Positions 1-54,992 of a DNA stretch of 54,992 bases are shown here, in pieces. Position numbers and translations under genes: made by a program. Below the pieces are notes generated by a model. It was not told where the DNA came from and did no database searches. It saw nothing but the letters and a program-made list of their open reading frames with translations. Numbering within the stretch: position 1 is the first letter of the stretch; every line of letters begins with the position of its first letter. This stretch comes from Verrucomicrobiaceae bacterium E54 (GTDB taxonomy: Bacteria > Verrucomicrobiota > Verrucomicrobiia > Verrucomicrobiales > Akkermansiaceae): NCBI GenBank assembly GCA_022548915.1, contig JAKZES010000036.1, positions 1 through 54,992 of the forward strand, written 5' to 3'.

Positions 1-135
1 CCCTCCACCCCCCTGCCTTTTCAAACCGGGTGACTCCGAGAACAAAAAAGCGGTTGCATGCACGGCCACCGCTTCCGTAGTCTCCCGCGCCGCGACGGAG
101 GGTGCCCAGGCCGACTCCGTTTCGCCCGGCCAAAT

Positions 136-210
136 GCGCGGTTAGCTCAGCGGTAGAGCACCTCCCTGACACGGAGGGGGTCACTGGTTCGATCCCAGTA
201 TCGCGCACCA
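136..210 (+). tRNA. tRNA-Val (anticodon GAC)
   Basis: The 75-nt cloverleaf can be folded by eye. The acceptor stem GCGCGGT pairs with ATCGCGC, with one G-T pair. The D arm is GCTC/GAGC. The anticodon stem CCTCC/GGAGG closes the loop CTGACAC, giving anticodon GAC. The T arm is ACTGG-TTCGATC-CCAGT, and the CCA end is encoded at 208-210. A weak promoter candidate lies upstream (TTGCAT at 54-59, TAGTCT at 78-83, 18-nt spacer). Any reading frame crossing this segment is spurious. Confidence 0.97.
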
Positions 211-236
211 TCCTTTCCCGGCCCTCACCCCGCCCC

Positions 237-1091
237 ATGCCTGGACCGTCGCCCACTGCCGATTTCGCGACCCTGCTCCGCCTCCTCGACGACGAAACCC
301 CGGAGGTCCGGCAATCGGTGGCCACCGCTCTCGGCTCGTTCGACGGCGATGTGAGCGAACTCATCGGAGAGATCGAAGGCCCGCTCCGCGCGGATCACCT
401 GCATCTTTTGTCCGATCTCCTCCGGCCCGCGAGGCGGGCCCGGCTTCGCCGTGAGTGGATCATCCCCGGCCAGGGCCTCGCCTGCCTGCACGAGGACTGG
501 GATCACAGCGAGTCCATGCTGCGCGTGATCTCGGATTTCCTTCACGACGGCGTGACCCTGCGCCAGCCGCTCGTGGATGCGCTCGATCTCCTGGCGGAGG
601 AATCCGAACCCGCCTTTCTCCGCGGAGGAGCCGTCGGTCTCCTTCAACATCTGCTTGCCGGGGGCACGCTTCGCTGCGACTCGATTGACGAGCTGCAGCC
701 CGCCCATCTCGATCTGGCGGCGGCGGCGAGCGGCCACCCGTCGAACGCCGTGGGATGCGGCGCGGTGACCCTGCTGGTGGCCCGCCGTCTCGGTGCCGCG
801 ATCTCGGGAATCAATCTTCCCGCGACCCTCCTGCTGGTCTGCGAAGATGCGCAGGGAGGCACGGTCCATGACCCCGCCTCGCACGGTCGGGAAATCGATC
901 GGGAGGATCTTCTCCACCGGATCAGCCGCCACCCGGATGAGGTCCGCATCCGCTGCGGACGCCCCATCAGCCCGGGAGAACTGCTGCTTCGGGTCGTCGA
1001 GGAGCTGGCGTTGTGCTACTCGGCGCTCGAGCAGGATGAAGACGCCGACTTGTTCGACCAATTGGTTGCAAGCTTCAGCACCACGGTCTGA
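237..1091 (+). CDS. HEAT-repeat / SirB1-like transglutaminase-fold protein
   Basis: This 284-residue protein starts at ATG 237; longer frames would run through the tRNA. The first ~60 residues look like a HEAT repeat (PEVRQSVATALGSF). The C-terminal half carries a stretch resembling SirB1/transglutaminase-like proteins: AVGCGAVTLLVARRLGA, then INLPATLLL, then VHDPASHGREIDREDL. That matches the order of a helix, a 'GFPGHFLV'-like strand and a 'DPF.gG..ls.edl' segment. In other bacteria such proteins carry SirB1/TPR domains of uncertain role. The catalytic Cys-His-Asp triad is not convincingly intact, so an enzymatic function is not claimed. It directly follows the tRNA and faces the short Pta gene convergently. 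Confidence 0.6.
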   Translation: MPGPSPTADFATLLRLLDDETPEVRQSVATALGSFDGDVSELIGEIEGPLRADHLHLLSDLLRPARRARLRREWIIPGQGLACLHEDWDHSESMLRVISDFLHDGVTLRQPLVDALDLLAEESEPAFLRGGAVGLLQHLLAGGTLRCDSIDELQPAHLDLAAAASGHPSNAVGCGAVTLLVARRLGAAISGINLPATLLLVCEDAQGGTVHDPASHGREIDREDLLHRISRHPDEVRIRCGRPISPGELLLRVVEELALCYSALEQDEDADLFDQLVASFSTTV

Positions 1092-1114
1092 AACCGGCAG
1101 GCACGGCACCTTGC

Positions 1115-2182
1115 TCAGGACACCTCGCCGTCTGGATAGAGTTCGTGCGCCTTGATCGCCTCGACCGCCACCGCGGCGGCGGTTCCGTAAAGGGTATCCT
1201 CGGAAGCGGTCCGGGGCACCTGCGCCAGCGGCCGGGCCATCCCGACGAGAAACTGACCGAAGTTCTGCGCCCCGGCGCAATGCTGCAGCAGCTTCATCGA
1301 AATGTGCGCCGCATCGAGACTCGGAAACACGAGGACATCGGCCGACTTGAAGCGATTACCCGGAAGCTTCACCTCGCAAGCGGCCGGATCGAGCGCCACA
1401 TCCGCCTGCAGCTCGCCCTCGATCCGGAAATCCAAAGCCTCCGCGGAGGCCTTCTCGCGGGCGAGCACCGCGGCGGCGGCAACCCTCCGGGCCGGCTCGG
1501 TGACCGCCGAACCCTTGGTGGAATGACTCAGCAGCGCAACCCGCGGCGCCCGGCCGAGAAAATGGCGTGCCAGTTTTCCGGTTTCGACCGCAATGGTCGC
1601 CAGCTCCTCCACCGATGGATCCGGCACCAGACCCGTGTCCGCCAGAAAAAGCACGCCGTTGCCCCCAAAATGCTCGAGATGGGGCGCAGACAGCGCCGTC
1701 ACGCCGAAAAGTTTCGGGATCGAAGGCATCGGCTTGATGGCATGGATGACCGCCCGGAACAAGGTCGAGGGCATCGCCAGGTTGCCACCCACCAGCGCGT
1801 CCGCCTGACCGTACTGCGTCATCATCGCCCCGAAGTAGTGGGGCCTGCCGACAAGCTCCGCGACCGCCGAGGGCGAACGTCCCCGGTAGCGCGCGGTCTT
1901 TTCCAGGCGCGCGCGGAACAGGTCGAAGTCCGAGGACGACGCCGGGTTGATCACCTTCACGAAGCGCATGTTGATGCCCTCGTCGGAGGCCATCCCAAGG
2001 ATCCGCGCCCGGTCGCCGAGCAGGATAGGCACGACGGCCTGCTCCGCCACGAGACGCTCGGCCACCCGCAGAATCCGGAGATCCTCACCCTCGGTGAAGA
2101 CAACCCGCTTCGGATGACGTCTCAGCTTCTCGATCAGCGGTTCAATGAACCGGGATGCAGCTTGGCTTGTCGCGTCATTCAT
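1115..2182 (-). CDS. Short-form phosphate acetyl/butyryltransferase
   Basis: This is a PTA_PTB-family enzyme of 355 residues. The start chosen is ATG at 2182 (MNDATSQAASRF); upstream in-frame codons look non-coding. Family signatures in order are RVVFTEGEDLRILRVAERL, RPHYFGAMMTQYGQADALVGG, LADTGLVPDPSVEELATIA, RVALLSHSTKGSA and the C-terminal DVLVFPSLDAAHISMKLLQ. The family moves an acetyl (or other acyl) group between CoA and phosphate. The protein lacks the N-terminal P-loop and DRTGG regions found in the long Pta at 5881, so the window encodes two Pta types. Its start diverges from the PHP phosphatase across a 76-bp gap that must contain both promoters. Whether it prefers acetyl or longer acyl groups cannot be read from sequence. 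Confidence 0.85.
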   Translation of the reverse strand: MNDATSQAASRFIEPLIEKLRRHPKRVVFTEGEDLRILRVAERLVAEQAVVPILLGDRARILGMASDEGINMRFVKVINPASSSDFDLFRARLEKTARYRGRSPSAVAELVGRPHYFGAMMTQYGQADALVGGNLAMPSTLFRAVIHAIKPMPSIPKLFGVTALSAPHLEHFGGNGVLFLADTGLVPDPSVEELATIAVETGKLARHFLGRAPRVALLSHSTKGSAVTEPARRVAAAAVLAREKASAEALDFRIEGELQADVALDPAACEVKLPGNRFKSADVLVFPSLDAAHISMKLLQHCAGAQNFGQFLVGMARPLAQVPRTASEDTLYGTAAAVAVEAIKAHELYPDGEVS

Positions 2183-2258
2183 CAGAAACTCGACGCAGCC
2201 ATTCCACCGCGCCCGCGCAAACATTACGGACTGCCTAACTTGCCGCAACCCGAAACCC

Positions 2259-3053
2259 GTGCCCGCCGACTATCACACCCACACCCCCCTCTGCCGCCAC
2301 GCCGAAGGGGCGCCGGAAGCCTACATCGATGCCGCCATCGCCGCGGGGCTCACCGAATACGGCGTTTCCGACCACGCCCCGGCACGCCCGGAGCCCTTCG
2401 ACGACTGGCGGATGAGCGAAGCGGAACTGCCGGACTACCTCGAGTGGATCGACCGCGCCCGCCAGCACGCCGGCGACCGGATCCCGGTGAGGGCCGGCCT
2501 CGAGTGCGACTGGCTCCCCGGCTGCGAAGAGTGGATCGCCGATCTCGCCACCCGCCACGAGTGGGACTACCTGATCGGCTCGGTCCACTACCTCGACGAC
2601 TGGGATTTCGACAACCCGAAGTGGATCGGGCGCTGGGCGGACGAAGACCTGGAGGTCGCGTGGACCCGCTACTGGAGAACCTACGCCGCCATGGCGGCAA
2701 GCGGGCTGTTCGACATCCTCGGGCACCCGGATCTCATCAAGAAGTTCTCGCCCGGCCCCTCCGGCGATCTCGACCGTTTCCATGAGCCGGCGATCGACGC
2801 GATCGCCGCGTCGGGATGTGCCATCGAGCTCAACACCGCCGGCAGGCACAAACCCTGCACCGAAGCCTACCCGTCACCCCGCTTCCTCGAACTCGCCCGG
2901 GAGGCCGGCATCCCGCTGGTCATTAGTTCGGACGCCCACACCCCCGCGGAAGTGGCCCGCGACTTCCCGGCCGCCGTGGAAATCGCCAAAGCAGCCGGAT
3001 ATACCGAGACGCTGCTCTTCGAGAGAAGGAAACGGAGCGTCGAGGCGCTTTGA
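2259..3053 (+). CDS. hisJ: HisJ-type histidinol-phosphatase (PHP family)
   Basis: This 264-residue PHP-superfamily phosphoesterase starts at GTG 2259, which places the metal motif ADYHTHTPLCRHAEG at the N-terminus as in HisJ proteins. Other PHP ligands are visible: GLECDW, the IGSVHYLDDWDFD loop typical of HisJ, DILGHPDLIKKF, and the C-terminal SSDAHTPAEV. HisJ removes phosphate from histidinol phosphate in histidine biosynthesis. No other his genes lie nearby, so the assignment rests on family motifs and length. The stop lies 4 bp before a REP-like palindrome that separates this gene from the convergent phosphodiesterase gene. Confidence 0.85.
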   Translation: MPADYHTHTPLCRHAEGAPEAYIDAAIAAGLTEYGVSDHAPARPEPFDDWRMSEAELPDYLEWIDRARQHAGDRIPVRAGLECDWLPGCEEWIADLATRHEWDYLIGSVHYLDDWDFDNPKWIGRWADEDLEVAWTRYWRTYAAMAASGLFDILGHPDLIKKFSPGPSGDLDRFHEPAIDAIAASGCAIELNTAGRHKPCTEAYPSPRFLELAREAGIPLVISSDAHTPAEVARDFPAAVEIAKAAGYTETLLFERRKRSVEAL

Positions 3054-3057
3054 GAAA

Positions 3058-3194
3058 GTGGCGCAAAGCTCCTGCTTTGCGAGAGATCGACCAAGCTTCG
3101 CTTGGTCGTGGGAAGGAATGTCGGCGTCTTCTTCCCTGCGCGGAGGCAAGACAAAGCCTTGCCCATCCCTCGCAAAGCAGGAGCTTTGCGCCAC
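3058..3194. repeat. REP-like palindromic element, copy 1
   Basis: This 137-bp element has outward-facing inverted arms, beginning GTGGCGCAAAGC at 3058 and ending GCTTTGCGCCAC at 3194. Each arm is itself a small hairpin (GCAAAGC...GCTTTGC). Internal hairpins lie at 3088-3108 (GACCAAGCTTCGCTTGGTC) and around 3144-3162 (GGCAAG...CTTGCC). It fills the gap between the convergent stops of hisJ (3053) and the phosphodiesterase gene (3195), so it may also act as a bidirectional terminator. It shares its arms with 18439-19224 and 24049-24186. Confidence 0.85.
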
Positions 3195-4553
3195 TCAAGC
3201 CATCACCGCGTTGACGATCTCCCCATAGAGATACTCGGCGCTCCGGACGTCACCGCTTCCCCCTAACACCACCGGACGCTCGCCCTCGGGCACGACATCC
3301 CGTCCGTGCGAGCCCTTCACCAGGCCGGCATCCAGCGGCACGACCTCCAGCAACCCGCGCAGACCGAGCTTTTTCCTGCCGAGAAACTTCGCGATCTCCC
3401 ACTTCGGGAAACGCAGCGCCGGATCGATGAACAATTCCACCGGATCATAGCCCGGCTTGCGGTGGATATCCACGGTCCGTGCGAAGTCCGGCGCCTTCGC
3501 ATCATCCTCCCAGTAATAGTAGGTGAACCAGGCGTCGGCCTCCGCCACCACCACGAGATCCCCCGCCCGCTGCGCACCGACTCCACTGCCCCACATTTCG
3601 GCCGCCGCGCGGACCTCCGCGACGCCGGGGACCTCGTCGAGAAACGCCCGGACCCGGCCCAACATGGACGGATCCCGCAAATAAACGTGCGCCACCTGAT
3701 GATCCGCCACCGCAAACACCCGGCACCCTCCGGCATCGAGGGTTTCCCGGCCCAGCTCCTCCTTGACCTGGATCCAGCCCTGCTCACGGAACAATCGATT
3801 GAGGTGGATCGGCCGGCTGACCGGTGAAATGCCGTATTCGGAGACCACGACCGGCCTCACCTTACGAGACTCGTAGTAGTCGATCAGATCTCCCGCAACC
3901 CGGTCGATCGCCCCGAGTTCCGCCGTCATCTCCGCCGCCCCCGGACCGAACTTCTGCAGGCCGTAGTCGAGGTGCGGAAGATAGACGAGACTCAGGGTCG
4001 GCGACTCGCGCTCCTCGGTCCAGCGCGCTGCCGCCGCAATCCACTCCGAACAGGCAATTCCCGCAGCCGGACCCCAGAACGACGGAAACGGAAACTCGCC
4101 GAGATCCGCCTTCACCTGCCCGCGCCAAGCCATCGGCTGGGTGTGAATGTCGAAGACCTTTCTTCCATCCGCCGGATAGAGCGGCCGCGGCGTCATGGTG
4201 AAATCCGCCGACGAGTACATGTTGTACCACCAGAAAAGCTTCGCGCAGGTGAAGCCCGGCAGACGCTCCCGGAGTTCGTCCCACACCTTGCGTCCGTGGA
4301 CCAGGTGGTTGCTCTGCTTCCAGAACCGGACTTCCGCCGACTCCCGGTCATACCAGCCATTGCCGACGATCCCGTGCTCGCGGGGACAGGTCCCCGTCAA
4401 CATCGACGACTGCGCCGTGCACGTCACCGCAGGAAATGCAGGTCGGAACGAAGACCGGCCCGCCCGCCCGGCGAAGGCCGTCAACCGGGGCATTGCGGGA
4501 CCGAGCAGGGACTCCGACAGGCCGACGACGTTGATCACGGCGACTCTCTGCAT
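3195..4553 (-). CDS. Alkaline-phosphatase-fold phosphodiesterase / nucleotide pyrophosphatase
   Basis: This 452-residue type I phosphodiesterase/nucleotide pyrophosphatase-like enzyme begins MQRVAVINVVGLSESLL, a metal-binding strand with an Asn where many homologues have Asp. PAVTCTAQSSMLTG follows, carrying the probable nucleophilic Thr, then PREHGIVGNGWYD. Further metal ligands are probably in YLPHLDYGLQKFG, VVVSEYGI and the late SHGRD (residues ~420). No signal peptide or membrane segment is evident, so the enzyme is probably cytoplasmic. The substrate cannot be deduced. The gene is monocistronic here, convergent with hisJ and divergent from ackA. Confidence 0.8.
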   Translation of the reverse strand: MQRVAVINVVGLSESLLGPAMPRLTAFAGRAGRSSFRPAFPAVTCTAQSSMLTGTCPREHGIVGNGWYDRESAEVRFWKQSNHLVHGRKVWDELRERLPGFTCAKLFWWYNMYSSADFTMTPRPLYPADGRKVFDIHTQPMAWRGQVKADLGEFPFPSFWGPAAGIACSEWIAAAARWTEERESPTLSLVYLPHLDYGLQKFGPGAAEMTAELGAIDRVAGDLIDYYESRKVRPVVVSEYGISPVSRPIHLNRLFREQGWIQVKEELGRETLDAGGCRVFAVADHQVAHVYLRDPSMLGRVRAFLDEVPGVAEVRAAAEMWGSGVGAQRAGDLVVVAEADAWFTYYYWEDDAKAPDFARTVDIHRKPGYDPVELFIDPALRFPKWEIAKFLGRKKLGLRGLLEVVPLDAGLVKGSHGRDVVPEGERPVVLGGSGDVRSAEYLYGEIVNAVMA

Positions 4554-4678
4554 GCCCGCGACTCTCCGCGCTGTGGCCGGTGGCGCGAGAAAAATCGCCC
4601 AGCCCGCCCGAAGCGCTGCCCGAACTCCCGGTTGATTTGCGGAGCAATGCGTCCACGATCTGCTTGGCTCTCAAAGAC

Positions 4679-5884
4679 ATGGCGAAATCCGAAAAGATCC
4701 TGGTCGTCAACGCCGGCAGTTCGTCCCTCAAGCTCGCCATCCGGGAGAAGGCGGAGGCGGAACCGGTGGCCACCGTCCTCCTCGAGTCGCTCGGCACCCC
4801 GGCCGCCCGGGCATCGATCCGCGTCGGAACCCGCCATCGCCACCTCGACCTGCCCGACGCCGACCACGACTCCGGTTTGCGTGCCGTGCTCGACACCCTC
4901 GCTGCCGAACTCGGGGACCCGCTGCCGATCCGCGCCTGCGGCCACCGCGTCGTCCACGGCGGCGAACGGTTCTCCGGGGCGACCCTGATCACCGGCGACG
5001 TGCTCGACGGCATCCGCGCCTGCGCCGAGCTCGCCCCGCTCCACAACCCACCCTCCATCCGCGCGATCGAGGCGGTCTCGCGGCTGATGCCCGACCTTCC
5101 CCAGGCCGCCGTCTTCGACACCGCCTTCCACCAGACCATGCCGGCCCACGCGTATCGCTACGCGGTGCCCCGCGACTGGTACGAGGAACACCGCATCCGC
5201 CGCTACGGCTTCCACGGCATCAGCTACCAGTATCTGGTCGCCGAGGCCGCCGACCTGCTCGACCGCCCCGTCGCCGAGCTTCAGCTTCTCGCCGCCCACC
5301 TCGGCAACGGCTGCAGCGCCGCCGCCGTGCGCAATGGACACGGCGTCGACACCAGCATGGGCCTCACTCCTCTCGAAGGCATGGTCATGGGCACCCGCAG
5401 CGGCGACATCGATCCCAACGTGATCGGCTTCCTCGTCGCGCGCACGGAAATGACCGCCGCCGAAGTGCTCGACCGCTTGCAGCGGCAAAGCGGGCTGCTG
5501 GGCATCTCCGGCCGCTCGCACGACATGCGCGAGATCACCGAAGCCGCCGGGGCGGGCGACGCCGACTGCCGGCTCGCCTTCGAGATCTTCTGCTACCGGG
5601 CGGCCCGCTCCCTGCTGGGTCTCGCCGCAGGACTCGGCCGGATCGACGCCCTCGTCCTCGCCGGGGGCATCGGCGAACACGCCGCACCCGTCCGCGCCCG
5701 CGTGCTCGACCACCTCGCGGTTCTCTCGCCCCGGCTCGATGACGGCCGCAATGCCCGCCACGGCCGCGACAGCCGCTGCCGGATCACCACCGACGACTCC
5801 CCGCTTTCCGTCCTTGTCGTCCCCACCGACGAGGAGCGCATGATCGCCCGCGAGACCCGGAACCTTCTCGATTCCACCGCATGA
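4679..5884 (+). CDS. ackA: Acetate kinase
   Basis: The protein is 401 residues, the usual length. It starts at ATG 4679 (MAKSEKILVVNAGSSSLKLAI), which places the N-terminal phosphate-binding strand correctly. Family motifs follow: GHRVVHGGERFSG, the catalytic-region AVFDTAFHQTMP, RYGFHGISYQYL, LAAHLGNGCSAAAV, DTSMGLTPLEGMVMGTRSGDIDP and VLAGGIGEHAAPVR. It interconverts acetate + ATP and acetyl phosphate + ADP. Its TGA overlaps the ATG of the long pta as ATGA (5881-5884), so the two are translationally coupled and form the acetyl-CoA/acetate pathway. Confidence 0.96.
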   Translation: MAKSEKILVVNAGSSSLKLAIREKAEAEPVATVLLESLGTPAARASIRVGTRHRHLDLPDADHDSGLRAVLDTLAAELGDPLPIRACGHRVVHGGERFSGATLITGDVLDGIRACAELAPLHNPPSIRAIEAVSRLMPDLPQAAVFDTAFHQTMPAHAYRYAVPRDWYEEHRIRRYGFHGISYQYLVAEAADLLDRPVAELQLLAAHLGNGCSAAAVRNGHGVDTSMGLTPLEGMVMGTRSGDIDPNVIGFLVARTEMTAAEVLDRLQRQSGLLGISGRSHDMREITEAAGAGDADCRLAFEIFCYRAARSLLGLAAGLGRIDALVLAGGIGEHAAPVRARVLDHLAVLSPRLDDGRNARHGRDSRCRITTDDSPLSVLVVPTDEERMIARETRNLLDSTA

Positions 5885-7992
5885 AACCTGCTTTCTTCCT
5901 CTCGCCTTCTTCGATCGACGTCGGCCTCACCACCGTCTCGCTCGGCCTCGGCCGCGCACTCCAACGCCGCGGCGTGTCGGTCGCCTTCGTCAAGCCGATC
6001 GCCCAGCAACGCGCCGATCCCTCCGAGGGAGAACGTTCCGCCGCCTACGCCGAGAGCGCCCTCGGCATCCGCCCCGTCGAACCCATCCCCTACCCCGAGG
6101 CCGCCGAATGGCTCCACGAGGGCAAGCTCCAGGAACTGATGGAGCGCATCATCGAGGTCTTCGAGCACTCGACCCGCGAAGCCGATGTCGCGGTCGTCGA
6201 AGGACTCATCGTCAATCAGGCCGACCTCGCCTCGGCACGGCTCAACCAGGCCATCGCCCGCAGCCTCGACGCCCGTGTGGTCCTCGTCGATGCCTTCACC
6301 GACTCAGACACCAAGGCCCTCGAACACCGCCTCCAGGCAGCCAGTTCAAGCTACGGAGGGGTCCGCACCCGGCGCGTGGTCGGCTGCATCCTCAACAAGG
6401 TCTCACCGGAAACCTGCGGCCCGACCCGCGAGGAGTGGAAAAGCGCCCTCAAGGATTTCCGGGAACGGGTGCCGGACTTTCGCAGTGGGACCTTGCAACT
6501 CCTCGGTTGCGTCCCGCGCAACCCGGCACTGCTCCACTGCCGCACCCTCGACATCGCCCGCCACCTCGGGGCCCGGATCGCCACCGCCGGCGAGATCGCC
6601 AGCCGCCGCGTCACCTCGGTCAAGATGGTCGCCCGCACCGTGCCGAACCTGCACGACACCTTCACCGCCGGCGCGCTGCTGCTCACCCCGGCCGACCGCG
6701 ACGACGTGCTCATGGCGACCTCGCTCGCCGCGATCAAGGGCATCCCACTCGCCGGACTCGTCCTCACTGGAGCCGACACGATCACTCCGGATCCTTCGGT
6801 GCGCGAACTCTGCACCCCCGCCGCCGAATCCGGCCTCCCGGTGCTCCTCGCCGCCGGCAGCAGCTACCGGGTCGTCACTGCCGTCGGCCAGCTCAATACC
6901 GAAATCCCCACCGATGACCAGGAACGGCTCGACGCCACCCTCGACTTCATCGCCCGCCACCTGGACTGCGAATGGCTGATCAAGGAAGGCATCGACCAGC
7001 AACTCGAAGCCCAGCTTTCGCCACCCGCCTTCCGCTTCCGGCTGGCCGAAAGCGCCCGCGCCGCCAACAAGCGCATCCTCCTTCCCGAAGGCGACGAACC
7101 CCGCACCATCGCCGCCGCCGTCAGCTGCCACCAGCGGGGCATCGCCCGCTGCGTCCTCATCGGCGACCCGGAGGAGATCCGCGCCAAGGCTGCCGGGGTC
7201 GAGATTCCGCCGGAAATCGAAATCCTCAATCCTGCCGACATCCGCCAGCGCTACGTCACGCCGCTGGCCGAGATGCGCCGCCACAAGGGCCTCACCGAGG
7301 CGATGGCCGCCGAGTTGCTCGAGGACAACGTCTACCTCGCCACCGTGATGCTCGCCCTCGACGAGGCCGACGGCATGGTCGCAGGCGCGGTCCACTCGAC
7401 CGCCTCGACCATCCGCCCCGCCCTCCAGCTCATCCGCACCGCACCGGAGGCCAAGGTCGTCTCCTCGGTCTTCTTCATGTGCCTCCCCGACCAGGTCCTC
7501 GTTTACGGCGACTGCGCAGTGAACGCCAATCCCGACGCCGAAACCCTCGCCGACATCGCGCTGCGCAGTGCCGAGAGCGCCGAGACCTTCGGCATCACGC
7601 CGCGCGTCGCCATGATCAGCTACAGCACCGGTGAATCCGCCGGCGGCGCCGAGGTGGAAAAGGTCCGGACCGCCACCCGCCTTGCCCGTCAGCTGCGGCC
7701 CGACCTGCTCATCGACGGCCCCTTGCAGTACGACGCCGCCGCCATTCCCGAGATCGCGAAAAGCAAGGCCCCCGACAGCCCCGTCGCCGGAAACGCCACC
7801 GTCTTCATCTTCCCCGACCTCAACACCGGCAACACCACCTACAAGGCGGTCCAGCGCTCGGCCAAGGTCGTCTCCATCGGCCCGATGCTCCAGGGACTGC
7901 GAAAGCCGGTCAACGACCTCTCCCGCGGCGCGCTGGTCGATGACATCATCTACACCATCGCCCTCACCGCCGCCCAGGCCGCCGGGCGGTAG
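5881..7992 (+). CDS. pta: Phosphate acetyltransferase, long form
   Basis: This 703-residue enzyme has three parts. Residues 1-~200 are the P-loop-like N-terminal domain (SIDVGLTTVSLGLGRAL, VAFVKPIAQQ). Residues ~215-320 are a DRTGG domain (LLLTPADRDDVLMATSLAA). Residues ~380-700 are the catalytic PTA_PTB domain (RILLPEGDEPRTIAAA, DEADGMVAGAVHSTASTIRP, CAVNANPDAETLADIA, MISYSTGESAGGAEVEKV, FIFPDLNTGNTTYKAVQR). It converts acetyl-CoA + phosphate to acetyl phosphate + CoA. It overlaps ackA by 4 nt. In E. coli the N-terminal domains mediate metabolite regulation; the same is inferred here. A double-hairpin repeat begins immediately after the TAG stop. Confidence 0.95.
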   Translation: MKPAFFLSPSSIDVGLTTVSLGLGRALQRRGVSVAFVKPIAQQRADPSEGERSAAYAESALGIRPVEPIPYPEAAEWLHEGKLQELMERIIEVFEHSTREADVAVVEGLIVNQADLASARLNQAIARSLDARVVLVDAFTDSDTKALEHRLQAASSSYGGVRTRRVVGCILNKVSPETCGPTREEWKSALKDFRERVPDFRSGTLQLLGCVPRNPALLHCRTLDIARHLGARIATAGEIASRRVTSVKMVARTVPNLHDTFTAGALLLTPADRDDVLMATSLAAIKGIPLAGLVLTGADTITPDPSVRELCTPAAESGLPVLLAAGSSYRVVTAVGQLNTEIPTDDQERLDATLDFIARHLDCEWLIKEGIDQQLEAQLSPPAFRFRLAESARAANKRILLPEGDEPRTIAAAVSCHQRGIARCVLIGDPEEIRAKAAGVEIPPEIEILNPADIRQRYVTPLAEMRRHKGLTEAMAAELLEDNVYLATVMLALDEADGMVAGAVHSTASTIRPALQLIRTAPEAKVVSSVFFMCLPDQVLVYGDCAVNANPDAETLADIALRSAESAETFGITPRVAMISYSTGESAGGAEVEKVRTATRLARQLRPDLLIDGPLQYDAAAIPEIAKSKAPDSPVAGNATVFIFPDLNTGNTTYKAVQRSAKVVSIGPMLQGLRKPVNDLSRGALVDDIIYTIALTAAQAAGR

Positions 7993-8044
7993 TGGCTGCG
8001 GCGGCCCGCCGCAGGCCGTGGAGGCGGCGGCCCGCCGCCTCTTC
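7993..8044 (+). repeat. 52-bp GC-rich double-hairpin repeat, copy A
   Basis: Two adjacent perfect palindromes, CTGCGGCGGCCCGCCGCAG and GAGGCGGCGGCCCGCCGCCTC (the latter 21 nt long), follow the pta stop directly. A second copy in the same orientation lies at 11901-11952 and differs at one position (GTGGAGG versus GTGGTGG). The position and symmetry suit a REP-like dispersed repeat that may also terminate pta transcription. Confidence 0.85.
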
Positions 8045-8456
8045 AGTTCACCCCACCGCAAACCCATAGAAATCCTCCTCGTCGAACCACCCGCCGCGAC
8101 CGACACGCCTGCTGTGGCCCGGCTTCGTCATGGTTGAAGGGTGATTCGCAAAGCGGAGGCAAGCCTCCGCACTCCAAAGCCTCCGGCATGCATCCCCTGA
8201 CAGAAGACCCTTCCCATCCCGCAGCGGAAGCCCGATCGAACCTCGTCGCTGTCAAAAACTTCATCTTGCTTCTCCTCCCCACGCTCGCCTCCGGCCCCGA
8301 TCCCGACGCCGGAGGCGTCGCATTCCGGTAGCCGGTGGTTGAGCGAGGCACGAGCGACACCACCGGATCGCGGTCTCATCCCGAAGCCGCACCCCGGCAG
8401 GGGTGCCATGTGGTGGGCGGTTGCCATCATGGAGGACCGAAGCGCTGCCTCTCATG
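8045..8456. other. Gene-free spacer with small palindromes
   Basis: No credible gene was found in this ~410-bp stretch. It holds a short hairpin at 8157-8174 (GCGGAGGCAAGCCTCCGC), part of a segment resembling the REP arms (CGCAAAGCGGAGG). It also holds an inverted repeat at 8332-8366 (CCGGTGGT ... ACCACCGG). Both look like dispersed intergenic repeats. Short frames on both strands lack coding-like third-position bias. Confidence 0.5.
8332..8366. repeat. CCGGTGGT...ACCACCGG hairpin repeat
   Basis: Perfect 8-bp arms at 8332-8339 and 8359-8366 surround a 19-nt loop containing GAGCGAGGCACGAGCGAC. Similar 'GCCGG...GAGCGCAGCGAC...CCGG' hairpins are common between genes in planctomycete and verrucomicrobial genomes, as I recall. 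Only one copy is seen in this window, so repeat status is inferred. Confidence 0.45.
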
Positions 8457-8909
8457 GCAATGACCTTCGACTCTTCTTACCACGATTTCATTCAGCGGGA
8501 TCTCACGCGGGCCTTGTCGGGTTCTCCTCTTTTCCGGCAGGCCGCGTTGCGGACTGCGAGCTTGGCGGGTGCCTGCATTTCCGGTTTCCTTCATTCCATG
8601 CACTTCGCCCCTGCCTTCGGCGGTCCGCAGCGCCGGATCCGCCTCTTCTCCGAGACCTTCCCCTGCCGCACCCGGGCCGAGGTCATCCGCACCCTGGCCA
8701 AGCGCCGCATCACCGTCTGGCGAATCACCGGCGCTCCCGGCCGCTGGACGACCTGGTTCCGCCTTCGCGGCCGCAAGGACACGCTGGGTCGCCAAGAACT
8801 CTCCACTTCCGTCTGGCGCGGCGTCGAGCGACCGACCCTCTCGACCCAGGCACTGCCTGAAGCTCACCGCCCATGCCATGTCAAAAACCGATGTTTTTGG
8901 CATCGCATC
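8457..8909 (+). other. Open segment in frame upstream of the PEP-CTERM gene
   Basis: From ATG 8457 (alternative ATG 8598) a frame stays open without a stop straight into the PEP-CTERM gene. From about 8598 to 8880 nearly every codon ends in G or C, as in real genes of this genome (for example RTRAEVIRTLAKRRITVW). The translation (~150 residues, rich in Arg and Trp) is not recognised. It may be a small gene, or the remnant of one whose 3' end was replaced when the AT-rich gene arrived. It is unlikely to be the true N-terminus of the PEP-CTERM protein, which has its own signal peptide. Confidence 0.35.
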
Positions 8910-9620
8910 ATGAAAAATAAAGCATTGTTAGCAGCAGGAATTGCAGGATTAATGGCAGCAGGATCATCTAAAGGAGCTACTGTTGCGAGTAGCGCTTTTC
9001 AGAGTGCGGGCTCAACCAATATCGATACATACATTACAAATAATGATAATGCAATCTATAATTCAGCAACTTTTGATCTTGTTGGAACTTATGGTAATCT
9101 ACTGCAAGCAATTAAAGATAATAATCCTACATATGCTGGACTCGGATTAAATGATATCGCAAGTAATATCGGAACTACAATTCGTTCAAATCCAACTGGT
9201 GAAGTTAATAATGGATGGACTTCTGCATATGATATTGCAACTGGGAAGGTTACTTTGGCCCATATTAATGGAATCCCAGGTCTATCATACGATCAATGGA
9301 ACTCTGCCGTCGCAAATAACGACATGATGGCACTCACTTTCAACTTTGGCAACATGCTCGACTTCAACGATAACGGTGTCACAGACTTCACCGAACTCCT
9401 CCAACCAACAGGCACAACATATACTAATGGTTTTCGAGGAATTGAAGGTGGATTACAATATGGTGGAGATACACCAATGTTTGAATTGGCGAACATTCCT
9501 GAACCATCATCTGCATTACTAGTAGGAATTGGTGGACTAGGACTCGCTATGCGACGACGACGTGAATTTCGCTCCGCGTTTCCTTCCGTGAGCAAGGGGA
9601 GCGGGATACGAGCCGCGTAG
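8910..9620 (+). CDS. PEP-CTERM sorting-domain protein with mosaic, AT-rich codon use
   Basis: This 236-residue exported protein starts at ATG 8910 with the signal peptide MKNKALLAAGIAGLMAAGSS. The C-terminal sorting signal is IPEPSSALLVGIGGLGLAMR followed by RRRR. PEP-CTERM signals are recognised by exosortase in bacteria that make exopolysaccharide; no exosortase gene is in the window. Residues around DFNDNGVTDFTE resemble a calcium-binding EF-hand/dockerin loop. The reading frame continues ~16 residues past the Arg cluster, which is unusual because the tag normally ends the protein. Codon use is sharply AT-rich at ~8910-9290 and 9420-9560, but GC-rich between them and at the extreme 3' end. 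This points to foreign origin or patchwork recombination. Confidence 0.8.
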   Translation: MKNKALLAAGIAGLMAAGSSKGATVASSAFQSAGSTNIDTYITNNDNAIYNSATFDLVGTYGNLLQAIKDNNPTYAGLGLNDIASNIGTTIRSNPTGEVNNGWTSAYDIATGKVTLAHINGIPGLSYDQWNSAVANNDMMALTFNFGNMLDFNDNGVTDFTELLQPTGTTYTNGFRGIEGGLQYGGDTPMFELANIPEPSSALLVGIGGLGLAMRRRREFRSAFPSVSKGSGIRAA

Positions 9621-9745
9621 GCCCCAGATTCCGCAGGTTTCCTTCCGTGCTCCGGGTTCCAGGCGTGGGGTGATTTCGATTTCCATCCGGGACTTTTTGA
9701 TAAGCTCTGGATTGTCAATATCCCCGGTTCTGACATCCTCTTCCC

Positions 9746-10123
9746 ATGTCAACGACGCATGAATTGACGATCCAGTTCCCCACGGGCCTCGAACCTGGTG
9801 AAGAACTCCTGCAAATCGCCCGCGAAGGAGCGGAGCGGGCCCTGCGCGAGGCGGCGGACCTGCAAGCCAAGGTCAGGGACCTCCAGGAACTCGGGATCGA
9901 CATCACCCTTGCCGAGTTGCTGCGCAAACGCCGCGGAGCCTCCCCCAAGGCCGCATCGTCCGCCACCCGCCGCACCCGGCTGACGCCTGCTGAGAAGGAC
10001 GAGATCCTCGCCGCACTGAAGTCCGGCACCCCGGCCACCGCACTCGCCGAGCGCCACGGCCGTTCGCTCGGCACCATCATGAACCTCAAGCGCCAGGCTG
10101 GCCTCACCCGCCCACGCAGGTGA
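9746..10123 (+). CDS. Small protein with C-terminal helix-turn-helix
   Basis: This 125-residue protein starts at ATG 9746. Residues ~15-60 form a predicted charged helix (EELLQIAREGAERALREAAD), probably for oligomerisation. The C-terminus (KDEILAALKSGTPATALAER, HGRSLGTIMNLKRQAGLTRP) reads as a helix-turn-helix of the 'putative transposase/Hin-like' type. The specific role is unknown; it could bind DNA as a regulator or be a remnant of a mobile-element protein. A diverged 3' fragment of a paralogue lies at 11762-11884, so the gene has duplicated locally. It sits alone inside the accessory island. Confidence 0.6.
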   Translation: MSTTHELTIQFPTGLEPGEELLQIAREGAERALREAADLQAKVRDLQELGIDITLAELLRKRRGASPKAASSATRRTRLTPAEKDEILAALKSGTPATALAERHGRSLGTIMNLKRQAGLTRPRR

Positions 10124-10279
10124 AGGGATGACGGACACTCCCCTGGCACTCCGAAGCTCACAGAGCGAAGGCGGCTGTCGATCTTCATCCATCCCGGACA
10201 AGTGCCCTATTTCTCACCCCTTTCCGGCCGAACCACCCGCACCTTGACGCCACCCGCGAGAACATGTATTCGTTTTTGT

Positions 10280-10522
10280 ATGACAAAGGTTTTGACAGTC
10301 CGGATCGACCCGGCGCTGCTTGAGAAGGCAGAGGCACGGGCGGCTCGGCTTGGGCTGGATCGGGCAAAGTATGTGCGCACGCTCATCGAAGAAGACCTCG
10401 CCGCCGGTGACGAGCCGTCCGGTCCGGGCTTCGCATCATCCGACTTGGCGGGCATCTACGAGGGCACCGGCAAGGCGGCCACCAACGATGAAGCCCGCGC
10501 ACGCCTGCGCCGACGGCGGTGA
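10280..10522 (+). CDS. RHH-type antitoxin of a PIN toxin module
   Basis: This 80-residue protein starts at ATG 10280. The N-terminal strand MTKVLTVRIDPALLEKAEAR and the following helices (LGLDRAKYVRTLIEEDL) fit a ribbon-helix-helix DNA-binding domain. The C-terminal tail (SSDLAGIYEGTGKAATNDEA) resembles toxin-binding segments of such antitoxins. Its TGA overlaps the GTG start of the PIN toxin (10519), the usual coupling for vapBC-like pairs. It probably neutralises the toxin and represses the shared promoter. An AT-rich patch just upstream (10262-10285) may contain that promoter. Confidence 0.78.
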   Translation: MTKVLTVRIDPALLEKAEARAARLGLDRAKYVRTLIEEDLAAGDEPSGPGFASSDLAGIYEGTGKAATNDEARARLRRRR

Positions 10523-10929
10523 AGGAGATCGCCGACACCGGGCTGATCGTCGCGCTGCTGTTCCGCAACGATCCGTTTCATGCGTGGGCCCAAGAGGCCT
10601 TCCGCAAGCATGCGCCCTTCCTCACCTGCGATCCGGTCCTCACCGAAGCGGCGAGTTTCTGCCCCGACCCGGTCGCGGTGCTGAAACTCGTGACCCGCGG
10701 GGACCTGATCCTCGATCCCGATTTCTCGCTCGACGAGGAAGCATCGCACCTCGCGTCGTTGGCAGCCAAATATGCCGATCGTCCGATGGATCTCGCCGAC
10801 GCCTGTCTGGTCCGCATGAGCGAGCGGCATCCGAGATGCCGCATCTGGACGGTGGATCGCAACGACTTCGCCACCTACCGCCGCCTGGGGCGCCGCGCGA
10901 TCCCCTGCGAGTTCCCTCCAGCGGGCTGA
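10519..10929 (+). CDS. PIN-domain ribonuclease toxin (VapC-like)
   Basis: This 136-residue protein starts at GTG 10519 within the GTGA overlap with its antitoxin. The four acidic PIN residues can be placed: D6 (IADTG), E43 (LTEAAS), D94 (DLADACLV) and D113 (TVDRNDF). All are present, so the toxin appears intact. PIN toxins cleave specific RNAs; the target is unknown. With the RHH partner it forms a complete type II toxin-antitoxin module inside the island between pta and glmM. Confidence 0.85.
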   Translation: MKEIADTGLIVALLFRNDPFHAWAQEAFRKHAPFLTCDPVLTEAASFCPDPVAVLKLVTRGDLILDPDFSLDEEASHLASLAAKYADRPMDLADACLVRMSERHPRCRIWTVDRNDFATYRRLGRRAIPCEFPPAG

Positions 10930-11030
10930 CGGGGCACCAGGACCAGCGGTGATGAAACCGGCACGGCTGCTCATCCGCCCCCGCCCACCTCATCGCCGGG
11001 GCGCACATCGGCGGCTGATCCCGTCAGATT

Positions 11031-11393
11031 TCACGACGACGACGCCTCACGGACGATGGCAGGATGTTTGGCGGCGATCTTCAGGAGCGTACGGGCGGCA
11101 CCGCTCGGCCGGATGGTTCCCCGTTCCCATTTGCGAACCGTGCCCAGGGAAACGCCGAGCATGCGGGCGAACGCTTCCTGGGTGAGGTTGATTTCCCGGC
11201 GGATCCTGGCGGCCTCGGTTTTCGCTTCCCACGCGCGGGCCTGGGAGGTCCGGTATGCTTCCGGGTCGAGGGCCTTGCGCTCCACGCTGCCATCCGGGCG
11301 CTTGGTGACCTTCCAGACGCGGCCCGCTTGGATTTCCCCGCGCTCCATGGCCAGGGCTTCACGCTCGAGGGTTTCGATTTCACGCTTTTTCAT
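11031..11393 (-). CDS. XRE-family antitoxin (HigA-like)
   Basis: This 120-residue protein starts at ATG 11393. The N-terminal half is a charged helix (MKKREIETLEREALAMERGE). The C-terminal half contains a Cro/CI-type helix-turn-helix: LTQEAFARMLGVSLGTVRKW then ERGTIRPSGAARTLLKI. Its start overlaps the stop of the upstream toxin gene (11390-11393), so the order is toxin first, antitoxin second, as in higBA systems. It probably autoregulates the pair and blocks the RelE-like toxin. Confidence 0.82.
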   Translation of the reverse strand: MKKREIETLEREALAMERGEIQAGRVWKVTKRPDGSVERKALDPEAYRTSQARAWEAKTEAARIRREINLTQEAFARMLGVSLGTVRKWERGTIRPSGAARTLLKIAAKHPAIVREASSS

Positions 11394-11698
11394 GGGTCCA
11401 GTTCGGTTTGGATTTGCTGAATTTCGGTCTTGGAGAGATTGGATTGATCCGATTTCTCGTAGATTCGGCAGAACTGGATTTTCTCCGGCTCCACATACCA
11501 ATAGTAGATCACGCGCGAACCGCCTCGTTTGCCCTTCCCGCCGGTGGCCACACGGATTTTCCGCAAGCCCCTGGAACCCGGAATCAGATCGCCCGCATCC
11601 GGCCTGTCGATCAGGAGGTCTTGCAGTTCGAAATAATCCTGCTCGCGGAGGATTTGCTGCACGGCCTTCGTGAACGAGGGCGATTCGCTGAAGATCAC
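11390..11698 (-). CDS. RelE/HigB-like toxin
   Basis: The most likely start is GTG 11698 (VIFSESPSFTKAVQQIL), giving 102 residues, normal for this family; an ATG 17 codons upstream is the alternative. Features of RelE-fold toxins of this subgroup are LIDRPDAGDLIPGSRGLRKI, GGKGKRGGSRVIYYWY and IQFCRIYEKSDQSNLSKTEI. The terminal KSD(Q)xxLS motif is typical of HigB-2-type toxins. These cut mRNA on the ribosome. The gene is coupled to the XRE antitoxin by an ATGA overlap and appears intact. Its upstream side abuts the broken helix-turn-helix gene at 11762. Confidence 0.82.
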   Translation of the reverse strand: MIFSESPSFTKAVQQILREQDYFELQDLLIDRPDAGDLIPGSRGLRKIRVATGGKGKRGGSRVIYYWYVEPEKIQFCRIYEKSDQSNLSKTEIQQIQTELDP

Positions 11699-11761
11699 AC
11701 CGGGCAATCTGCCCACGGAGCCAGGACGCCGCAATGCAAAAGTGAGCAATAAGGGTATTTA

Positions 11762-11884
11762 GCCTTCATCGCCGAGCTCAAGGCCGGCACCCCCGCCACC
11801 GACCTCGCCGAGGGCCACGGCCGCTCGCTGGGCAACATCATGAACCTCAGGCGCCGGGCCGGCCTCACCCGCCCGCGCAAGTGA
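11762..11884 (+). pseudogene. 3' fragment of a paralogue of the 9746 HTH gene
   Basis: A frame beginning around 11762 reads FIAELKAGTPATDLAEGHGR then SLGNIMNLRRRAGLTRPRK and a stop. This is close to the C-terminal 40 residues of the protein at 9746-10123 (LKSGTPATALAERHGRSLG). The 5' two-thirds is missing, and an in-frame stop (TAG at 11759-11761) lies directly upstream. The break coincides with the promoter side of the RelE/XRE toxin-antitoxin pair, which suggests that insertion of that pair removed the rest. Confidence 0.75.
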
Positions 11885-11900
11885 AGCGCAGGGCTCAAAG

Positions 11901-11952
11901 TGGCTGCGGCGGCCCGCCGCAGGCCGTGGTGGCGGCGGCCCGCCGCCTCTTC
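11901..11952 (+). repeat. 52-bp GC-rich double-hairpin repeat, copy B
   Basis: This is the second copy of the repeat at 7993-8044, same orientation, identical except one base. It carries the two tandem palindromes centred on GGCCC. It closes the accessory island on the glmM side, 17 bp after the broken helix-turn-helix gene. Confidence 0.85.
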
Positions 11953-12035
11953 GCGACGGGATGTGCGGCGGCTGTTCATCAATTCGGGGGAGGTCGATGG
12001 CATCACGCGCTCTGTCCCTGTCCGGGTGGCTTGAA

Positions 12036-12055
12036 TGTTCACTTCTTTGTGAACA
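12036..12055. promoter_or_regulatory. Palindromic operator-like site 1 upstream of glmM
   Basis: The palindrome TGTTCAC-N6-GTGAACA begins at 12036. An identical 20-bp site lies at 12109-12128, with centres 73 bp apart, close to seven DNA turns. Two identical near-perfect dyads on one face of the helix just before a gene suggest a repressor or activator pair that could loop. Neither position suits a terminator, because no U-tract follows. Confidence 0.5.
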
Positions 12056-12108
12056 AAATCACTCAAGCACCTTTTACGACCTCCTCCTGAACCCCTTTTT
12101 GAGTTGAT

Positions 12109-12128
12109 TGTTCACTTCTTTGTGAACA
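12109..12128. promoter_or_regulatory. Palindromic operator-like site 2 upstream of glmM
   Basis: The palindrome TGTTCAC-TTCTTT-GTGAACA ends 11 bp before the glmM start codon. It is the proximal copy of the pair described at 12036. Its position overlaps where a ribosome binding site would be, so protein binding or an RNA hairpin here could block expression. Confidence 0.5.
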
Positions 12129-12139
12129 CTCTCATATCC

Positions 12140-13492
12140 ATGAAGCTTTTCGGAACGGACGGCATTCGTGGCCGGGCCAATGAATTCCCGATCACCCCTG
12201 AGGTGTCGCTCAGTGTCGGTCAGGCGGTCGCCACGGTCCTCCGCAACAGCGACCCCCGCCGCAACCGGGTGGTGGTCGGCAAGGACACCCGGATCTCCGG
12301 CTACATGTTGGAGACCGCGCTCACCGCCGGCCTCGTTTCCTCGGGCATGGATGTTTATCTGCCCGGCCCCCTCCCCACCCCGGCGATCGCCCACCTGACC
12401 AAGTCGATGGGCTGTGCCGCCGGCATCATGCTCACCGCCTCCCACAACCCCTTCGAGGACAACGGCCTCAAGATCTTCGGGCCGGATGGCTTCAAGCTGA
12501 ACGACGAACTCGAAGCGAAGATCGAGGGTCACATTCTGGGCGAGGAGGGCGAGACCCACACCGTCCCCCCCTCCGAGATCGGCAAGGCCTACCGCATCGA
12601 CGATGCCCGCGGGCGCTACATCGAGTATGCCAAGCAGACGGCGGACAACATCCCGCTGCACGGACTGAAGATCGTGGTCGACTGCGGAAACGGGGCCGCC
12701 TGGTTCATTGCCCCGCTCATTTTCCGTGAACTGGGTGCCGAGGTCATCAAGACCGGCTGCACCCCGGATGGCCTGAACATCAACGACGACTGCGGTGCGC
12801 TCCATCCCGAGCACGCCGGCGAACTCGTCCGGGCCCACGGCGCCGACCTGGGCATCTCCTTCGATGGCGACGCCGACCGCGTGATCTTCACCGATGCCAG
12901 CGGCACGCCGGTCTCGGGCGACCGCATCCTCGCGCTCAGCGCCCTCGCCCTCAAGGAACAGGGCCGCCTCCGCGGCAACACCATCGCGGTCACCGTGATG
13001 AGCAACCTGGGCCTCCACGACGCCATGAAACAGCACGGAATCAAGGTGCTGACGACCGCGGTCGGGGATCGAAACGTGATCGAGGCGCTTCGTGCCAACA
13101 ACCATTCCTTTGGAGGCGAGAACTCCGGGCACCTGATCTTCGCCGACCATGCCACCACCGGCGACGGCATCCTCTCGGCCCTGCAGGTGCTCGCCATGAT
13201 GAAGCGTCGGGACGCGACACTGGCCGAACTGGCAAACTGCATGACCGAGTTCCCGCAGAAACTCGTGAATCTCCCGGTGAGTTCGAAGCCTCCCTTGGAA
13301 ACGCTGCCGGAATTATCCAGGACCATCGCCGATGCCGAGGCTGCCTTTGGCAACTCCGGGCGGCAGTTGATCCGCTACTCGGGCACCGAGAACAAGATCC
13401 GGATTCTGGTCGAGCACCGGGAGGAAAAGGTGGTCGAGGAATGGACCGGCCGCTTCATCCGCGCCGTGCAGAACGAACTTGGAGCCGCCTGA
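12140..13492 (+). CDS. glmM: Phosphoglucosamine mutase
   Basis: This 450-residue enzyme starts at ATG 12140 (MKLFGTDGIRGRAN). Motifs of the alpha-D-phosphohexomutase family appear in order. The catalytic serine loop is GIMLTASHNPFEDNG, with S101 as the phosphorylated residue. The metal loop is DLGISFDGDADRV. The sugar-binding loop is GGENSGH, and the phosphate-binding loop is LIRYSGTENKIRILVEH. It converts glucosamine 6-phosphate to glucosamine 1-phosphate on the route to UDP-GlcNAc. It heads a cluster with a GlmU-like acetyltransferase and glmS. No Shine-Dalgarno sequence is visible; twin palindromes lie directly upstream. Confidence 0.96.
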   Translation: MKLFGTDGIRGRANEFPITPEVSLSVGQAVATVLRNSDPRRNRVVVGKDTRISGYMLETALTAGLVSSGMDVYLPGPLPTPAIAHLTKSMGCAAGIMLTASHNPFEDNGLKIFGPDGFKLNDELEAKIEGHILGEEGETHTVPPSEIGKAYRIDDARGRYIEYAKQTADNIPLHGLKIVVDCGNGAAWFIAPLIFRELGAEVIKTGCTPDGLNINDDCGALHPEHAGELVRAHGADLGISFDGDADRVIFTDASGTPVSGDRILALSALALKEQGRLRGNTIAVTVMSNLGLHDAMKQHGIKVLTTAVGDRNVIEALRANNHSFGGENSGHLIFADHATTGDGILSALQVLAMMKRRDATLAELANCMTEFPQKLVNLPVSSKPPLETLPELSRTIADAEAAFGNSGRQLIRYSGTENKIRILVEHREEKVVEEWTGRFIRAVQNELGAA

Positions 13493-13615
13493 GCCACAGC
13501 CAAAAACTGCTCCACCGAGATGTTTCGCATGATGAATGGGATGGAAGTGCATGATTGTCGCAACGGGTTTCACCGGCGCTCATGGGTTGGAGTCTTGGAA
13601 CGGCGACAGCGGATG

Positions 13616-13685
13616 TGGCCGGGGCTTCCAGCCCCGTCGCCATTCCTCGAACTGGATGCGGCGACGGGCCTGGAAGGCCCGGCCA
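13616..13685. repeat. 70-bp imperfect palindrome
   Basis: The left arm starts TGGCCGGGGCTTCCAG at 13616 and the right arm ends CTGGAAGGCCCGGCCA at 13685. Together they form arms of about 25 bp with a few mismatches around an 18-nt loop. The element occupies the 279-bp gap between glmM and the acetyltransferase gene, in which I see no other feature. It could be a dispersed repeat or an attenuating hairpin. Confidence 0.7.
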
Positions 13686-13771
13686 CGGCCACCGCGGCAT
13701 GACCGGTTTCATCGTTCCCTCCCTTCCATTGCATCGAGCAAGCATCCCCGGAAATCCCACCTCCTGAAACC

Positions 13772-14581
13772 ATGCCCGTCTTCGACACACGATCCATCCG
13801 CGACTTTCCCATCGGCAATATCCCGCTGCGCGACCATCACGCGACCCTCCCCAAGGACTGCTCCATTCATCCGGAGGCGTGGATCGACGCTCGGGATCTG
13901 GCGGCCCTGGCCGATCAAGGCGAAGGATCCCTCATCGACGAATCCGGGCTTCCTCTCGCCTGGTTCAGTGAAAGCCCTGCCTCGGGCCCGGCCCTTCAGG
14001 CATCGAATTCCTTCGTCATCCGGCACCCGTGGGACCTGCTCCGTGCCAACGAACTCCACGTCTCACTCCTCGCCGAAAGCTGGATCCCGGCTGACCTGAG
14101 CCCCTTGGTCTCCATCGACGGCTGCGTCCGCATCGGCGAGGGGACCAAGCTGCTTCCCGGAGTGGTCATCGAGGGCAACGTGGTCATCGGCGCGAACTGC
14201 AAGATCGGCCCCAACTGCTATCTTCGTGGCAATACGTCCATCGGCGACCACTGCCACGTGGGCAACGCCGTCGAGATCAAGAACTCCATCCTGCTTTCCC
14301 ACACCAATGTCGGCCACCTGTCCTACGTCGGAGACTCGGTGCTCGGCGAGAAGGTCAATTTCGGAGCCGGCACCATGACCTCCAACCTCCGCCACGACGG
14401 CAGGAACCACCGCACGATGGTCGGCGAAACCCTCGTCGATACCGGACGCCGGAAATTCGGCTGCATCGTGGGCGACGGCGTGCATACCGGCATCAACACC
14501 TCCATCTACCCCGGCCGGAAACTCTTCCCCGGCACCTCCACCCTGCCCGGCGAGATCGTCCGCCGCGACGTGCATGCCTGA
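13772..14581 (+). CDS. GlmU-like hexapeptide-repeat acetyltransferase (no uridylyltransferase domain)
   Basis: This 269-residue protein starts at ATG 13772. Residues ~110-260 form a left-handed beta-helix of hexapeptide repeats: RIGEGTKLLPGVVIEGNVVI, KIGPNCYLRGNTSIGDHCHV, then NVGHLSYVGDSVLGEKVNFG. This resembles the C-terminal half of GlmU and related UDP-sugar acyltransferases. The conserved GAGTMTSNLRHDG matches the GlmU 'NFGAGT...N.DG' active-site region. The N-terminal ~105 residues are not a nucleotidyltransferase domain. Sitting between glmM and glmS, it very probably acetylates glucosamine 1-phosphate or a nucleotide sugar; a separate uridylyltransferase would then be needed. Confidence 0.78.
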   Translation: MPVFDTRSIRDFPIGNIPLRDHHATLPKDCSIHPEAWIDARDLAALADQGEGSLIDESGLPLAWFSESPASGPALQASNSFVIRHPWDLLRANELHVSLLAESWIPADLSPLVSIDGCVRIGEGTKLLPGVVIEGNVVIGANCKIGPNCYLRGNTSIGDHCHVGNAVEIKNSILLSHTNVGHLSYVGDSVLGEKVNFGAGTMTSNLRHDGRNHRTMVGETLVDTGRRKFGCIVGDGVHTGINTSIYPGRKLFPGTSTLPGEIVRRDVHA

Positions 14582-14639
14582 TCTCCGGGCGCGCAGGACT
14601 CTTGCTTGGAACTTCGAACTTCTTACTTGGAACTTCAGC

Positions 14640-16481
14640 ATGTGCGGCATCGTCGGTTACATCGGAAAATCATCGGCCCCCGAGGCGCTGGTCCGCGGCC
14701 TGCGCCGCCTCGAGTATCGCGGCTACGACTCGGCCGGAATGGCGGTGCTCGAAAACGGCTCGTTGATCGTCAGCAAGGCCGCGGGCAAGGTCGCGTCACT
14801 CGACGAGAAGGCCCGCTCCGAATGGCCGGAAGACCGCTTCCAAAATTCGCGCATCGGGATCGCCCACACACGCTGGGCGACGCACGGCCCGCCCACCGAA
14901 ATCAATGCCCACCCCCATCTCGACCGGAGCGGCGGCATCGCCCTGGTCCACAATGGAATCATCGAGAACTACCGCGCCCTGCGCGCCCGGCTCGAGTCGC
15001 AGGGCCACGAGTTTCTTTCGGAAACCGACACCGAAGTGCTCGCCCACCTGATCGGCGCGTGCGACCAGGGAAACCTGTTTCAGGCGGTGTGCGACGCACT
15101 CCACCAGGTCGAGGGCACCTTCGGCATCGCCGCCATTTCGGCCGACGAGCCCGACCGCATCATCACGGCCCGCCGCGGCAGCCCGATCGTGATCGGCATC
15201 GGCGACGACGAGACCATCATCGGCTCGGATGCCGCCGCCATCATCTCGCACACCCGGCAGGTGATCTACCTGGAGGACAACGACATCGCGGTGGTCACGG
15301 CGGAAGGCGTCGAGATCCGCGACCTCGACCGGGTCCCGGTCACGCGCGAAGTCGCCGAGCTCGGATTCGACGCCGAAGCCGCGGAGAAGGGCGGCTACGA
15401 GCATTTCATGCTCAAGGAGATCCACGAGCAGCCCGATTCCCTGCGCAACGCCATTCGTGGCCGTCTCGACTTCAATCTGGGTTCGTCCGTGCTTTCGGGC
15501 ATGGGCACCTCGGCCCGCGAACTCGCCGAGATCCAGCGCGCCGTGCTGCTCGGCTGCGGCACCTCGCTGCACGCCGGACTGGTGGGCGAGTATGCCTTCG
15601 AGGACCTCGCCGACATCCACGCCGAGGTCCAGCAGGCAGCCGAGTTCCGCTATCGCAATCCCCTGATCACCCGCAGCGACCTCGTGGTCGCCATTTCCCA
15701 GTCGGGCGAAACCGCCGACACCCTGGCCGCCGTGCGCGAAGCCAACCAGAAGGGAGCCTTCGTCATGGGTCTGTGCAACGTGGTCGGATCCACCATCGCC
15801 CGCGAAACGGGTCGCGGCGTGTATCTCCACGCCGGTCCCGAGATTTCCGTGGCCTCAACCAAGGCCTTCACCTGTCAGGTGGCCGTGTTGCTGATGATGG
15901 CGCTCAAGCTGGGGCGCGGAAGGCGCTTGTCACGTGATGAAGGGGTGCGCCTCGCGCGCGAGATCGAGCGGATCCCCGAGCTGGTCGAGCGGACGATCCG
16001 ACAGAATGAGGCGATCGCGGCACTCGCCGGCCGCTACGCCGAACACGAGAACGCCTTCTTCATCGGTCGGGGCTACATGTATCCGGTCGCGCTCGAGGGC
16101 GCCCTCAAGCTCAAGGAAATCTCCTACATCCATGCCGAGGGCTACCATGCCGCCGAGCTCAAGCACGGACCCATCGCGCTGCTTGAGCAGGGCACGCCGG
16201 TCGTGGCCCTCGCCAATGACATCCCCGGCAAGGACAAGACTCTCGGCAACATCGAGGAATGCCGCGCGCGCGGCGCCCGCATCCTCGGTGTGATCACCGA
16301 GGGCGATGAAGATGCCCGCGGCTTTGTCCACGACGCGATCGCGGTCCCCGCCTGCCACCCGCTGGTGGCGACCATTCCCTCGGCGGTCGCCCTCCAGCTC
16401 TTTTCCTACCATGTCGCCCGCCACCGCGGCTGCGAGATCGACCAGCCCCGCAACCTCGCCAAGTCGGTGACCGTCGAGTAG
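14640..16481 (+). CDS. glmS: Glutamine-fructose-6-phosphate aminotransferase
   Basis: The 613-residue enzyme starts at ATG 14640, so that Cys2 (MCGIVGYIG) becomes the N-terminal nucleophile of the glutaminase domain after Met removal. Glutaminase motifs are RGYDSAGMAV, GIAHTRWATHGPPTEINAHP and LVHNGIIENY. Two SIS isomerase domains follow: LLGCGTSLHAG, ISQSGETADTLAAVREA, STKAFTCQVA, FIGRGYMYPVALEGALKLKE and HAEGYHAAELKHGPIALLE. The C-terminus ends QPRNLAKSVTVE. It makes glucosamine 6-phosphate, the substrate of the adjacent GlmM. The leader before the start contains two direct copies of CTTGGAACTTC. Confidence 0.97.
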   Translation: MCGIVGYIGKSSAPEALVRGLRRLEYRGYDSAGMAVLENGSLIVSKAAGKVASLDEKARSEWPEDRFQNSRIGIAHTRWATHGPPTEINAHPHLDRSGGIALVHNGIIENYRALRARLESQGHEFLSETDTEVLAHLIGACDQGNLFQAVCDALHQVEGTFGIAAISADEPDRIITARRGSPIVIGIGDDETIIGSDAAAIISHTRQVIYLEDNDIAVVTAEGVEIRDLDRVPVTREVAELGFDAEAAEKGGYEHFMLKEIHEQPDSLRNAIRGRLDFNLGSSVLSGMGTSARELAEIQRAVLLGCGTSLHAGLVGEYAFEDLADIHAEVQQAAEFRYRNPLITRSDLVVAISQSGETADTLAAVREANQKGAFVMGLCNVVGSTIARETGRGVYLHAGPEISVASTKAFTCQVAVLLMMALKLGRGRRLSRDEGVRLAREIERIPELVERTIRQNEAIAALAGRYAEHENAFFIGRGYMYPVALEGALKLKEISYIHAEGYHAAELKHGPIALLEQGTPVVALANDIPGKDKTLGNIEECRARGARILGVITEGDEDARGFVHDAIAVPACHPLVATIPSAVALQLFSYHVARHRGCEIDQPRNLAKSVTVE

Positions 16482-16500
16482 TGCTGTCTGGAAACGGAAA

Positions 16501-16624
16501 TCCCCGGATGCTGCCGGGGGTCGGCCGCATCCGGGGACTCGGTTGGGGGGAATGAAAATGCCGCCGCGGGAAGTATGGTTTGTTTTCCGGGGGGATGTGG
16601 GGGGAAGGGTTTCCCGCGACGGCA
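16501..16624. terminator. Hairpins after glmS
   Basis: A strong stem (TCCCCGGATGC at 16501-16511 with GCATCCGGGGA at 16527-16537) lies 20 bp after the glmS stop. A second inverted repeat pairs 16559-16572 with 16611-16624 (TGCCGCCGCGGGAA / TTCCCGCGACGGCA, one mismatch). Neither has a U-tract, so intrinsic termination is uncertain. The second could instead be part of the thyA leader. Confidence 0.5.
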
Positions 16625-16742
16625 GGGGCACCATAGCCCGAAACTCCGGACCGCCTACCCCATGATCACGTAATCACAGATGATTTGCATCAACGCCGCC
16701 GGGATTGCTTGTCCGGAGTCCCCGATGGTCCAGACTTCCGCC

Positions 16743-17552
16743 ATGCGAACGTACCTCGATCTGCTCCGCGACGTGCTGCAGAATGGTGAAGACCGCGCCG
16801 ACCGCACCGGCACCGGAACGAAGGCGGTTTTCGGCCGACAGGTCCGCTACGACCTGCGCGAGGGGTTTCCCTGCCTGACGACCAAGAAGCTCCACCTGCG
16901 GTCGATCATCCACGAGCTGCTGTGGTTCCTGAACGGCGACACCAACATCGCCTACCTCAAGGAGAACGGCGTGCGCATCTGGGACGAGTGGGCCGACGAG
17001 CACGGCGATCTCGGCCCGGTCTATGGCCGTCAATGGCGATCCTTCCCCGCGCCGGACGGACGCCATGTCGACCAGATCGCGGAGTTGGTCCACGGTCTGC
17101 GTGGCGACCCGCATTCGCGGCGTCATCTGGTCGTGGCCTGGAATCCCGGCGAGATCTCCCGCATGGCCCTGCCGCCCTGCCACTGCCTGTTCCAGTTCTT
17201 CGTTCACGAACCGGACTCGGACAAACCGGGTCTCTCCTGCCAGCTCTACCAACGTTCGGCCGACCTCTTTCTCGGGGTCCCCTTCAACATCGCCTCCTAC
17301 GCGCTGCTCACGCTGATGCTCGCGCAGGTCTGCGGCTACGAGCCGCGCGAGTTCATCCACACCTTCGGCGACCTGCACCTCTACGCGAATCACGTCAAGC
17401 AGGCCGAGGAGCAGCTGTCCCGGGATCCCCGGCCGCTGCCGACCATGTGGATGGAACCCTCGATCACCGAACTCGCCGACTTCCGCTTCGAGCACTTCCG
17501 GCTCGAAAACTACGATCCGCACCCGCACATCAAGGCGGAGGTCTCCGTGTAA
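16743..17552 (+). CDS. thyA: Thymidylate synthase
   Basis: The start at ATG 16743 ([15 protein letters not shown]) gives 269 residues, close to the E. coli enzyme. Motifs are [19 protein letters not shown], the [20 protein letters not shown] insert region and GPVYGRQWR. The catalytic Cys146 lies in [13 protein letters not shown], followed by [20 protein letters not shown] and [17 protein letters not shown] folate/dUMP contacts. It methylates dUMP to dTMP using methylene-tetrahydrofolate, producing dihydrofolate. That product is recycled by the FolA encoded 32 bp downstream, so the pair is a functional operon. Confidence 0.96.
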
Positions 17553-17584
17553 AAGCTGAAATTCTGAAACGCTGAAAAGCTGAA

Positions 17585-18058
17585 ATGAAGCTCATCGGGA
17601 TCGTTGCGATGACCGCGGACCGGGTGATCGGCCGCGACGGCGGACTGCCGTGGCATTTGCCGGGCGATCTTGCGTTTTTCAAGCGGACCACCAGCGGCCA
17701 TCCCATCGTGATGGGGCGCGCGACCTACGACTCGATCGGCCGCCCGCTGCCGAAGCGCCGGAACATCGTCATCACGCGCAATCCCGACTGGGCGGCGGAG
17801 GGTGTCGAAACCCTCGGATCCCCCGAGGCACTCGCCGCGCTCGAACTCGACAACGAGGTCTTCGTCATCGGTGGAGCGGCCATCTACGAGGCCTTTCTGC
17901 CCCATCTCGACGAACTTCTCGTGTCCCACGTTTTCGAGTCCCACCCCGGCGACACCCGGTTTCCGGCCTTCGAGCACCTGTTTTCTCCGCCTGAAGTGGT
18001 CGAAAAACACGAGGATTTCGAAGTCCGGCGCTACTGCCGCTTGAAACCCGGGGCCTGA
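17585..18058 (+). CDS. folA: Dihydrofolate reductase
   Basis: The 157-residue enzyme starts at ATG 17585. DHFR signatures are present: IGIVAMTADRVIGRDGGLPW, HLPGDLAFFKRTTSGHPIVM, GRATYDSIGRPLPKRRNIVI and EVFVIGGAAIYEAFLP. It reduces dihydrofolate from the ThyA reaction to tetrahydrofolate with NADPH. The 32-nt gap from thyA consists largely of repeated GCTGAAA/TCTGAAA words rather than a Shine-Dalgarno site. Confidence 0.96.
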   Translation: MKLIGIVAMTADRVIGRDGGLPWHLPGDLAFFKRTTSGHPIVMGRATYDSIGRPLPKRRNIVITRNPDWAAEGVETLGSPEALAALELDNEVFVIGGAAIYEAFLPHLDELLVSHVFESHPGDTRFPAFEHLFSPPEVVEKHEDFEVRRYCRLKPGA

Positions 18059-18075
18059 ACTCCAAGACTCCCTGC

Positions 18076-18435
18076 ATGGCTTACGAACTCGAAGGCACCG
18101 TCCACAAGATCTTCGACACCCAGACTTTCGCCTCCGGCTTTTCCAAGCGGGAATTCGTGGTCGAGGTGCCGGACGGGAATTACACGCAACAGATCAAGCT
18201 CGAGGCGGTGAAGGACAAGGCCGCCCTCCTCGACGACGTCTCGGAAGGCGACCAGGTCAAGGTCACCTTCGACCTCCGGGGCAACGAGTACAAGGAGCGG
18301 TTCTACGTCAATCTCGTCGCTTGGAAGCTCGAGAAATCCGGCGACGGTGGCGGCGGCTCCGGCGGGGCACCCAGTTCGTCCCTCGATGCCGCCCTCGACA
18401 ACGAGCCCGACGAATCGGACGACATTCCGTTCTGA
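18076..18435 (+). CDS. DUF3127-family protein (SSB-like fold)
   Basis: This 119-residue protein starts at ATG 18076. MAYELEGTVHKIFDTQTFAS, FSKREFVVEVPDG, QIKLEAVKDKAALLDDV and GDQVKVTFDLRGNEY match the DUF3127 family, which resembles single-strand-binding OB folds. The C-terminal tail is Gly/Ser-rich and ends in acidic residues plus Phe (DESDDIPF), the same style as the SSB protein-interaction tip. A role in DNA or RNA metabolism is plausible but not established. It follows folA by 17 bp, and its stop lies 3 bp before the RAYT element. Confidence 0.85.
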   Translation: MAYELEGTVHKIFDTQTFASGFSKREFVVEVPDGNYTQQIKLEAVKDKAALLDDVSEGDQVKVTFDLRGNEYKERFYVNLVAWKLEKSGDGGGGSGGAPSSSLDAALDNEPDESDDIPF

Positions 18436-18438
18436 GCG

Positions 18439-19224
18439 GTGGCGCAAAGCTCCCCTTTGCGAGTGATTTCCAAAGCTCCAGCTTTGGACTCAGTCCCCCC
18501 ACTCCGCTGCGGAAAAGCGCCCCACTCCCTCCGGCAGCCGGGCCATTCTCGGATTGTCCGCGATGTATTCCCGGAACCGATCCAACTGCCTCCGTGTCCG
18601 CACAATGTGGTCCCACGACTCTTTCTGCCAGAAGTTCCCCGTCCTCCCCATCCGCCCGTTGATTTCCCTGGCGGTGAAACCCTTCCAACTTTTCAGAATC
18701 TCGCTCAGTTCGTGACCGACCCCCGGTTGCACCAGCAAATGCACGTGATTTGGCATGATCACGAAATCCCCAAGCCGGTACCGCTCGCCGTCGAAATGCC
18801 GCAGGGCTCTTTCCACAAGGACTGCGTTTCCCCGGTCTGCCAGCGGACAATCGCCCAAACCCCGGTCCAGCTCGGTCTGCAAGGCCTTCACAAAAGTGCG
18901 GTCGTATTCGCGATGTGCTTCGAACGAAAGTTTCGAGAGATCCACGGGACGGTTCCTCTCGACAGGGATGCCATGATTTCCAAGCCATTCGGCGCGGCGG
19001 AGATACCAGCGGTCGAGCGTGTCCTTCGGTAGGGAATCCGCCGTGCGGAAAGTGACGAAGTAGGTTGCCCCTTCCTGCCGCCAGTGCGGGAGCCGACGGC
19101 GCTTCTTGATGGTTTCGGGGCTGTCCTTGCGGAAAGGAACGAAAACGATGGGCGACAGATCACGAACTGGCGGGCGCACGGCACAGCCGGACGCATCAGC
19201 TCGCAAAGCGGAGCTTTGCGCCAC
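18439..19224. mobile_element. REP-associated tyrosine transposase (RAYT) element with terminal REP arms
   Basis: The element is bounded by inverted arms, GTGGCGCAAAGC at 18439 and GCTTTGCGCCAC ending at 19224. Each arm is an internal hairpin, and the central bases are complementary between arms (CTCC left, GGAG right). Inside is a minus-strand transposase reading frame ending at 18490. An inner hairpin TCCAAAGCTCCAGCTTTGGA lies at 18469-18488 beside its stop. The gene-free elements at 3058-3194 and 24049-24186 carry the same arms and look like non-autonomous relatives. Insertion was at the convergent junction of the DUF3127 gene and cinA. Confidence 0.82.
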
Positions 19225-20448
19225 CGCCACCCGCCTCACCATCTCCAGCGCGGCCTGGCTGACCGCCAGCTTGAAGCCCGCGCGGTCGCGCCGGTGAAAC
19301 TGGTGCTCGACGCGGGTCTCCCCGCCCTTCATCGCGACGGCGATGAACACCGTGCCGACCGGCTTCTCATCGGAGCCTCCATCCGGCCCGGCGATCCCGG
19401 TCACCGCCGCTGCCAAATCCGCGCCGGAAACCCTCAGGGCGCCCTCGGCCATCTGCCGGGCCACGGTTTCGCTCACCGCGCCGTGCTCCGCCAGATCCGC
19501 TTCGGAGACACCGAGCACCGCGACTTTCGCCTCGTTGGCGTAGGTGACGAACCCATGGGTCAGCACCGCGCTCGCACCGGGCACGTCGGTCACCCGGCTG
19601 GCGATCAACCCGCCGGTGCAGCTCTCGGCCAGCGCCAGCTTGAGCCCGCGCCGGGCCATCGCCCGCACCACCACGGCTTCCATGCTCGATCCATCCTGCG
19701 AAAAACAGCGGTCTCCCAGCCGCTCCAGGGCCAACTTTCTGGCCGCCTCCACCGCCGCCGCCGGGCCAATCAGGCGCAGATCCACCTCCGCCGGGCGCGC
19801 ACAGTAGCCCACCTCCAGGCCATCGATGGCCTCCAGCTGGGCGTCAATTTCGCGATGCAGCTCACTCTCGCCCAGCCCGGTGAATTTCAGTTCGAGGATC
19901 TCGGTGGCATCCTCGATCCCACCCAGTGCCCGCAGCCGCGGCACCACCTCGGCCTCGAACATCGGATGCAGCTCCCGCGGCGGACCCGGCAGCAGAAACA
20001 CCGCGCAATTTGCCGCCCCGTTGAGCCTCGGCGGGATGTAGAGACCGGGGGCGGTGCCATTCGGGTTCGGCAGCACGTCGGCACCCACCGGCACCTGGGC
20101 CTGACGGCGGTTTTCCGGCGCCATGATGCGGCCGCGTTGCTCGAAGTACGCCTCCAGCGAACGCAGTGCCGCCTCGTCCTCGATCAACTCGATCCCGAGC
20201 ACCCCGGCCACGGCCTCGCGGGTGATGTCGTCGCGGGTCGGGCCGAGCCCGCCGGTCACCAGCAGCACGTCGCAGCGGTTCACCGCCTCGGAAATCCCGG
20301 CCTGGATGGCATCGCCATCGGGCACGGTGACCAGACGCTCGACGCGCAGCCCGAGGGAGAAAAGCTCGCGCCCCAGCCAGTGGCCGTGGGTGTTCAGCGT
20401 GCGGCCCAGCAGCAACTCGCTGCCGGTGTTCAGGATCTCGACCTTCAC
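18490..20448 (-). CDS. cinA: CinA-family protein fused in frame to a RAYT transposase
   Basis: The frame starts at GTG 20448 and encodes 652 residues; CinA proteins are usually ~410-420. Residues 1-~250 are the MoaB/CinA N-terminal domain (ILNTGSELLLGRTLNTHG, LLVTGGLGPTRDDITRE). Residues ~255-406 are the NMN-deamidase domain (LALAESCTGGLIASRVTDVP, GIAGPDGGSDEKPVGTVFIA). Residues ~407-415 are translated REP arm. Residues ~434-652 are a complete RAYT transposase: RRRLPHWRQEGATYFVTFR, the HUH motif MPNHVHLL (H568, H570) and the catalytic Tyr628 in FREYIADNP. CinA recycles NMN and may cleave ADP-ribose. The transposase has no ATG of its own upstream of its domain; GTG codons at the cinA end could serve. 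rsfS ends 3 bp upstream. Confidence 0.85.
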   Translation of the reverse strand: MKVEILNTGSELLLGRTLNTHGHWLGRELFSLGLRVERLVTVPDGDAIQAGISEAVNRCDVLLVTGGLGPTRDDITREAVAGVLGIELIEDEAALRSLEAYFEQRGRIMAPENRRQAQVPVGADVLPNPNGTAPGLYIPPRLNGAANCAVFLLPGPPRELHPMFEAEVVPRLRALGGIEDATEILELKFTGLGESELHREIDAQLEAIDGLEVGYCARPAEVDLRLIGPAAAVEAARKLALERLGDRCFSQDGSSMEAVVVRAMARRGLKLALAESCTGGLIASRVTDVPGASAVLTHGFVTYANEAKVAVLGVSEADLAEHGAVSETVARQMAEGALRVSGADLAAAVTGIAGPDGGSDEKPVGTVFIAVAMKGGETRVEHQFHRRDRAGFKLAVSQAALEMVRRVAVAQSSALRADASGCAVRPPVRDLSPIVFVPFRKDSPETIKKRRRLPHWRQEGATYFVTFRTADSLPKDTLDRWYLRRAEWLGNHGIPVERNRPVDLSKLSFEAHREYDRTFVKALQTELDRGLGDCPLADRGNAVLVERALRHFDGERYRLGDFVIMPNHVHLLVQPGVGHELSEILKSWKGFTAREINGRMGRTGNFWQKESWDHIVRTRRQLDRFREYIADNPRMARLPEGVGRFSAAEWGD

Positions 20449-20451
20449 GGC

Positions 20452-20808
20452 TCAGGCCTCCGGCACCTCGATCTCCTTGGCATCGCCCCACAAGGTCTCA
20501 AGCGAGTAGAACTCCCGCAATTCCTCGTGCATCACGTGGACCATCACGTCGATGTAATCGAGCACCACCCAGCGGCTGTCCACCCTGCCCTCGGCGTTCG
20601 CCGGCTTCGCGCCGGTCCAATCGTCCACATGGCCGCGCACGTCGCGCAGGATCGCCCGCAGATGCGGCATCGACCCGCCCGAGCAGACCACCATGAAGTC
20701 CGTGAGGGACGAAAGACCCCGCAGGTCGAACACCCGGATGTCTTCCGCCTGAATCTCCGCCGCCGCCTTGGCGCACGCCAGAGCCAGTTCCTTGCCATGC
20801 TTCGCCAT
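20452..20808 (-). CDS. rsfS: Ribosome silencing factor
   Basis: The 118-residue protein starts at ATG 20808. The Iojap/RsfS signature is clear: ALACAKAAAEIQAEDIRVFD, LSSLTDFMVVCSGGSMPHLR, WVVLDYIDVMVHVMHEELRE and FYSLETLWGDA. RsfS binds ribosomal protein L14 on the large subunit and blocks subunit joining when nutrients are scarce. It is co-directional with cinA, with a 3-bp gap, and diverges from glnD across 131 bp. Confidence 0.93.
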   Translation of the reverse strand: MAKHGKELALACAKAAAEIQAEDIRVFDLRGLSSLTDFMVVCSGGSMPHLRAILRDVRGHVDDWTGAKPANAEGRVDSRWVVLDYIDVMVHVMHEELREFYSLETLWGDAKEIEVPEA

Positions 20809-20939
20809 GAATTCAACGCCGCCTTCCAGCGGGCGCGCATCCTAGCTCCGAGTTGGCCCTTGGCCACTCCCAAATGGAGGCGGCTTCCCCGCACCGCGTC
20901 TTGACCCGACCTGAATAGACTCCACCCTCCCCGCACCGG

Positions 20940-23675
20940 ATGTCCGCCCACCTGAAAAATCTCAGCGACCACGCCAAGGTCGTGCTCAAGCCCGCCCGAA
21001 AAGGCCAGCTGTCGCCTGCGGAGCGCATCGCGCTGTTCAAGAAGTTCATGAAGCTGGAGGAGCACCGGATCCGCCTGCGCCACAAGGGCGGCGCCGGGGG
21101 GCTCGAGATCGCCCGCGCCCGCTCCGAGCTCCTCGACGTGGTCCTGAGCGAGATTTTCCGCACCGCAGCCCTCAAGCGTTCGGAACAGGTCAGCATCGGG
21201 CTCGTCGCGGTCGGCGGCTACGGGCGCGGCACGCTGAATCCCGGGTCCGACATCGACCTGCTGTTCCTGCTCCCGCGGGCCTCGAACAAGCTGCCCAAGG
21301 AACTCGAGGAACTGGTGCAGGAAATCCTCTACCTCCTGTGGGACGTCGGCTTCAAGGTCGGCCACGCCTGCCGCTCGATCGTCGAGTGCATCCAGCAGGC
21401 CCGCGCCGACCAGGAGAACAAGACGGCGCTGATGGATGCCCGCCTGATCACCGGCGACAAGGCCCTGTTCTCGCAGTTCCGCCAGCGCTTCGAGAAAGAG
21501 GCGGTCGCCAAGGGCCAGAAGGCCTTCTTCGAACTGCGGCGCAACGACCTCAGAGGGCGCCACAAGAAGTACTCGCGCACCGTCTTCCTGCAGGAACCCA
21601 ACGTGAAGGAAGGCTGCGGGGGCATGCGGGACTATCACAACATCTGCTGGGTCGCCCGCGCCAAGCGCGGCTACCGCAAGCTCAAGCAGCTGGTCGATGC
21701 CAGGATCCTGACCCGCACCGCCCACCGCGAAATCGAGGAAGCCTACGACTTCCTGCACCGCGTCCGCAACGAACTCCACTACGAGTCCGGACGCTCGTCG
21801 GAGCAACTCACGCTGCGCATGCAGGGGGTCGTCGCCACCAATTTCCGCTACCCGCAGCGCTCGATCCTCCGCCGCACCGAGGCCTTCATGCGCGACTACT
21901 ACCGGCACACGAAGAACCTCTACCAGCACACCACCTCGTTGATGGAGATCTTCCAGATCGAGGAGGAGCACGCCCGCGACAGGGGGCTGGTTTCCTTCCT
22001 CACGATCGGTCGCCGGAAACGTGAGGAGTTCGACGGCTTCATCGCGCGAGAAGGAAGAATCTACCCGGCGAACTCCGCGATCTTCGCCGAGGATCCCAAC
22101 CGGATGATGCGGCTCTTCCACCACACCCAGGTCCGGAACCTCAAGCTCAGCCCGCCCATCCGCAAGCTGGTCAAAAAGCACTGGAGCGACATCGACCGCC
22201 CCTTCCGCTACGCCAAGGCCAACCGGGAGGTCTTCAAGGATATCCTCACCCGCAAGGGCCAGGTCGGCGCGGCACTGCGCCAGATGCACCGGGTCGGGTT
22301 CCTCGGCCGCTACCTGCCGGAGTTCGGGGCGCTCGACTGTCTCGTCCAGCACGAGTTCTTCCACCGCTACACCGCGGACGAGCACACGCTGCGCTTCATC
22401 GAGGCGATCGACGCGCTGGTCGACAGCGACGACCCCGGCCTCAAGCTTTTCCGCGACCTGCTCCACGCCATCGAGGACCCCTACGCCTTCTATCTCGCGA
22501 TCATCCTCCACGACACCGGACGCTCGGAGAATGTCCGCGAGCACATCGACGGTTCCGCGGTGCTCGCCCAGCGCCTCTGCAACCGGCTCCAGGTGCAGGG
22601 ACACCGGCGGCGCATGATCATGTTCCTCGTCGACCACCACCTGACCTTCTGGCAATACGCGACCAGCAAGAACATCGAGGACCCGCAGGTCGTCGCCGAT
22701 TTCTCGGGCCTGATGAAGACCGCGAGCCGCCTGGATGCGCTGATGCTCTTCACCTACGCCGACTCGGTGGCAACGTCCCCCGACTCATGGAACAGCTGGA
22801 AGTCCGCCCTTCTTCGCCAGCTCCACCGGTCCGCGAGCCGCTTCCTCGAACACGGCGAGGCCAAGTTCGCCAAGCAGCTTGCCGACGAACGGGCCGAACT
22901 CGAGAACCAGGTGCGGGCCTCGGCGGGAGAGGGCTGGGACGACGAGATCCGCGAGCATTTCGAAAGGATGCCCGCCAGCTACTTCCGCTTCCGCGACCCG
23001 AAGACGGTGCCCATCCACCTCAAGGCGATCCGGGAATTCCTCAAGCGCGAGCGCGAAGGCGAATTCACCTGCGTGGGGCGCTCGTTGGACTACCCCGACC
23101 GGGGCTGCTCCGAAGTCGTCATCGTCTCGCGAGACCGGCCGCACTTCCTGCAGAAGGTCTGCTGCGCCTTCGCCTCGCAGGAAATCAACATCCTGTCGGC
23201 CGACTTCCACACGCGGACCGACGGCATCGTCGTCGACCTCTTCCGCGTCTGCACCACCGACTTCGGCGCGGTCACCAACGAACGGCAGCGCCAGGGCTTC
23301 ACCGACACGCTCGCCGAGCTGGGGAACACCGATGACTACGATCCGGGCGTCTACCTCAAGCCGAAGAAGAACCTGCTGCGCTCCGAAAAGCGCTCGGACA
23401 TCGCCTTCCCGGTGCGGGCCCACATCGTCAACGAAGCGGGCGGCAACTCGACCATGATCAACCTGCAGGCAATCGACCGCATCGGTCTGCTCCACGATCT
23501 GTTCCAGGTGATCAACCAGGCGGGCCTCGACACCGTGCACGCCCGCATCAACACCGAGAAGGGCGCCGCGGTCGACACGCTCTACGTCACCCTGCCCGGC
23601 GGCGGCCAGGCCACCGACCCGCAGCAACTCGACCACCTCGAGCAGGAACTCGAAAAGGTCATCTCCCGCAGCTGA
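20940..23675 (+). CDS. glnD: [Protein-PII] uridylyltransferase / uridylyl-removing enzyme
   Basis: The 911-residue protein starts at ATG 20940 and has the full GlnD architecture. Residues ~90-107 are the nucleotidyltransferase motif VGGYGRGTLNPGSDIDLLF. The central region includes KEGCGGMRDYHNICWVARAK. An HD domain includes HDTGR near residue 523 and VDHH near 564. Two C-terminal ACT domains lie near residues 719-797 (VIVSRDRPHFLQKVCCAFAS) and 827-907 (NLQAIDRIGLLHDLFQVINQ). It uridylylates or deuridylylates PII protein in response to glutamine. No glnB/glnK or amtB gene is nearby. Transcription is probably monocistronic or shared with the small membrane protein 4 bp downstream. Confidence 0.95.
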   Translation: MSAHLKNLSDHAKVVLKPARKGQLSPAERIALFKKFMKLEEHRIRLRHKGGAGGLEIARARSELLDVVLSEIFRTAALKRSEQVSIGLVAVGGYGRGTLNPGSDIDLLFLLPRASNKLPKELEELVQEILYLLWDVGFKVGHACRSIVECIQQARADQENKTALMDARLITGDKALFSQFRQRFEKEAVAKGQKAFFELRRNDLRGRHKKYSRTVFLQEPNVKEGCGGMRDYHNICWVARAKRGYRKLKQLVDARILTRTAHREIEEAYDFLHRVRNELHYESGRSSEQLTLRMQGVVATNFRYPQRSILRRTEAFMRDYYRHTKNLYQHTTSLMEIFQIEEEHARDRGLVSFLTIGRRKREEFDGFIAREGRIYPANSAIFAEDPNRMMRLFHHTQVRNLKLSPPIRKLVKKHWSDIDRPFRYAKANREVFKDILTRKGQVGAALRQMHRVGFLGRYLPEFGALDCLVQHEFFHRYTADEHTLRFIEAIDALVDSDDPGLKLFRDLLHAIEDPYAFYLAIILHDTGRSENVREHIDGSAVLAQRLCNRLQVQGHRRRMIMFLVDHHLTFWQYATSKNIEDPQVVADFSGLMKTASRLDALMLFTYADSVATSPDSWNSWKSALLRQLHRSASRFLEHGEAKFAKQLADERAELENQVRASAGEGWDDEIREHFERMPASYFRFRDPKTVPIHLKAIREFLKREREGEFTCVGRSLDYPDRGCSEVVIVSRDRPHFLQKVCCAFASQEINILSADFHTRTDGIVVDLFRVCTTDFGAVTNERQRQGFTDTLAELGNTDDYDPGVYLKPKKNLLRSEKRSDIAFPVRAHIVNEAGGNSTMINLQAIDRIGLLHDLFQVINQAGLDTVHARINTEKGAAVDTLYVTLPGGGQATDPQQLDHLEQELEKVISRS

Positions 23676-23679
23676 ATCC

Positions 23680-24045
23680 ATGCGCATCATTCTTTTCATC
23701 GCCGGCCTGGTCACGCTGGCCGTCGGTTTTTCGGCCGATGCCCGGCTCGACGACCCGAATCTGCTGCAGGGCTCGCTCACCCTCGGCGGCGGCTGGCTGA
23801 TTTGCGCGGCCTTCAGCTTCTACTCGACCTGGCACGGCATCGCCGGGGGCGGTGTTCTCGCCCTGCTGGCCGGCGCACGCTGCGCCCCGGCGCTCTTCAC
23901 CCTCTCAAGTCCCGATCGCCCGGCAGCCCCTTATCAGGCGATCGTGTTCGTCATCAGCGCGACCGTCCTGGTCGCCACCATCCGCACACTGATCCGTGAG
24001 CGGGCGCGCCGCGAACGCGAACGGATGCTGGCGGAAGAAGATTGA
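23680..24045 (+). CDS. Small integral membrane protein of unknown function
   Basis: This 121-residue protein starts at ATG 23680, 4 bp after glnD. Three or four hydrophobic segments are evident: IILFIAGLVTLAVGFS, LTLGGGWLICAAFSFY, GIAGGGVLALLAGARCAPAL and IVFVISATVLVATIRTLI. A basic/acidic cytoplasmic tail follows (RERARRERERMLAEED). The family was not recognised. Tight linkage to glnD suggests co-expression, but that is no evidence of a shared function. Confidence 0.65.
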   Translation: MRIILFIAGLVTLAVGFSADARLDDPNLLQGSLTLGGGWLICAAFSFYSTWHGIAGGGVLALLAGARCAPALFTLSSPDRPAAPYQAIVFVISATVLVATIRTLIRERARRERERMLAEED

Positions 24046-24048
24046 GCC

Positions 24049-24186
24049 GTGGCGCAAAGCGATGCTTTGCGAGAGTCGATCAAGGCTCCTGCTTCGGTCT
24101 TTTCCCGGCAAACCTTGGGTCACCCTGGCGGTGCGCCACGCGACGGAGGCCCGTCGATCCATTCGCAACGCATCGCTTTGCGCCAC
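24049..24186. repeat. REP-like palindromic element, copy 2
   Basis: This 138-bp element begins GTGGCGCAAAGC at 24049 and ends GCTTTGCGCCAC at 24186. Its arm centres are GATG (left) and CATC (right): different bases from copy 1 but complementary to each other. It exactly fills the gap between the convergent stops of the small membrane protein gene (24045) and ybeY (24188). Confidence 0.85.
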
Positions 24187-24187
24187 C

Positions 24188-24646
24188 CTACCTTGAGCCC
24201 ATCTCCTGCCAGAGGGTGGCGACGATCTTCTCCTGGACCTCCTCCATCCGCTTCCGCTGATTCTCTTCCTCGTCCTCGTGCCCGGCCAGATGCAGCAGGC
24301 CATGAACGAGGTATCGCAGGAGTTCCCTCAGCTCCGGCTCTTCGTAGTCGGCGGCTTGGCGCTTCGCCACCTCCACCCCGATCACGATCTCCCCGTGCTC
24401 GAAGGTGATGACATCCGTCGGCCCGTCGATGCCCATGAAATCGCGGTGCACGCGGTCGCTCTCCGAGTCGTCGACGAGGGCGACCTCCACCGACTCGAGG
24501 TCGGCCAGCGGAGCCGATCCGGAGAGGAGGTGCGCTTCACGGATCCAGCCGCAGGCCCGGACACCCGCCGACTCGAGGTCCACCAGCCACTCGGAAGGAA
24601 GCGCCACCTTGCTCTGGTGGTCGCAGATCAGCACCTCCAGTTTCAT
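24188..24646 (-). CDS. ybeY: Endoribonuclease YbeY (rRNA maturation)
   Basis: The 152-residue protein starts at ATG 24646. The signature is present: DFMGIDGPTDVITFEHGEIV, then HGLLHLAGHEDEEENQRKRM. YbeY is a zinc-dependent RNase needed for 16S rRNA 3'-end maturation and quality control. The canonical metal motif HxxxHxxxxxH is here HGLLHLAGHED, with Asp at the third ligand position. Related enzymes with Asp there exist, as I recall. Its start overlaps the stop of the PgpH-like gene (ATGA), completing the classic phoH / pgpH-like / ybeY operon. Confidence 0.92.
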   Translation of the reverse strand: MKLEVLICDHQSKVALPSEWLVDLESAGVRACGWIREAHLLSGSAPLADLESVEVALVDDSESDRVHRDFMGIDGPTDVITFEHGEIVIGVEVAKRQAADYEEPELRELLRYLVHGLLHLAGHEDEEENQRKRMEEVQEKIVATLWQEMGSR

Positions 24647-26334
24647 GGCGTGACCCGTGCCGTGGGCGGATTGCCGGAACGCTTGCCTCCCGAAGTCGCA
24701 TCCCCCCGCTTCGTCGGCCTCGGTTCGTCAGGCCTCCGGGTCAGGTCCGACTTGCGGCCCTTCTCCTCGTCCTTGGGGTAGTCGATCCGGCTGTGGAGCA
24801 TGCTCCGCAGGGTCTTGCAGAAGACTTCCTTGACCTGCGCGAGGTCGCGCATGGTCAGGTCGCTGTCGTCCAGCTGGCCGTCGCAGATGCGCTGCTCGAC
24901 GATGTCCTCCACCAGCGCCCGGATCTTGGCCGGCGTCGGCTTCTTCAAGGTCCGCGAGGCGCTCTCGACCGCATCGGCGAGACTGATGATGCCACTCTCG
25001 CGGCTGCGCGGACGCGGCCCCGGGTAACGGAAATTCTTCTGGTCGACCTTCGGCAGGTCCTCGGGATTCTCCAGCTTCTTGTCGATCTTGGCCTTCTCGG
25101 CGCGCTTCTGCTCCTGCGCCTTGCGGTAAAAGTATCCGACCAGCGAATCGCCGTGGTGCTCGCGGATCACGCCGATCACCTTCGGGTTCAGGTGGTGCTT
25201 GAGCGCGAGATCCACCCCATCCTTCACGTGCGCCACGATGATCAGCGCGCTCATGGTCGGCGTCAGCGAGTCGTGCGGGTTCTCCGCCCCCTCGTGCTGG
25301 TTCTCGATGAAATACTCCGGCTTGTTGAGTTTGCCGACGTCGTGAAAGTAGGAACACACCCGGCACATGGCGGCATTCGCGCCGACCGCCTCGGCCGCCG
25401 ACTCGGCAAGCGACGCCACCACCAGGCTGTGGTGAAAGGTTCCCGGAGCCTCCAGCTGCATCTGCCGCAGCAGCTTGTGATTCAGGTCGCTCAACTCCAG
25501 CCAGCTGATGTCGGTCGTGAGCCGGAAGATCCCCTCCAGCACCGGGAGCACCCCGCCCACCAGCAGCGCGGTGCCGATCCCGACACCGAGCGCCGATCCG
25601 GCTGCGAGGCCGAACAACTTCCAACCGTTCATGGCATCGACCCCGGCGAGATTGGCATAATCGATCACCCCGAAGACCGAGGCGAGGATGATGGCCATCA
25701 GGCCCGAGTAGAGACCGGCGCGCAGCAGCTGCGAGCGGCGGCGCGTCTTGCGCAGGGCCAGCGCCGCGACCAGACCGCACAGCAGGCTCACGGTCAGGAA
25801 CAGGGCCTTTCCCTCATCCGGCACCAGCAGGGTCCCGAGCAGGGAAACATACACGGCCGAGAAAACCCCGGAGCGCGCACCCAGCAACACCGCGTGCACC
25901 ATCGGGGCGACGACGAAGGGAGTGAGTAGCAGACCGACACCGGTCGGAAGCTGGTTGAGGCTCACGATCAGGCTCACCGCATGGATCAGGCCGAGCTGGG
26001 CGAGGATTCCGGCGAGCAGCAGGATCACCCGCCCGTTCCGCTCGATCACCGCGGGGTGATTCAGCTCGATCACCGTCACGGCGCTCAACGCCAGGAAGAA
26101 GGCATACAAGCCGGCGGTCAGCGGTTCCTGGCCGTCGCCGGTGGCGGCGATCACTCCCCGCATCACCAGCACACCCGCGGACGCGCAAAAGATCAGATAC
26201 AGCGAAAAACGAACCCACGGCGAACGGTCGAGGGACACGGATACAGAATCGTCGTTCTGCACCCGGCGCTTCTTACCCGAGGAAAGACCCCTTTGGGCGA
26301 GGCGCCAGCGTTTGAATGCGTCGATGAATCCCAC
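24643..26334 (-). CDS. HDIG-domain membrane protein (PgpH-like c-di-AMP phosphodiesterase)
   Basis: The chosen start is GTG 26334 (VGFIDAFKRWRLAQRG), giving 563 residues. After one N-terminal membrane segment (FSLYLIFCASAGVLVMRGVI) come about six more, up to residue ~280. The cytoplasmic HD domain follows: WLELSDLNHKLLRQMQLEAP, GTFHHSLVVASLAESAAEAV, the metal motif SYFHDVGKLNKPEYF near residue 327, and HDSLTPTMSALIIVAHVKDG. PgpH proteins hydrolyse cyclic di-AMP. The large extracellular 7TMR-HDED sensor domain of Firmicutes PgpH is absent; the first and second membrane segments are nearly adjacent. The gene lies between phoH and ybeY. Confidence 0.88.
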   Translation of the reverse strand: MGFIDAFKRWRLAQRGLSSGKKRRVQNDDSVSVSLDRSPWVRFSLYLIFCASAGVLVMRGVIAATGDGQEPLTAGLYAFFLALSAVTVIELNHPAVIERNGRVILLLAGILAQLGLIHAVSLIVSLNQLPTGVGLLLTPFVVAPMVHAVLLGARSGVFSAVYVSLLGTLLVPDEGKALFLTVSLLCGLVAALALRKTRRRSQLLRAGLYSGLMAIILASVFGVIDYANLAGVDAMNGWKLFGLAAGSALGVGIGTALLVGGVLPVLEGIFRLTTDISWLELSDLNHKLLRQMQLEAPGTFHHSLVVASLAESAAEAVGANAAMCRVCSYFHDVGKLNKPEYFIENQHEGAENPHDSLTPTMSALIIVAHVKDGVDLALKHHLNPKVIGVIREHHGDSLVGYFYRKAQEQKRAEKAKIDKKLENPEDLPKVDQKNFRYPGPRPRSRESGIISLADAVESASRTLKKPTPAKIRALVEDIVEQRICDGQLDDSDLTMRDLAQVKEVFCKTLRSMLHSRIDYPKDEEKGRKSDLTRRPDEPRPTKRGDATSGGKRSGNPPTARVTP

Positions 26335-26472
26335 AGGCAAAAGAGTGAACTCCGATGGGCGTCCGGAGACGCCGGAGGGGCGTGATCCGGCACGCCCCTC
26401 GACAGCGGCTGAGTATCGGATGACCGCCCGCTTGGCAATCGGCAAAAGCAAGGGGCGCGTCAGATTGACGCG

Positions 26473-27447
26473 CTACTTCAATTTCGTCGAGCGGGCCGAC
26501 TCGTAGGCTTCGATGATGCGTCCGACCACCGGATGCCGCACCACGTCCTCTCCGCTGAACCGGACGAAGCCGATTCCCTTCACCGACTCGAGCGCCCGGA
26601 CCGCCTCGCCCAGCCCCGACGGCACTCCCGGTTTCAAATCCACCTGGGAGGCATCGCCGGTCACCACCATCCGCGATTCCTCTCCGAGACGGGTCAGCGC
26701 CATGAACATCTGCTCACGGGTGGTGTTCTGCGCCTCGTCGAGGATCACGAAACTCCGGGCCAGGGTGCGTCCCCGCATGAAGGCCAGCGGCGCGATTTCG
26801 ATCGTGCCGTCCTCCAGGTAGCGCTCGCCCTCGTCGGCGCCGATCATGTCGTGGATGGCGTCGTAGAGAGGTCGCAGGTAAGGGGCCACCTTCTCCCGCA
26901 GGTCGCCCGGCAGGAAACCGAGCGCCTCGCCGGCCTCGACCGCCGGCCGGGTCAGGACCACCCGGTGGACCCGCTTTTCCTTCAGCATCGAAAGCCCCAT
27001 GGCCATCGCCAGATAGGTCTTTCCGGTACCCGCCGGGCCGAGCCCGAAGGTCACGTCGCTGGACTCGATCGTCCGCAGGTATTCGAGTTGGTTCGGAGTC
27101 TTCGGCACGACCGGCTTGCGCCCGCGCCGTCCGAGAAGACGGACTCCGGTCAGTTCGCTCACTCCCGTTTCCCCGCCCCGCCGGCCGACCTCCACCGCCA
27201 GCCGGAAATCCCTCGCCGTGATCTCGGCCCCACCCCGCTTGGCCTGCTCGAGGTCGGCGAAAATCCGCCGCACCGACTCCACCCCCTCGGGCGGACCGAC
27301 GACCAGCAACCAGCCGTCGCGGGTCACGGTCCGGACGCCCAATGCCTCCTCCAGAAAGCGCAGCTCGCCGGTGTCGTTGGCAAACAGCGAGTGCAGGAAG
27401 GGAGCGGTCTCGAACTCCAGCTTCAGCTCGACCTCATCGGCGATCAT
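26473..27447 (-). CDS. PhoH-like ATPase (YbeZ)
   Basis: The 324-residue protein starts at ATG 27447; a GTG directly before it is an alternative. The N-terminal ~110 residues resemble the KH-like region (LRFLEEALGVRTVTRDGWLL). The P-loop ATPase domain contains GLGPAGTGKTYLAMAMGLSM, Walker B FVILDEAQNTTREQMFMALT and MVVTGDASQVDLKPG. PhoH/YbeZ proteins work with YbeY in RNA metabolism. It is the first gene of the operon with the PgpH-like gene (139-bp gap) and ybeY. Confidence 0.93.
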   Translation of the reverse strand: MIADEVELKLEFETAPFLHSLFANDTGELRFLEEALGVRTVTRDGWLLVVGPPEGVESVRRIFADLEQAKRGGAEITARDFRLAVEVGRRGGETGVSELTGVRLLGRRGRKPVVPKTPNQLEYLRTIESSDVTFGLGPAGTGKTYLAMAMGLSMLKEKRVHRVVLTRPAVEAGEALGFLPGDLREKVAPYLRPLYDAIHDMIGADEGERYLEDGTIEIAPLAFMRGRTLARSFVILDEAQNTTREQMFMALTRLGEESRMVVTGDASQVDLKPGVPSGLGEAVRALESVKGIGFVRFSGEDVVRHPVVGRIIEAYESARSTKLK

Positions 27448-27689
27448 CACCGCCTTCCCTAGCCGCGCACCCCCCCGGCCTCAACCGCAAAGCCGTGGCG
27501 CACAGCTTCGGAGTTCTTGACCCCGGGGCCGATGGCACTGCCCGGGCCGCTTCGCCCGGCGAGTCCGCTCCTTCGCAAAATCGAGCTTTTCCCTTGCCAA
27601 AAGTCCTCCGCGGCTTTTTTCAAACAGCCCCGCTCGCCGGTGTCGCTATGGCCGACGTCGGACGCATAAAGCCTGAAACTCATTTCACC
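27448..27689. promoter_or_regulatory. Divergent intergenic region phoH / ABC transporter
   Basis: This 242-bp gap must hold promoters for both directions. A degenerate REP-like arm (GTGGCGCACAGC, 27495-27506) is present without a matching partner. No clear -35/-10 pair was identified with confidence. Confidence 0.35.
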
Positions 27690-28439
27690 ATGATCGAAGT
27701 CGAGAACCTCACGAAACGCTTCGGCTCCAAACTGGCCGTCGATCACCTCAGCTTCACTGTCGAAAAGGGCGAGGTGCTTGGATTCCTCGGACCCAACGGA
27801 GCCGGCAAATCCACCACGATGCGGATGGTCACCGGATTCCTCCCGCCGACCTCCGGCAGCATCCGGATCTGCGGCACCTCGGTGATCGACGACCCGAAGG
27901 CCGCCAAGCGTCACATCGGCTACCTTCCCGAGTCCGCCCCGCTCTACAACGACATGACGGTGACCGGGTTCCTCAACTTCGGCGCCGAGATCCGCGGCCT
28001 CTCGGGCGCGGCGAAAAAGGAGGCCGTCGACAAGGCCATCGAGACCTGCTTCCTCGAAAGTGTCGCCCGCCAGTCCATCGACACCCTCTCCAAGGGCTAC
28101 CGACACCGCACCTGCCTCGCGCAGTCGCTGCTCCACGATCCCGAGGTGCTGATCCTCGACGAGCCGACCGACGGCCTCGATCCGAACCAGAAGCACGAAG
28201 TCCGGCAGCTCATCCGCCGCCTCGGCGAAACCAAGGTCGTCCTGTTCTCCACCCACATCCTCGAGGAGGTCGAGGCCGCCTGCACCCGCGCGGTGATCGT
28301 CGACCGCGGCAAGATCGTCGTCGACGGAACGCCCGAAGAACTCAAGGCGAAGTCGGGCACCGGCTCGCTGACCGATCTCTTCCGCCAGGTCACCACCCGC
28401 GACACCGAACCCGAAGCCCCCGAAGAGGACGCCGCCTGA
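27690..28439 (+). CDS. ABC transporter ATP-binding protein (GldA-type)
   Basis: This 249-residue ATPase starts at ATG 27690 (MIEVENLTKRFGSKLAVDHL). It has Walker A GPNGAGKSTTMRM, a signature region LSKGYRHRTCLAQSLLHDPE, Walker B VLILDEPTDGLDPNQ and the H-loop FSTHILEEVEAAC. It is the ATPase of the transporter whose permease and substrate-binding-like proteins follow in the same operon. The set resembles GldA-GldF-GldG of gliding bacteria. Similar clusters occur in non-gliding organisms, so the substrate is unknown. Confidence 0.93.
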   Translation: MIEVENLTKRFGSKLAVDHLSFTVEKGEVLGFLGPNGAGKSTTMRMVTGFLPPTSGSIRICGTSVIDDPKAAKRHIGYLPESAPLYNDMTVTGFLNFGAEIRGLSGAAKKEAVDKAIETCFLESVARQSIDTLSKGYRHRTCLAQSLLHDPEVLILDEPTDGLDPNQKHEVRQLIRRLGETKVVLFSTHILEEVEAACTRAVIVDRGKIVVDGTPEELKAKSGTGSLTDLFRQVTTRDTEPEAPEEDAA

Positions 28440-28448
28440 GCACTCCCG

Positions 28449-28478
28449 TTTCAGCATTTCAGCATTTCAGCATTTCAG
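28449..28478 (+). repeat. TTCAGCAT tandem repeat before the permease start
   Basis: Three complete and one partial copy of the 8-mer TTCAGCAT lie in the 45-nt spacer between the ATPase stop and the permease ATG. No Shine-Dalgarno sequence is seen. Confidence 0.8.
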
Positions 28479-28484
28479 TTTACC

Positions 28485-29219
28485 ATGAAAGACGTCTGGA
28501 CCATCTACAAGCGTGAGCTGAGCAGCTACTTCAGCCAGCCCATCGCCTACGCCATCATCATCATCTTCCTGCTGCTCTCGATGGTGTTTGCCTTCACCCT
28601 CGGCAACTTCATCGAAGCGGGTGACGCCTCGCTGACCTACTCCTTCTTCCTCTACCTGCCCTTCGTCCTGATGGTGCTGGTGCCGGCCGTCGGCATGCGC
28701 CTGTGGTCGGAGGAACTCCGCACCGGCACGGTGGAGCTGATCGGCACCTACCCGATCTCCCTGTGGTCGGTCATCCTCGGCAAGTTCAAGGCGGCGGCCA
28801 CCGTCTGGTTCATCGCCATCACGCTGACCTTCCCGATTTGGATCACGGTCAACTGGCTCGGCGAACCCGACAACCTCGCGATCCTCTCCGGCTACATCGG
28901 GGCCTACCTGCTGGCCTGCACCTTCCTCTCGATCACCCTGCTGGTCTCGGCCTTCACCCGTGATCAGGTCATCTGCCTGATCGTTTCGTCGGCGATCTGC
29001 ATCGGCCTCGTCTTCGCGACCTTCGATCCCTTCGTCCGGCAGTACTCGAAGACCTTCTCGCCGGAGGTCAAGGACGCCATCACCGCGCTCGGCGTGTGGG
29101 ACCACTTCCTCTCGCTGGCCCGCGGCGCCTTCCGCCTCCAGGACCTGATCTGGTTCGCCTCCATCATCGTCGCCTCGCTGCTCGGCACGAGCGCGATCCT
29201 TTCCGCGAAACGTTCCTGA
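28485..29219 (+). CDS. ABC-2 type permease (GldF-type)
   Basis: This 244-residue membrane protein starts at ATG 28485. Six hydrophobic segments are visible, e.g. PIAYAIIIIFLLLSMVFAFT, LTYSFFLYLPFVLMVLVPAV, FKAAATVWFIAITLTFPIWI, YIGAYLLACTFLSITLLVSA and VICLIVSSAICIGLVFATF. N-terminal TIYKRELSSYFSQPIAY is typical of GldF/NosY-like permeases. It works with the ATPase upstream and the GldG-like protein downstream. Confidence 0.9.
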   Translation: MKDVWTIYKRELSSYFSQPIAYAIIIIFLLLSMVFAFTLGNFIEAGDASLTYSFFLYLPFVLMVLVPAVGMRLWSEELRTGTVELIGTYPISLWSVILGKFKAAATVWFIAITLTFPIWITVNWLGEPDNLAILSGYIGAYLLACTFLSITLLVSAFTRDQVICLIVSSAICIGLVFATFDPFVRQYSKTFSPEVKDAITALGVWDHFLSLARGAFRLQDLIWFASIIVASLLGTSAILSAKRS

Positions 29220-29264
29220 TTCTTCCATCCCGAATCCACCATCTTCCATCCACCATCTTTCATC

Positions 29265-31226
29265 ATGAGCCAGGAAGACAAGACCCTCCACCCCGTCAGC
29301 CGCGCGATCCTCGCGATCGTGGCGCTGCTCGTCATCGTGATCGCCGGCAACATGCTGGTGTCCTCACTCGGCATCGGCCACAAGACCCTCGACCTCACCG
29401 AGGACCGCATCCACACGCTCTCGGAAGGCACCGGAAAGATCATCGAGGAACTCGCCGCCCCGGTGGTGATCCGCTACTACGCGTCGCGCAACACCGCCTA
29501 CATGCCGGAGGACCTCAAGCTCCACATGCGGCGGGTCGACGACCTCCTCGCGGAATACGAGAGCCTCTCGACCGACGGCAAGCTGCGCGTCGAAAACCTC
29601 GACCCGGAACCGGACACCGACGCCGAGGACGCCGCCAACCTGGACGGCATCAACGGCCAGACGATCAACAACGAGAACGTCTACCTCGGCATGGCGGTTT
29701 CCTGCCTCGACCGCACCACGACCATCCCGTTCCTGAATCCCCAGGACGAGACGATGCTCGAATACCAGATCTCCCGGGCCATCGCGGAGGTCAGCGCCAC
29801 CCGCAAGCCGGTCATCGGCGTGATGTCGGCCCTCGAACTCGCCGGCGGTCCCCCGACCATGCCGGGCCAGCGTCCGAGCCAGCCGTGGGTGATCTACAAC
29901 CAGCTCGAGCAGAACTACGAGGTCGAGGACCTCACCATGACCCCCGGCGAAATCGACGCCGAGAAATACAAGGTGGTCCTGCTGATCCACCCGGCCGGGA
30001 TCACGCCCGAAGCCGAGTTCGCGGTCGACCAGTACCTGCTCAAGGGCGGCACGGTGATCGCCTGCATCGATCCCTTCTCCGTGGCCGCCCAGATGACCGG
30101 TGGCGGCAACCCGATGATGGGCGGCGGCGGCGCTCCGACCTCATCCACCCTGCCGACCCTGCTCGAAGCATGGGGAATCGAGATGTCCACCACCCAGACC
30201 GTGGGCGACGGCCGCTACCAGACGATGATGAATCAGAACCGTCCCGGACTCGCGGTCCTCACGGTGCCTCAGGAGGGGATGCCCCAGGAGGACAGCATCG
30301 TCACCAAGGATCTCGCCAGCGTGACCTTCTTCCTCCCCGGCGGCATGGTGAAATCCGGCGGCGGCGGCGTGACCGTGAACACGCTGGTCAAGGCCTCCGA
30401 TGAGTCCGGCCTGATCGACAACATGCCCGCCTCGCGTCTCGACCCGACGCTCATCACCCGCTTCCGCCCCGATGCCAAGTCCTACGATCTCGTCACGCAT
30501 CTGAGCGGCGAGTTCACGACCGCCTTTCCCGACGGCGACCCGGCGGCTCCGGCCGACGAGGAGGACGGCGAAGAGGAATCTCCGGACTCGGGAGAAGCAT
30601 CCGAGGACGGTGGAGCCGATGACGGTGGGAATGGCGCGGAAGACGCTCCAACGCACCTGACCAAGGCCACCAAGCCCGGAAACGTCTTCCTCATCTCGGA
30701 CGTCGATGCCTTCTACGACCAGTTCGCCTATCAGGTGCAACGGCTCGGCAACCTCCAGCTCGCCCAGCCGATCAACGGCAACTCCTCGCTGTTCTTCAAC
30801 CTCATCGACCAGGCGGCGGGCTCGCCGCACCTGATCGGGTCCCGCAGCCGCGCGGCGACCAGCCGGCCCTTCACGGTCTTCCGGGAGATGGAGGCCGACG
30901 CCAACCAGGCGGTTGGGGAGAAAATCCAGGAGTATGAAGAGGAAGCCCAGGAGGCCCAGCGGCGCCTCAACGAACTCCAGGCGCAGAAAACCCAGGGCAC
31001 CGAAATGTATCTCTCGCCCGAACAGGAAGAGGAGATCCGCAAGCTCCGCAAGCAGGAGGTCGACGCGCGCAAGCAGATCCGCGAGCTTCAGAAGGGACTT
31101 CGCCGCGACAAGGACGCGATCGCCGCGAAAATCATCACCTGGAACATTGCCGGGGTCCCCCTGGCCATCCTCCTCATTGGACTCGGGCTGTTCACCGCCC
31201 GCCGCACCCGCACCCGCGCCCGCTGA
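29265..31226 (+). CDS. GldG-family ABC transporter auxiliary protein
   Basis: This 653-residue protein starts at ATG 29265. An N-terminal membrane segment (ILAIVALLVIVIAGNMLV) precedes a large extracytoplasmic domain with the GldG pattern: LDLTEDRIHTLSEGTGKIIE, APVVIRYYASRN and KPVIGVMSALELAGG. An acidic low-complexity stretch (residues ~425-460, rich in Glu/Asp/Gly) follows. A coiled coil lies around 545-625, and a C-terminal membrane segment (WNIAGVPLAILLIGLGLFTA) closes the protein. It is encoded between the permease and the DUF4340 protein. The role is inferred from operon context. Confidence 0.87.
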   Translation: MSQEDKTLHPVSRAILAIVALLVIVIAGNMLVSSLGIGHKTLDLTEDRIHTLSEGTGKIIEELAAPVVIRYYASRNTAYMPEDLKLHMRRVDDLLAEYESLSTDGKLRVENLDPEPDTDAEDAANLDGINGQTINNENVYLGMAVSCLDRTTTIPFLNPQDETMLEYQISRAIAEVSATRKPVIGVMSALELAGGPPTMPGQRPSQPWVIYNQLEQNYEVEDLTMTPGEIDAEKYKVVLLIHPAGITPEAEFAVDQYLLKGGTVIACIDPFSVAAQMTGGGNPMMGGGGAPTSSTLPTLLEAWGIEMSTTQTVGDGRYQTMMNQNRPGLAVLTVPQEGMPQEDSIVTKDLASVTFFLPGGMVKSGGGGVTVNTLVKASDESGLIDNMPASRLDPTLITRFRPDAKSYDLVTHLSGEFTTAFPDGDPAAPADEEDGEEESPDSGEASEDGGADDGGNGAEDAPTHLTKATKPGNVFLISDVDAFYDQFAYQVQRLGNLQLAQPINGNSSLFFNLIDQAAGSPHLIGSRSRAATSRPFTVFREMEADANQAVGEKIQEYEEEAQEAQRRLNELQAQKTQGTEMYLSPEQEEEIRKLRKQEVDARKQIRELQKGLRRDKDAIAAKIITWNIAGVPLAILLIGLGLFTARRTRTRAR

Positions 31227-31250
31227 AACCCCTTCCCCATCCGCAAGACC

Positions 31251-32609
31251 ATGAACAAAAAGCAAGTCATCGTCCTCTGGATCGTCGCCGCGGCCCTCGT
31301 CGCCGCCCTCGCGATCGTCAATTCCTCGAAGTCCGACGGCTATCAGAGCACCACCGAGCGCGAACGGGGTGAAACCCTGCTCGCGGACTTCAAGCCGACC
31401 GAGGTCGCCGCCATGACCATCACCGGCGCCGAAGACTCGGTGAGCTTGAAGCGCACCGATGGTCAGTGGGTTGTCAGCAACCGCGACGACTACCCGGCCA
31501 ACGTCAGCGACGTCAACCAACTCCTCCGCACGATCGCGGAGGTCAAGGTCACCCAGGGCATCGAGGCCGACCCCGAGTTTGCCCCGCGTTTCGGCATGGA
31601 CCCCGAGGCGGAGGAAGCGGACGAGCACGGCATCGACCTGGTTCTCTCCAACGATGCCGGCACCGAACTCGCCCGCCTCAGCTTCGGCAAGAACACCGAG
31701 GGTGCCGCCAACCCCATGAGTCCCTTCGGCGGCGGCGGCGCCACCGGGCGCTTCGTCCGCAACCATGCCGACACCTCCGGCATCTACGTCACCAGCGAAC
31801 TGTTCCCCATGCTTTCGGCCGAGCCCAGCTCGTGGCTCGACGAGGACTTCCTGCGGGTCGAGAAGATCCAGTCGATCACCCTGAGCAAGCCGGGCAATGA
31901 GAACACCACCGAGTGGAAGCTCACCCGCGTGGACGAAGACGGCGATTTCGAGTTCGAAGGCCGGAAGGACAACGAGGAACTCGACACCGCCGCCACCAAT
32001 CCGCTGAAAAACCTCTTCTCCTACGCCCGCTTCGAGGATCTGGTCCCGGCCGATGAAGTCGAGGCGGCCTGGCTCAAGCCGCAGCGTCAGCAGGCGGTGA
32101 TCGAGACGTTCGAGGGCTTCACCTACAACGTGACCTTCGGCCCCGAGGACGGCAGCGAGGATTACCTGCTGAACGTCGTCGTGACCGCCGACATCCCCGA
32201 CGAGCGCAAGCCCGCCGAGGACGAGACCGAGGAGCAGGCCAAGGACGCCCAGGAAGCCTTCGAGACCCGGAAGAAGGAACTCGAGGAGAAGCTGGAAGTC
32301 GCCAAGCAACTCGAGGGACGCACCTTCCGCGTGACCAAGTTCACCGTCGATGCCCTGCTCAAGGACCGCACCGGACTGATCAAGTCGGCACCTCCCGCCG
32401 ACTCCGCCTCGCCTGGAAATGCCGGAACTCCCGGAAACGGCGGCGTACCGCCCATGCTCCAACCCACCAACCCGACCCCCGCCCCCGCCCGCCGCCCTGC
32501 ACAGGCGGTCACTCCGCCGATCGCCATCCCGCCACTTCCGGAAGAAGGGGACGATGGAGAAGAGACCGGCGACGAAGACCAGGACGGGAACGCCGGGGAT
32601 TCCGAATGA
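31251..32609 (+). CDS. DUF4340-domain protein
   Basis: This 452-residue protein starts at ATG 31251. After a membrane anchor (VIVLWIVAAALVAALAIV), repeated DUF4340 units can be seen: AAMTITGAEDSVSLKRTDGQ, WVVSNRDDYPANVSDVNQLL, then VEKIQSITLSKPGNENTTEW. The C-terminus is Pro-rich followed by an acidic tail. DUF4340 proteins usually accompany GldFG-type transporters, as here. It is last in the operon; a strong terminator follows 8 bp after the stop. Confidence 0.88.
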   Translation: MNKKQVIVLWIVAAALVAALAIVNSSKSDGYQSTTERERGETLLADFKPTEVAAMTITGAEDSVSLKRTDGQWVVSNRDDYPANVSDVNQLLRTIAEVKVTQGIEADPEFAPRFGMDPEAEEADEHGIDLVLSNDAGTELARLSFGKNTEGAANPMSPFGGGGATGRFVRNHADTSGIYVTSELFPMLSAEPSSWLDEDFLRVEKIQSITLSKPGNENTTEWKLTRVDEDGDFEFEGRKDNEELDTAATNPLKNLFSYARFEDLVPADEVEAAWLKPQRQQAVIETFEGFTYNVTFGPEDGSEDYLLNVVVTADIPDERKPAEDETEEQAKDAQEAFETRKKELEEKLEVAKQLEGRTFRVTKFTVDALLKDRTGLIKSAPPADSASPGNAGTPGNGGVPPMLQPTNPTPAPARRPAQAVTPPIAIPPLPEEGDDGEETGDEDQDGNAGDSE

Positions 32610-32616
32610 CCCACCC

Positions 32617-32647
32617 AAGGCCCGCCGGACCGGCGGGCCTTTTCTCT
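32617..32647 (+). terminator. Rho-independent terminator of the ABC transporter operon
   Basis: The stem AAGGCCCGCCGG / CCGGCGGGCCTT is followed by TTCTCTT. This is the best intrinsic terminator in the window. Confidence 0.88.
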
Positions 32648-32708
32648 TCCTCCGCCAAACGCACTCCCGCTTGCGCCCTTGGCGATGGGGCCTAAGATGG
32701 TGTCCGTC

Positions 32709-34292
32709 ATGGTAGCGCCCGCCGAGATGCCCCCCACCGACTACGATCTTGTCATCATCGGAGGCTCCTTCTCCGCGTCGTCACTCGCGTTGCTGCTCAA
32801 GCGGACCCGTCCCGAAACGCGCATTCTCCTGCTGGAGAAGACCGAGGTGTTCGATCGCAAGATCGGCGAATCCACTTCGGAAGTGTCGGGATGCTTCCTC
32901 ACCAAGGTGCTCGGGTTCTCCCACTACCTCTCCCGGGAGCACTTCCAGAAGCACGGACTGCGCATGTGGTTCAACTCCGGCGACAACGACTGCCCCAACG
33001 CGTGCACCGAGATCGGCCCCTTCTCCCAGGCGCGTTTCCCGACCTACCAGCTCGATCGCTCGAAACTCGACCAGCACATGCTGGAGACCGCCGTCGGGGA
33101 AGGCTGCGAGCTGATCAGGCCCGCCACCGTGAAGAGCTTCGAACTCGGGGGCGCCGGCAACAACACGCTGACCTTCAAGGCCGACGGCGAGACCCGCACC
33201 ATCCGGGCCGACTGGGTGGCCGATTGCTCCGGCAAGGCCGCCATGATCGGCCGCAAGCGCGGCACCATCCGGTCGCTCGACGCCCATCCCGTTCACTCGA
33301 TGTGGGTCCGGTTCCGCAATGTCCGCGACATCGACTCCAACGAGGCCCGCCAACTCGCTCCCGCCCTCAAGGACGGTCCGGCGGTCTCCCGCGGCAGCGC
33401 GACGAACCACCTGATGGGCCGCGGTTGGTGGTCATGGATCATCCCCCTTTCGAACGGCGAGTTCTCCGCCGGAGTCACCTGGGACGAGCGGCTTTTCACC
33501 CCGCCCTCCGAGGGCCCGGTCGGCCAGCGCGTGCTCGAGCACCTCAAGACCCACCCGATCGGACGCCTGATGTTCGAGCATGCCGAGCCGGTGGAGTACG
33601 ATGCGCGGATCTACAAGAACCTGCCCTACTACTCGACCGAGGTTTGTGGCGACGGATGGGTCTGTGCCGGCGATGCCGCCGGTTTCATGGATCCCCTCTA
33701 CTCGCAGGGCCTCGACTACTGCGCCCATGGGAGTTACGCCGCCCACAAGATCATCCTCAAGGCCCTGGGGGGCGACTGCGTGAAGATGGATCTCGCGCAT
33801 CACAACAAGCAGTTCGGACAATCGTACCACCGCTGGTTCAACGCGCTCTACCGGAACAAATACCAGTATCTCGGCGATGCCGACCTGATGCGCGCGGCCT
33901 TCCACCTCGATATCGGCACCTACTTCATCGGCCCGGTGCAGCTGGTCTACCGCCTCACCGACCGCGAGTTCTCGAAGATGCCCTACGACGGCCCGATCGG
34001 GGCGGGATTCGCCCGCTTCATGGCCTTCTACAACCGCCGCTTCGAGCGCCTTGCCCGCAAGCGCATCGCCAACGGCACCTACGGCCGCCACAACCTCAAC
34101 GAGCGGATGTACATCAAGATCTCCTTCGTCGGCGGCCCGAAGGTCATGGGCCACATCCTGCGCGGGATCCGCACCTGGCTCTGGCTGGAGCTCAGAAACG
34201 CCTTCACCCGGCCGATCGACGAACTGCCGGAGCCGAAGGGAAAAATGCCCGCCACCACGATGCCCGCCACCGCCGGGCAGGCCACCGTGTAG
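32709..34292 (+). CDS. Flavin-dependent oxidoreductase, tryptophan-halogenase-like
   Basis: ATG 32709 gives 527 residues; ATG 32727 is an alternative. The FAD-binding strand is YDLVIIGGSFSASSLALLLK (GGSxSAS instead of the usual GxGxxG), followed by IGESTSEVSGCF. The second FAD motif is VCAGDAAGFMDPLYSQGLD. The segment GRGWWSWIIPLSNGEFSAG matches the WxWxIP-type motif of flavin-dependent halogenases. That family either halogenates or oxidises bound substrates. No flavin reductase, carrier protein or pathway genes are adjacent, so the substrate is unknown. Confidence 0.78.
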   Translation: MVAPAEMPPTDYDLVIIGGSFSASSLALLLKRTRPETRILLLEKTEVFDRKIGESTSEVSGCFLTKVLGFSHYLSREHFQKHGLRMWFNSGDNDCPNACTEIGPFSQARFPTYQLDRSKLDQHMLETAVGEGCELIRPATVKSFELGGAGNNTLTFKADGETRTIRADWVADCSGKAAMIGRKRGTIRSLDAHPVHSMWVRFRNVRDIDSNEARQLAPALKDGPAVSRGSATNHLMGRGWWSWIIPLSNGEFSAGVTWDERLFTPPSEGPVGQRVLEHLKTHPIGRLMFEHAEPVEYDARIYKNLPYYSTEVCGDGWVCAGDAAGFMDPLYSQGLDYCAHGSYAAHKIILKALGGDCVKMDLAHHNKQFGQSYHRWFNALYRNKYQYLGDADLMRAAFHLDIGTYFIGPVQLVYRLTDREFSKMPYDGPIGAGFARFMAFYNRRFERLARKRIANGTYGRHNLNERMYIKISFVGGPKVMGHILRGIRTWLWLELRNAFTRPIDELPEPKGKMPATTMPATAGQATV

Positions 34293-34338
34293 CGATCCGT
34301 GCGACGGGTTCGTCATTGACCCACCTTTTGGGTCACAC

Positions 34339-34581
34339 ATGAAACGAACCAGCATTCGCGAACTCAAGCACGAGACCCGCAAGGTCCTGGCGCGGGTCGA
34401 GTCCGGTGAGACCATCGAAGTGCGGCGTCGCAATCAACCCGTGGCGGTCCTCTCCCCGGCCGGGCGTCGCGGACCGGTGGAGAAGCCCGATTTCGCCGCC
34501 CGCTTGAGGGGGATCTACGGGGACCAAGTGCTGGAATCCACGGCAACGGATCTGGTTCACGACGCCAGGGGCGACCGATGA
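34339..34581 (+). CDS. Phd/YefM-type antitoxin
   Basis: This 80-residue protein starts at ATG 34339. MKRTSIRELKHETRKVLARV and ESGETIEVRRRNQPVAVLSP fit the Phd/YefM DNA-binding fold. The C-terminal part is the toxin-binding tail. Its stop overlaps the ATG of a PIN toxin reading frame at 34578, but that toxin is truncated to 26 codons. The antitoxin is therefore orphaned here. Confidence 0.85.
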   Translation: MKRTSIRELKHETRKVLARVESGETIEVRRRNQPVAVLSPAGRRGPVEKPDFAARLRGIYGDQVLESTATDLVHDARGDR

Positions 34582-34658
34582 CTACCTACGCGGACACGGG
34601 TTTCTATCTTTTCCGCTCGGCGCGCGGCCATAAAGGCGGTGCGGGTCCGCAACATTAA
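34578..34658 (+). pseudogene. Truncated PIN toxin remnant
   Basis: From ATG 34578 the frame reads MTTYADTGFYLFRSARGHKG and ends at TAA 34658. The opening (TTYADTGFY) is the standard first strand of PIN-domain toxins with the catalytic Asp. The remaining ~110 residues are missing, and the next toxin-antitoxin module starts immediately. The most likely cause is deletion or replacement by the neighbouring module. Confidence 0.8.
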
Positions 34659-34671
34659 CGGTAATGCGCTC

Positions 34672-34881
34672 ATGAAACTGAAGGAGATTCAGGAGAGCGC
34701 CCTCGAACTCCCCGATTCCGATCGAGCCGCCCTCGCAGCGGAACTTCTTGGCTCGCTACCGGCTGTGCTTGTGGAAGATGACGACGGACTTGCGGAAGCC
34801 CGGCGGCGCTCAAGGGAACTCGACGAGGACCCTGCTGCCGGACGCACTTGGGAAGAGATCAAGCAGGGCTTGGGGCGCTGA
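34672..34881 (+). CDS. RelB/addiction-module antitoxin
   Basis: This 69-residue protein starts at ATG 34672. MKLKEIQESALELPDSDRAA, LAAELLGSLPA and the acidic C-terminus ending WEEIKQGLGR match the putative addiction module component family that partners ParE/RelE toxins. Its stop lies 3 bp before the toxin ATG at 34885. It appears intact. Confidence 0.85.
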   Translation: MKLKEIQESALELPDSDRAALAAELLGSLPAVLVEDDDGLAEARRRSRELDEDPAAGRTWEEIKQGLGR

Positions 34882-34884
34882 TCC

Positions 34885-35190
34885 ATGCAGGTCATCTACC
34901 ACCGCTGGGTCCAGAAGGATCTCAGTGCAGCGATCTCCTACTACGAGTCGGAGGGGGGCACAAAGCTCGGGAATCGTTTTTTTGAGGAAGCGGAGGCAAC
35001 TGCGGCAAAGGTCATTGAGAACCCGCGTAGGTTCCACTTTGTTGAGGAGGGAGATATCCGCAGGCGGGCTTCCCTCAGATCGTTCCCTTACCACTGAATT
35101 TTCGAAGAGAACCAGTCCCTCCTACGATTTCTGGTGCTGCGTCACGACAAGCGTCATCCAAGCTTTGGTCTTCGTCGTCGCCAGGTGCTG
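34885..35190 (+). pseudogene. ParE/RelE-family toxin interrupted by TGA
   Basis: The frame from ATG 34885 encodes 70 residues of a ParE-like toxin (LSAAISYYESEGGTKLGNRF, NPRRFHFVEEGDIRRRASLR, SFPYH) and stops at TGA 35095-35097. The same frame continues with IFEENQSLLRFLVLRHDKRH then PSFGLRRRQ, the expected C-terminal strand of the family (..PYHIxYE....ILVvRHxkRhP). A single nonsense change thus truncates the toxin before its C-terminal basic residues. The end coordinate is approximate, because the original stop is not identifiable. Confidence 0.78.
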
Positions 35191-35212
35191 ACGGGTGAAA
35201 GAAACGGTCAAT

Positions 35213-36142
35213 CTACTCCCCGTCCGCCTCATCACCACCAGCCTCGCGCGCACAACGCGCCGCGTCCCAGCGACCGTCGTGGACCATCACCTGATAGACA
35301 TGGGTAAAGGACTCGCCTTTCCCCATCTTCAACGGTTCCTCCTGAAGCAGCGCCGAATTGGCATACCAGAAGGGCAGGTCCGGGCGACCGGTGACATACC
35401 AGCTCGGGGGATGGCGCGGATTGCCCGCATCGTCGACGATGAGCAATCCGGCGGGCCGGCCTTCGATTGAACCCGAGACGTTCACCCAGTCCGAATGCTC
35501 CCGGTGGGCGGCCCCGTCCCGCCGGCCTTCGCTGTCGAGAAAACCCACCGCCTTGAAATCCTTCGCGCCACGCCAGGAAAATCCGCCGTAGCCGCCCCAG
35601 TCGCGCCCTCCGGGTTCGCCGGGCGGTGGCGTGCGATCCAGCACCACCTCCGCCAGCGCCGTGGTCTTGATCCGCCACTCGACCTTCACACCGGCATCCC
35701 CGGTCGGCCGGGTGATCTCGATCGTGACCCGGTCCTCGAGCACCGCCGACCCTTCCGGATCGGGATGGGAAAGCTCGCGGTAGCGAATCGTGGCCATGGC
35801 GCCGTCCGGACCGACCTCGATCGACGGATCGTGGATCTCGTTGCGGCCCTGTTGCCGAAACTCCTTGTCGGTCTCCCAGAAGTTCACGCCGTTGATCTTC
35901 TTCCACGAAAACCACAGGCCGTAGTGCCAGATGTGATCCGGCGGCGACACCCACACGGTATTGCGCCCGTCCGCCGTCGCGAGGATGTCGAAGTGGGGAT
36001 CGCGCGGTGCGGCATCGAGCACGAACCGGGCGATCTTCCCGTCGTCCCCGCCCAGCTCAACCGAACGGTTGCCGTCCTGTTTCCAGACCGGCTCCGCGGC
36101 CACCAGCGGACAAACGAGCAAGGCCAGCGCAAAGGCTTTCAT
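35213..36142 (-). CDS. Exported DUF6807 (PmoA-like) protein
   Basis: This 309-residue protein starts at ATG 36142 with signal peptide MKAFALALLVCPLVAAEP. Motifs of the DUF6807/PmoA-like family are VWVSPPDHIWHYGLWFSWKK and INGVNFWETD; GGRDWGGYGGFSWRGAKDF and AHREHSDWVNVSG follow. Despite the 'methane oxygenase PmoA' label in databases, this family in Verrucomicrobiota and Planctomycetes accompanies sugar-oxidoreductase genes and has no established activity. It is the last gene of the operon, 4 bp after the Gfo/Idh/MocA gene. Confidence 0.85.
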   Translation of the reverse strand: MKAFALALLVCPLVAAEPVWKQDGNRSVELGGDDGKIARFVLDAAPRDPHFDILATADGRNTVWVSPPDHIWHYGLWFSWKKINGVNFWETDKEFRQQGRNEIHDPSIEVGPDGAMATIRYRELSHPDPEGSAVLEDRVTIEITRPTGDAGVKVEWRIKTTALAEVVLDRTPPPGEPGGRDWGGYGGFSWRGAKDFKAVGFLDSEGRRDGAAHREHSDWVNVSGSIEGRPAGLLIVDDAGNPRHPPSWYVTGRPDLPFWYANSALLQEEPLKMGKGESFTHVYQVMVHDGRWDAARCAREAGGDEADGE

Positions 36143-36146
36143 GACA

Positions 36147-37469
36147 TCAGCTCTGGCGCCAATCCCCGCGGATCTCCGTGCTCATCTTCCCGTTGAGCGA
36201 CTCCGGGGAAACGATGCGGTAACCCTTCGGATCCCACACAACTTCCTCGCCCGCCTCGATCGCCATGATCGAAAGGTGGCTCAAGGCATCCGAGCGGACC
36301 GCCTCGCCGATCGGCCCGACCGAGGGCGCACGCTCGCGCACGGTGTCGATGAAGCCGTGGTAGTAGTTCGGTCGGTAGTGCACGCGGCGGTCCCCCTCGC
36401 ACTGGCGCATCCGCAGCCACTCGGGATTGCTGGCCTGGGCCGAGCCGCGGCTGAGGCTGACCCAACCCTCGCTGCCGATGAAGGTCGTGCCGTCGCCCGG
36501 AATCTTGTCGAGATAGCCACCCGCCAACTTCTGCTTCAGGTCGCTGCTGACAAAGCGCATCGCCACCTTGCCGCCGAAGTCGATCTCGACGTCCCAATTC
36601 GTGCAGGCGTTGAAAAGATCCGTCTTCGGCGGAAACTTGCCCCCGCCCTTGAACTTCACCGGACCCTGCTGGTCGTAGTCGAGACCCCACACCGCGAAAT
36701 CGAGCGGATGGGCACCCCAGCCGGCGATGAACCCGAGCGCGTAGTCGCGGCAGAACCACGACCCCTTGCTGGTGATCCGGTCCTTGGTGCAGGGCTTCAA
36801 CGGAGCGGGTCCGAGATAGAGGTCGTAGTCGAGGCCCTCCGGCACCGGGATCTCCTCGGTCGAGCCTCCACCCTGCCCTGCCGGTGCCCAGACGTGGACT
36901 TCCTTCAGTTCGCCGATGTAGCCGTTGAGCACCAGCTCGATCCCCCGCTTTGTGATCTCCTGGCTCCGCTGCTGGGTCCCATACTGGAAAATCACGTCGT
37001 GTTTCCGGATCGCGGCCTCCATCGCGCGGTTCTGCTCCAGCGTGTAGCCCAGCGGCTTCTCGAAATAGATGTCCTTCCCCGCGCTCGCAGCTTCAAGGCC
37101 GATCGGCACGTGCCAGTGGTCCGGCGTGGCGAGCACCACCGCATCGATCGAGTCGTCCGCCAGTAGTTCGCGGAAGTCGTTGTAGAGCTTGGGTGCCTCG
37201 CCCTGCGCCTCCTTGATCATCCCCGCCGCCCGTTCGCGACGTTCGGCGTAGGGATCGCACACCGCCACCGAGCGCGCACGCTTGGCGGAGACGAAGTTCC
37301 TCAACAATGCGGTCCCCCGCCCACCGACCCCGATGTGGCCAAGGCAGATCTGATTCGAAGGCGCGGTGTCCGAGGCCAGCAAACGGCTCGGGACGATCAT
37401 CGGCGTGACGCCGGCAGAGAGGATGCCCCCGAGGAACCGGCGGCGGCTGGTGGAGATGTGCGTTTTCAT
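36147..37469 (-). CDS. Tat-exported Gfo/Idh/MocA-family oxidoreductase
   Basis: The 440-residue protein starts at ATG 37469. The twin-arginine signal is SRRRFLGGILSAGV. The Rossmann fold follows: ICLGHIGVGGRGTALLRNFV, AVVLATPDHWHVPIGLEAAS and DIYFEKPLGYTLEQNRAMEA, with the conserved EKP. C-terminal WGAHPLDFAVWGLDYD matches the secreted glycoside-oxidoreductase subgroup. These enzymes oxidise sugars or inositols using NAD(P). Its neighbours suggest a carbohydrate degradation pathway. Confidence 0.9.
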   Translation of the reverse strand: MKTHISTSRRRFLGGILSAGVTPMIVPSRLLASDTAPSNQICLGHIGVGGRGTALLRNFVSAKRARSVAVCDPYAERRERAAGMIKEAQGEAPKLYNDFRELLADDSIDAVVLATPDHWHVPIGLEAASAGKDIYFEKPLGYTLEQNRAMEAAIRKHDVIFQYGTQQRSQEITKRGIELVLNGYIGELKEVHVWAPAGQGGGSTEEIPVPEGLDYDLYLGPAPLKPCTKDRITSKGSWFCRDYALGFIAGWGAHPLDFAVWGLDYDQQGPVKFKGGGKFPPKTDLFNACTNWDVEIDFGGKVAMRFVSSDLKQKLAGGYLDKIPGDGTTFIGSEGWVSLSRGSAQASNPEWLRMRQCEGDRRVHYRPNYYHGFIDTVRERAPSVGPIGEAVRSDALSHLSIMAIEAGEEVVWDPKGYRIVSPESLNGKMSTEIRGDWRQS

Positions 37470-37496
37470 GGGAAGTCGAATGAAGGTGGCAAGAGA

Positions 37497-38339
37497 TCAG
37501 GCGGACCATTCGCGCAGGCGCTCGGCGGAAACCTTCACGGCTTCCTCACCGGCAATCTCAAGGGTGGTCGGGCCATCGAAACCGGTGGCCAGCAGCTCCT
37601 TGACGATGGCCTCGATGCCCACGATCCCGTCCCCGAGCGGAATGAGACCCATGCCACAACCGAAGACCTTGCCACGCTGCGGCAGCCATTCCTCGGGCAT
37701 GTCCTTCCAATGGACGTGCTTGATGCGCGAGCCGAAGGTTTTCACGAACTCCAGCGGGTCACCACCGCCGAGCCACGAGTTGCCGGTATCGAGGTTGATG
37801 CCGACCGTTTCCTCGTGGCCCAGCGCCTCGAGGATGCGCGTCATGCCCTCGACCGTGTCGGTCAGGATCCCATGCGGCTCGAGCAGCAACTCAATGCCAA
37901 ACTGCTCGGCCCAGCGGATCGGTTCGTGAAGCTTCTCGCGGATGCTGAAAAGGCGCTGCTCGTCACTCAGGGCATGCCCGAAATCGGTCTTCGGATCCCC
38001 CTCGGTGGTGATGACCTGTTTCACCCCGAGGAAGTGGGCCAGCTTGATCGCCTTGATGATCTGCGCCGTGCCGTAGCGGTCGGGCGCGGTCGGATCGAGC
38101 AGGTTGGCATGGGCGCACACACTGGTCAGCGTGAGGTCGAACTCACGGACCATGTCGAGGATGGTCGTCGGATGCGAGTCGAGGCTGAACGAGGCCGAGA
38201 AGCCATACTCGGTGCCGAGTGTGGCACCGTCGTGGTTGTCGGTGAGGTCGGCGAAGTCGAAGCCCATCTCGCGGATCAGCTCGAACTGCCGCCGCATGGG
38301 CGAGAAGGGTTGGATGAGGGCGAAGCAGCCGATTTTCAT
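37497..38339 (-). CDS. Sugar phosphate isomerase/epimerase (TIM barrel)
   Basis: The 280-residue protein starts at ATG 38339 (MKIGCFALIQPFSPMRRQFE). Xylose-isomerase-like TIM-barrel motifs are visible: FADLTDNHDGATLG, LLLEPHGILTDTVE, GINLDTGNSWLGGGDPLEFV and IKHVHWKDMPEEWL. They are followed by LEIAGEEAVKVSAERLREW. The Glu, Asp, His and Glu metal ligands are in place. It probably isomerises or epimerises the ketosugar product of the Gfo/Idh/MocA enzyme 27 bp downstream. Confidence 0.9.
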   Translation of the reverse strand: MKIGCFALIQPFSPMRRQFELIREMGFDFADLTDNHDGATLGTEYGFSASFSLDSHPTTILDMVREFDLTLTSVCAHANLLDPTAPDRYGTAQIIKAIKLAHFLGVKQVITTEGDPKTDFGHALSDEQRLFSIREKLHEPIRWAEQFGIELLLEPHGILTDTVEGMTRILEALGHEETVGINLDTGNSWLGGGDPLEFVKTFGSRIKHVHWKDMPEEWLPQRGKVFGCGMGLIPLGDGIVGIEAIVKELLATGFDGPTTLEIAGEEAVKVSAERLREWSA

Positions 38340-38343
38340 GGGT

Positions 38344-39150
38344 TCACGGGGTTGATGTTGTGGTGGATGAGGCGTCTTCCCGGGTGACCGGCCAATTCGC
38401 GGCCGGAGGGATGGTGACTTTTCCGGTCGCGGCCCACTCGGTGCCGCGCAGCAGCAGGGTTTCCCAGGCGGCATTCCGCATGACCGCCGCGTCGTGACCG
38501 AGGAACAGCGCGAAGCCCCGCCCTCCCCCGTACTCGGTGCAAAAGATGACCGGTTGCGGCTTCCCGCTGCCGCCATGGCCCGGGTCCGGGGTCACCCGGG
38601 CCAGCGACCGGGCACCCGGCGCCACCGCGATCCGTTCCCAGAATTCATCGCGGATCCAGAACGGCTCAAGGCCCCCGGTGATCGGACAATCCGAATCAGT
38701 GAAGGTCACCTGACTGAGGTGGATGCCGCCGTGGCGGGTGGCACCATTCTTCCAAGTGCCGCAGGCCAGGGTGTGAAACTCCGGCCAGTTGTAAAACATC
38801 GAGCTGCCCGCGTGGATGATCACCAGTCCCATGCCCTTCTCGACCCGCTCGAGGAAAGCCTGCCGGGTCGCCGCCGGCCATTCCTTCCGCTCGGGCGCGT
38901 TCTTGCCGTAGGTGTTGAAATTGCTGAGCACCACCGCATAGCCCGCGAAAGCCCCGGAGCCCATCTCCATCACGCGTTCCTCGACCTCGACCTCGAAGCG
39001 CCCGCTCTTCTCAAGTGCCGCCACGATCACCGGCGTCGTGCGCTTCCAGTCGTGGTTGTTGGCCCCGCTCAAGACCAGCACCCGTTCCTTTCCCGCCACC
39101 ACGCCGACTCCCGCCAGCGCCAGCGTCAGGCAGAAACGCAGGCCGATCAT
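38344..39150 (-). CDS. Exported ThuA-domain protein
   Basis: The 268-residue protein starts at ATG 39150 with a signal sequence (MIGLRFCLTLALAGVGVVAG). The ThuA/glutamine-amidotransferase-like fold shows RVLVLSGANNHDWKRTTPVI, LSNFNTYGKNAPERKEWPAA, GMGLVIIHAGSSMFYNWPEF and RGFALFLGHDAAVMRN. ThuA proteins are linked to trehalose and related sugar utilisation; the activity is unproven. It is the first gene of the four-gene operon, 4 bp before the TIM-barrel gene, and diverges from an AraC regulator. Confidence 0.87.
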   Translation of the reverse strand: MIGLRFCLTLALAGVGVVAGKERVLVLSGANNHDWKRTTPVIVAALEKSGRFEVEVEERVMEMGSGAFAGYAVVLSNFNTYGKNAPERKEWPAATRQAFLERVEKGMGLVIIHAGSSMFYNWPEFHTLACGTWKNGATRHGGIHLSQVTFTDSDCPITGGLEPFWIRDEFWERIAVAPGARSLARVTPDPGHGGSGKPQPVIFCTEYGGGRGFALFLGHDAAVMRNAAWETLLLRGTEWAATGKVTIPPAANWPVTREDASSTTTSTP

Positions 39151-39222
39151 GCATCACTGTTTACGCCGTCCACCGACCCGGGTCTTGCAAACCTCGTCAC
39201 TGGTAAATATTGCACATCTGAC
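39151..39222. promoter_or_regulatory. Divergent promoter region of the sugar operon and araC-type regulator
   Basis: This 72-bp gap must contain both promoters. The AT-rich core GGTAAATATTGCACATCTG (39202-39220) and two TTGCA words (39185, 39210) spaced ~25 bp apart could be regulator half-sites. This is a suggestion from spacing only. Confidence 0.4.
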
Positions 39223-40227
39223 ATGAGGCGTCGCAGCGGGTTTTCGAAAGACAGCGAGGACTTCCGCGTGGACACCTGCGAGCCGCTGAAGCGAGCCGCC
39301 ACCAGCGGGGACGTCCGTCTTGAGGCGCTGGGCCGCGGCAGCTATCCCGGGCAACGGCTGCCGGATGACGACCTGCCCGAGCTGCGCATGGTCGGCTGGT
39401 GGGACGCCCACACCGCCCAGAACTGGGGGCTCGACTGGCACTGCAACGAGGGCATCGAAATCGGCTACCTCTCCGCCGGTCGCCTGCCCTTTGCCGTGGG
39501 AGACCGTACCCTCGAGGTCGTGCCCGGTGGAGTCACGATCACCCGTCCGTGGCAGCGGCATCGCGTCGGGGATCCGACCGTGCCGGCCTGCCACTACTCG
39601 TGGCTCATCCTCGACCTCGGTGTCTGCCGCCCGAACCAACCGTGGCAATGGCCGGCCTGGGTGCTGCTTTCCCCGGCCGTCCTCAACCGGCTCACCGACA
39701 CGCTGCGCCACAACGAGCAACCGGTGTGGCAGGCCGACGCCGAACTCGGCCTTTGCTTCGCCCGCCTCGACCAGGCCGTCGGCAGCGGTACCGGCGAGGC
39801 CAATCTCACCCGGCTGAAAATTCTCATTAACGACCTGCTCCTGCGGCTGGCCGAACTGCTGGAATCCAACCGCCCGGCCCTCGACCGCAAGCTGTCCGGC
39901 AGCGAACGGACCGTGCGCCTGTTCATCGAGGCCCTCGACGACCGCCTCGACGAGCCCTGGACACTCGAATCGATGGCCGAAGCCTGCGGCCTCGGTCGCA
40001 CGCGATTCGCCGCCTACTGCCGCAGGATCACCAATGGATCGCCGGTCGAACACCTCACCGCCCGCCGCCTGCGCAAGGCCGCCGAGTTGCTCGCCAACCA
40101 ACCCACCCTTCCCGTCACCGAAATCGCCTTCCGCTGCGGCTTCCAGTCGAGCCAGTACTTCGCGCGGGTCTTCCGGCATCGCTACGGCCATCCCCCGAGC
40201 CGCTTCCGCGATCAGCCCCACAGCTGA
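39223..40227 (+). CDS. AraC-family transcriptional regulator
   Basis: This 334-residue protein starts at ATG 39223. The N-terminal ~200 residues are a cupin-like sensor (WHCNEGIEIGYLSAGRLPFA, GDRTLEVVPGGVTITRPWQR). The C-terminal ~100 residues carry two helix-turn-helix units: MAEACGLGRTRFAAYCRRIT and VTEIAFRCGFQSSQYFARVF, then the AraC end motif RHRYGHPPSRFR. It is divergent from the ThuA-headed operon and probably regulates it in response to a sugar ligand. Confidence 0.92.
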   Translation: MRRRSGFSKDSEDFRVDTCEPLKRAATSGDVRLEALGRGSYPGQRLPDDDLPELRMVGWWDAHTAQNWGLDWHCNEGIEIGYLSAGRLPFAVGDRTLEVVPGGVTITRPWQRHRVGDPTVPACHYSWLILDLGVCRPNQPWQWPAWVLLSPAVLNRLTDTLRHNEQPVWQADAELGLCFARLDQAVGSGTGEANLTRLKILINDLLLRLAELLESNRPALDRKLSGSERTVRLFIEALDDRLDEPWTLESMAEACGLGRTRFAAYCRRITNGSPVEHLTARRLRKAAELLANQPTLPVTEIAFRCGFQSSQYFARVFRHRYGHPPSRFRDQPHS

Positions 40228-40324
40228 ATGACGGACACGGAGTTGCTTTGCAGCGGCCGGAAGTTCAAAAAGTGCTGCGGACCGTAACCCTCAGGCTCCG
40301 GTCCCCGATTCAACAACCCTCCTC

Positions 40325-40693
40325 CTACCCATCTGTGAAGGTCAGAATTTCACTTCCAGACTCAGGTGCTACGGTCCCAGTTGCCATTGGTGACCACCTT
40401 CCGTCCCTTTGAAGGACACTGGCAACAAACTTTGTAAAATCCTCGACTCCAACAAAAAGGAGGTCGTCCCCGCTTGAGATAGTGGAGGTCTTGTCCCCAA
40501 TCTGAAACTTTAGATCAACGGAGGATCTGTTTTTGACGAGCACGTCGCCGGTTGGCGAAGAAGGAGCCGGGTCTAGCCGCGCCTGTGCCCTTAGCAATCC
40601 ATGATCCACTCCGCCATCGACATCCACCTCAAATCTCTTGCAAGAAGCGACAACCAAAAAGAGAGCGAGTATGTAGGAAAACTCAACCTTCAT
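40325..40693 (-). CDS. Small putative lipoprotein, candidate immunity protein
   Basis: This 122-residue protein starts at ATG 40693, only 4 bp after the stop of the recombinase-RHS gene. The N-terminus MKVEFSYILALFLVVASCKR is a signal with a lipobox (VVASC). No family is recognised. Base composition is lower in GC than the surrounding genes and matches the RHS tip upstream. Small, unique genes directly downstream of an RHS tip are typically immunity genes; that role is inferred from position only. Confidence 0.55.
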   Translation of the reverse strand: MKVEFSYILALFLVVASCKRFEVDVDGGVDHGLLRAQARLDPAPSSPTGDVLVKNRSSVDLKFQIGDKTSTISSGDDLLFVGVEDFTKFVASVLQRDGRWSPMATGTVAPESGSEILTFTDG

Positions 40694-40697
40694 CGGT

Positions 40698-42674
40698 TCA
40701 GAATTGAAAACACCATGATTTGCCCATCTGCCGAACGAATCGATACGTCACAACACGACGTGTCCGTTTCCAAAGCGCACGATCAATCGCGTTTACCGAA
40801 GCTTGTCGGGCCTTTGCTTCGGCATTGCAGCGAAAGTCGAGCGTCCAAAACACCGCATCGTAACAATCCGTGCAGTTCGCTGAAGCTGCAGGCGCAGAGG
40901 CAGGCTGACAATAGTTTGTGTAGACACTTTTCACCCCTCCAGGAATGGCCCGACCAGTCGCTGAAAGAGTGCGGATGGTGATTTCACACCTGCCACAACC
41001 ATAACAGCAGCTGTAGAGACCGATGTAATCGACAAGATTTACCCCGTTATTGAGGTTGAACACGTATAGTGGCTCTTCACCTCGATTTGTGAGGTCCATC
41101 TCCTCAACAAGGCCTCCGACAGACAGATTAAATCCAAGCTCCTCGATGGGATCTCTTGATGGCCACCTTCCGGTCGCGGGGTTGTAATAGCGGTAACCGT
41201 AATACGTCACACGCATGCTTCGGTCGGCCTTGCCCATTTCGGGCAAGTCGCTAACGGTTAGAGAGATAGAGTTTGTGACTTCGCCTGCCGGGCTTGGTGG
41301 GCGTTTGGGGAGCCCGACCGGTCTGGCCGCGGGTGGGTCGTCCTCGGGCGGTGTCTGCGATGCCGGGACGGCGACGCGCTCCCGCTCCGGGGCGGGTGGC
41401 GCGGGTCGCCTCTGAAGCATGGCCGACATGATGCGAGGCGTTAGCATTCGGGAGCGTTCGGGACCAGTCAATTCGGCCCCGGTGTCCGGTCCGGAAGGCT
41501 CGGTTGGCTCGGTTGGCTCGGTTGGCTCGGTTGGCTCGGTTGGCTCGGTTGGCTCGGTTGGTGGCGGGCAGGGCGGTGGCGGGCAGGGCGGCGGCGGGGC
41601 CTCGCCGGGTTCCTCTCCCTCGGGCGGGGCGGCGGGAAAGGTCGGCACGTGTCCCGGCCCCCCTCCCGGGCCGCCGTGGGGATGGCAGCGGGTGTGGATG
41701 TCGCGCAGGGCGTCGATGTGGACGTGGGTGTAGATCTGGGTGGTTTCCATGCGCTCGTGGCCGAGCATTTCCTGGACGTAACGGATGTCCGCCCCGCCGC
41801 GGTGCATGTCGGTGGCGCAGCTGTGGCGGAAGAGGTGGCAGGCGCCGGGCTTGTCGATGCCGCAGCGCTTCAGCTGCTGTTTTACCCAGTTGCCGAGCCA
41901 GGCGGGGGTGAGGCGGGTGCCGTAGCCGCTCAGGAACAGGGCGGTCTCGCCGGGCAGGTGGGCGAAGTGCGGGCGGACGTCCCGCAGGAAGAGCTCGAGC
42001 CATTCGGCGGCGCGCTCGCCGACGGGCAGCAGGCGGGCCTTGCCGAACTTGCCCTTGCGGACGTGCAAGGTGCGGGCGTGCGGGTCGTAGTCGCCGTGGT
42101 CGAGGCCGGTCATTTCGCTGCGGCGCAGGCCGGTGGCGTAGAAGAGTTCGAGGATGGCGCGGTCGCGCAGGCCGAAGGGGCTGGTGAGGTCAGGCAGGGC
42201 GAGGAGCGCCTCGATTTCGGCGGGAGCGAGGGATTTGGGGAGTTTGCGGGCCTGCTTGCGGGGCAGGTCGAGGTCGGCGGCGGGATTGGCGGGGATATGG
42301 CCGTCGCGGCAAAGACGGGCGAAGAAGCGGCGGACGCAGCCGAGGCGGGCAAGCTGGGTGTTGATGCCGAGCGCCTGGCCGGTGCGGGGGCTGCGGTAGC
42401 GGTGGAGGAAGAGTTGGTAGTCTTCGAGGTGGGCGCGGGTGAGGGCGGCGGGGTCGTGGAGGCGCTCGGCGGCGGCCCATTGGCTGAACTGCCGCAGCGC
42501 CCAGCGGTGGGTGTCGATGGTGGCTGCGGAGCGGTTGAGGGCGGCGAGGCGGTCGAGGAAGTGTTCGACCTGAGCGGCGATGCCACGAGGTGTGGCGGGC
42601 GGAGGCGCGGGGCGTCCGCCCTTGGTTCTGCCCTGCATGCCGTGGAGATTGCGGAGTCCGGGTTTTCCTGCCAT
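40698..42674 (-). CDS. Tyrosine recombinase fused to an RHS core and tip domain
   Basis: ATG 42674 gives 658 residues; the frame opens to ATG 42764 (688 residues, numbering used here). Residues ~60-360 are a complete XerC/D-like recombinase. An N-terminal SAM-like domain (VEHFLDRLAALNRSAATIDT) precedes catalytic R214 (TGLRRSEM), K237/K239, H310-R313 (HLFRHSCATDM), H336 (EMLGHERMETT) and Y345 (QIYTHVHI). Residues ~364-500 are a Pro-rich linker with seven Thr-Glu-Pro units. Residues ~519-583 are an RHS core (VTYYGYRYYNPATGRWPSRD, then PLYVFNLNNGVNLVDYIGL). Residues 584-688 are a Cys-rich tip with CCYGCGRC. GC content falls in the RHS part. No stop or frame break separates the parts. Confidence 0.85.
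   Translation of the reverse strand: MAGKPGLRNLHGMQGRTKGGRPAPPPATPRGIAAQVEHFLDRLAALNRSAATIDTHRWALRQFSQWAAAERLHDPAALTRAHLEDYQLFLHRYRSPRTGQALGINTQLARLGCVRRFFARLCRDGHIPANPAADLDLPRKQARKLPKSLAPAEIEALLALPDLTSPFGLRDRAILELFYATGLRRSEMTGLDHGDYDPHARTLHVRKGKFGKARLLPVGERAAEWLELFLRDVRPHFAHLPGETALFLSGYGTRLTPAWLGNWVKQQLKRCGIDKPGACHLFRHSCATDMHRGGADIRYVQEMLGHERMETTQIYTHVHIDALRDIHTRCHPHGGPGGGPGHVPTFPAAPPEGEEPGEAPPPPCPPPPCPPPTEPTEPTEPTEPTEPTEPTEPSGPDTGAELTGPERSRMLTPRIMSAMLQRRPAPPAPERERVAVPASQTPPEDDPPAARPVGLPKRPPSPAGEVTNSISLTVSDLPEMGKADRSMRVTYYGYRYYNPATGRWPSRDPIEELGFNLSVGGLVEEMDLTNRGEEPLYVFNLNNGVNLVDYIGLYSCCYGCGRCEITIRTLSATGRAIPGGVKSVYTNYCQPASAPAASANCTDCYDAVFWTLDFRCNAEAKARQASVNAIDRALWKRTRRVVTYRFVRQMGKSWCFQF
41497..41559. 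repeat. 9-bp tandem repeat (GGCTCGGTT) x7
   Basis: Seven perfect 9-bp units lie within the linker of the recombinase-RHS gene and encode (Thr-Glu-Pro)7 on the minus strand. Because the unit is a multiple of three, copy-number changes would alter linker length without breaking the frame. Confidence 0.95.
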
Positions 42675-42871
42675 GGCCGAAGGCATCGATGCCGTGAATG
42701 CGCATGCCAAGACTGATTGCTGGACGGTGACAAAGATGACACGAAATGATTGCTTCCATGCCATGCTTTATCCTTGTGTCTTGAAGAAGGGAAAGTGTAA
42801 CTCGATGAGGCTTGAACGTCTGAATTGATGATAAGTGATCGTTTGGCATCGACTTCAACGCTACGGCTGAA

Positions 42872-42914
<43 letters not shown>

Positions 42915-42927
42915 CTGCGGGCTTGTT

Positions 42928-42940
42928 AGGGAGAGGAGGT
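42928..42940 (+). promoter_or_regulatory. Strong Shine-Dalgarno site for the TTG-started DUF1573 gene
   Basis: GGGAGAGGAGGT precedes TTG 42946 at normal spacing. It is one of very few clear Shine-Dalgarno sites in the window and decides the TTG start. Confidence 0.75.
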
Positions 42941-42945
42941 TCGGC

Positions 42946-43638
42946 TTGAGGGCGACGTCCCTCGGACTGGTGGCGGGTGCCACCCTTGCGTTGGCGCTTG
43001 CGGGGAAGGCGGTGGCATCCGGGGTGAGGTTTGAGTCGAAGGTGGTGCGTCTCACGGTCCAGCCGGATGCGATCAATGAACCGCTTCAGTGGAAGTGCAC
43101 GAACGGCACCGAGATTCCGCTGGTGGTCGAGCGTTTCGAGCAAGGCTGTGGATGTCTTGCCGGAGCGGTCCGGGATGTGGAGATCGCTCCGGGGAAAACC
43201 GGAGCCATCGAGGCGAAGTTCACTCCCGGACCGTATCGGGGACTCGTCCGCAAGTCGTTGCATGTGAGGTTCGTGGGCTTCGAGAAGCCCGTCGAGCTGG
43301 TGGCCGAGGTGACGATTCCTTCGACCGTCGAGCTGTCAGCCCGGGATCTGCTCTGGGAGGCGGACGATCGCTCTTCCAAGGTCATCGAGATCGAGGCGGG
43401 CACGAAGACCGACTTTCGGATCACCGGGCTGGTCGGCGTGGAGGAAAGTCAGTTCAAGCTGGAGCAGGAAATCCTTGTCGCCGGACGCCATTACCGGTTG
43501 AGCCTGACCCCTCAGGATGGGGTATCGCCCGGGCATCATGTGCTCCAGGTGCGCACCGACAGCCCGGATCGCCGCGATCAGGTGCTGGCCGTCTTTCTCA
43601 AGGTGGAAGCTCCCTCCGGAAAGGAGGGTGCGTCGTGA
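42946..43638 (+). CDS. Exported DUF1573-like protein
   Basis: This 230-residue protein starts at TTG 42946 with a signal sequence (LGLVAGATLALALAGKAVAS). The motif FEQGCGCLAGAVRDVEIAPG then GAIEAKFTPG is that of DUF1573 proteins (CGC...pG..g.I...f). These fold as Ig-like/ASPM-SPD-2-Hydin domains in exported proteins. Function is unknown. It is coupled by a GTGA overlap to the membrane HEAT protein and heads the surface-protein locus. Confidence 0.75.
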   Translation: MRATSLGLVAGATLALALAGKAVASGVRFESKVVRLTVQPDAINEPLQWKCTNGTEIPLVVERFEQGCGCLAGAVRDVEIAPGKTGAIEAKFTPGPYRGLVRKSLHVRFVGFEKPVELVAEVTIPSTVELSARDLLWEADDRSSKVIEIEAGTKTDFRITGLVGVEESQFKLEQEILVAGRHYRLSLTPQDGVSPGHHVLQVRTDSPDRRDQVLAVFLKVEAPSGKEGAS

Positions 43639-44597
43639 GACCGCCGCTCAAGGCCTCGAAGACGAGTCGGCGTCTGCTGCTGACGGGTGGCTTGCTGGTC
43701 ATTGCGGGAATCGTCGCCGTGCTCCGTCAATGGCCTGCCGACCCTCCGCCCGCAGCGGCACGCGCGACGATCGCGCAGACCGATCCGGGCCTGGATCTCG
43801 AAGACCCGCAGCCGTCCTTTGCGCTCCTGCGCCACGTTGCGGAAACCGGCGGGGACGAGGTGACGCGTGAGCTGGCGGTTGTCTGGCTCGACGCTCAGGC
43901 CCGCCGTCGGGTGGCGCTTTCGCCCTCCTACGAAAAGTGGCTGCTGGCGATGCTGCGCGACGGAGGTCACGCGGACTGGCCGTCCGAGTTCCGCTTCTGG
44001 ATCTACAACTCCGCCTTCAACAACCTGCAATACGGAAACGACCCGAAGGCCTTCACCCAACTGCTTCGCGATCTCGCGCTCAACGCCCCCGAGCGGACGA
44101 TGCGTCTCTATGCGCTGCAGCACCTCGGGCTCCAGCGCTTGGGAGGCCAGCTTGCGGATGAGCTTGGCGACCAGGTGGAGGCGGATCTGAGGCAGCTTGC
44201 CGCCGCCACCGATGGCGAAGTTGCAGGCACCGCGGTGGCGCTTCTCACGCAATGGGATGGCGAGGACGCACCGGCCCGTGGCGGTTCCATTGAGCGGGCC
44301 CTTGAGATCGCAGAGGACTCCGGTCGTCCCATCGATGTCCGGGTGACGGCGCTTCACGCCGCCGGTGCCAGTGCGCTGCCTCTTGCCCGGCGTCTTTCGA
44401 CCGATCAGGGACAACCCATCCCGGTCCGCAAGGCGGCGATCGCCTGCATCGGGCACCACGGCACCGGGGCCGACTGCGCCGAACTCGAGGAATTGTCTGG
44501 CGAAAGCTCGCGCCTCGCCCAGGCGGCCGATCCCGCCCTGCGCTCGATCCGCCATCGGATATCCAACCCGGACGCTCCCGAACCCGTTCCGTTCTGA
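43635..44597 (+). CDS. Membrane-anchored HEAT-like repeat protein
   Basis: GTG 43635 overlaps the stop of the DUF1573 gene. The 320-residue protein has one N-terminal membrane segment (LLLTGGLLVIAGIVAVLRQW). It is followed by helical repeats resembling HEAT/PBS lyase units (ELAVVWLDAQARRRVALSPS, RTMRLYALQHLGLQRLGGQL, PVRKAAIACIGHHGTGADCA). It probably scaffolds protein interactions outside the membrane. It lies 20 bp before the PA14 protein gene. Confidence 0.72.
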   Translation: MRPPLKASKTSRRLLLTGGLLVIAGIVAVLRQWPADPPPAAARATIAQTDPGLDLEDPQPSFALLRHVAETGGDEVTRELAVVWLDAQARRRVALSPSYEKWLLAMLRDGGHADWPSEFRFWIYNSAFNNLQYGNDPKAFTQLLRDLALNAPERTMRLYALQHLGLQRLGGQLADELGDQVEADLRQLAAATDGEVAGTAVALLTQWDGEDAPARGGSIERALEIAEDSGRPIDVRVTALHAAGASALPLARRLSTDQGQPIPVRKAAIACIGHHGTGADCAELEELSGESSRLAQAADPALRSIRHRISNPDAPEPVPF

Positions 44598-44617
44598 ACT
44601 CCCAAGCCTCCTTCGCC

Positions 44618-47600
44618 ATGAAATACCGCCCGATGATCGCCGCCCTGCTCGCAGGTGGCCAGATGTCACTTTGCACCATCGCCCACGCGACCATCACGGC
44701 GGACGGGAATGCATCGTGGACGCGCACCAATTCCCCCGGGACGTATGATGCTTCGGCTTCCGACAAGCTGGTGGTCGTCGTCTCCGGCGAGCACAATTTT
44801 TCCGGGAATCTAACAGGAGACTGCACGGGAGTCACCTACAACGGGCAAGCCTTGACGCTTGGCGTCAAGCAACTGCCTGTGGCCATCGGCTCGGGTGGCC
44901 ACGGTCAGACCCATTCGTCGGTTTGGTATCTCGATGATCCGGGCAACCATTCCGGAGCCGGCACCATCAACGTCACCTGCGTCGGCAACAACTGGGTTGC
45001 CACCGCGATCGGACTTTCCGGCACGGCCTCGGGGATTGGCTCGACCGCCAAGGTCTCGGCCGCCTCGACGGTCCCGCTGGGGACCTCGGACTACGGCTCG
45101 ATGGTCATCTCGGCCCTCGGCATGGGAGGAAACGGCAACACCGCAACCCCCTTGCCGGGGGTGACGGCGAATTCCCCCTCGCAGGCGGTCACGCTTGCCG
45201 GCATTCGCATCTCGACCTGGGCCGGGCACGCGGTGGCGGCCTCGACCATCAACTACGTGTCGTCCAACAACTTCGGTTTCAACACCGCGAAAACGGATGT
45301 CACCACGGTTGCGGCGGAGTTCAAGGCGGCGAACCCGCCGGTTCCGGTGGGACCGGTCCCGACGGCGCTGGATGTCGTGCCGGGCGAGTCGGTCATGCTG
45401 ACGTGGACCAACCTGCTGCCCGGCTCCGGGAACGACGTGTGGGTGGATGTCTGGATCGGCCCCGATGCCAACAGCCTCGTCAAGCTCGTCGATGCGGATC
45501 CGGATGGTCTGAACCTCACCTCGTTCCTCTACACGGCTCCATCCGAGGGGACTTATCACGGCCGGATCGATTCCTACCTGATGGGCTCGCCCACCGGCAC
45601 GCCGCATCAAGGTGAACCTTTTACCTTCGAGGTCAGTGACGAGGGCATCCTGGTCGAGACCTGGCTCGGATTGCGACCTCTCTCCTCGCTCGAACTTCTC
45701 CAGCAGGAAGGCATCTCGCTTCGCTCTCCGGATCAAGCGAGCCGGGTGGTCGCCTCCGGCGTGGCCGGTGTCGCCGCGCCCGCCGGTGTGAGAATCCGGG
45801 GACTGCTCACTCCGGACGTCACGGGCGACTATCTCTTCCATGTGGCCGGATCGCAGAACGCCGCGCTGTGGCTTTCCGCGGATGACTCGCGGTTCGGCAA
45901 GCAGCGCATCGCGTGGAATCTGGGACCGACCGATCCCCAGGAGTGGGACAAATTCGGCACGCAAACCTCCGCTGCCATCCCCCTCCAGGCCGGGGTCTCC
46001 TACTACATCGAGGCCCAGCTCATGAATGGCGCGGGAATCGGGCACCTCGACCTCGGCTGGACCCCGCCCGGCGGATCCTCACCGGAGTCGATCCCCACCA
46101 GCGCCCTGAGCTACCCGGTGGTCGATTCCGACGACCTGAATGACAACAACCTTCCCGACTCCTGGGAGGCATCGACCGGACTTGATCAGTCCGGCCTGCC
46201 CGGCGCCCTGTCCCAGTATGGCGACCCGGATCAGGACGGCATCCCCAACCTCGCCGAGTATGCCTACAACTCCGACCCCCTGGCCGCCGAAGATCTCGGC
46301 AACGGCATCACGCGGGAAACCTGGACCGCCGATGGCATCTCCGGCGGGGCGGTGTCCGTGCTGACCTCCAGTCCGATCTTCCACGACCTCCCGAATGAAA
46401 CCATCCACGCGCCGGGCGTGGATGACGCGACCTTCGGGACCCAGTACGGCGTGCGATACCGTGGCTTCCTCGTGGCGCCGACGACCGGCCCCTACCGCTT
46501 CTGGATCACCGGCAATGACGAGGTCCAACTCTGGCTGGCCGATGCCACCGTGACGCCCCACGGCGAGTCGCAGGCCCGTGCGGATCGATTCGGCAAGCAC
46601 CTCGTGGCCTACAACGAAGCGATCAGCACCTCCTATGATTGGGGCGCTCCTTACGAGTTCGACCGCACGCTCTCCCAGCGCAGCGCGGTGACCCAGCTTG
46701 TGGCCGGCCAGCCGTACTACATCGAAGTCCTCCACAAGCAGGGCTGGAGCAATGCCAGCGGCGACGCCCACGTTTCCCTCGCCTGGCAGGCGCCAGGTCA
46801 GGCCCGGGAAGTCATTCCCGCCTCCGCCTTCCTCGGCAACCGTCCCAACCCCCTCGACCTCGATGACGACAACCTGCCGGACGCCTGGGAAAGCGCCAAC
46901 GGCCTCGACCCGGCGGACAATGGACTCACCGATTCGACCCAGGGGGAATACGGCGACCCCGACGGCGACGGCCTGACCAACCTGGAGGAATACCACGCGG
47001 GCACCGATCCGTTGAATGCCGACACCGATGGCGACGGACTGTCCGACTCGGCCGAGTTGCGCCGTTATGGGACCGATCCCCACATCTCCAACAACCTCGA
47101 CCCGGTCGCCATCACGCTGCCTCCGCTGGAGCAGTACACGGCCGCCACCGGTTCGTGGACCCTCAATGAAGACGACTCGCTCACCGCCGCCGAGCGCCGC
47201 GGCGAGATCACCTACAGCTTCGCCGTCACCGAAGCCGGCGTGCACGAGGTCATCGTGTCCGCCGCCCTGGTCACTCCCGATGACTGGATCACCCAGCCCA
47301 TGCCACTGGTCCTTTCGCTGGATGACGATCCGCCCTTCGCCCGCGAAACCCTGAATGCCCGAAACGGCGATCCCGAGGAAATGCGCGCCATCACGCCCTG
47401 GCTTCCGGTGGGCAACCACACGCTGACCATTCTCCACGACAACTTCCAAGCCGACCGCCGCCTTCGCATCGAATCAGTGGTCGTCAATCGCCTCGGAGGC
47501 ACCGACCTCGACCTCGATGGCATCCCCGACTGGGTCGAAACCAATGAAACCTCGGCCAACGCACTGACGCGCATTCCTTCCGCCAGCCGCACCTCGCCGG

Positions 47601-48619
47601 TGTCCATCGAGGGCATCACCCGTCAGCTCTCCAGCACCACGCTCAGCGTGCTCATGCCCGGAGCCCCAACGCCCAGCGACGTGCCGGTCAGCGAGTCCAT
47701 CAACGATTCCTTTTTCGCCGACGTGCCACTCTCCGCCGATGGCGACGTCACCCTCGACGCCAGCTTCCTCGGTGGGGTGGTCACCGAAAGCCACACCATC
47801 ACCTGGACGGCGACCAATCTCTTCGAGGGCTTCCCCGACGACACCCTGCACATCCGCGCAGGCGACTCACTCCTGCTGGATGCCTGGAGCGGCGCTTCCG
47901 CCGACGGCGGGGCCTTCACCGTCACCCTCGACGGCACCCTGCTCGAAGACGGCAACCAGAACACCAGCCACACCTCCGGGCAGCCTTTTGCAGCAGCCTT
48001 CGCCACCGCAGGGAGCTATAGCCTGGTGGCCACCCACGACGGCCAGACCGCGACGGTCACGCTGGAAGTCCACACCGCCGACTTCGGCGCATCGCACCTC
48101 GTCATGGCCCATCTTGTTCGGGAATGGACACCGACCGTCCTCGGGCCCGTCGCCCTGATTGAGGCCGACGACGCGGTCATCTTCACCGAAACCACGCCCG
48201 ATCCGCAGGTCGATCCGCGCCGTTTCAACGTCCAGGTCGATACCGCCGGAAACCGTTATGTGATCGCCCGGCTTCCGGGCGACATCGACGGTGCTCCCTC
48301 CGCCATCCTCGCCCGCGGCACCGTCCACGGCTTCGATGTCGCCCGGGTCGATCAGACCCGGGATGCCCGGATCGTCCACCGTTACGACGACGGCACCTGG
48401 CTCATGCGCAGCACCGTGGTGGCAGTCAATTTGCCGGCGGGGATCATCATCCGGATGACGACCTTCGCCCAGGGAGCCCTCTTCACCAACGGCTCCACCA
48501 TTCTTGATCTGCGGGCCGAGGACTTCGACGCCAACGGCATCGCTCATGTTTACTACGAATGGACGGGGACAGGCGATCCGACCCTGTGCCACCGGACCCA
48601 GCTCTTCATCGAACCATGA
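44618..48619 (+). CDS. Large secreted PA14-domain surface protein
   Basis: This 1333-residue protein starts at ATG 44618 with a signal peptide (MIAALLAGGQMSLCTIAHAT). Residues ~25-235 are a beta-rich N-terminal domain. Two PA14 domains follow at ~340-485 (VRIRGLLTPDVTGDYLFHVA) and ~561-737 (VRYRGFLVAPTTGPYRFWIT). Each is followed by thrombospondin type 3-like calcium motifs (DPDQDGIPNLAEYAYNSDP; DPDGDGLTNLEEYHAGTDP; DTDGDGLSDSAEL). The remaining ~500 residues are beta-rich. PA14 domains bind glycans. Its stop abuts the RHS gene and both share a similar leader, so it is probably co-expressed with the RHS protein as an adhesin or delivery partner. Confidence 0.85.
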   Translation: MKYRPMIAALLAGGQMSLCTIAHATITADGNASWTRTNSPGTYDASASDKLVVVVSGEHNFSGNLTGDCTGVTYNGQALTLGVKQLPVAIGSGGHGQTHSSVWYLDDPGNHSGAGTINVTCVGNNWVATAIGLSGTASGIGSTAKVSAASTVPLGTSDYGSMVISALGMGGNGNTATPLPGVTANSPSQAVTLAGIRISTWAGHAVAASTINYVSSNNFGFNTAKTDVTTVAAEFKAANPPVPVGPVPTALDVVPGESVMLTWTNLLPGSGNDVWVDVWIGPDANSLVKLVDADPDGLNLTSFLYTAPSEGTYHGRIDSYLMGSPTGTPHQGEPFTFEVSDEGILVETWLGLRPLSSLELLQQEGISLRSPDQASRVVASGVAGVAAPAGVRIRGLLTPDVTGDYLFHVAGSQNAALWLSADDSRFGKQRIAWNLGPTDPQEWDKFGTQTSAAIPLQAGVSYYIEAQLMNGAGIGHLDLGWTPPGGSSPESIPTSALSYPVVDSDDLNDNNLPDSWEASTGLDQSGLPGALSQYGDPDQDGIPNLAEYAYNSDPLAAEDLGNGITRETWTADGISGGAVSVLTSSPIFHDLPNETIHAPGVDDATFGTQYGVRYRGFLVAPTTGPYRFWITGNDEVQLWLADATVTPHGESQARADRFGKHLVAYNEAISTSYDWGAPYEFDRTLSQRSAVTQLVAGQPYYIEVLHKQGWSNASGDAHVSLAWQAPGQAREVIPASAFLGNRPNPLDLDDDNLPDAWESANGLDPADNGLTDSTQGEYGDPDGDGLTNLEEYHAGTDPLNADTDGDGLSDSAELRRYGTDPHISNNLDPVAITLPPLEQYTAATGSWTLNEDDSLTAAERRGEITYSFAVTEAGVHEVIVSAALVTPDDWITQPMPLVLSLDDDPPFARETLNARNGDPEEMRAITPWLPVGNHTLTILHDNFQADRRLRIESVVVNRLGGTDLDLDGIPDWVETNETSANALTRIPSASRTSPVSIEGITRQLSSTTLSVLMPGAPTPSDVPVSESINDSFFADVPLSADGDVTLDASFLGGVVTESHTITWTATNLFEGFPDDTLHIRAGDSLLLDAWSGASADGGAFTVTLDGTLLEDGNQNTSHTSGQPFAAAFATAGSYSLVATHDGQTATVTLEVHTADFGASHLVMAHLVREWTPTVLGPVALIEADDAVIFTETTPDPQVDPRRFNVQVDTAGNRYVIARLPGDIDGAPSAILARGTVHGFDVARVDQTRDARIVHRYDDGTWLMRSTVVAVNLPAGIIIRMTTFAQGALFTNGSTILDLRAEDFDANGIAHVYYEWTGTGDPTLCHRTQLFIEP

Positions 48620-48678
48620 AGTCCGCGCCTCGTTCTCTCAACAATCACATCTTCTTCACTCCCATCCGACCTTTCGCC

Positions 48679-51600
48679 ATGAAATCCGTCCGAACCCCGT
48701 TTCCGCGGTTCCACCGCCATGCTCTGGCTATCCTGGGTAGTGTGTTCCTCCTCCCCATCGCGGCTCAGGATACCGCCATCAGCGACAAGAACACCGATAA
48801 TCCAGGGCTCAAGCGGTGCTGCGAATGCCTTGAGTTGCTCATCAACGGTGAGGACCCCGCCGTGCCTGATGCACCTCGTGAGGTGACGAAAGATGAAAAT
48901 GGCAACTACAGCGTCTCAGTCACGGTTATTCACCGTGGACAGACCGGCGGCGATTGCGACTTCAAGATCGGTGTCAAGGTCTGGGCGGAGCCCGCAGACA
49001 CCGGTCGAGAGGATCAGCTTCGAACCAGGCCGCTTTCACCCGGGGAGACTTTTCCGGTGACGTTTACTTTCAGCGCGGACCAAGCTGAAGAGTACGACAA
49101 TTGGAAGATTCATCTGAGTTGTGAAGATGACTCGAGTTCTTCGACTCCCTCAAGCTCATCAGGGTCGGATAGCGGTATCTGTGAAAGCGGAAGTATTTCC
49201 CTGAAAGGCGGCTGCGATGCATGCACCGAAATGTGTCGATTCACAGGCGAGGTGCAGGCCAACCAGGACTCGTCAAACTTCACCGCGAGCATCCCCACCA
49301 CCAATTCCTCGGGCGGCATGGCGAGTGGCGAACTGGTCTTCCGAGCGCCGGATGCCACCTTCCCGGGACGCGCGGGCCTTTTTGCCAACGTGCCTTCGAG
49401 TGTGACCGTCACCAAAGTCGGCGGACTCATCACCAAGGTCGAGAACGGGATCGTCACCATGGACGTGGCCGATGTCTCAGGCGAAGACGCCTTCACCATC
49501 ACGCTGACCGACGACGCGACCAGCACCGTGATCCGCACCACCAAGTTGTCCGCGATCAATCCAGGCCCGGCGGGAGGGATTCGGATGGATTCGACGTTTG
49601 ATGGCCAAACGATCCGATACGAACAGACCGAGGACCAGAATGGCGCGCGGGTTCTGGCACGCGGGGCGGTCGACGGCCAGACCTTCAATGCTTTGAGGCG
49701 TGAGACCCTGCTTGTCACCGAGCCGACTCCGGGAACCCGTGTTTATGATCGCATGATCGAGGAGCGGGCATCTGCCACCAGTGGATGGAGCACCGTCTCC
49801 GACGTGCTGACCACCTTCGAGAATCAGATCCACGGATGGGTGAAAACCCAGGAGGTCATGGATCCTGACACGGCGGCTCTCACCTCGACATGGACCTACT
49901 ATCAGCCGGGAGAACCGACTGGCCCGGGCGCTTCCACGGAGGGACTCGGAGAGTTGAAGCAATACATCGGCTACGATGGGCGCCAGAGCTTCCACACCTA
50001 CGGGCTCAATACCAGTAGCGTCGCCACCCCCTACGCCGGCGACCCGGCCGGCCGCGTGACGACCACGACTCGGAACCCCGGCAGCCGCACGCGGACCGTG
50101 GTGACCACCGTGGGTGGGAACACCGTCTCGAAGACCGTTACCACCTTCGGCACGAACACCCGCACCACCTCCGTTTACACTTCCTCCACCGCGCCACCAT
50201 TGGTCACGACCACGGACTCGATGCCATCTGATGCCGACTTCGGAGGCATGCCGAAGCGAGTCCTCCGCCCCGACGGAACACTCGTCACCTACAGCTACTC
50301 CCGCAACGCCACGACCGGAGGCTACATCGCCACGATGGGGGAGGGTGCCCCCACCGACGGTGACGACACGACCGTATCCAGAGGCATGCGGACCATCACG
50401 ACCTACAACTCCCGGGGCACGGTCATCCTGCGCCAAACCGAAGCGATTGGTTTTGGCACCGCCGACGGCGAGACCTTCGACACGATCGCGGTCACGGCAG
50501 TGGACGATCTTGGCCGACCGCTTACGACCATGCACTATCCGACTTCCGTGACGATTCTGGATGATCAGGTCCTGGCCAGCGGTGCCAAGTGGACGACAAC
50601 CACCACCTACTCTTGCTGCGGCATCGAGTCGGAAACCGACAAATACGGCATCATCACCCGCCACGCCTACGACTCGCTGCGCCGCCGGATCAAGACCAAC
50701 CGCATGGGCGTGACGACCGAGACGGTTTACAATGGCCTGACCACCGAGACCCACCGCTACGCCGAAACGGTGAGCGGAAGCCTCTCGGCGACCTTGGTTG
50801 ATAACGACAGCAACCTGATCGGCAAGACCACACGCAACCTCGCAGGCACATCGATGACATCCTCCTCACCCGACCCGACCAGCGCGACGGCGGGTGATCT
50901 GGTCGATACGACAACCGTCACGACCTACCAGCCAGCGCCCGGACTCTCCAAACGGGTGGTCGTCACCGCCCCGGACAACTTCAGCCAGACCACCGACCAT
51001 TACCTCGACGGCCGCACCTACCAAACCACCGGCGACCTCTCGCCGGAAATGCGCTACGCCTACGCCGTGAATGCCACCGGCCAGGCCACCAGCCGATCCT
51101 ATCTGGATGGAGCCAATCTGCGTGAAACCACCACCACCCAGACGGACTGGGCCGGGCGCACCGTCGGCGTGACCTACGCGGATGCAGCCACTGCATCAAT
51201 GGAATACAATGCCAAGGGGCAGATGGAGAAGTCCGTCGATCCCGACAATGTCACCACCTTGATGATCTACGATGACCGCGGAGAGCGCACCATTACCGCC
51301 ATCGATCTCAACGCCAATGGCAGCATCGACCACGGCACCGACAGCATCAGCTTCAGCGACACCATTCCGGCTCTCGACGGCTCGGGCGATCCGGTCTGGC
51401 TCACCGTTTCGAAAGTCTGGCAGGACGGTGACACAAGCCCGACGGGCGGCACCGTCGTTTCGACCTCCACCCGCTCGCCCGACGGGCTCACCAGCACCAC
51501 TCAATCGGTTGGGGTCGCGACTCCTGCCACCAGTGTGACGACCCTCTCCGGAGGTGGCGCGTGGACCATTCTGGCGACCCATCCCGATGGTTCGAACACC

Positions 51601-54243
51601 CTTCAGACCTACAGCGGAGGGCTCGCCGCATCCACCGTCTCACGCGACAGCGCCGATGCGCCGGTCGAGTCGATCACCTACGGCTACGACAACCTCAATC
51701 GTCCCACCACCGCCACCCACTCCCGCACCGGAACCACCACCACCGCCTACCTCTCGGCCACCTCCGATGTGGTCGCCTCAGTGACCGATTCCGGCACCCG
51801 CACCACCGCCTTCATTTACGATGTTCGCGGGCGGCGCACCGAGGTCGATGCCCCGGACACCCTCATCGCCGGCGGCACCAGCACCAACATCACGATCACC
51901 GCCTACAACCCCGACAGCACCGTCCAGGAAACCACCGGCGCCCAGACCTATCGCGTCACCTACGAGTACGACTACGCCGACCGCCGCAAGACCCTGACCA
52001 CCTACGGCACGTCCACGGCCACCACCACCTGGACCTACAGCCCCACCCGCGGATTCATGACCCGCAAGGAATACGCCGACAGCGAAGGCACCGACTACAC
52101 CTACACCGCCGCCGGTCGCCTCGAAACCCGCACCTGGGCGAGGGGCGTCATCACCACCTACGGCTATGACGACGGCGGACGCCTCGTCTCCACCGACTAC
52201 TCCGACACCACCCCCGATCTGGTGATGACCTACGACGCCCTCAATCGCCAGAAGACCGTCACCCGCGGCGGCGTCCTCCATGCCAGCTACACATACGACC
52301 CCGCCGACCTCGTCCTCACATCCGAGCGCCAGCAGATCGACACCCTCAACCGCACCATTGAACGCGCCTACGACATCTATCAGCGTCCTACCGGCTACAC
52401 CTTCGGCACCCCTGCCAGTGGCACGACCGTCCCGGTCGTGAATGTGGAAGGCAGTTCCACCTGGACCCGTGATTCCGCCGGACGCCTCGCCACCGTCACC
52501 GACGGCAGCAACGCGTTCACGTATGGCTACACCTACGAAGTCAACGGAGCCGGAAACCATCAAGGAGCCACCGCCGGCACCCTCTTCGAATCCACCATGC
52601 CCTTCACCCTCGATGGTCCCAAAGTCGACACCGCCCTCGAATACGACACCACCCGCAACGCCCTGCTCGGCCGCACCAACACCTACCCCGGAGGCAGTGG
52701 CACCCTCTCCGACTTCGCCTACAGCGTCAACGCCATCGGCCAGCGCGACGGACTGACCACCACCGGCGACGCCTTTTCCACCGGCCTCGACTGGAATTGG
52801 GCCTACAACATGCGCGGCGAGCTGGTGCAGGCCGACGATCAATCCACCGCTGGCAATGACCGGGCTTACGAGTTCGACGGCATCGGCAACCGCAAGAAGA
52901 CCGTGGACGGCCTCCTCGGCGACCTCCCCACCACCGACAACTGGGCCGCCAACAGCCTCAACCAGTACACCGCCGTCTCCGGCTACACCCCCACTCCCGT
53001 CCACGACGACGACGGCAACCTCACCTCCGGCCCGCTGCCCGCGGCACCGAGCGCCACCTCCACCATGGTCTGGGACGGCGAGAACCGCCTTATCTCGGCG
53101 ACCGTTGGCACGACCACCACGACCTACACCTATGACCACCTCAGCCGCCTGACCTCCGCGACGACCGGCGGCACCACCGTGCGCTACCTCTACGACGGCT
53201 GGAACCGCATCGCCGAATACAACGGCACCACCCAGATCGCCGCCTACCTCTGGGGTCTCGACCTCAGCGGCACGCCGCAAGGCGCAGGCGGCGTCGGCGG
53301 CCTGCTGGCGATTTCCGCCATTGCAAGCGGCTCGGTTACGGATACCTTCTACCCTGCCTACGATGGCAATGGCAACGTGAGCGAATACGTCAATGCAGCG
53401 GGCGCGGAAGTCGCCCATTTCGAATACGACCCCTTCGGCAACTTGACGCTGGATGCCGAGATGAACGCGGCCTCGTTCCCGTATCGCTTCTCCACCAAGC
53501 CTCAAGACGGAGTAACTGGACTTTATTACTACGGTTACCGTTGGTATGATCCCGTGACCGGCAAGTGGCCATCTAGGGATCCGATTGGGGAACGGGGTGG
53601 TGTGAACCTGTATGGATTTGCCTACAATTCCCCATCCTTCTCGGTAGATATTCTGGGACTATGTAAGTTTGTGGGTTGGGGGTATGAGCCTCTTGACTCG
53701 GAGTCCTTTGATGATGCGGAGCTGGAAAGGCTCAAGCGGCGGCTTGGGGAAGCTGCTGATGACGCCGGCTTATCCGAGGAGATTGGCGGCGAGCTGATGG
53801 ATCGATTTGAGAAGGCGATCGAGAAGGCAAGAGAGTCGAACCCTCGGAAATACCGCCCGCGTTTGCCGACAGCTCAAGAAATTCTCCAAGGTTTTATCGA
53901 AGGAGCCCTTGAGAATGCGGGCAAGGATGCTGAGAATATGGCTCGCGAGGTTCTTAAAGAGTATAGAGACGAACTTGAGGATCACAAAGATGCTCTCCTT
54001 AAGCCTTCTGCTAAGATATACCTCAGGATTACTGTCAAGTGTTGCATTGATGAGGGCGGCGGGAAGCCGATTTACGGCCCTGAAGAGAGCGTATACTTTG
54101 GTAGGCGGCTATATGTTCGATATGACGGATGGACTGAGGCCGAAATGACACGGAATCCACGACCGCTACTTGATAAAGAAGGATTAGCATTCAAGTGGGC
54201 TTGTTACTATAAGTGCGGCCACGTTAAGCCGAATACGCGGTGA
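48679..54243 (+). CDS. RHS/YD-repeat polymorphic toxin-like protein
   Basis: ATG 48679 gives 1854 residues with a signal peptide (LAILGSVFLLPIAAQ); ATG 48616, overlapping the previous stop, is the alternative. A Cys-containing N-terminal region (~400 residues) precedes many YD/RHS repeats (e.g. YGYDNLNRPTTATHS, YDDGGRLVSTDYSD, WDGENRLISATVG). The RHS-associated core is YDPFGNLTLDAEMNAASFPY ... LYYYGYRWYDPVTGKWPSRD, ending VDILGL. The last ~195 residues are a unique tip, low in GC, helix-rich then Cys-containing (VKCCIDEGG, CYYKCGHVK), not matching a toxin family I know. RHS shells enclose and release C-terminal toxins. The next gene is a candidate immunity gene. Confidence 0.88.
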   Translation: MKSVRTPFPRFHRHALAILGSVFLLPIAAQDTAISDKNTDNPGLKRCCECLELLINGEDPAVPDAPREVTKDENGNYSVSVTVIHRGQTGGDCDFKIGVKVWAEPADTGREDQLRTRPLSPGETFPVTFTFSADQAEEYDNWKIHLSCEDDSSSSTPSSSSGSDSGICESGSISLKGGCDACTEMCRFTGEVQANQDSSNFTASIPTTNSSGGMASGELVFRAPDATFPGRAGLFANVPSSVTVTKVGGLITKVENGIVTMDVADVSGEDAFTITLTDDATSTVIRTTKLSAINPGPAGGIRMDSTFDGQTIRYEQTEDQNGARVLARGAVDGQTFNALRRETLLVTEPTPGTRVYDRMIEERASATSGWSTVSDVLTTFENQIHGWVKTQEVMDPDTAALTSTWTYYQPGEPTGPGASTEGLGELKQYIGYDGRQSFHTYGLNTSSVATPYAGDPAGRVTTTTRNPGSRTRTVVTTVGGNTVSKTVTTFGTNTRTTSVYTSSTAPPLVTTTDSMPSDADFGGMPKRVLRPDGTLVTYSYSRNATTGGYIATMGEGAPTDGDDTTVSRGMRTITTYNSRGTVILRQTEAIGFGTADGETFDTIAVTAVDDLGRPLTTMHYPTSVTILDDQVLASGAKWTTTTTYSCCGIESETDKYGIITRHAYDSLRRRIKTNRMGVTTETVYNGLTTETHRYAETVSGSLSATLVDNDSNLIGKTTRNLAGTSMTSSSPDPTSATAGDLVDTTTVTTYQPAPGLSKRVVVTAPDNFSQTTDHYLDGRTYQTTGDLSPEMRYAYAVNATGQATSRSYLDGANLRETTTTQTDWAGRTVGVTYADAATASMEYNAKGQMEKSVDPDNVTTLMIYDDRGERTITAIDLNANGSIDHGTDSISFSDTIPALDGSGDPVWLTVSKVWQDGDTSPTGGTVVSTSTRSPDGLTSTTQSVGVATPATSVTTLSGGGAWTILATHPDGSNTLQTYSGGLAASTVSRDSADAPVESITYGYDNLNRPTTATHSRTGTTTTAYLSATSDVVASVTDSGTRTTAFIYDVRGRRTEVDAPDTLIAGGTSTNITITAYNPDSTVQETTGAQTYRVTYEYDYADRRKTLTTYGTSTATTTWTYSPTRGFMTRKEYADSEGTDYTYTAAGRLETRTWARGVITTYGYDDGGRLVSTDYSDTTPDLVMTYDALNRQKTVTRGGVLHASYTYDPADLVLTSERQQIDTLNRTIERAYDIYQRPTGYTFGTPASGTTVPVVNVEGSSTWTRDSAGRLATVTDGSNAFTYGYTYEVNGAGNHQGATAGTLFESTMPFTLDGPKVDTALEYDTTRNALLGRTNTYPGGSGTLSDFAYSVNAIGQRDGLTTTGDAFSTGLDWNWAYNMRGELVQADDQSTAGNDRAYEFDGIGNRKKTVDGLLGDLPTTDNWAANSLNQYTAVSGYTPTPVHDDDGNLTSGPLPAAPSATSTMVWDGENRLISATVGTTTTTYTYDHLSRLTSATTGGTTVRYLYDGWNRIAEYNGTTQIAAYLWGLDLSGTPQGAGGVGGLLAISAIASGSVTDTFYPAYDGNGNVSEYVNAAGAEVAHFEYDPFGNLTLDAEMNAASFPYRFSTKPQDGVTGLYYYGYRWYDPVTGKWPSRDPIGERGGVNLYGFAYNSPSFSVDILGLCKFVGWGYEPLDSESFDDAELERLKRRLGEAADDAGLSEEIGGELMDRFEKAIEKARESNPRKYRPRLPTAQEILQGFIEGALENAGKDAENMAREVLKEYRDELEDHKDALLKPSAKIYLRITVKCCIDEGGGKPIYGPEESVYFGRRLYVRYDGWTEAEMTRNPRPLLDKEGLAFKWACYYKCGHVKPNTR

Positions 54244-54265
54244 TTCTGGATACATTGATCGTCTC

Positions 54266-54877
54266 ATGAGGCTTGCAAAGATTATACTGGTTGCCTTGCT
54301 GGTCGGCATCGTTGGTGTTGTTGCGGTTACATTTGGTTTGAAGATTGGCGGAAAACCAGAGCCCGAACGCTCTATTTTGACGGTCCACAAGAGCAAGTCG
54401 AAGGCGCTGGTTCTGGAAGGGGAGCGGTCATTTCAAATTCATGCATCCGATTGGGGTGCCCTTGAGGTCGCTCTATCTATCGAAAGGCATGGTAGCAGGA
54501 TCACTCTAGCTGGAAATGGGAGGGGATTGATGGAGATTACAAGGCTGAGCAACTTGGAAATTCCTCTTGATGAAAAGGGTTACTGGGATGCTATGTTGGG
54601 TGTTGGTGATGATCGAGGAGGTCGGGTGACCGCGCCCGAGATTGCCCGGCATCATTTTCCTGGGATAGTTTGGGCGAAGCACTTCCAGGGGAGGTATATT
54701 TCCGGATATATCTTGGGTTTTGAAAATGGAGATGTTTCAGGACGCCTATGGTACTACTACGAAAAATACTATGGTGACTTTAGTTTTCAACCCAATTCTC
54801 AGGAGCAAAAGCCGAACGCTGCGATCGCAGCCGATTTTCTGGAGGTCTTGGATAAGTCTAAGATTCGGCTGCGTTGA
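54266..54877 (+). CDS. Membrane-anchored candidate immunity protein
   Basis: This 203-residue protein starts at ATG 54266, 22 bp after the RHS stop. One N-terminal membrane segment (ILVALLVGIVGVVAVTFGL) is followed by a soluble domain (LEVALSIERHGSRITLAGNG, WAKHFQGRYISGYILGFENG). No family is recognised. GC content is as low as in the RHS tip and unlike the genes upstream, so tip and gene probably arrived together. The immunity role is inferred from position. Confidence 0.6.
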   Translation: MRLAKIILVALLVGIVGVVAVTFGLKIGGKPEPERSILTVHKSKSKALVLEGERSFQIHASDWGALEVALSIERHGSRITLAGNGRGLMEITRLSNLEIPLDEKGYWDAMLGVGDDRGGRVTAPEIARHHFPGIVWAKHFQGRYISGYILGFENGDVSGRLWYYYEKYYGDFSFQPNSQEQKPNAAIAADFLEVLDKSKIRLR

Positions 54878-54910
54878 CGGAATAGTTGCAGCCAACCGCA
54901 TTGTCGGGGG

Positions 54911-54992
54911 TCAGTAGTACCAGAGCTTGGCAAGGGGTTTTTTGAAGGTCGTTTTGAGGGCGTCAGGGAGCGGATCGATCCGGGCGGGCCGG
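54911..54992 (-). CDS. 3' end of a gene running off the window
   Basis: On the minus strand the last 82 bases read RPARIDPLPDALKTTFKKPL then AKLWYY and a TGA at 54913-54911. The GC-rich codons match the bulk of the genome. The gene continues beyond the window and was not identified. Confidence 0.35.
   Translation of the reverse strand, partial: RPARIDPLPDALKTTFKKPLAKLWYY

Follow-up and report, generated by a model that had tools for sequence, protein, structure and literature searches.

Why should the reading frame of a tyrosine recombinase continue, without a stop, into the core and tip of an RHS toxin? We investigated this question in a stretch of 54,992 nucleotides from Verrucomicrobiaceae bacterium E54 (GCA_022548915.1, contig JAKZES010000036.1), hereafter the window. 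An earlier note on this DNA had offered two readings: a new architecture, possibly shuffling tips, or the capture of an orphan tip by a single integrase, followed by read-through. Here, we report that a DNA-cutting recombinase running into an RHS tip is a recurrent bacterial gene family beside rhs genes, and we discuss a tip exchange that its sites and geometry suggest.

The open reading frame was uninterrupted from an ATG at 42764 to 40698 on the minus strand (688 aa), which confirms the claimed read-through from recombinase to RHS, and the opposite (plus) strand contained stops across 40698–42764. The real start may lie downstream of this ATG, because the conserved start of the family is nearer M31 (42674) or M43 (42638). 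A Pfam profile search matched PF00589 to residues 178–348 (E 1.7e-34), and with the catalytic set R, K, H, R, H/W, and Y the protein belongs to the tyrosine recombinases. The catalytic residues R214, H310, R313, H336, and Y345 were found where the earlier note had placed them, and K239 was added as a further one. In an alignment of 121 sequences, R214, K239, H310, R313, and H336 were invariant, and Y345 was kept in 120 (one gap). Scores stayed below the NCBIfam cut-offs for XerC/XerD (TIGR02225, 223.9 of 329.6 bits; TIGR02224, 212.1 of 335.15 bits) and for the top NCBIfam model, PRK01287 (317.4 of 371 bits).

Behind the recombinase, the linker was proline-rich with Thr-Glu-Pro (TEP) units, as described, and these were encoded by a 9-nt tandem repeat (7.2 copies, 41497–41561). 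The RHS core motif was also borne out: YGYRYYNPATGRWPSRD begins at residue 522 (window position 41201), and TIGR03696 (Rhs_assc_core) matched residues 513–547 with 32.1 bits against a cut-off of 32.5 bits (34.2 bits in the genome search). By membership, the fusion protein is a tyrosine recombinase and, as a borderline case, an RHS core protein. The YD-repeat shell that marks RHS polymorphic toxins was absent from the fusion and present in the neighboring rhs gene (48559–54243). The reported drop in GC content was real (0.71 to 0.51), but it sits at the core and not at the border between recombinase and linker, because recombinase and linker both have 0.707 and core plus tip has 0.514. The tip had two weak relatives besides itself among 260 genomes of the window's family. 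Immunity genes are usually located just behind the toxin tip, and Table 1 includes a candidate at this place for each of the two tips.

Table 1. Features of the recombinase–RHS locus and its divergent rhs side (window positions).
Feature	Position	Strand	Basis
122-aa lipoprotein-like ORF, candidate immunity protein, directly 3' of tip	40325..40693	-	position, prediction
C-terminal Cys-rich tip, presumed toxin	40701..41123	-	ORF
RHS core match (TIGR03696)	41124..41228	-	profile search
Proposed exchange site: left arm GCATGCGTGTGACGTAT, then TACGGTTACCG (first RHS core codons)	41191..41218	-	function inferred
Proline-rich linker, residues 366-521, TEP repeat 41497-41561	41202..41669	-	sequence
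Tyrosine recombinase domain, residues 60-365	41670..42587	-	profile matches, alignment; R214, K239, H310, R313, H336, Y345
N-terminal stretch	42588..42764	-	prediction
7-nt tandem repeat CGGTCAG, 6.1 copies, between divergent genes	42872..42914	.	repeat search
DUF1573 protein, first gene on divergent rhs side	42946..43638	+	ORF, profile match
PA14/TSP3-repeat protein upstream of rhs	44618..48619	+	profile match
Full-length RHS (YD-repeat) protein, divergent from recombinase gene	48559..54243	+	sequence
Core of rhs gene, inverted-repeat partner of 41140-41204 (65 nt, 77%)	53527..53591	+	repeat comparison
Tip of rhs gene	53610..54243	+	sequence
ORF behind rhs stop (first Met 54266), candidate immunity protein of rhs tip	54266..54877	+	position, prediction

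A whole-protein database search scored 7993 candidates and gave 418 proteins at E 1e-3 or better, of which 120 were listed under a length filter (378–1204 residues) that favors fused forms. Among these listed matches, 119 of the 120 homologues carried an RHS core behind the recombinase. When only the recombinase part was searched, the best 120 of 4297 matches included 70 new proteins, 29 with a core by a loose pattern and 41 without. Many of the latter are on short contigs or apparently frame-shifted. Three core-less proteins (P0128, P0167, and P0188) are on contigs longer than 75 kb, indicating that shortened or broken family members exist.

In genomes, we counted recombinase rows with more than 230 aligned residues and no stops (flanks of 1.5 kb for many rows), and put aside as unresolved those with less than 600 nt of flank. 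All 13 recombinases of at least 57% identity with a resolved 3' end had an RHS core-tip directly downstream, in frame in 12 of them; in the other (G093), a stop precedes the core-tip. Eight further close recombinases were cut by contig ends (window duplicate removed). A core within 1.8 kb downstream on the same strand accompanied 13/13 resolved recombinases at 57% identity or above, 5/12 at 44–57%, where the core-tips are unfused, and 1/82 below 44%. A tree of 61 rows united fused (12), contig-end (8), and interrupted (1) rows in one clade (support 100/100), beside which the unfused core-adjacent rows stand with weaker outer forks (81/40 and 91/99). The capture of an orphan tip by one integrase thus fails as a one-off event, because the core is present in 119 of 120 listed and in 29 of 70 inspected homologues and the genome copies constitute one clade; on the homologue searches, we likewise rejected an isolated assembly error. 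The alternative of a new architecture, possibly shuffling tips, is well supported.

The note had named homologues that always end before the linker as an observation that would speak against its claim. This was not so for close relatives, although distant unfused cousins do end early, approximately 25–35 residues past the catalytic Tyr. In the 12 open fused loci, the other frames of the linker held stops in 55 of 60 cases; an open linker is therefore not given for free. The TEP repeat had been taken as a sign that the joint persisted: the repeat itself is no proof, but the linker frame is kept, and the linker end recurs before cassettes. This recurrence before orphan tips was seen in some related genomes, not for the window's copy.

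Matches at E 1e-80 or better, unfused cousins included, occurred in 29 of the 260 genomes of the window's family, and record titles of fused members point to Verrucomicrobiota. A viral origin was considered and rejected: among 14 IMG/VR loci, only L270 was close (71%, fused, at the end of its piece), and the others were at 30–37%.

The earlier note gave no strand and overlooked the neighboring divergent rhs gene, whose presence beside the recombinase suggests a mechanism. The core codons of the two genes form the longest inverted repeat in the 17-kb region (65 nt, 77%, 12.3 kb apart). In all 10 contigs with an rhs gene of this core type, the recombinase core and the rhs core were inverted, nine with divergent genes (the window, L046, L166, L168, L169, L170, L171, L174, and L176) and one with convergent genes (L173). 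This corresponds to p ~0.001 if orientation is random and loci are independent; L169 and L174, together with L095 of the site-matching set, all come from genome G215, so the loci are not fully independent. The contig of L176 (G228) ends ahead of the recombinase's core. Outside this count are the pieces with no rhs gene of this core (G129:C62, G120:C28, G093:C109, G219:C38, G053:C101, G239:C198, G010:C8, G033:C5, G252:C191, G023:C7, and L270), as well as G125:C48, whose divergent rhs gene has another core type.

The two cores also match each other within a locus. Over their first 63 nt, mean identity in 7 loci (3 from one genome) was 84.6% within a locus vs 71.5% between loci, and 2 of 5040 pairings, including the true one, reached the within-locus agreement. 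The first 11 core nucleotides were identical in 6 of 10 loci (permutation p ~1e-4). The shared core stretch is approximately 60–100 nt at 76–89%, and the window, with cores at 76%, is the least-agreeing of the 7 loci. The first Tyr codon was TAC at 52 of 54 sites in fused-clade genomes, vs 12 of 18 comparison sites (p 0.002), or 9 of 15 when G048, G056, and G114, with truncated orphan cores, were removed (p 0.0009). An earlier count of 67/70 vs 12/18 came from a larger set that held cousins and some G048 and G056 sites. A Pro14 codon bias (CCA) was rejected as a mark of the recombinase, being present in comparison genomes too (5/6). The rhs site and the recombinase do not share a left arm (that of rhs is ACTGGACTTTATTAC in the window, for example). 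Given these different left arms at rhs on one side and at recombinase and cassettes on the other, the two sites are unlike, and we liken them to attB and attP.

We examined how tips are distributed over recombinases. Among the matches listed, 115 tips (window included) fell into 105 sequence clusters. Recombinase plus linker was at least 85% identical in 65 pairs of these matches, only 2 of which had related tips; 3 pairs were 100% identical over 429–444 residues yet carried unrelated tips. Conversely, one tip pair among the listed matches was 97% identical on recombinases only 62% identical. In 38 pairs with similar linker ends, identity was 0.87–0.97 along the last 40 linker residues and 0.95 over core residues 1–8, then fell to 0.17 and 0.09 deeper into the tip. 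Recombinase and tip thus assort freely, and the break is in the 5' part of the core, which begins with TACGG. Since close recombinase pairs share the first core codons, the crossover may fall anywhere in this 5' part. Merge points lie at TACGG in three assemblies (in G230, two bases before), but core residues 1–8 are common to close pairs, and the crossover is placed in a region rather than at one exact base. In 10 proteins tested, 8 of them picked for a precomputed match, the tip families matched were Ntox34, Ntox16, Colicin_M, and microbial transglutaminase. At the loci examined, 5 tips on rhs shells or orphans resembled recombinase tips (51, 43, 39, 32, and 30% identity).

Some relatives carry tips in arrays. 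Genome G235 has six orphan core-tip cassettes, arranged head to tail where several are on one contig, and each is preceded by a 287-nt element (approximately 79–83% mutual identity) with its end exactly at TACGG. Of this element, the recombinase linker of the genome shares the last 111–122 nt; the six aligned rows and a seventh copy agree in the final 22 nt, CCATGCATGTGGCTTGCTACGG. A second recombinase of G235 (38% identical) goes with another left arm, ATACACTTT. In 6 of 7 further genomes, repeated elements of 88–291 nt end at TACGG or within 3 nt of it: 281–291 nt in G125, where the element is common to the recombinase linker, 279 nt in G053, 148–187 nt in G056, 137–143 nt in G129, 88 nt in G048, and 150 nt in the window's own genome (contigs C225 and C166), where the element is absent from the window's linker. 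No repeated left element was found in G093. The linker element of the window was not found before the two orphans of its own draft genome; a cassette array with a repeated element, as in integrons, was seen in G235 but not for the window's recombinase in this draft.

Among unfused cousins, GCGTCGGGTGTG precedes TACGG at nine loci, exactly in seven and with one or two bases changed in L076 and L159. The drafts that bear it include some titled Verrucomicrobiales, Akkermansiaceae, Kiritimatiellae, and Deltaproteobacteria. It stands in different reading frames in L068 and L077, indicating that it is conserved as DNA. An attC-like hairpin was rejected as the site, as alignment folding gave little covariation (6 of 71 pairs changed on both sides).

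The form of three draft assemblies (G013, G230, and G235) bears on whether such loci exist in more than one state. Their contigs span the whole segment and break at both cores. The rhs ends run 119, 119, and 141 nt, respectively, past the merge point of rhs and recombinase; the recombinase ends stop 26, 11, and 11 nt after TACGG and match the rhs core fully up to there. Tip contig G230:C205, whose first base is 2 nt upstream of TACGG, has an overlap of exactly 119 nt with the rhs end. In tip contig G235:C266, the start coincides with TACGG and the overlap with the rhs end is 141 nt; G235:C330 has an overlap of 141 nt with the recombinase end. The values 119 and 141 are k-mer sizes of MEGAHIT, a common metagenome assembler. 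An assembly breaks in this way if, within the sample, a tip is preceded by more than one sequence and the recombinase is followed by more than one. Judging from assembly form rather than from reads, the breaks at both cores imply alternative junctions, which mixed strains would produce as well as flipping within one strain. The base that follows the fork in G235 rules out the present rhs tip as the recombinase's second successor. A simple two-state flip therefore does not explain G235; a wider cassette shuffle or mixed strains would.

None of the three assemblies contained the junction between rhs and the second tip, and their own draft contigs included no partner for the recombinase ends of G230 and G013 or for the rhs end of G013. 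No overlaps were detected among the examined pieces of G125 and G228, in which contig G125:C48 stops 9 nt after TACGG and G228:C179 starts 114 nt before it, neither with a partner. As a control, we turned to comparison genomes, in which five contigs start close to a core (G085 C5, C50, and C12; G056 C1; G006 C21). The core could be placed in three of them, 249, 373, and 427 nt from the contig start and none at TACGG; in the other two, the pattern found no core. A degenerate junction pattern, poorly made and uninformative, matched in 0 of 4 genomes.

We consider it rather likely that the fusion gene is the recombinase end of a dedicated RHS tip-switching system, which would exchange tips by site-specific recombination in the manner of a shufflon or an integron. 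To judge from sequence and map, this recombinase probably recombines sites composed of the linker end or left element plus core codons, moving tips among the shell, its own tail, and orphan cassettes. The sites would each comprise a left arm and the first RHS core codons (TACGG...), with one in the divergent rhs gene, one at the recombinase's own linker end, and more before orphan cassettes in some relatives. Recombination between two inverted sites would turn the segment round and swap the tips: the rhs shell would gain the tip from behind the recombinase, and its old tip would be parked in frame in exchange. According to the map, an inversion between the cores would keep both promoters and N-termini; if the sites were direct, cassettes would be excised or inserted by this reaction. 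From these features we infer that this enzyme is the catalyst, that it works mainly by inversion, and that the fusion has a role in storage or frame-keeping. A more specific version, to which we give slightly less than an even chance, is a hybrid of integron and shufflon for both switching and archiving toxin tips, in which the recombinase frame ends in a site and each event would arm the shell and store the previous tip in frame. Three loci without an rhs partner in the fetched piece (G129, G120, and G093) and one whose rhs partner has another core type (G125) were counted against switching, as were the unlike left arms of the two sites, the low core agreement in the window, the lack of a repeated left element in G093, and the draft state of most of the genomes.

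Other explanations can be weighed on the same evidence. An integrase at the edge of an integrative element whose attachment site is the rhs core would, after integration, adjoin the displaced core-tip, and the fusion would then be a by-product of integration and not a switch. Some cousins resemble such an element: a DnaG-like primase (CHC2 plus Toprim) is directly upstream in the four unfused cousins tested (L063, L065, L069, and L074), two of which (L063 and L065) are, in addition, immediately followed by a core-tip; L077 has partial rhs copies, a primase-sized ORF, the recombinase, and a core-tip on one strand, with direct core repeats; and unfused core-adjacent rows stand next to the fused clade, at a weakly supported fork (81/40). 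The fused loci with an rhs partner, however, have a divergent operon and inverted rather than direct cores, and integration alone leaves the repeated left elements of the arrays unexplained. We therefore regard this account of the present locus as unlikely. The primase before the recombinase in four cousins suggests descent from an integrative element; this account may describe the ancestor and not what the locus does today.

It is less probable that tips are swapped at the conserved core by homologous recombination or illegitimate displacement, with the recombinase as a passenger. Tip exchange without a recombinase has been published, over 522 bp at 95% identity (PMC3967940, as far as its available text goes), displacement has been proposed for other arrays (available parts of PMC5361080 and PMC13183296), and some exchanges seem to fall within the core. 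Here, by contrast, the shared stretch is ~60–100 nt at 76–89%, the association is almost confined to one recombinase clade, and the DNA of the left arm is conserved even across a change of reading frame (L068 and L077). We see a slim chance that the fusion protein functions as such, with a recombinase domain and a toxin tip acting, for example, as an internal addiction module. The linker is open in 12 of 13 resolved close relatives while its other frames hold stops, and some tips match the toxin families Ntox34, Ntox16, and Colicin_M; yet unfused cousins and the stop-interrupted G093 exist, and tips turn over whereas the recombinase is conserved. An assembly or annotation artefact is hardly credible, even though many of the sources are metagenome contigs, as the fused frame is found at 12 separate loci, of which three are on contigs of 278–478 kb, and in 119 of 120 database proteins among the matches listed.

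If tip switching by this recombinase is real, it would be, as far as the literature search shows, the first site-specific recombination system that swaps polymorphic toxin tips. The search (full text, plus titles and abstracts, with subscription journals mostly outside it) found no published recombinase–RHS fusion or recombinase-driven RHS tip switching, and no account of a repeated element tied to a recombinase linker. How RHS and related toxic tips change rapidly is an open question, and the published answers for RHS, in the available parts of PMC3967940 and PMC5361080, are homologous or illegitimate recombination. A recombinase clade tied to the RHS core supplies a concrete enzyme, site, and geometry, which makes the question directly testable. 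It may also become a tool for switching protein C-termini at a short DNA site.

By likeness, the nearest known systems appear to be shufflons, integrons, and rAID systems. Integrons combine a recombinase and its adjacent platform site with head-to-tail cassettes, each bearing a repeated site element, and the present system resembles them in its recombinase with a putative adjacent site and, in some relatives, head-to-tail cassettes with a repeated element. Unlike integrons, it scores far below the cut-off of the integron integrase model (TIGR02249, 88.9 of 265 bits), its first cassette is read in frame from the recombinase, and an attC-like fold is unsupported. The arrays of rAID systems in Bacteroidales hold orphan immunity genes, according to the available text of PMC12247911, whereas the cassettes here begin with an RHS core and tip. 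XerC/D-type recombinases have been noted beside polymorphic-toxin polyimmunity loci (Zhang et al. 2012, PMC3482391); the accessible part of that paper concerns immunity arrays and describes neither a fusion nor an RHS-core site. In the orphan rhs-CT system of Salmonella, homologous recombination supplies a constant shell with the tip of an orphan cassette (PMC3967940, in part), and arrays of displaced orphan tips are known from PMC6421346 and PMC13183296. The exchange proposed here is like these in its constant shell and in the new tip from an orphan cassette; the accessible text of those reports explains them by homologous recombination or displacement and names no recombinase. In the R64-type shufflon, as set out in the available part of PMC3414803, the gene of the tyrosine recombinase Rci lies beside inverted sites that exchange the C-terminal part of the constant pilV protein. 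The present loci share a recombinase beside inverted sites at the variable C-terminus of a constant protein, a likeness of geometry, with inversion as the predicted reaction. They differ from the R64 shufflon in their target, which is an RHS toxin, and in the position of the proposed sites within RHS core codons; in addition, the recombinase frame continues into one of the alternatives, and some genomes add arrays of tip cassettes.

Besides the recombinase gene studied here, the window's own genome holds a second, 34%-identical recombinase, divergent from an adjoining orphan core-tip (an RHS core and tip without a shell). Upstream of TACGG, the first bases of the RHS core, an orphan core-tip on another contig of this genome has 69 exact nucleotides in common with that locus, and the tip beyond differs. 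At a locus of genome G048, a 35%-identical recombinase is accompanied by five orphan core-tip cassettes, some on one strand and some on the other. At two loci, the window and L057, short tandem repeats lie in the gap separating the divergent rhs operon from the recombinase, and these could set the expression of either side.

Ten of the 190 recombinase proteins among the matches listed (P0120, P0148, P0151, P0158, P0159, P0165, P0167, P0168, P0183 and P0184) carry an insert at one identical codon, VQE^MLGH, just ahead of the catalytic Tyr, and the same codon is interrupted in two recombinase copies of genome G053 (L016 and L067). The L016 insert is 70 nt long and frame-shifting; that of P0120 is in frame. 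The insert is either a small repeat element with a single target or an off switch.

Features of the recombinase and core-tip loci
Feature	Location	Remark
Second recombinase and orphan core-tip (L054)	G000:C225:19107-21196	window's genome
Orphan core-tip (L056)	G000:C166:71181-71330	window's genome
7-nt tandem repeat	window 42872-42914	
11-nt tandem repeat	L057 9741-9839	
Five cassettes (L256)	G048:C1:1664000-1683000	single-contig genome
Insert in recombinase copy	L016:2422-2491	
Insert in recombinase copy	L067:1943-2012	
Partial rhs copies to core-tip	L077:1240-4324	

Immediately 5' of the unfused recombinase, which ends soon after its catalytic Tyr, four loci (L063, L065, L069 and L074) encode a DnaG-like primase (CHC2, Toprim), suggesting a mobile element family with RHS tips present or absent. 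In a Kiritimatiellae draft (L077), one strand bears tandem partial rhs copies, a primase-sized ORF, a recombinase and a core-tip; this may be an integrated state in which the core repeats are direct. L270 (IMGVR_UViG_3300037307_000908), a contig classed as viral that may be a bacterial stretch, encodes a recombinase-tip fusion with a further core-tip behind it.
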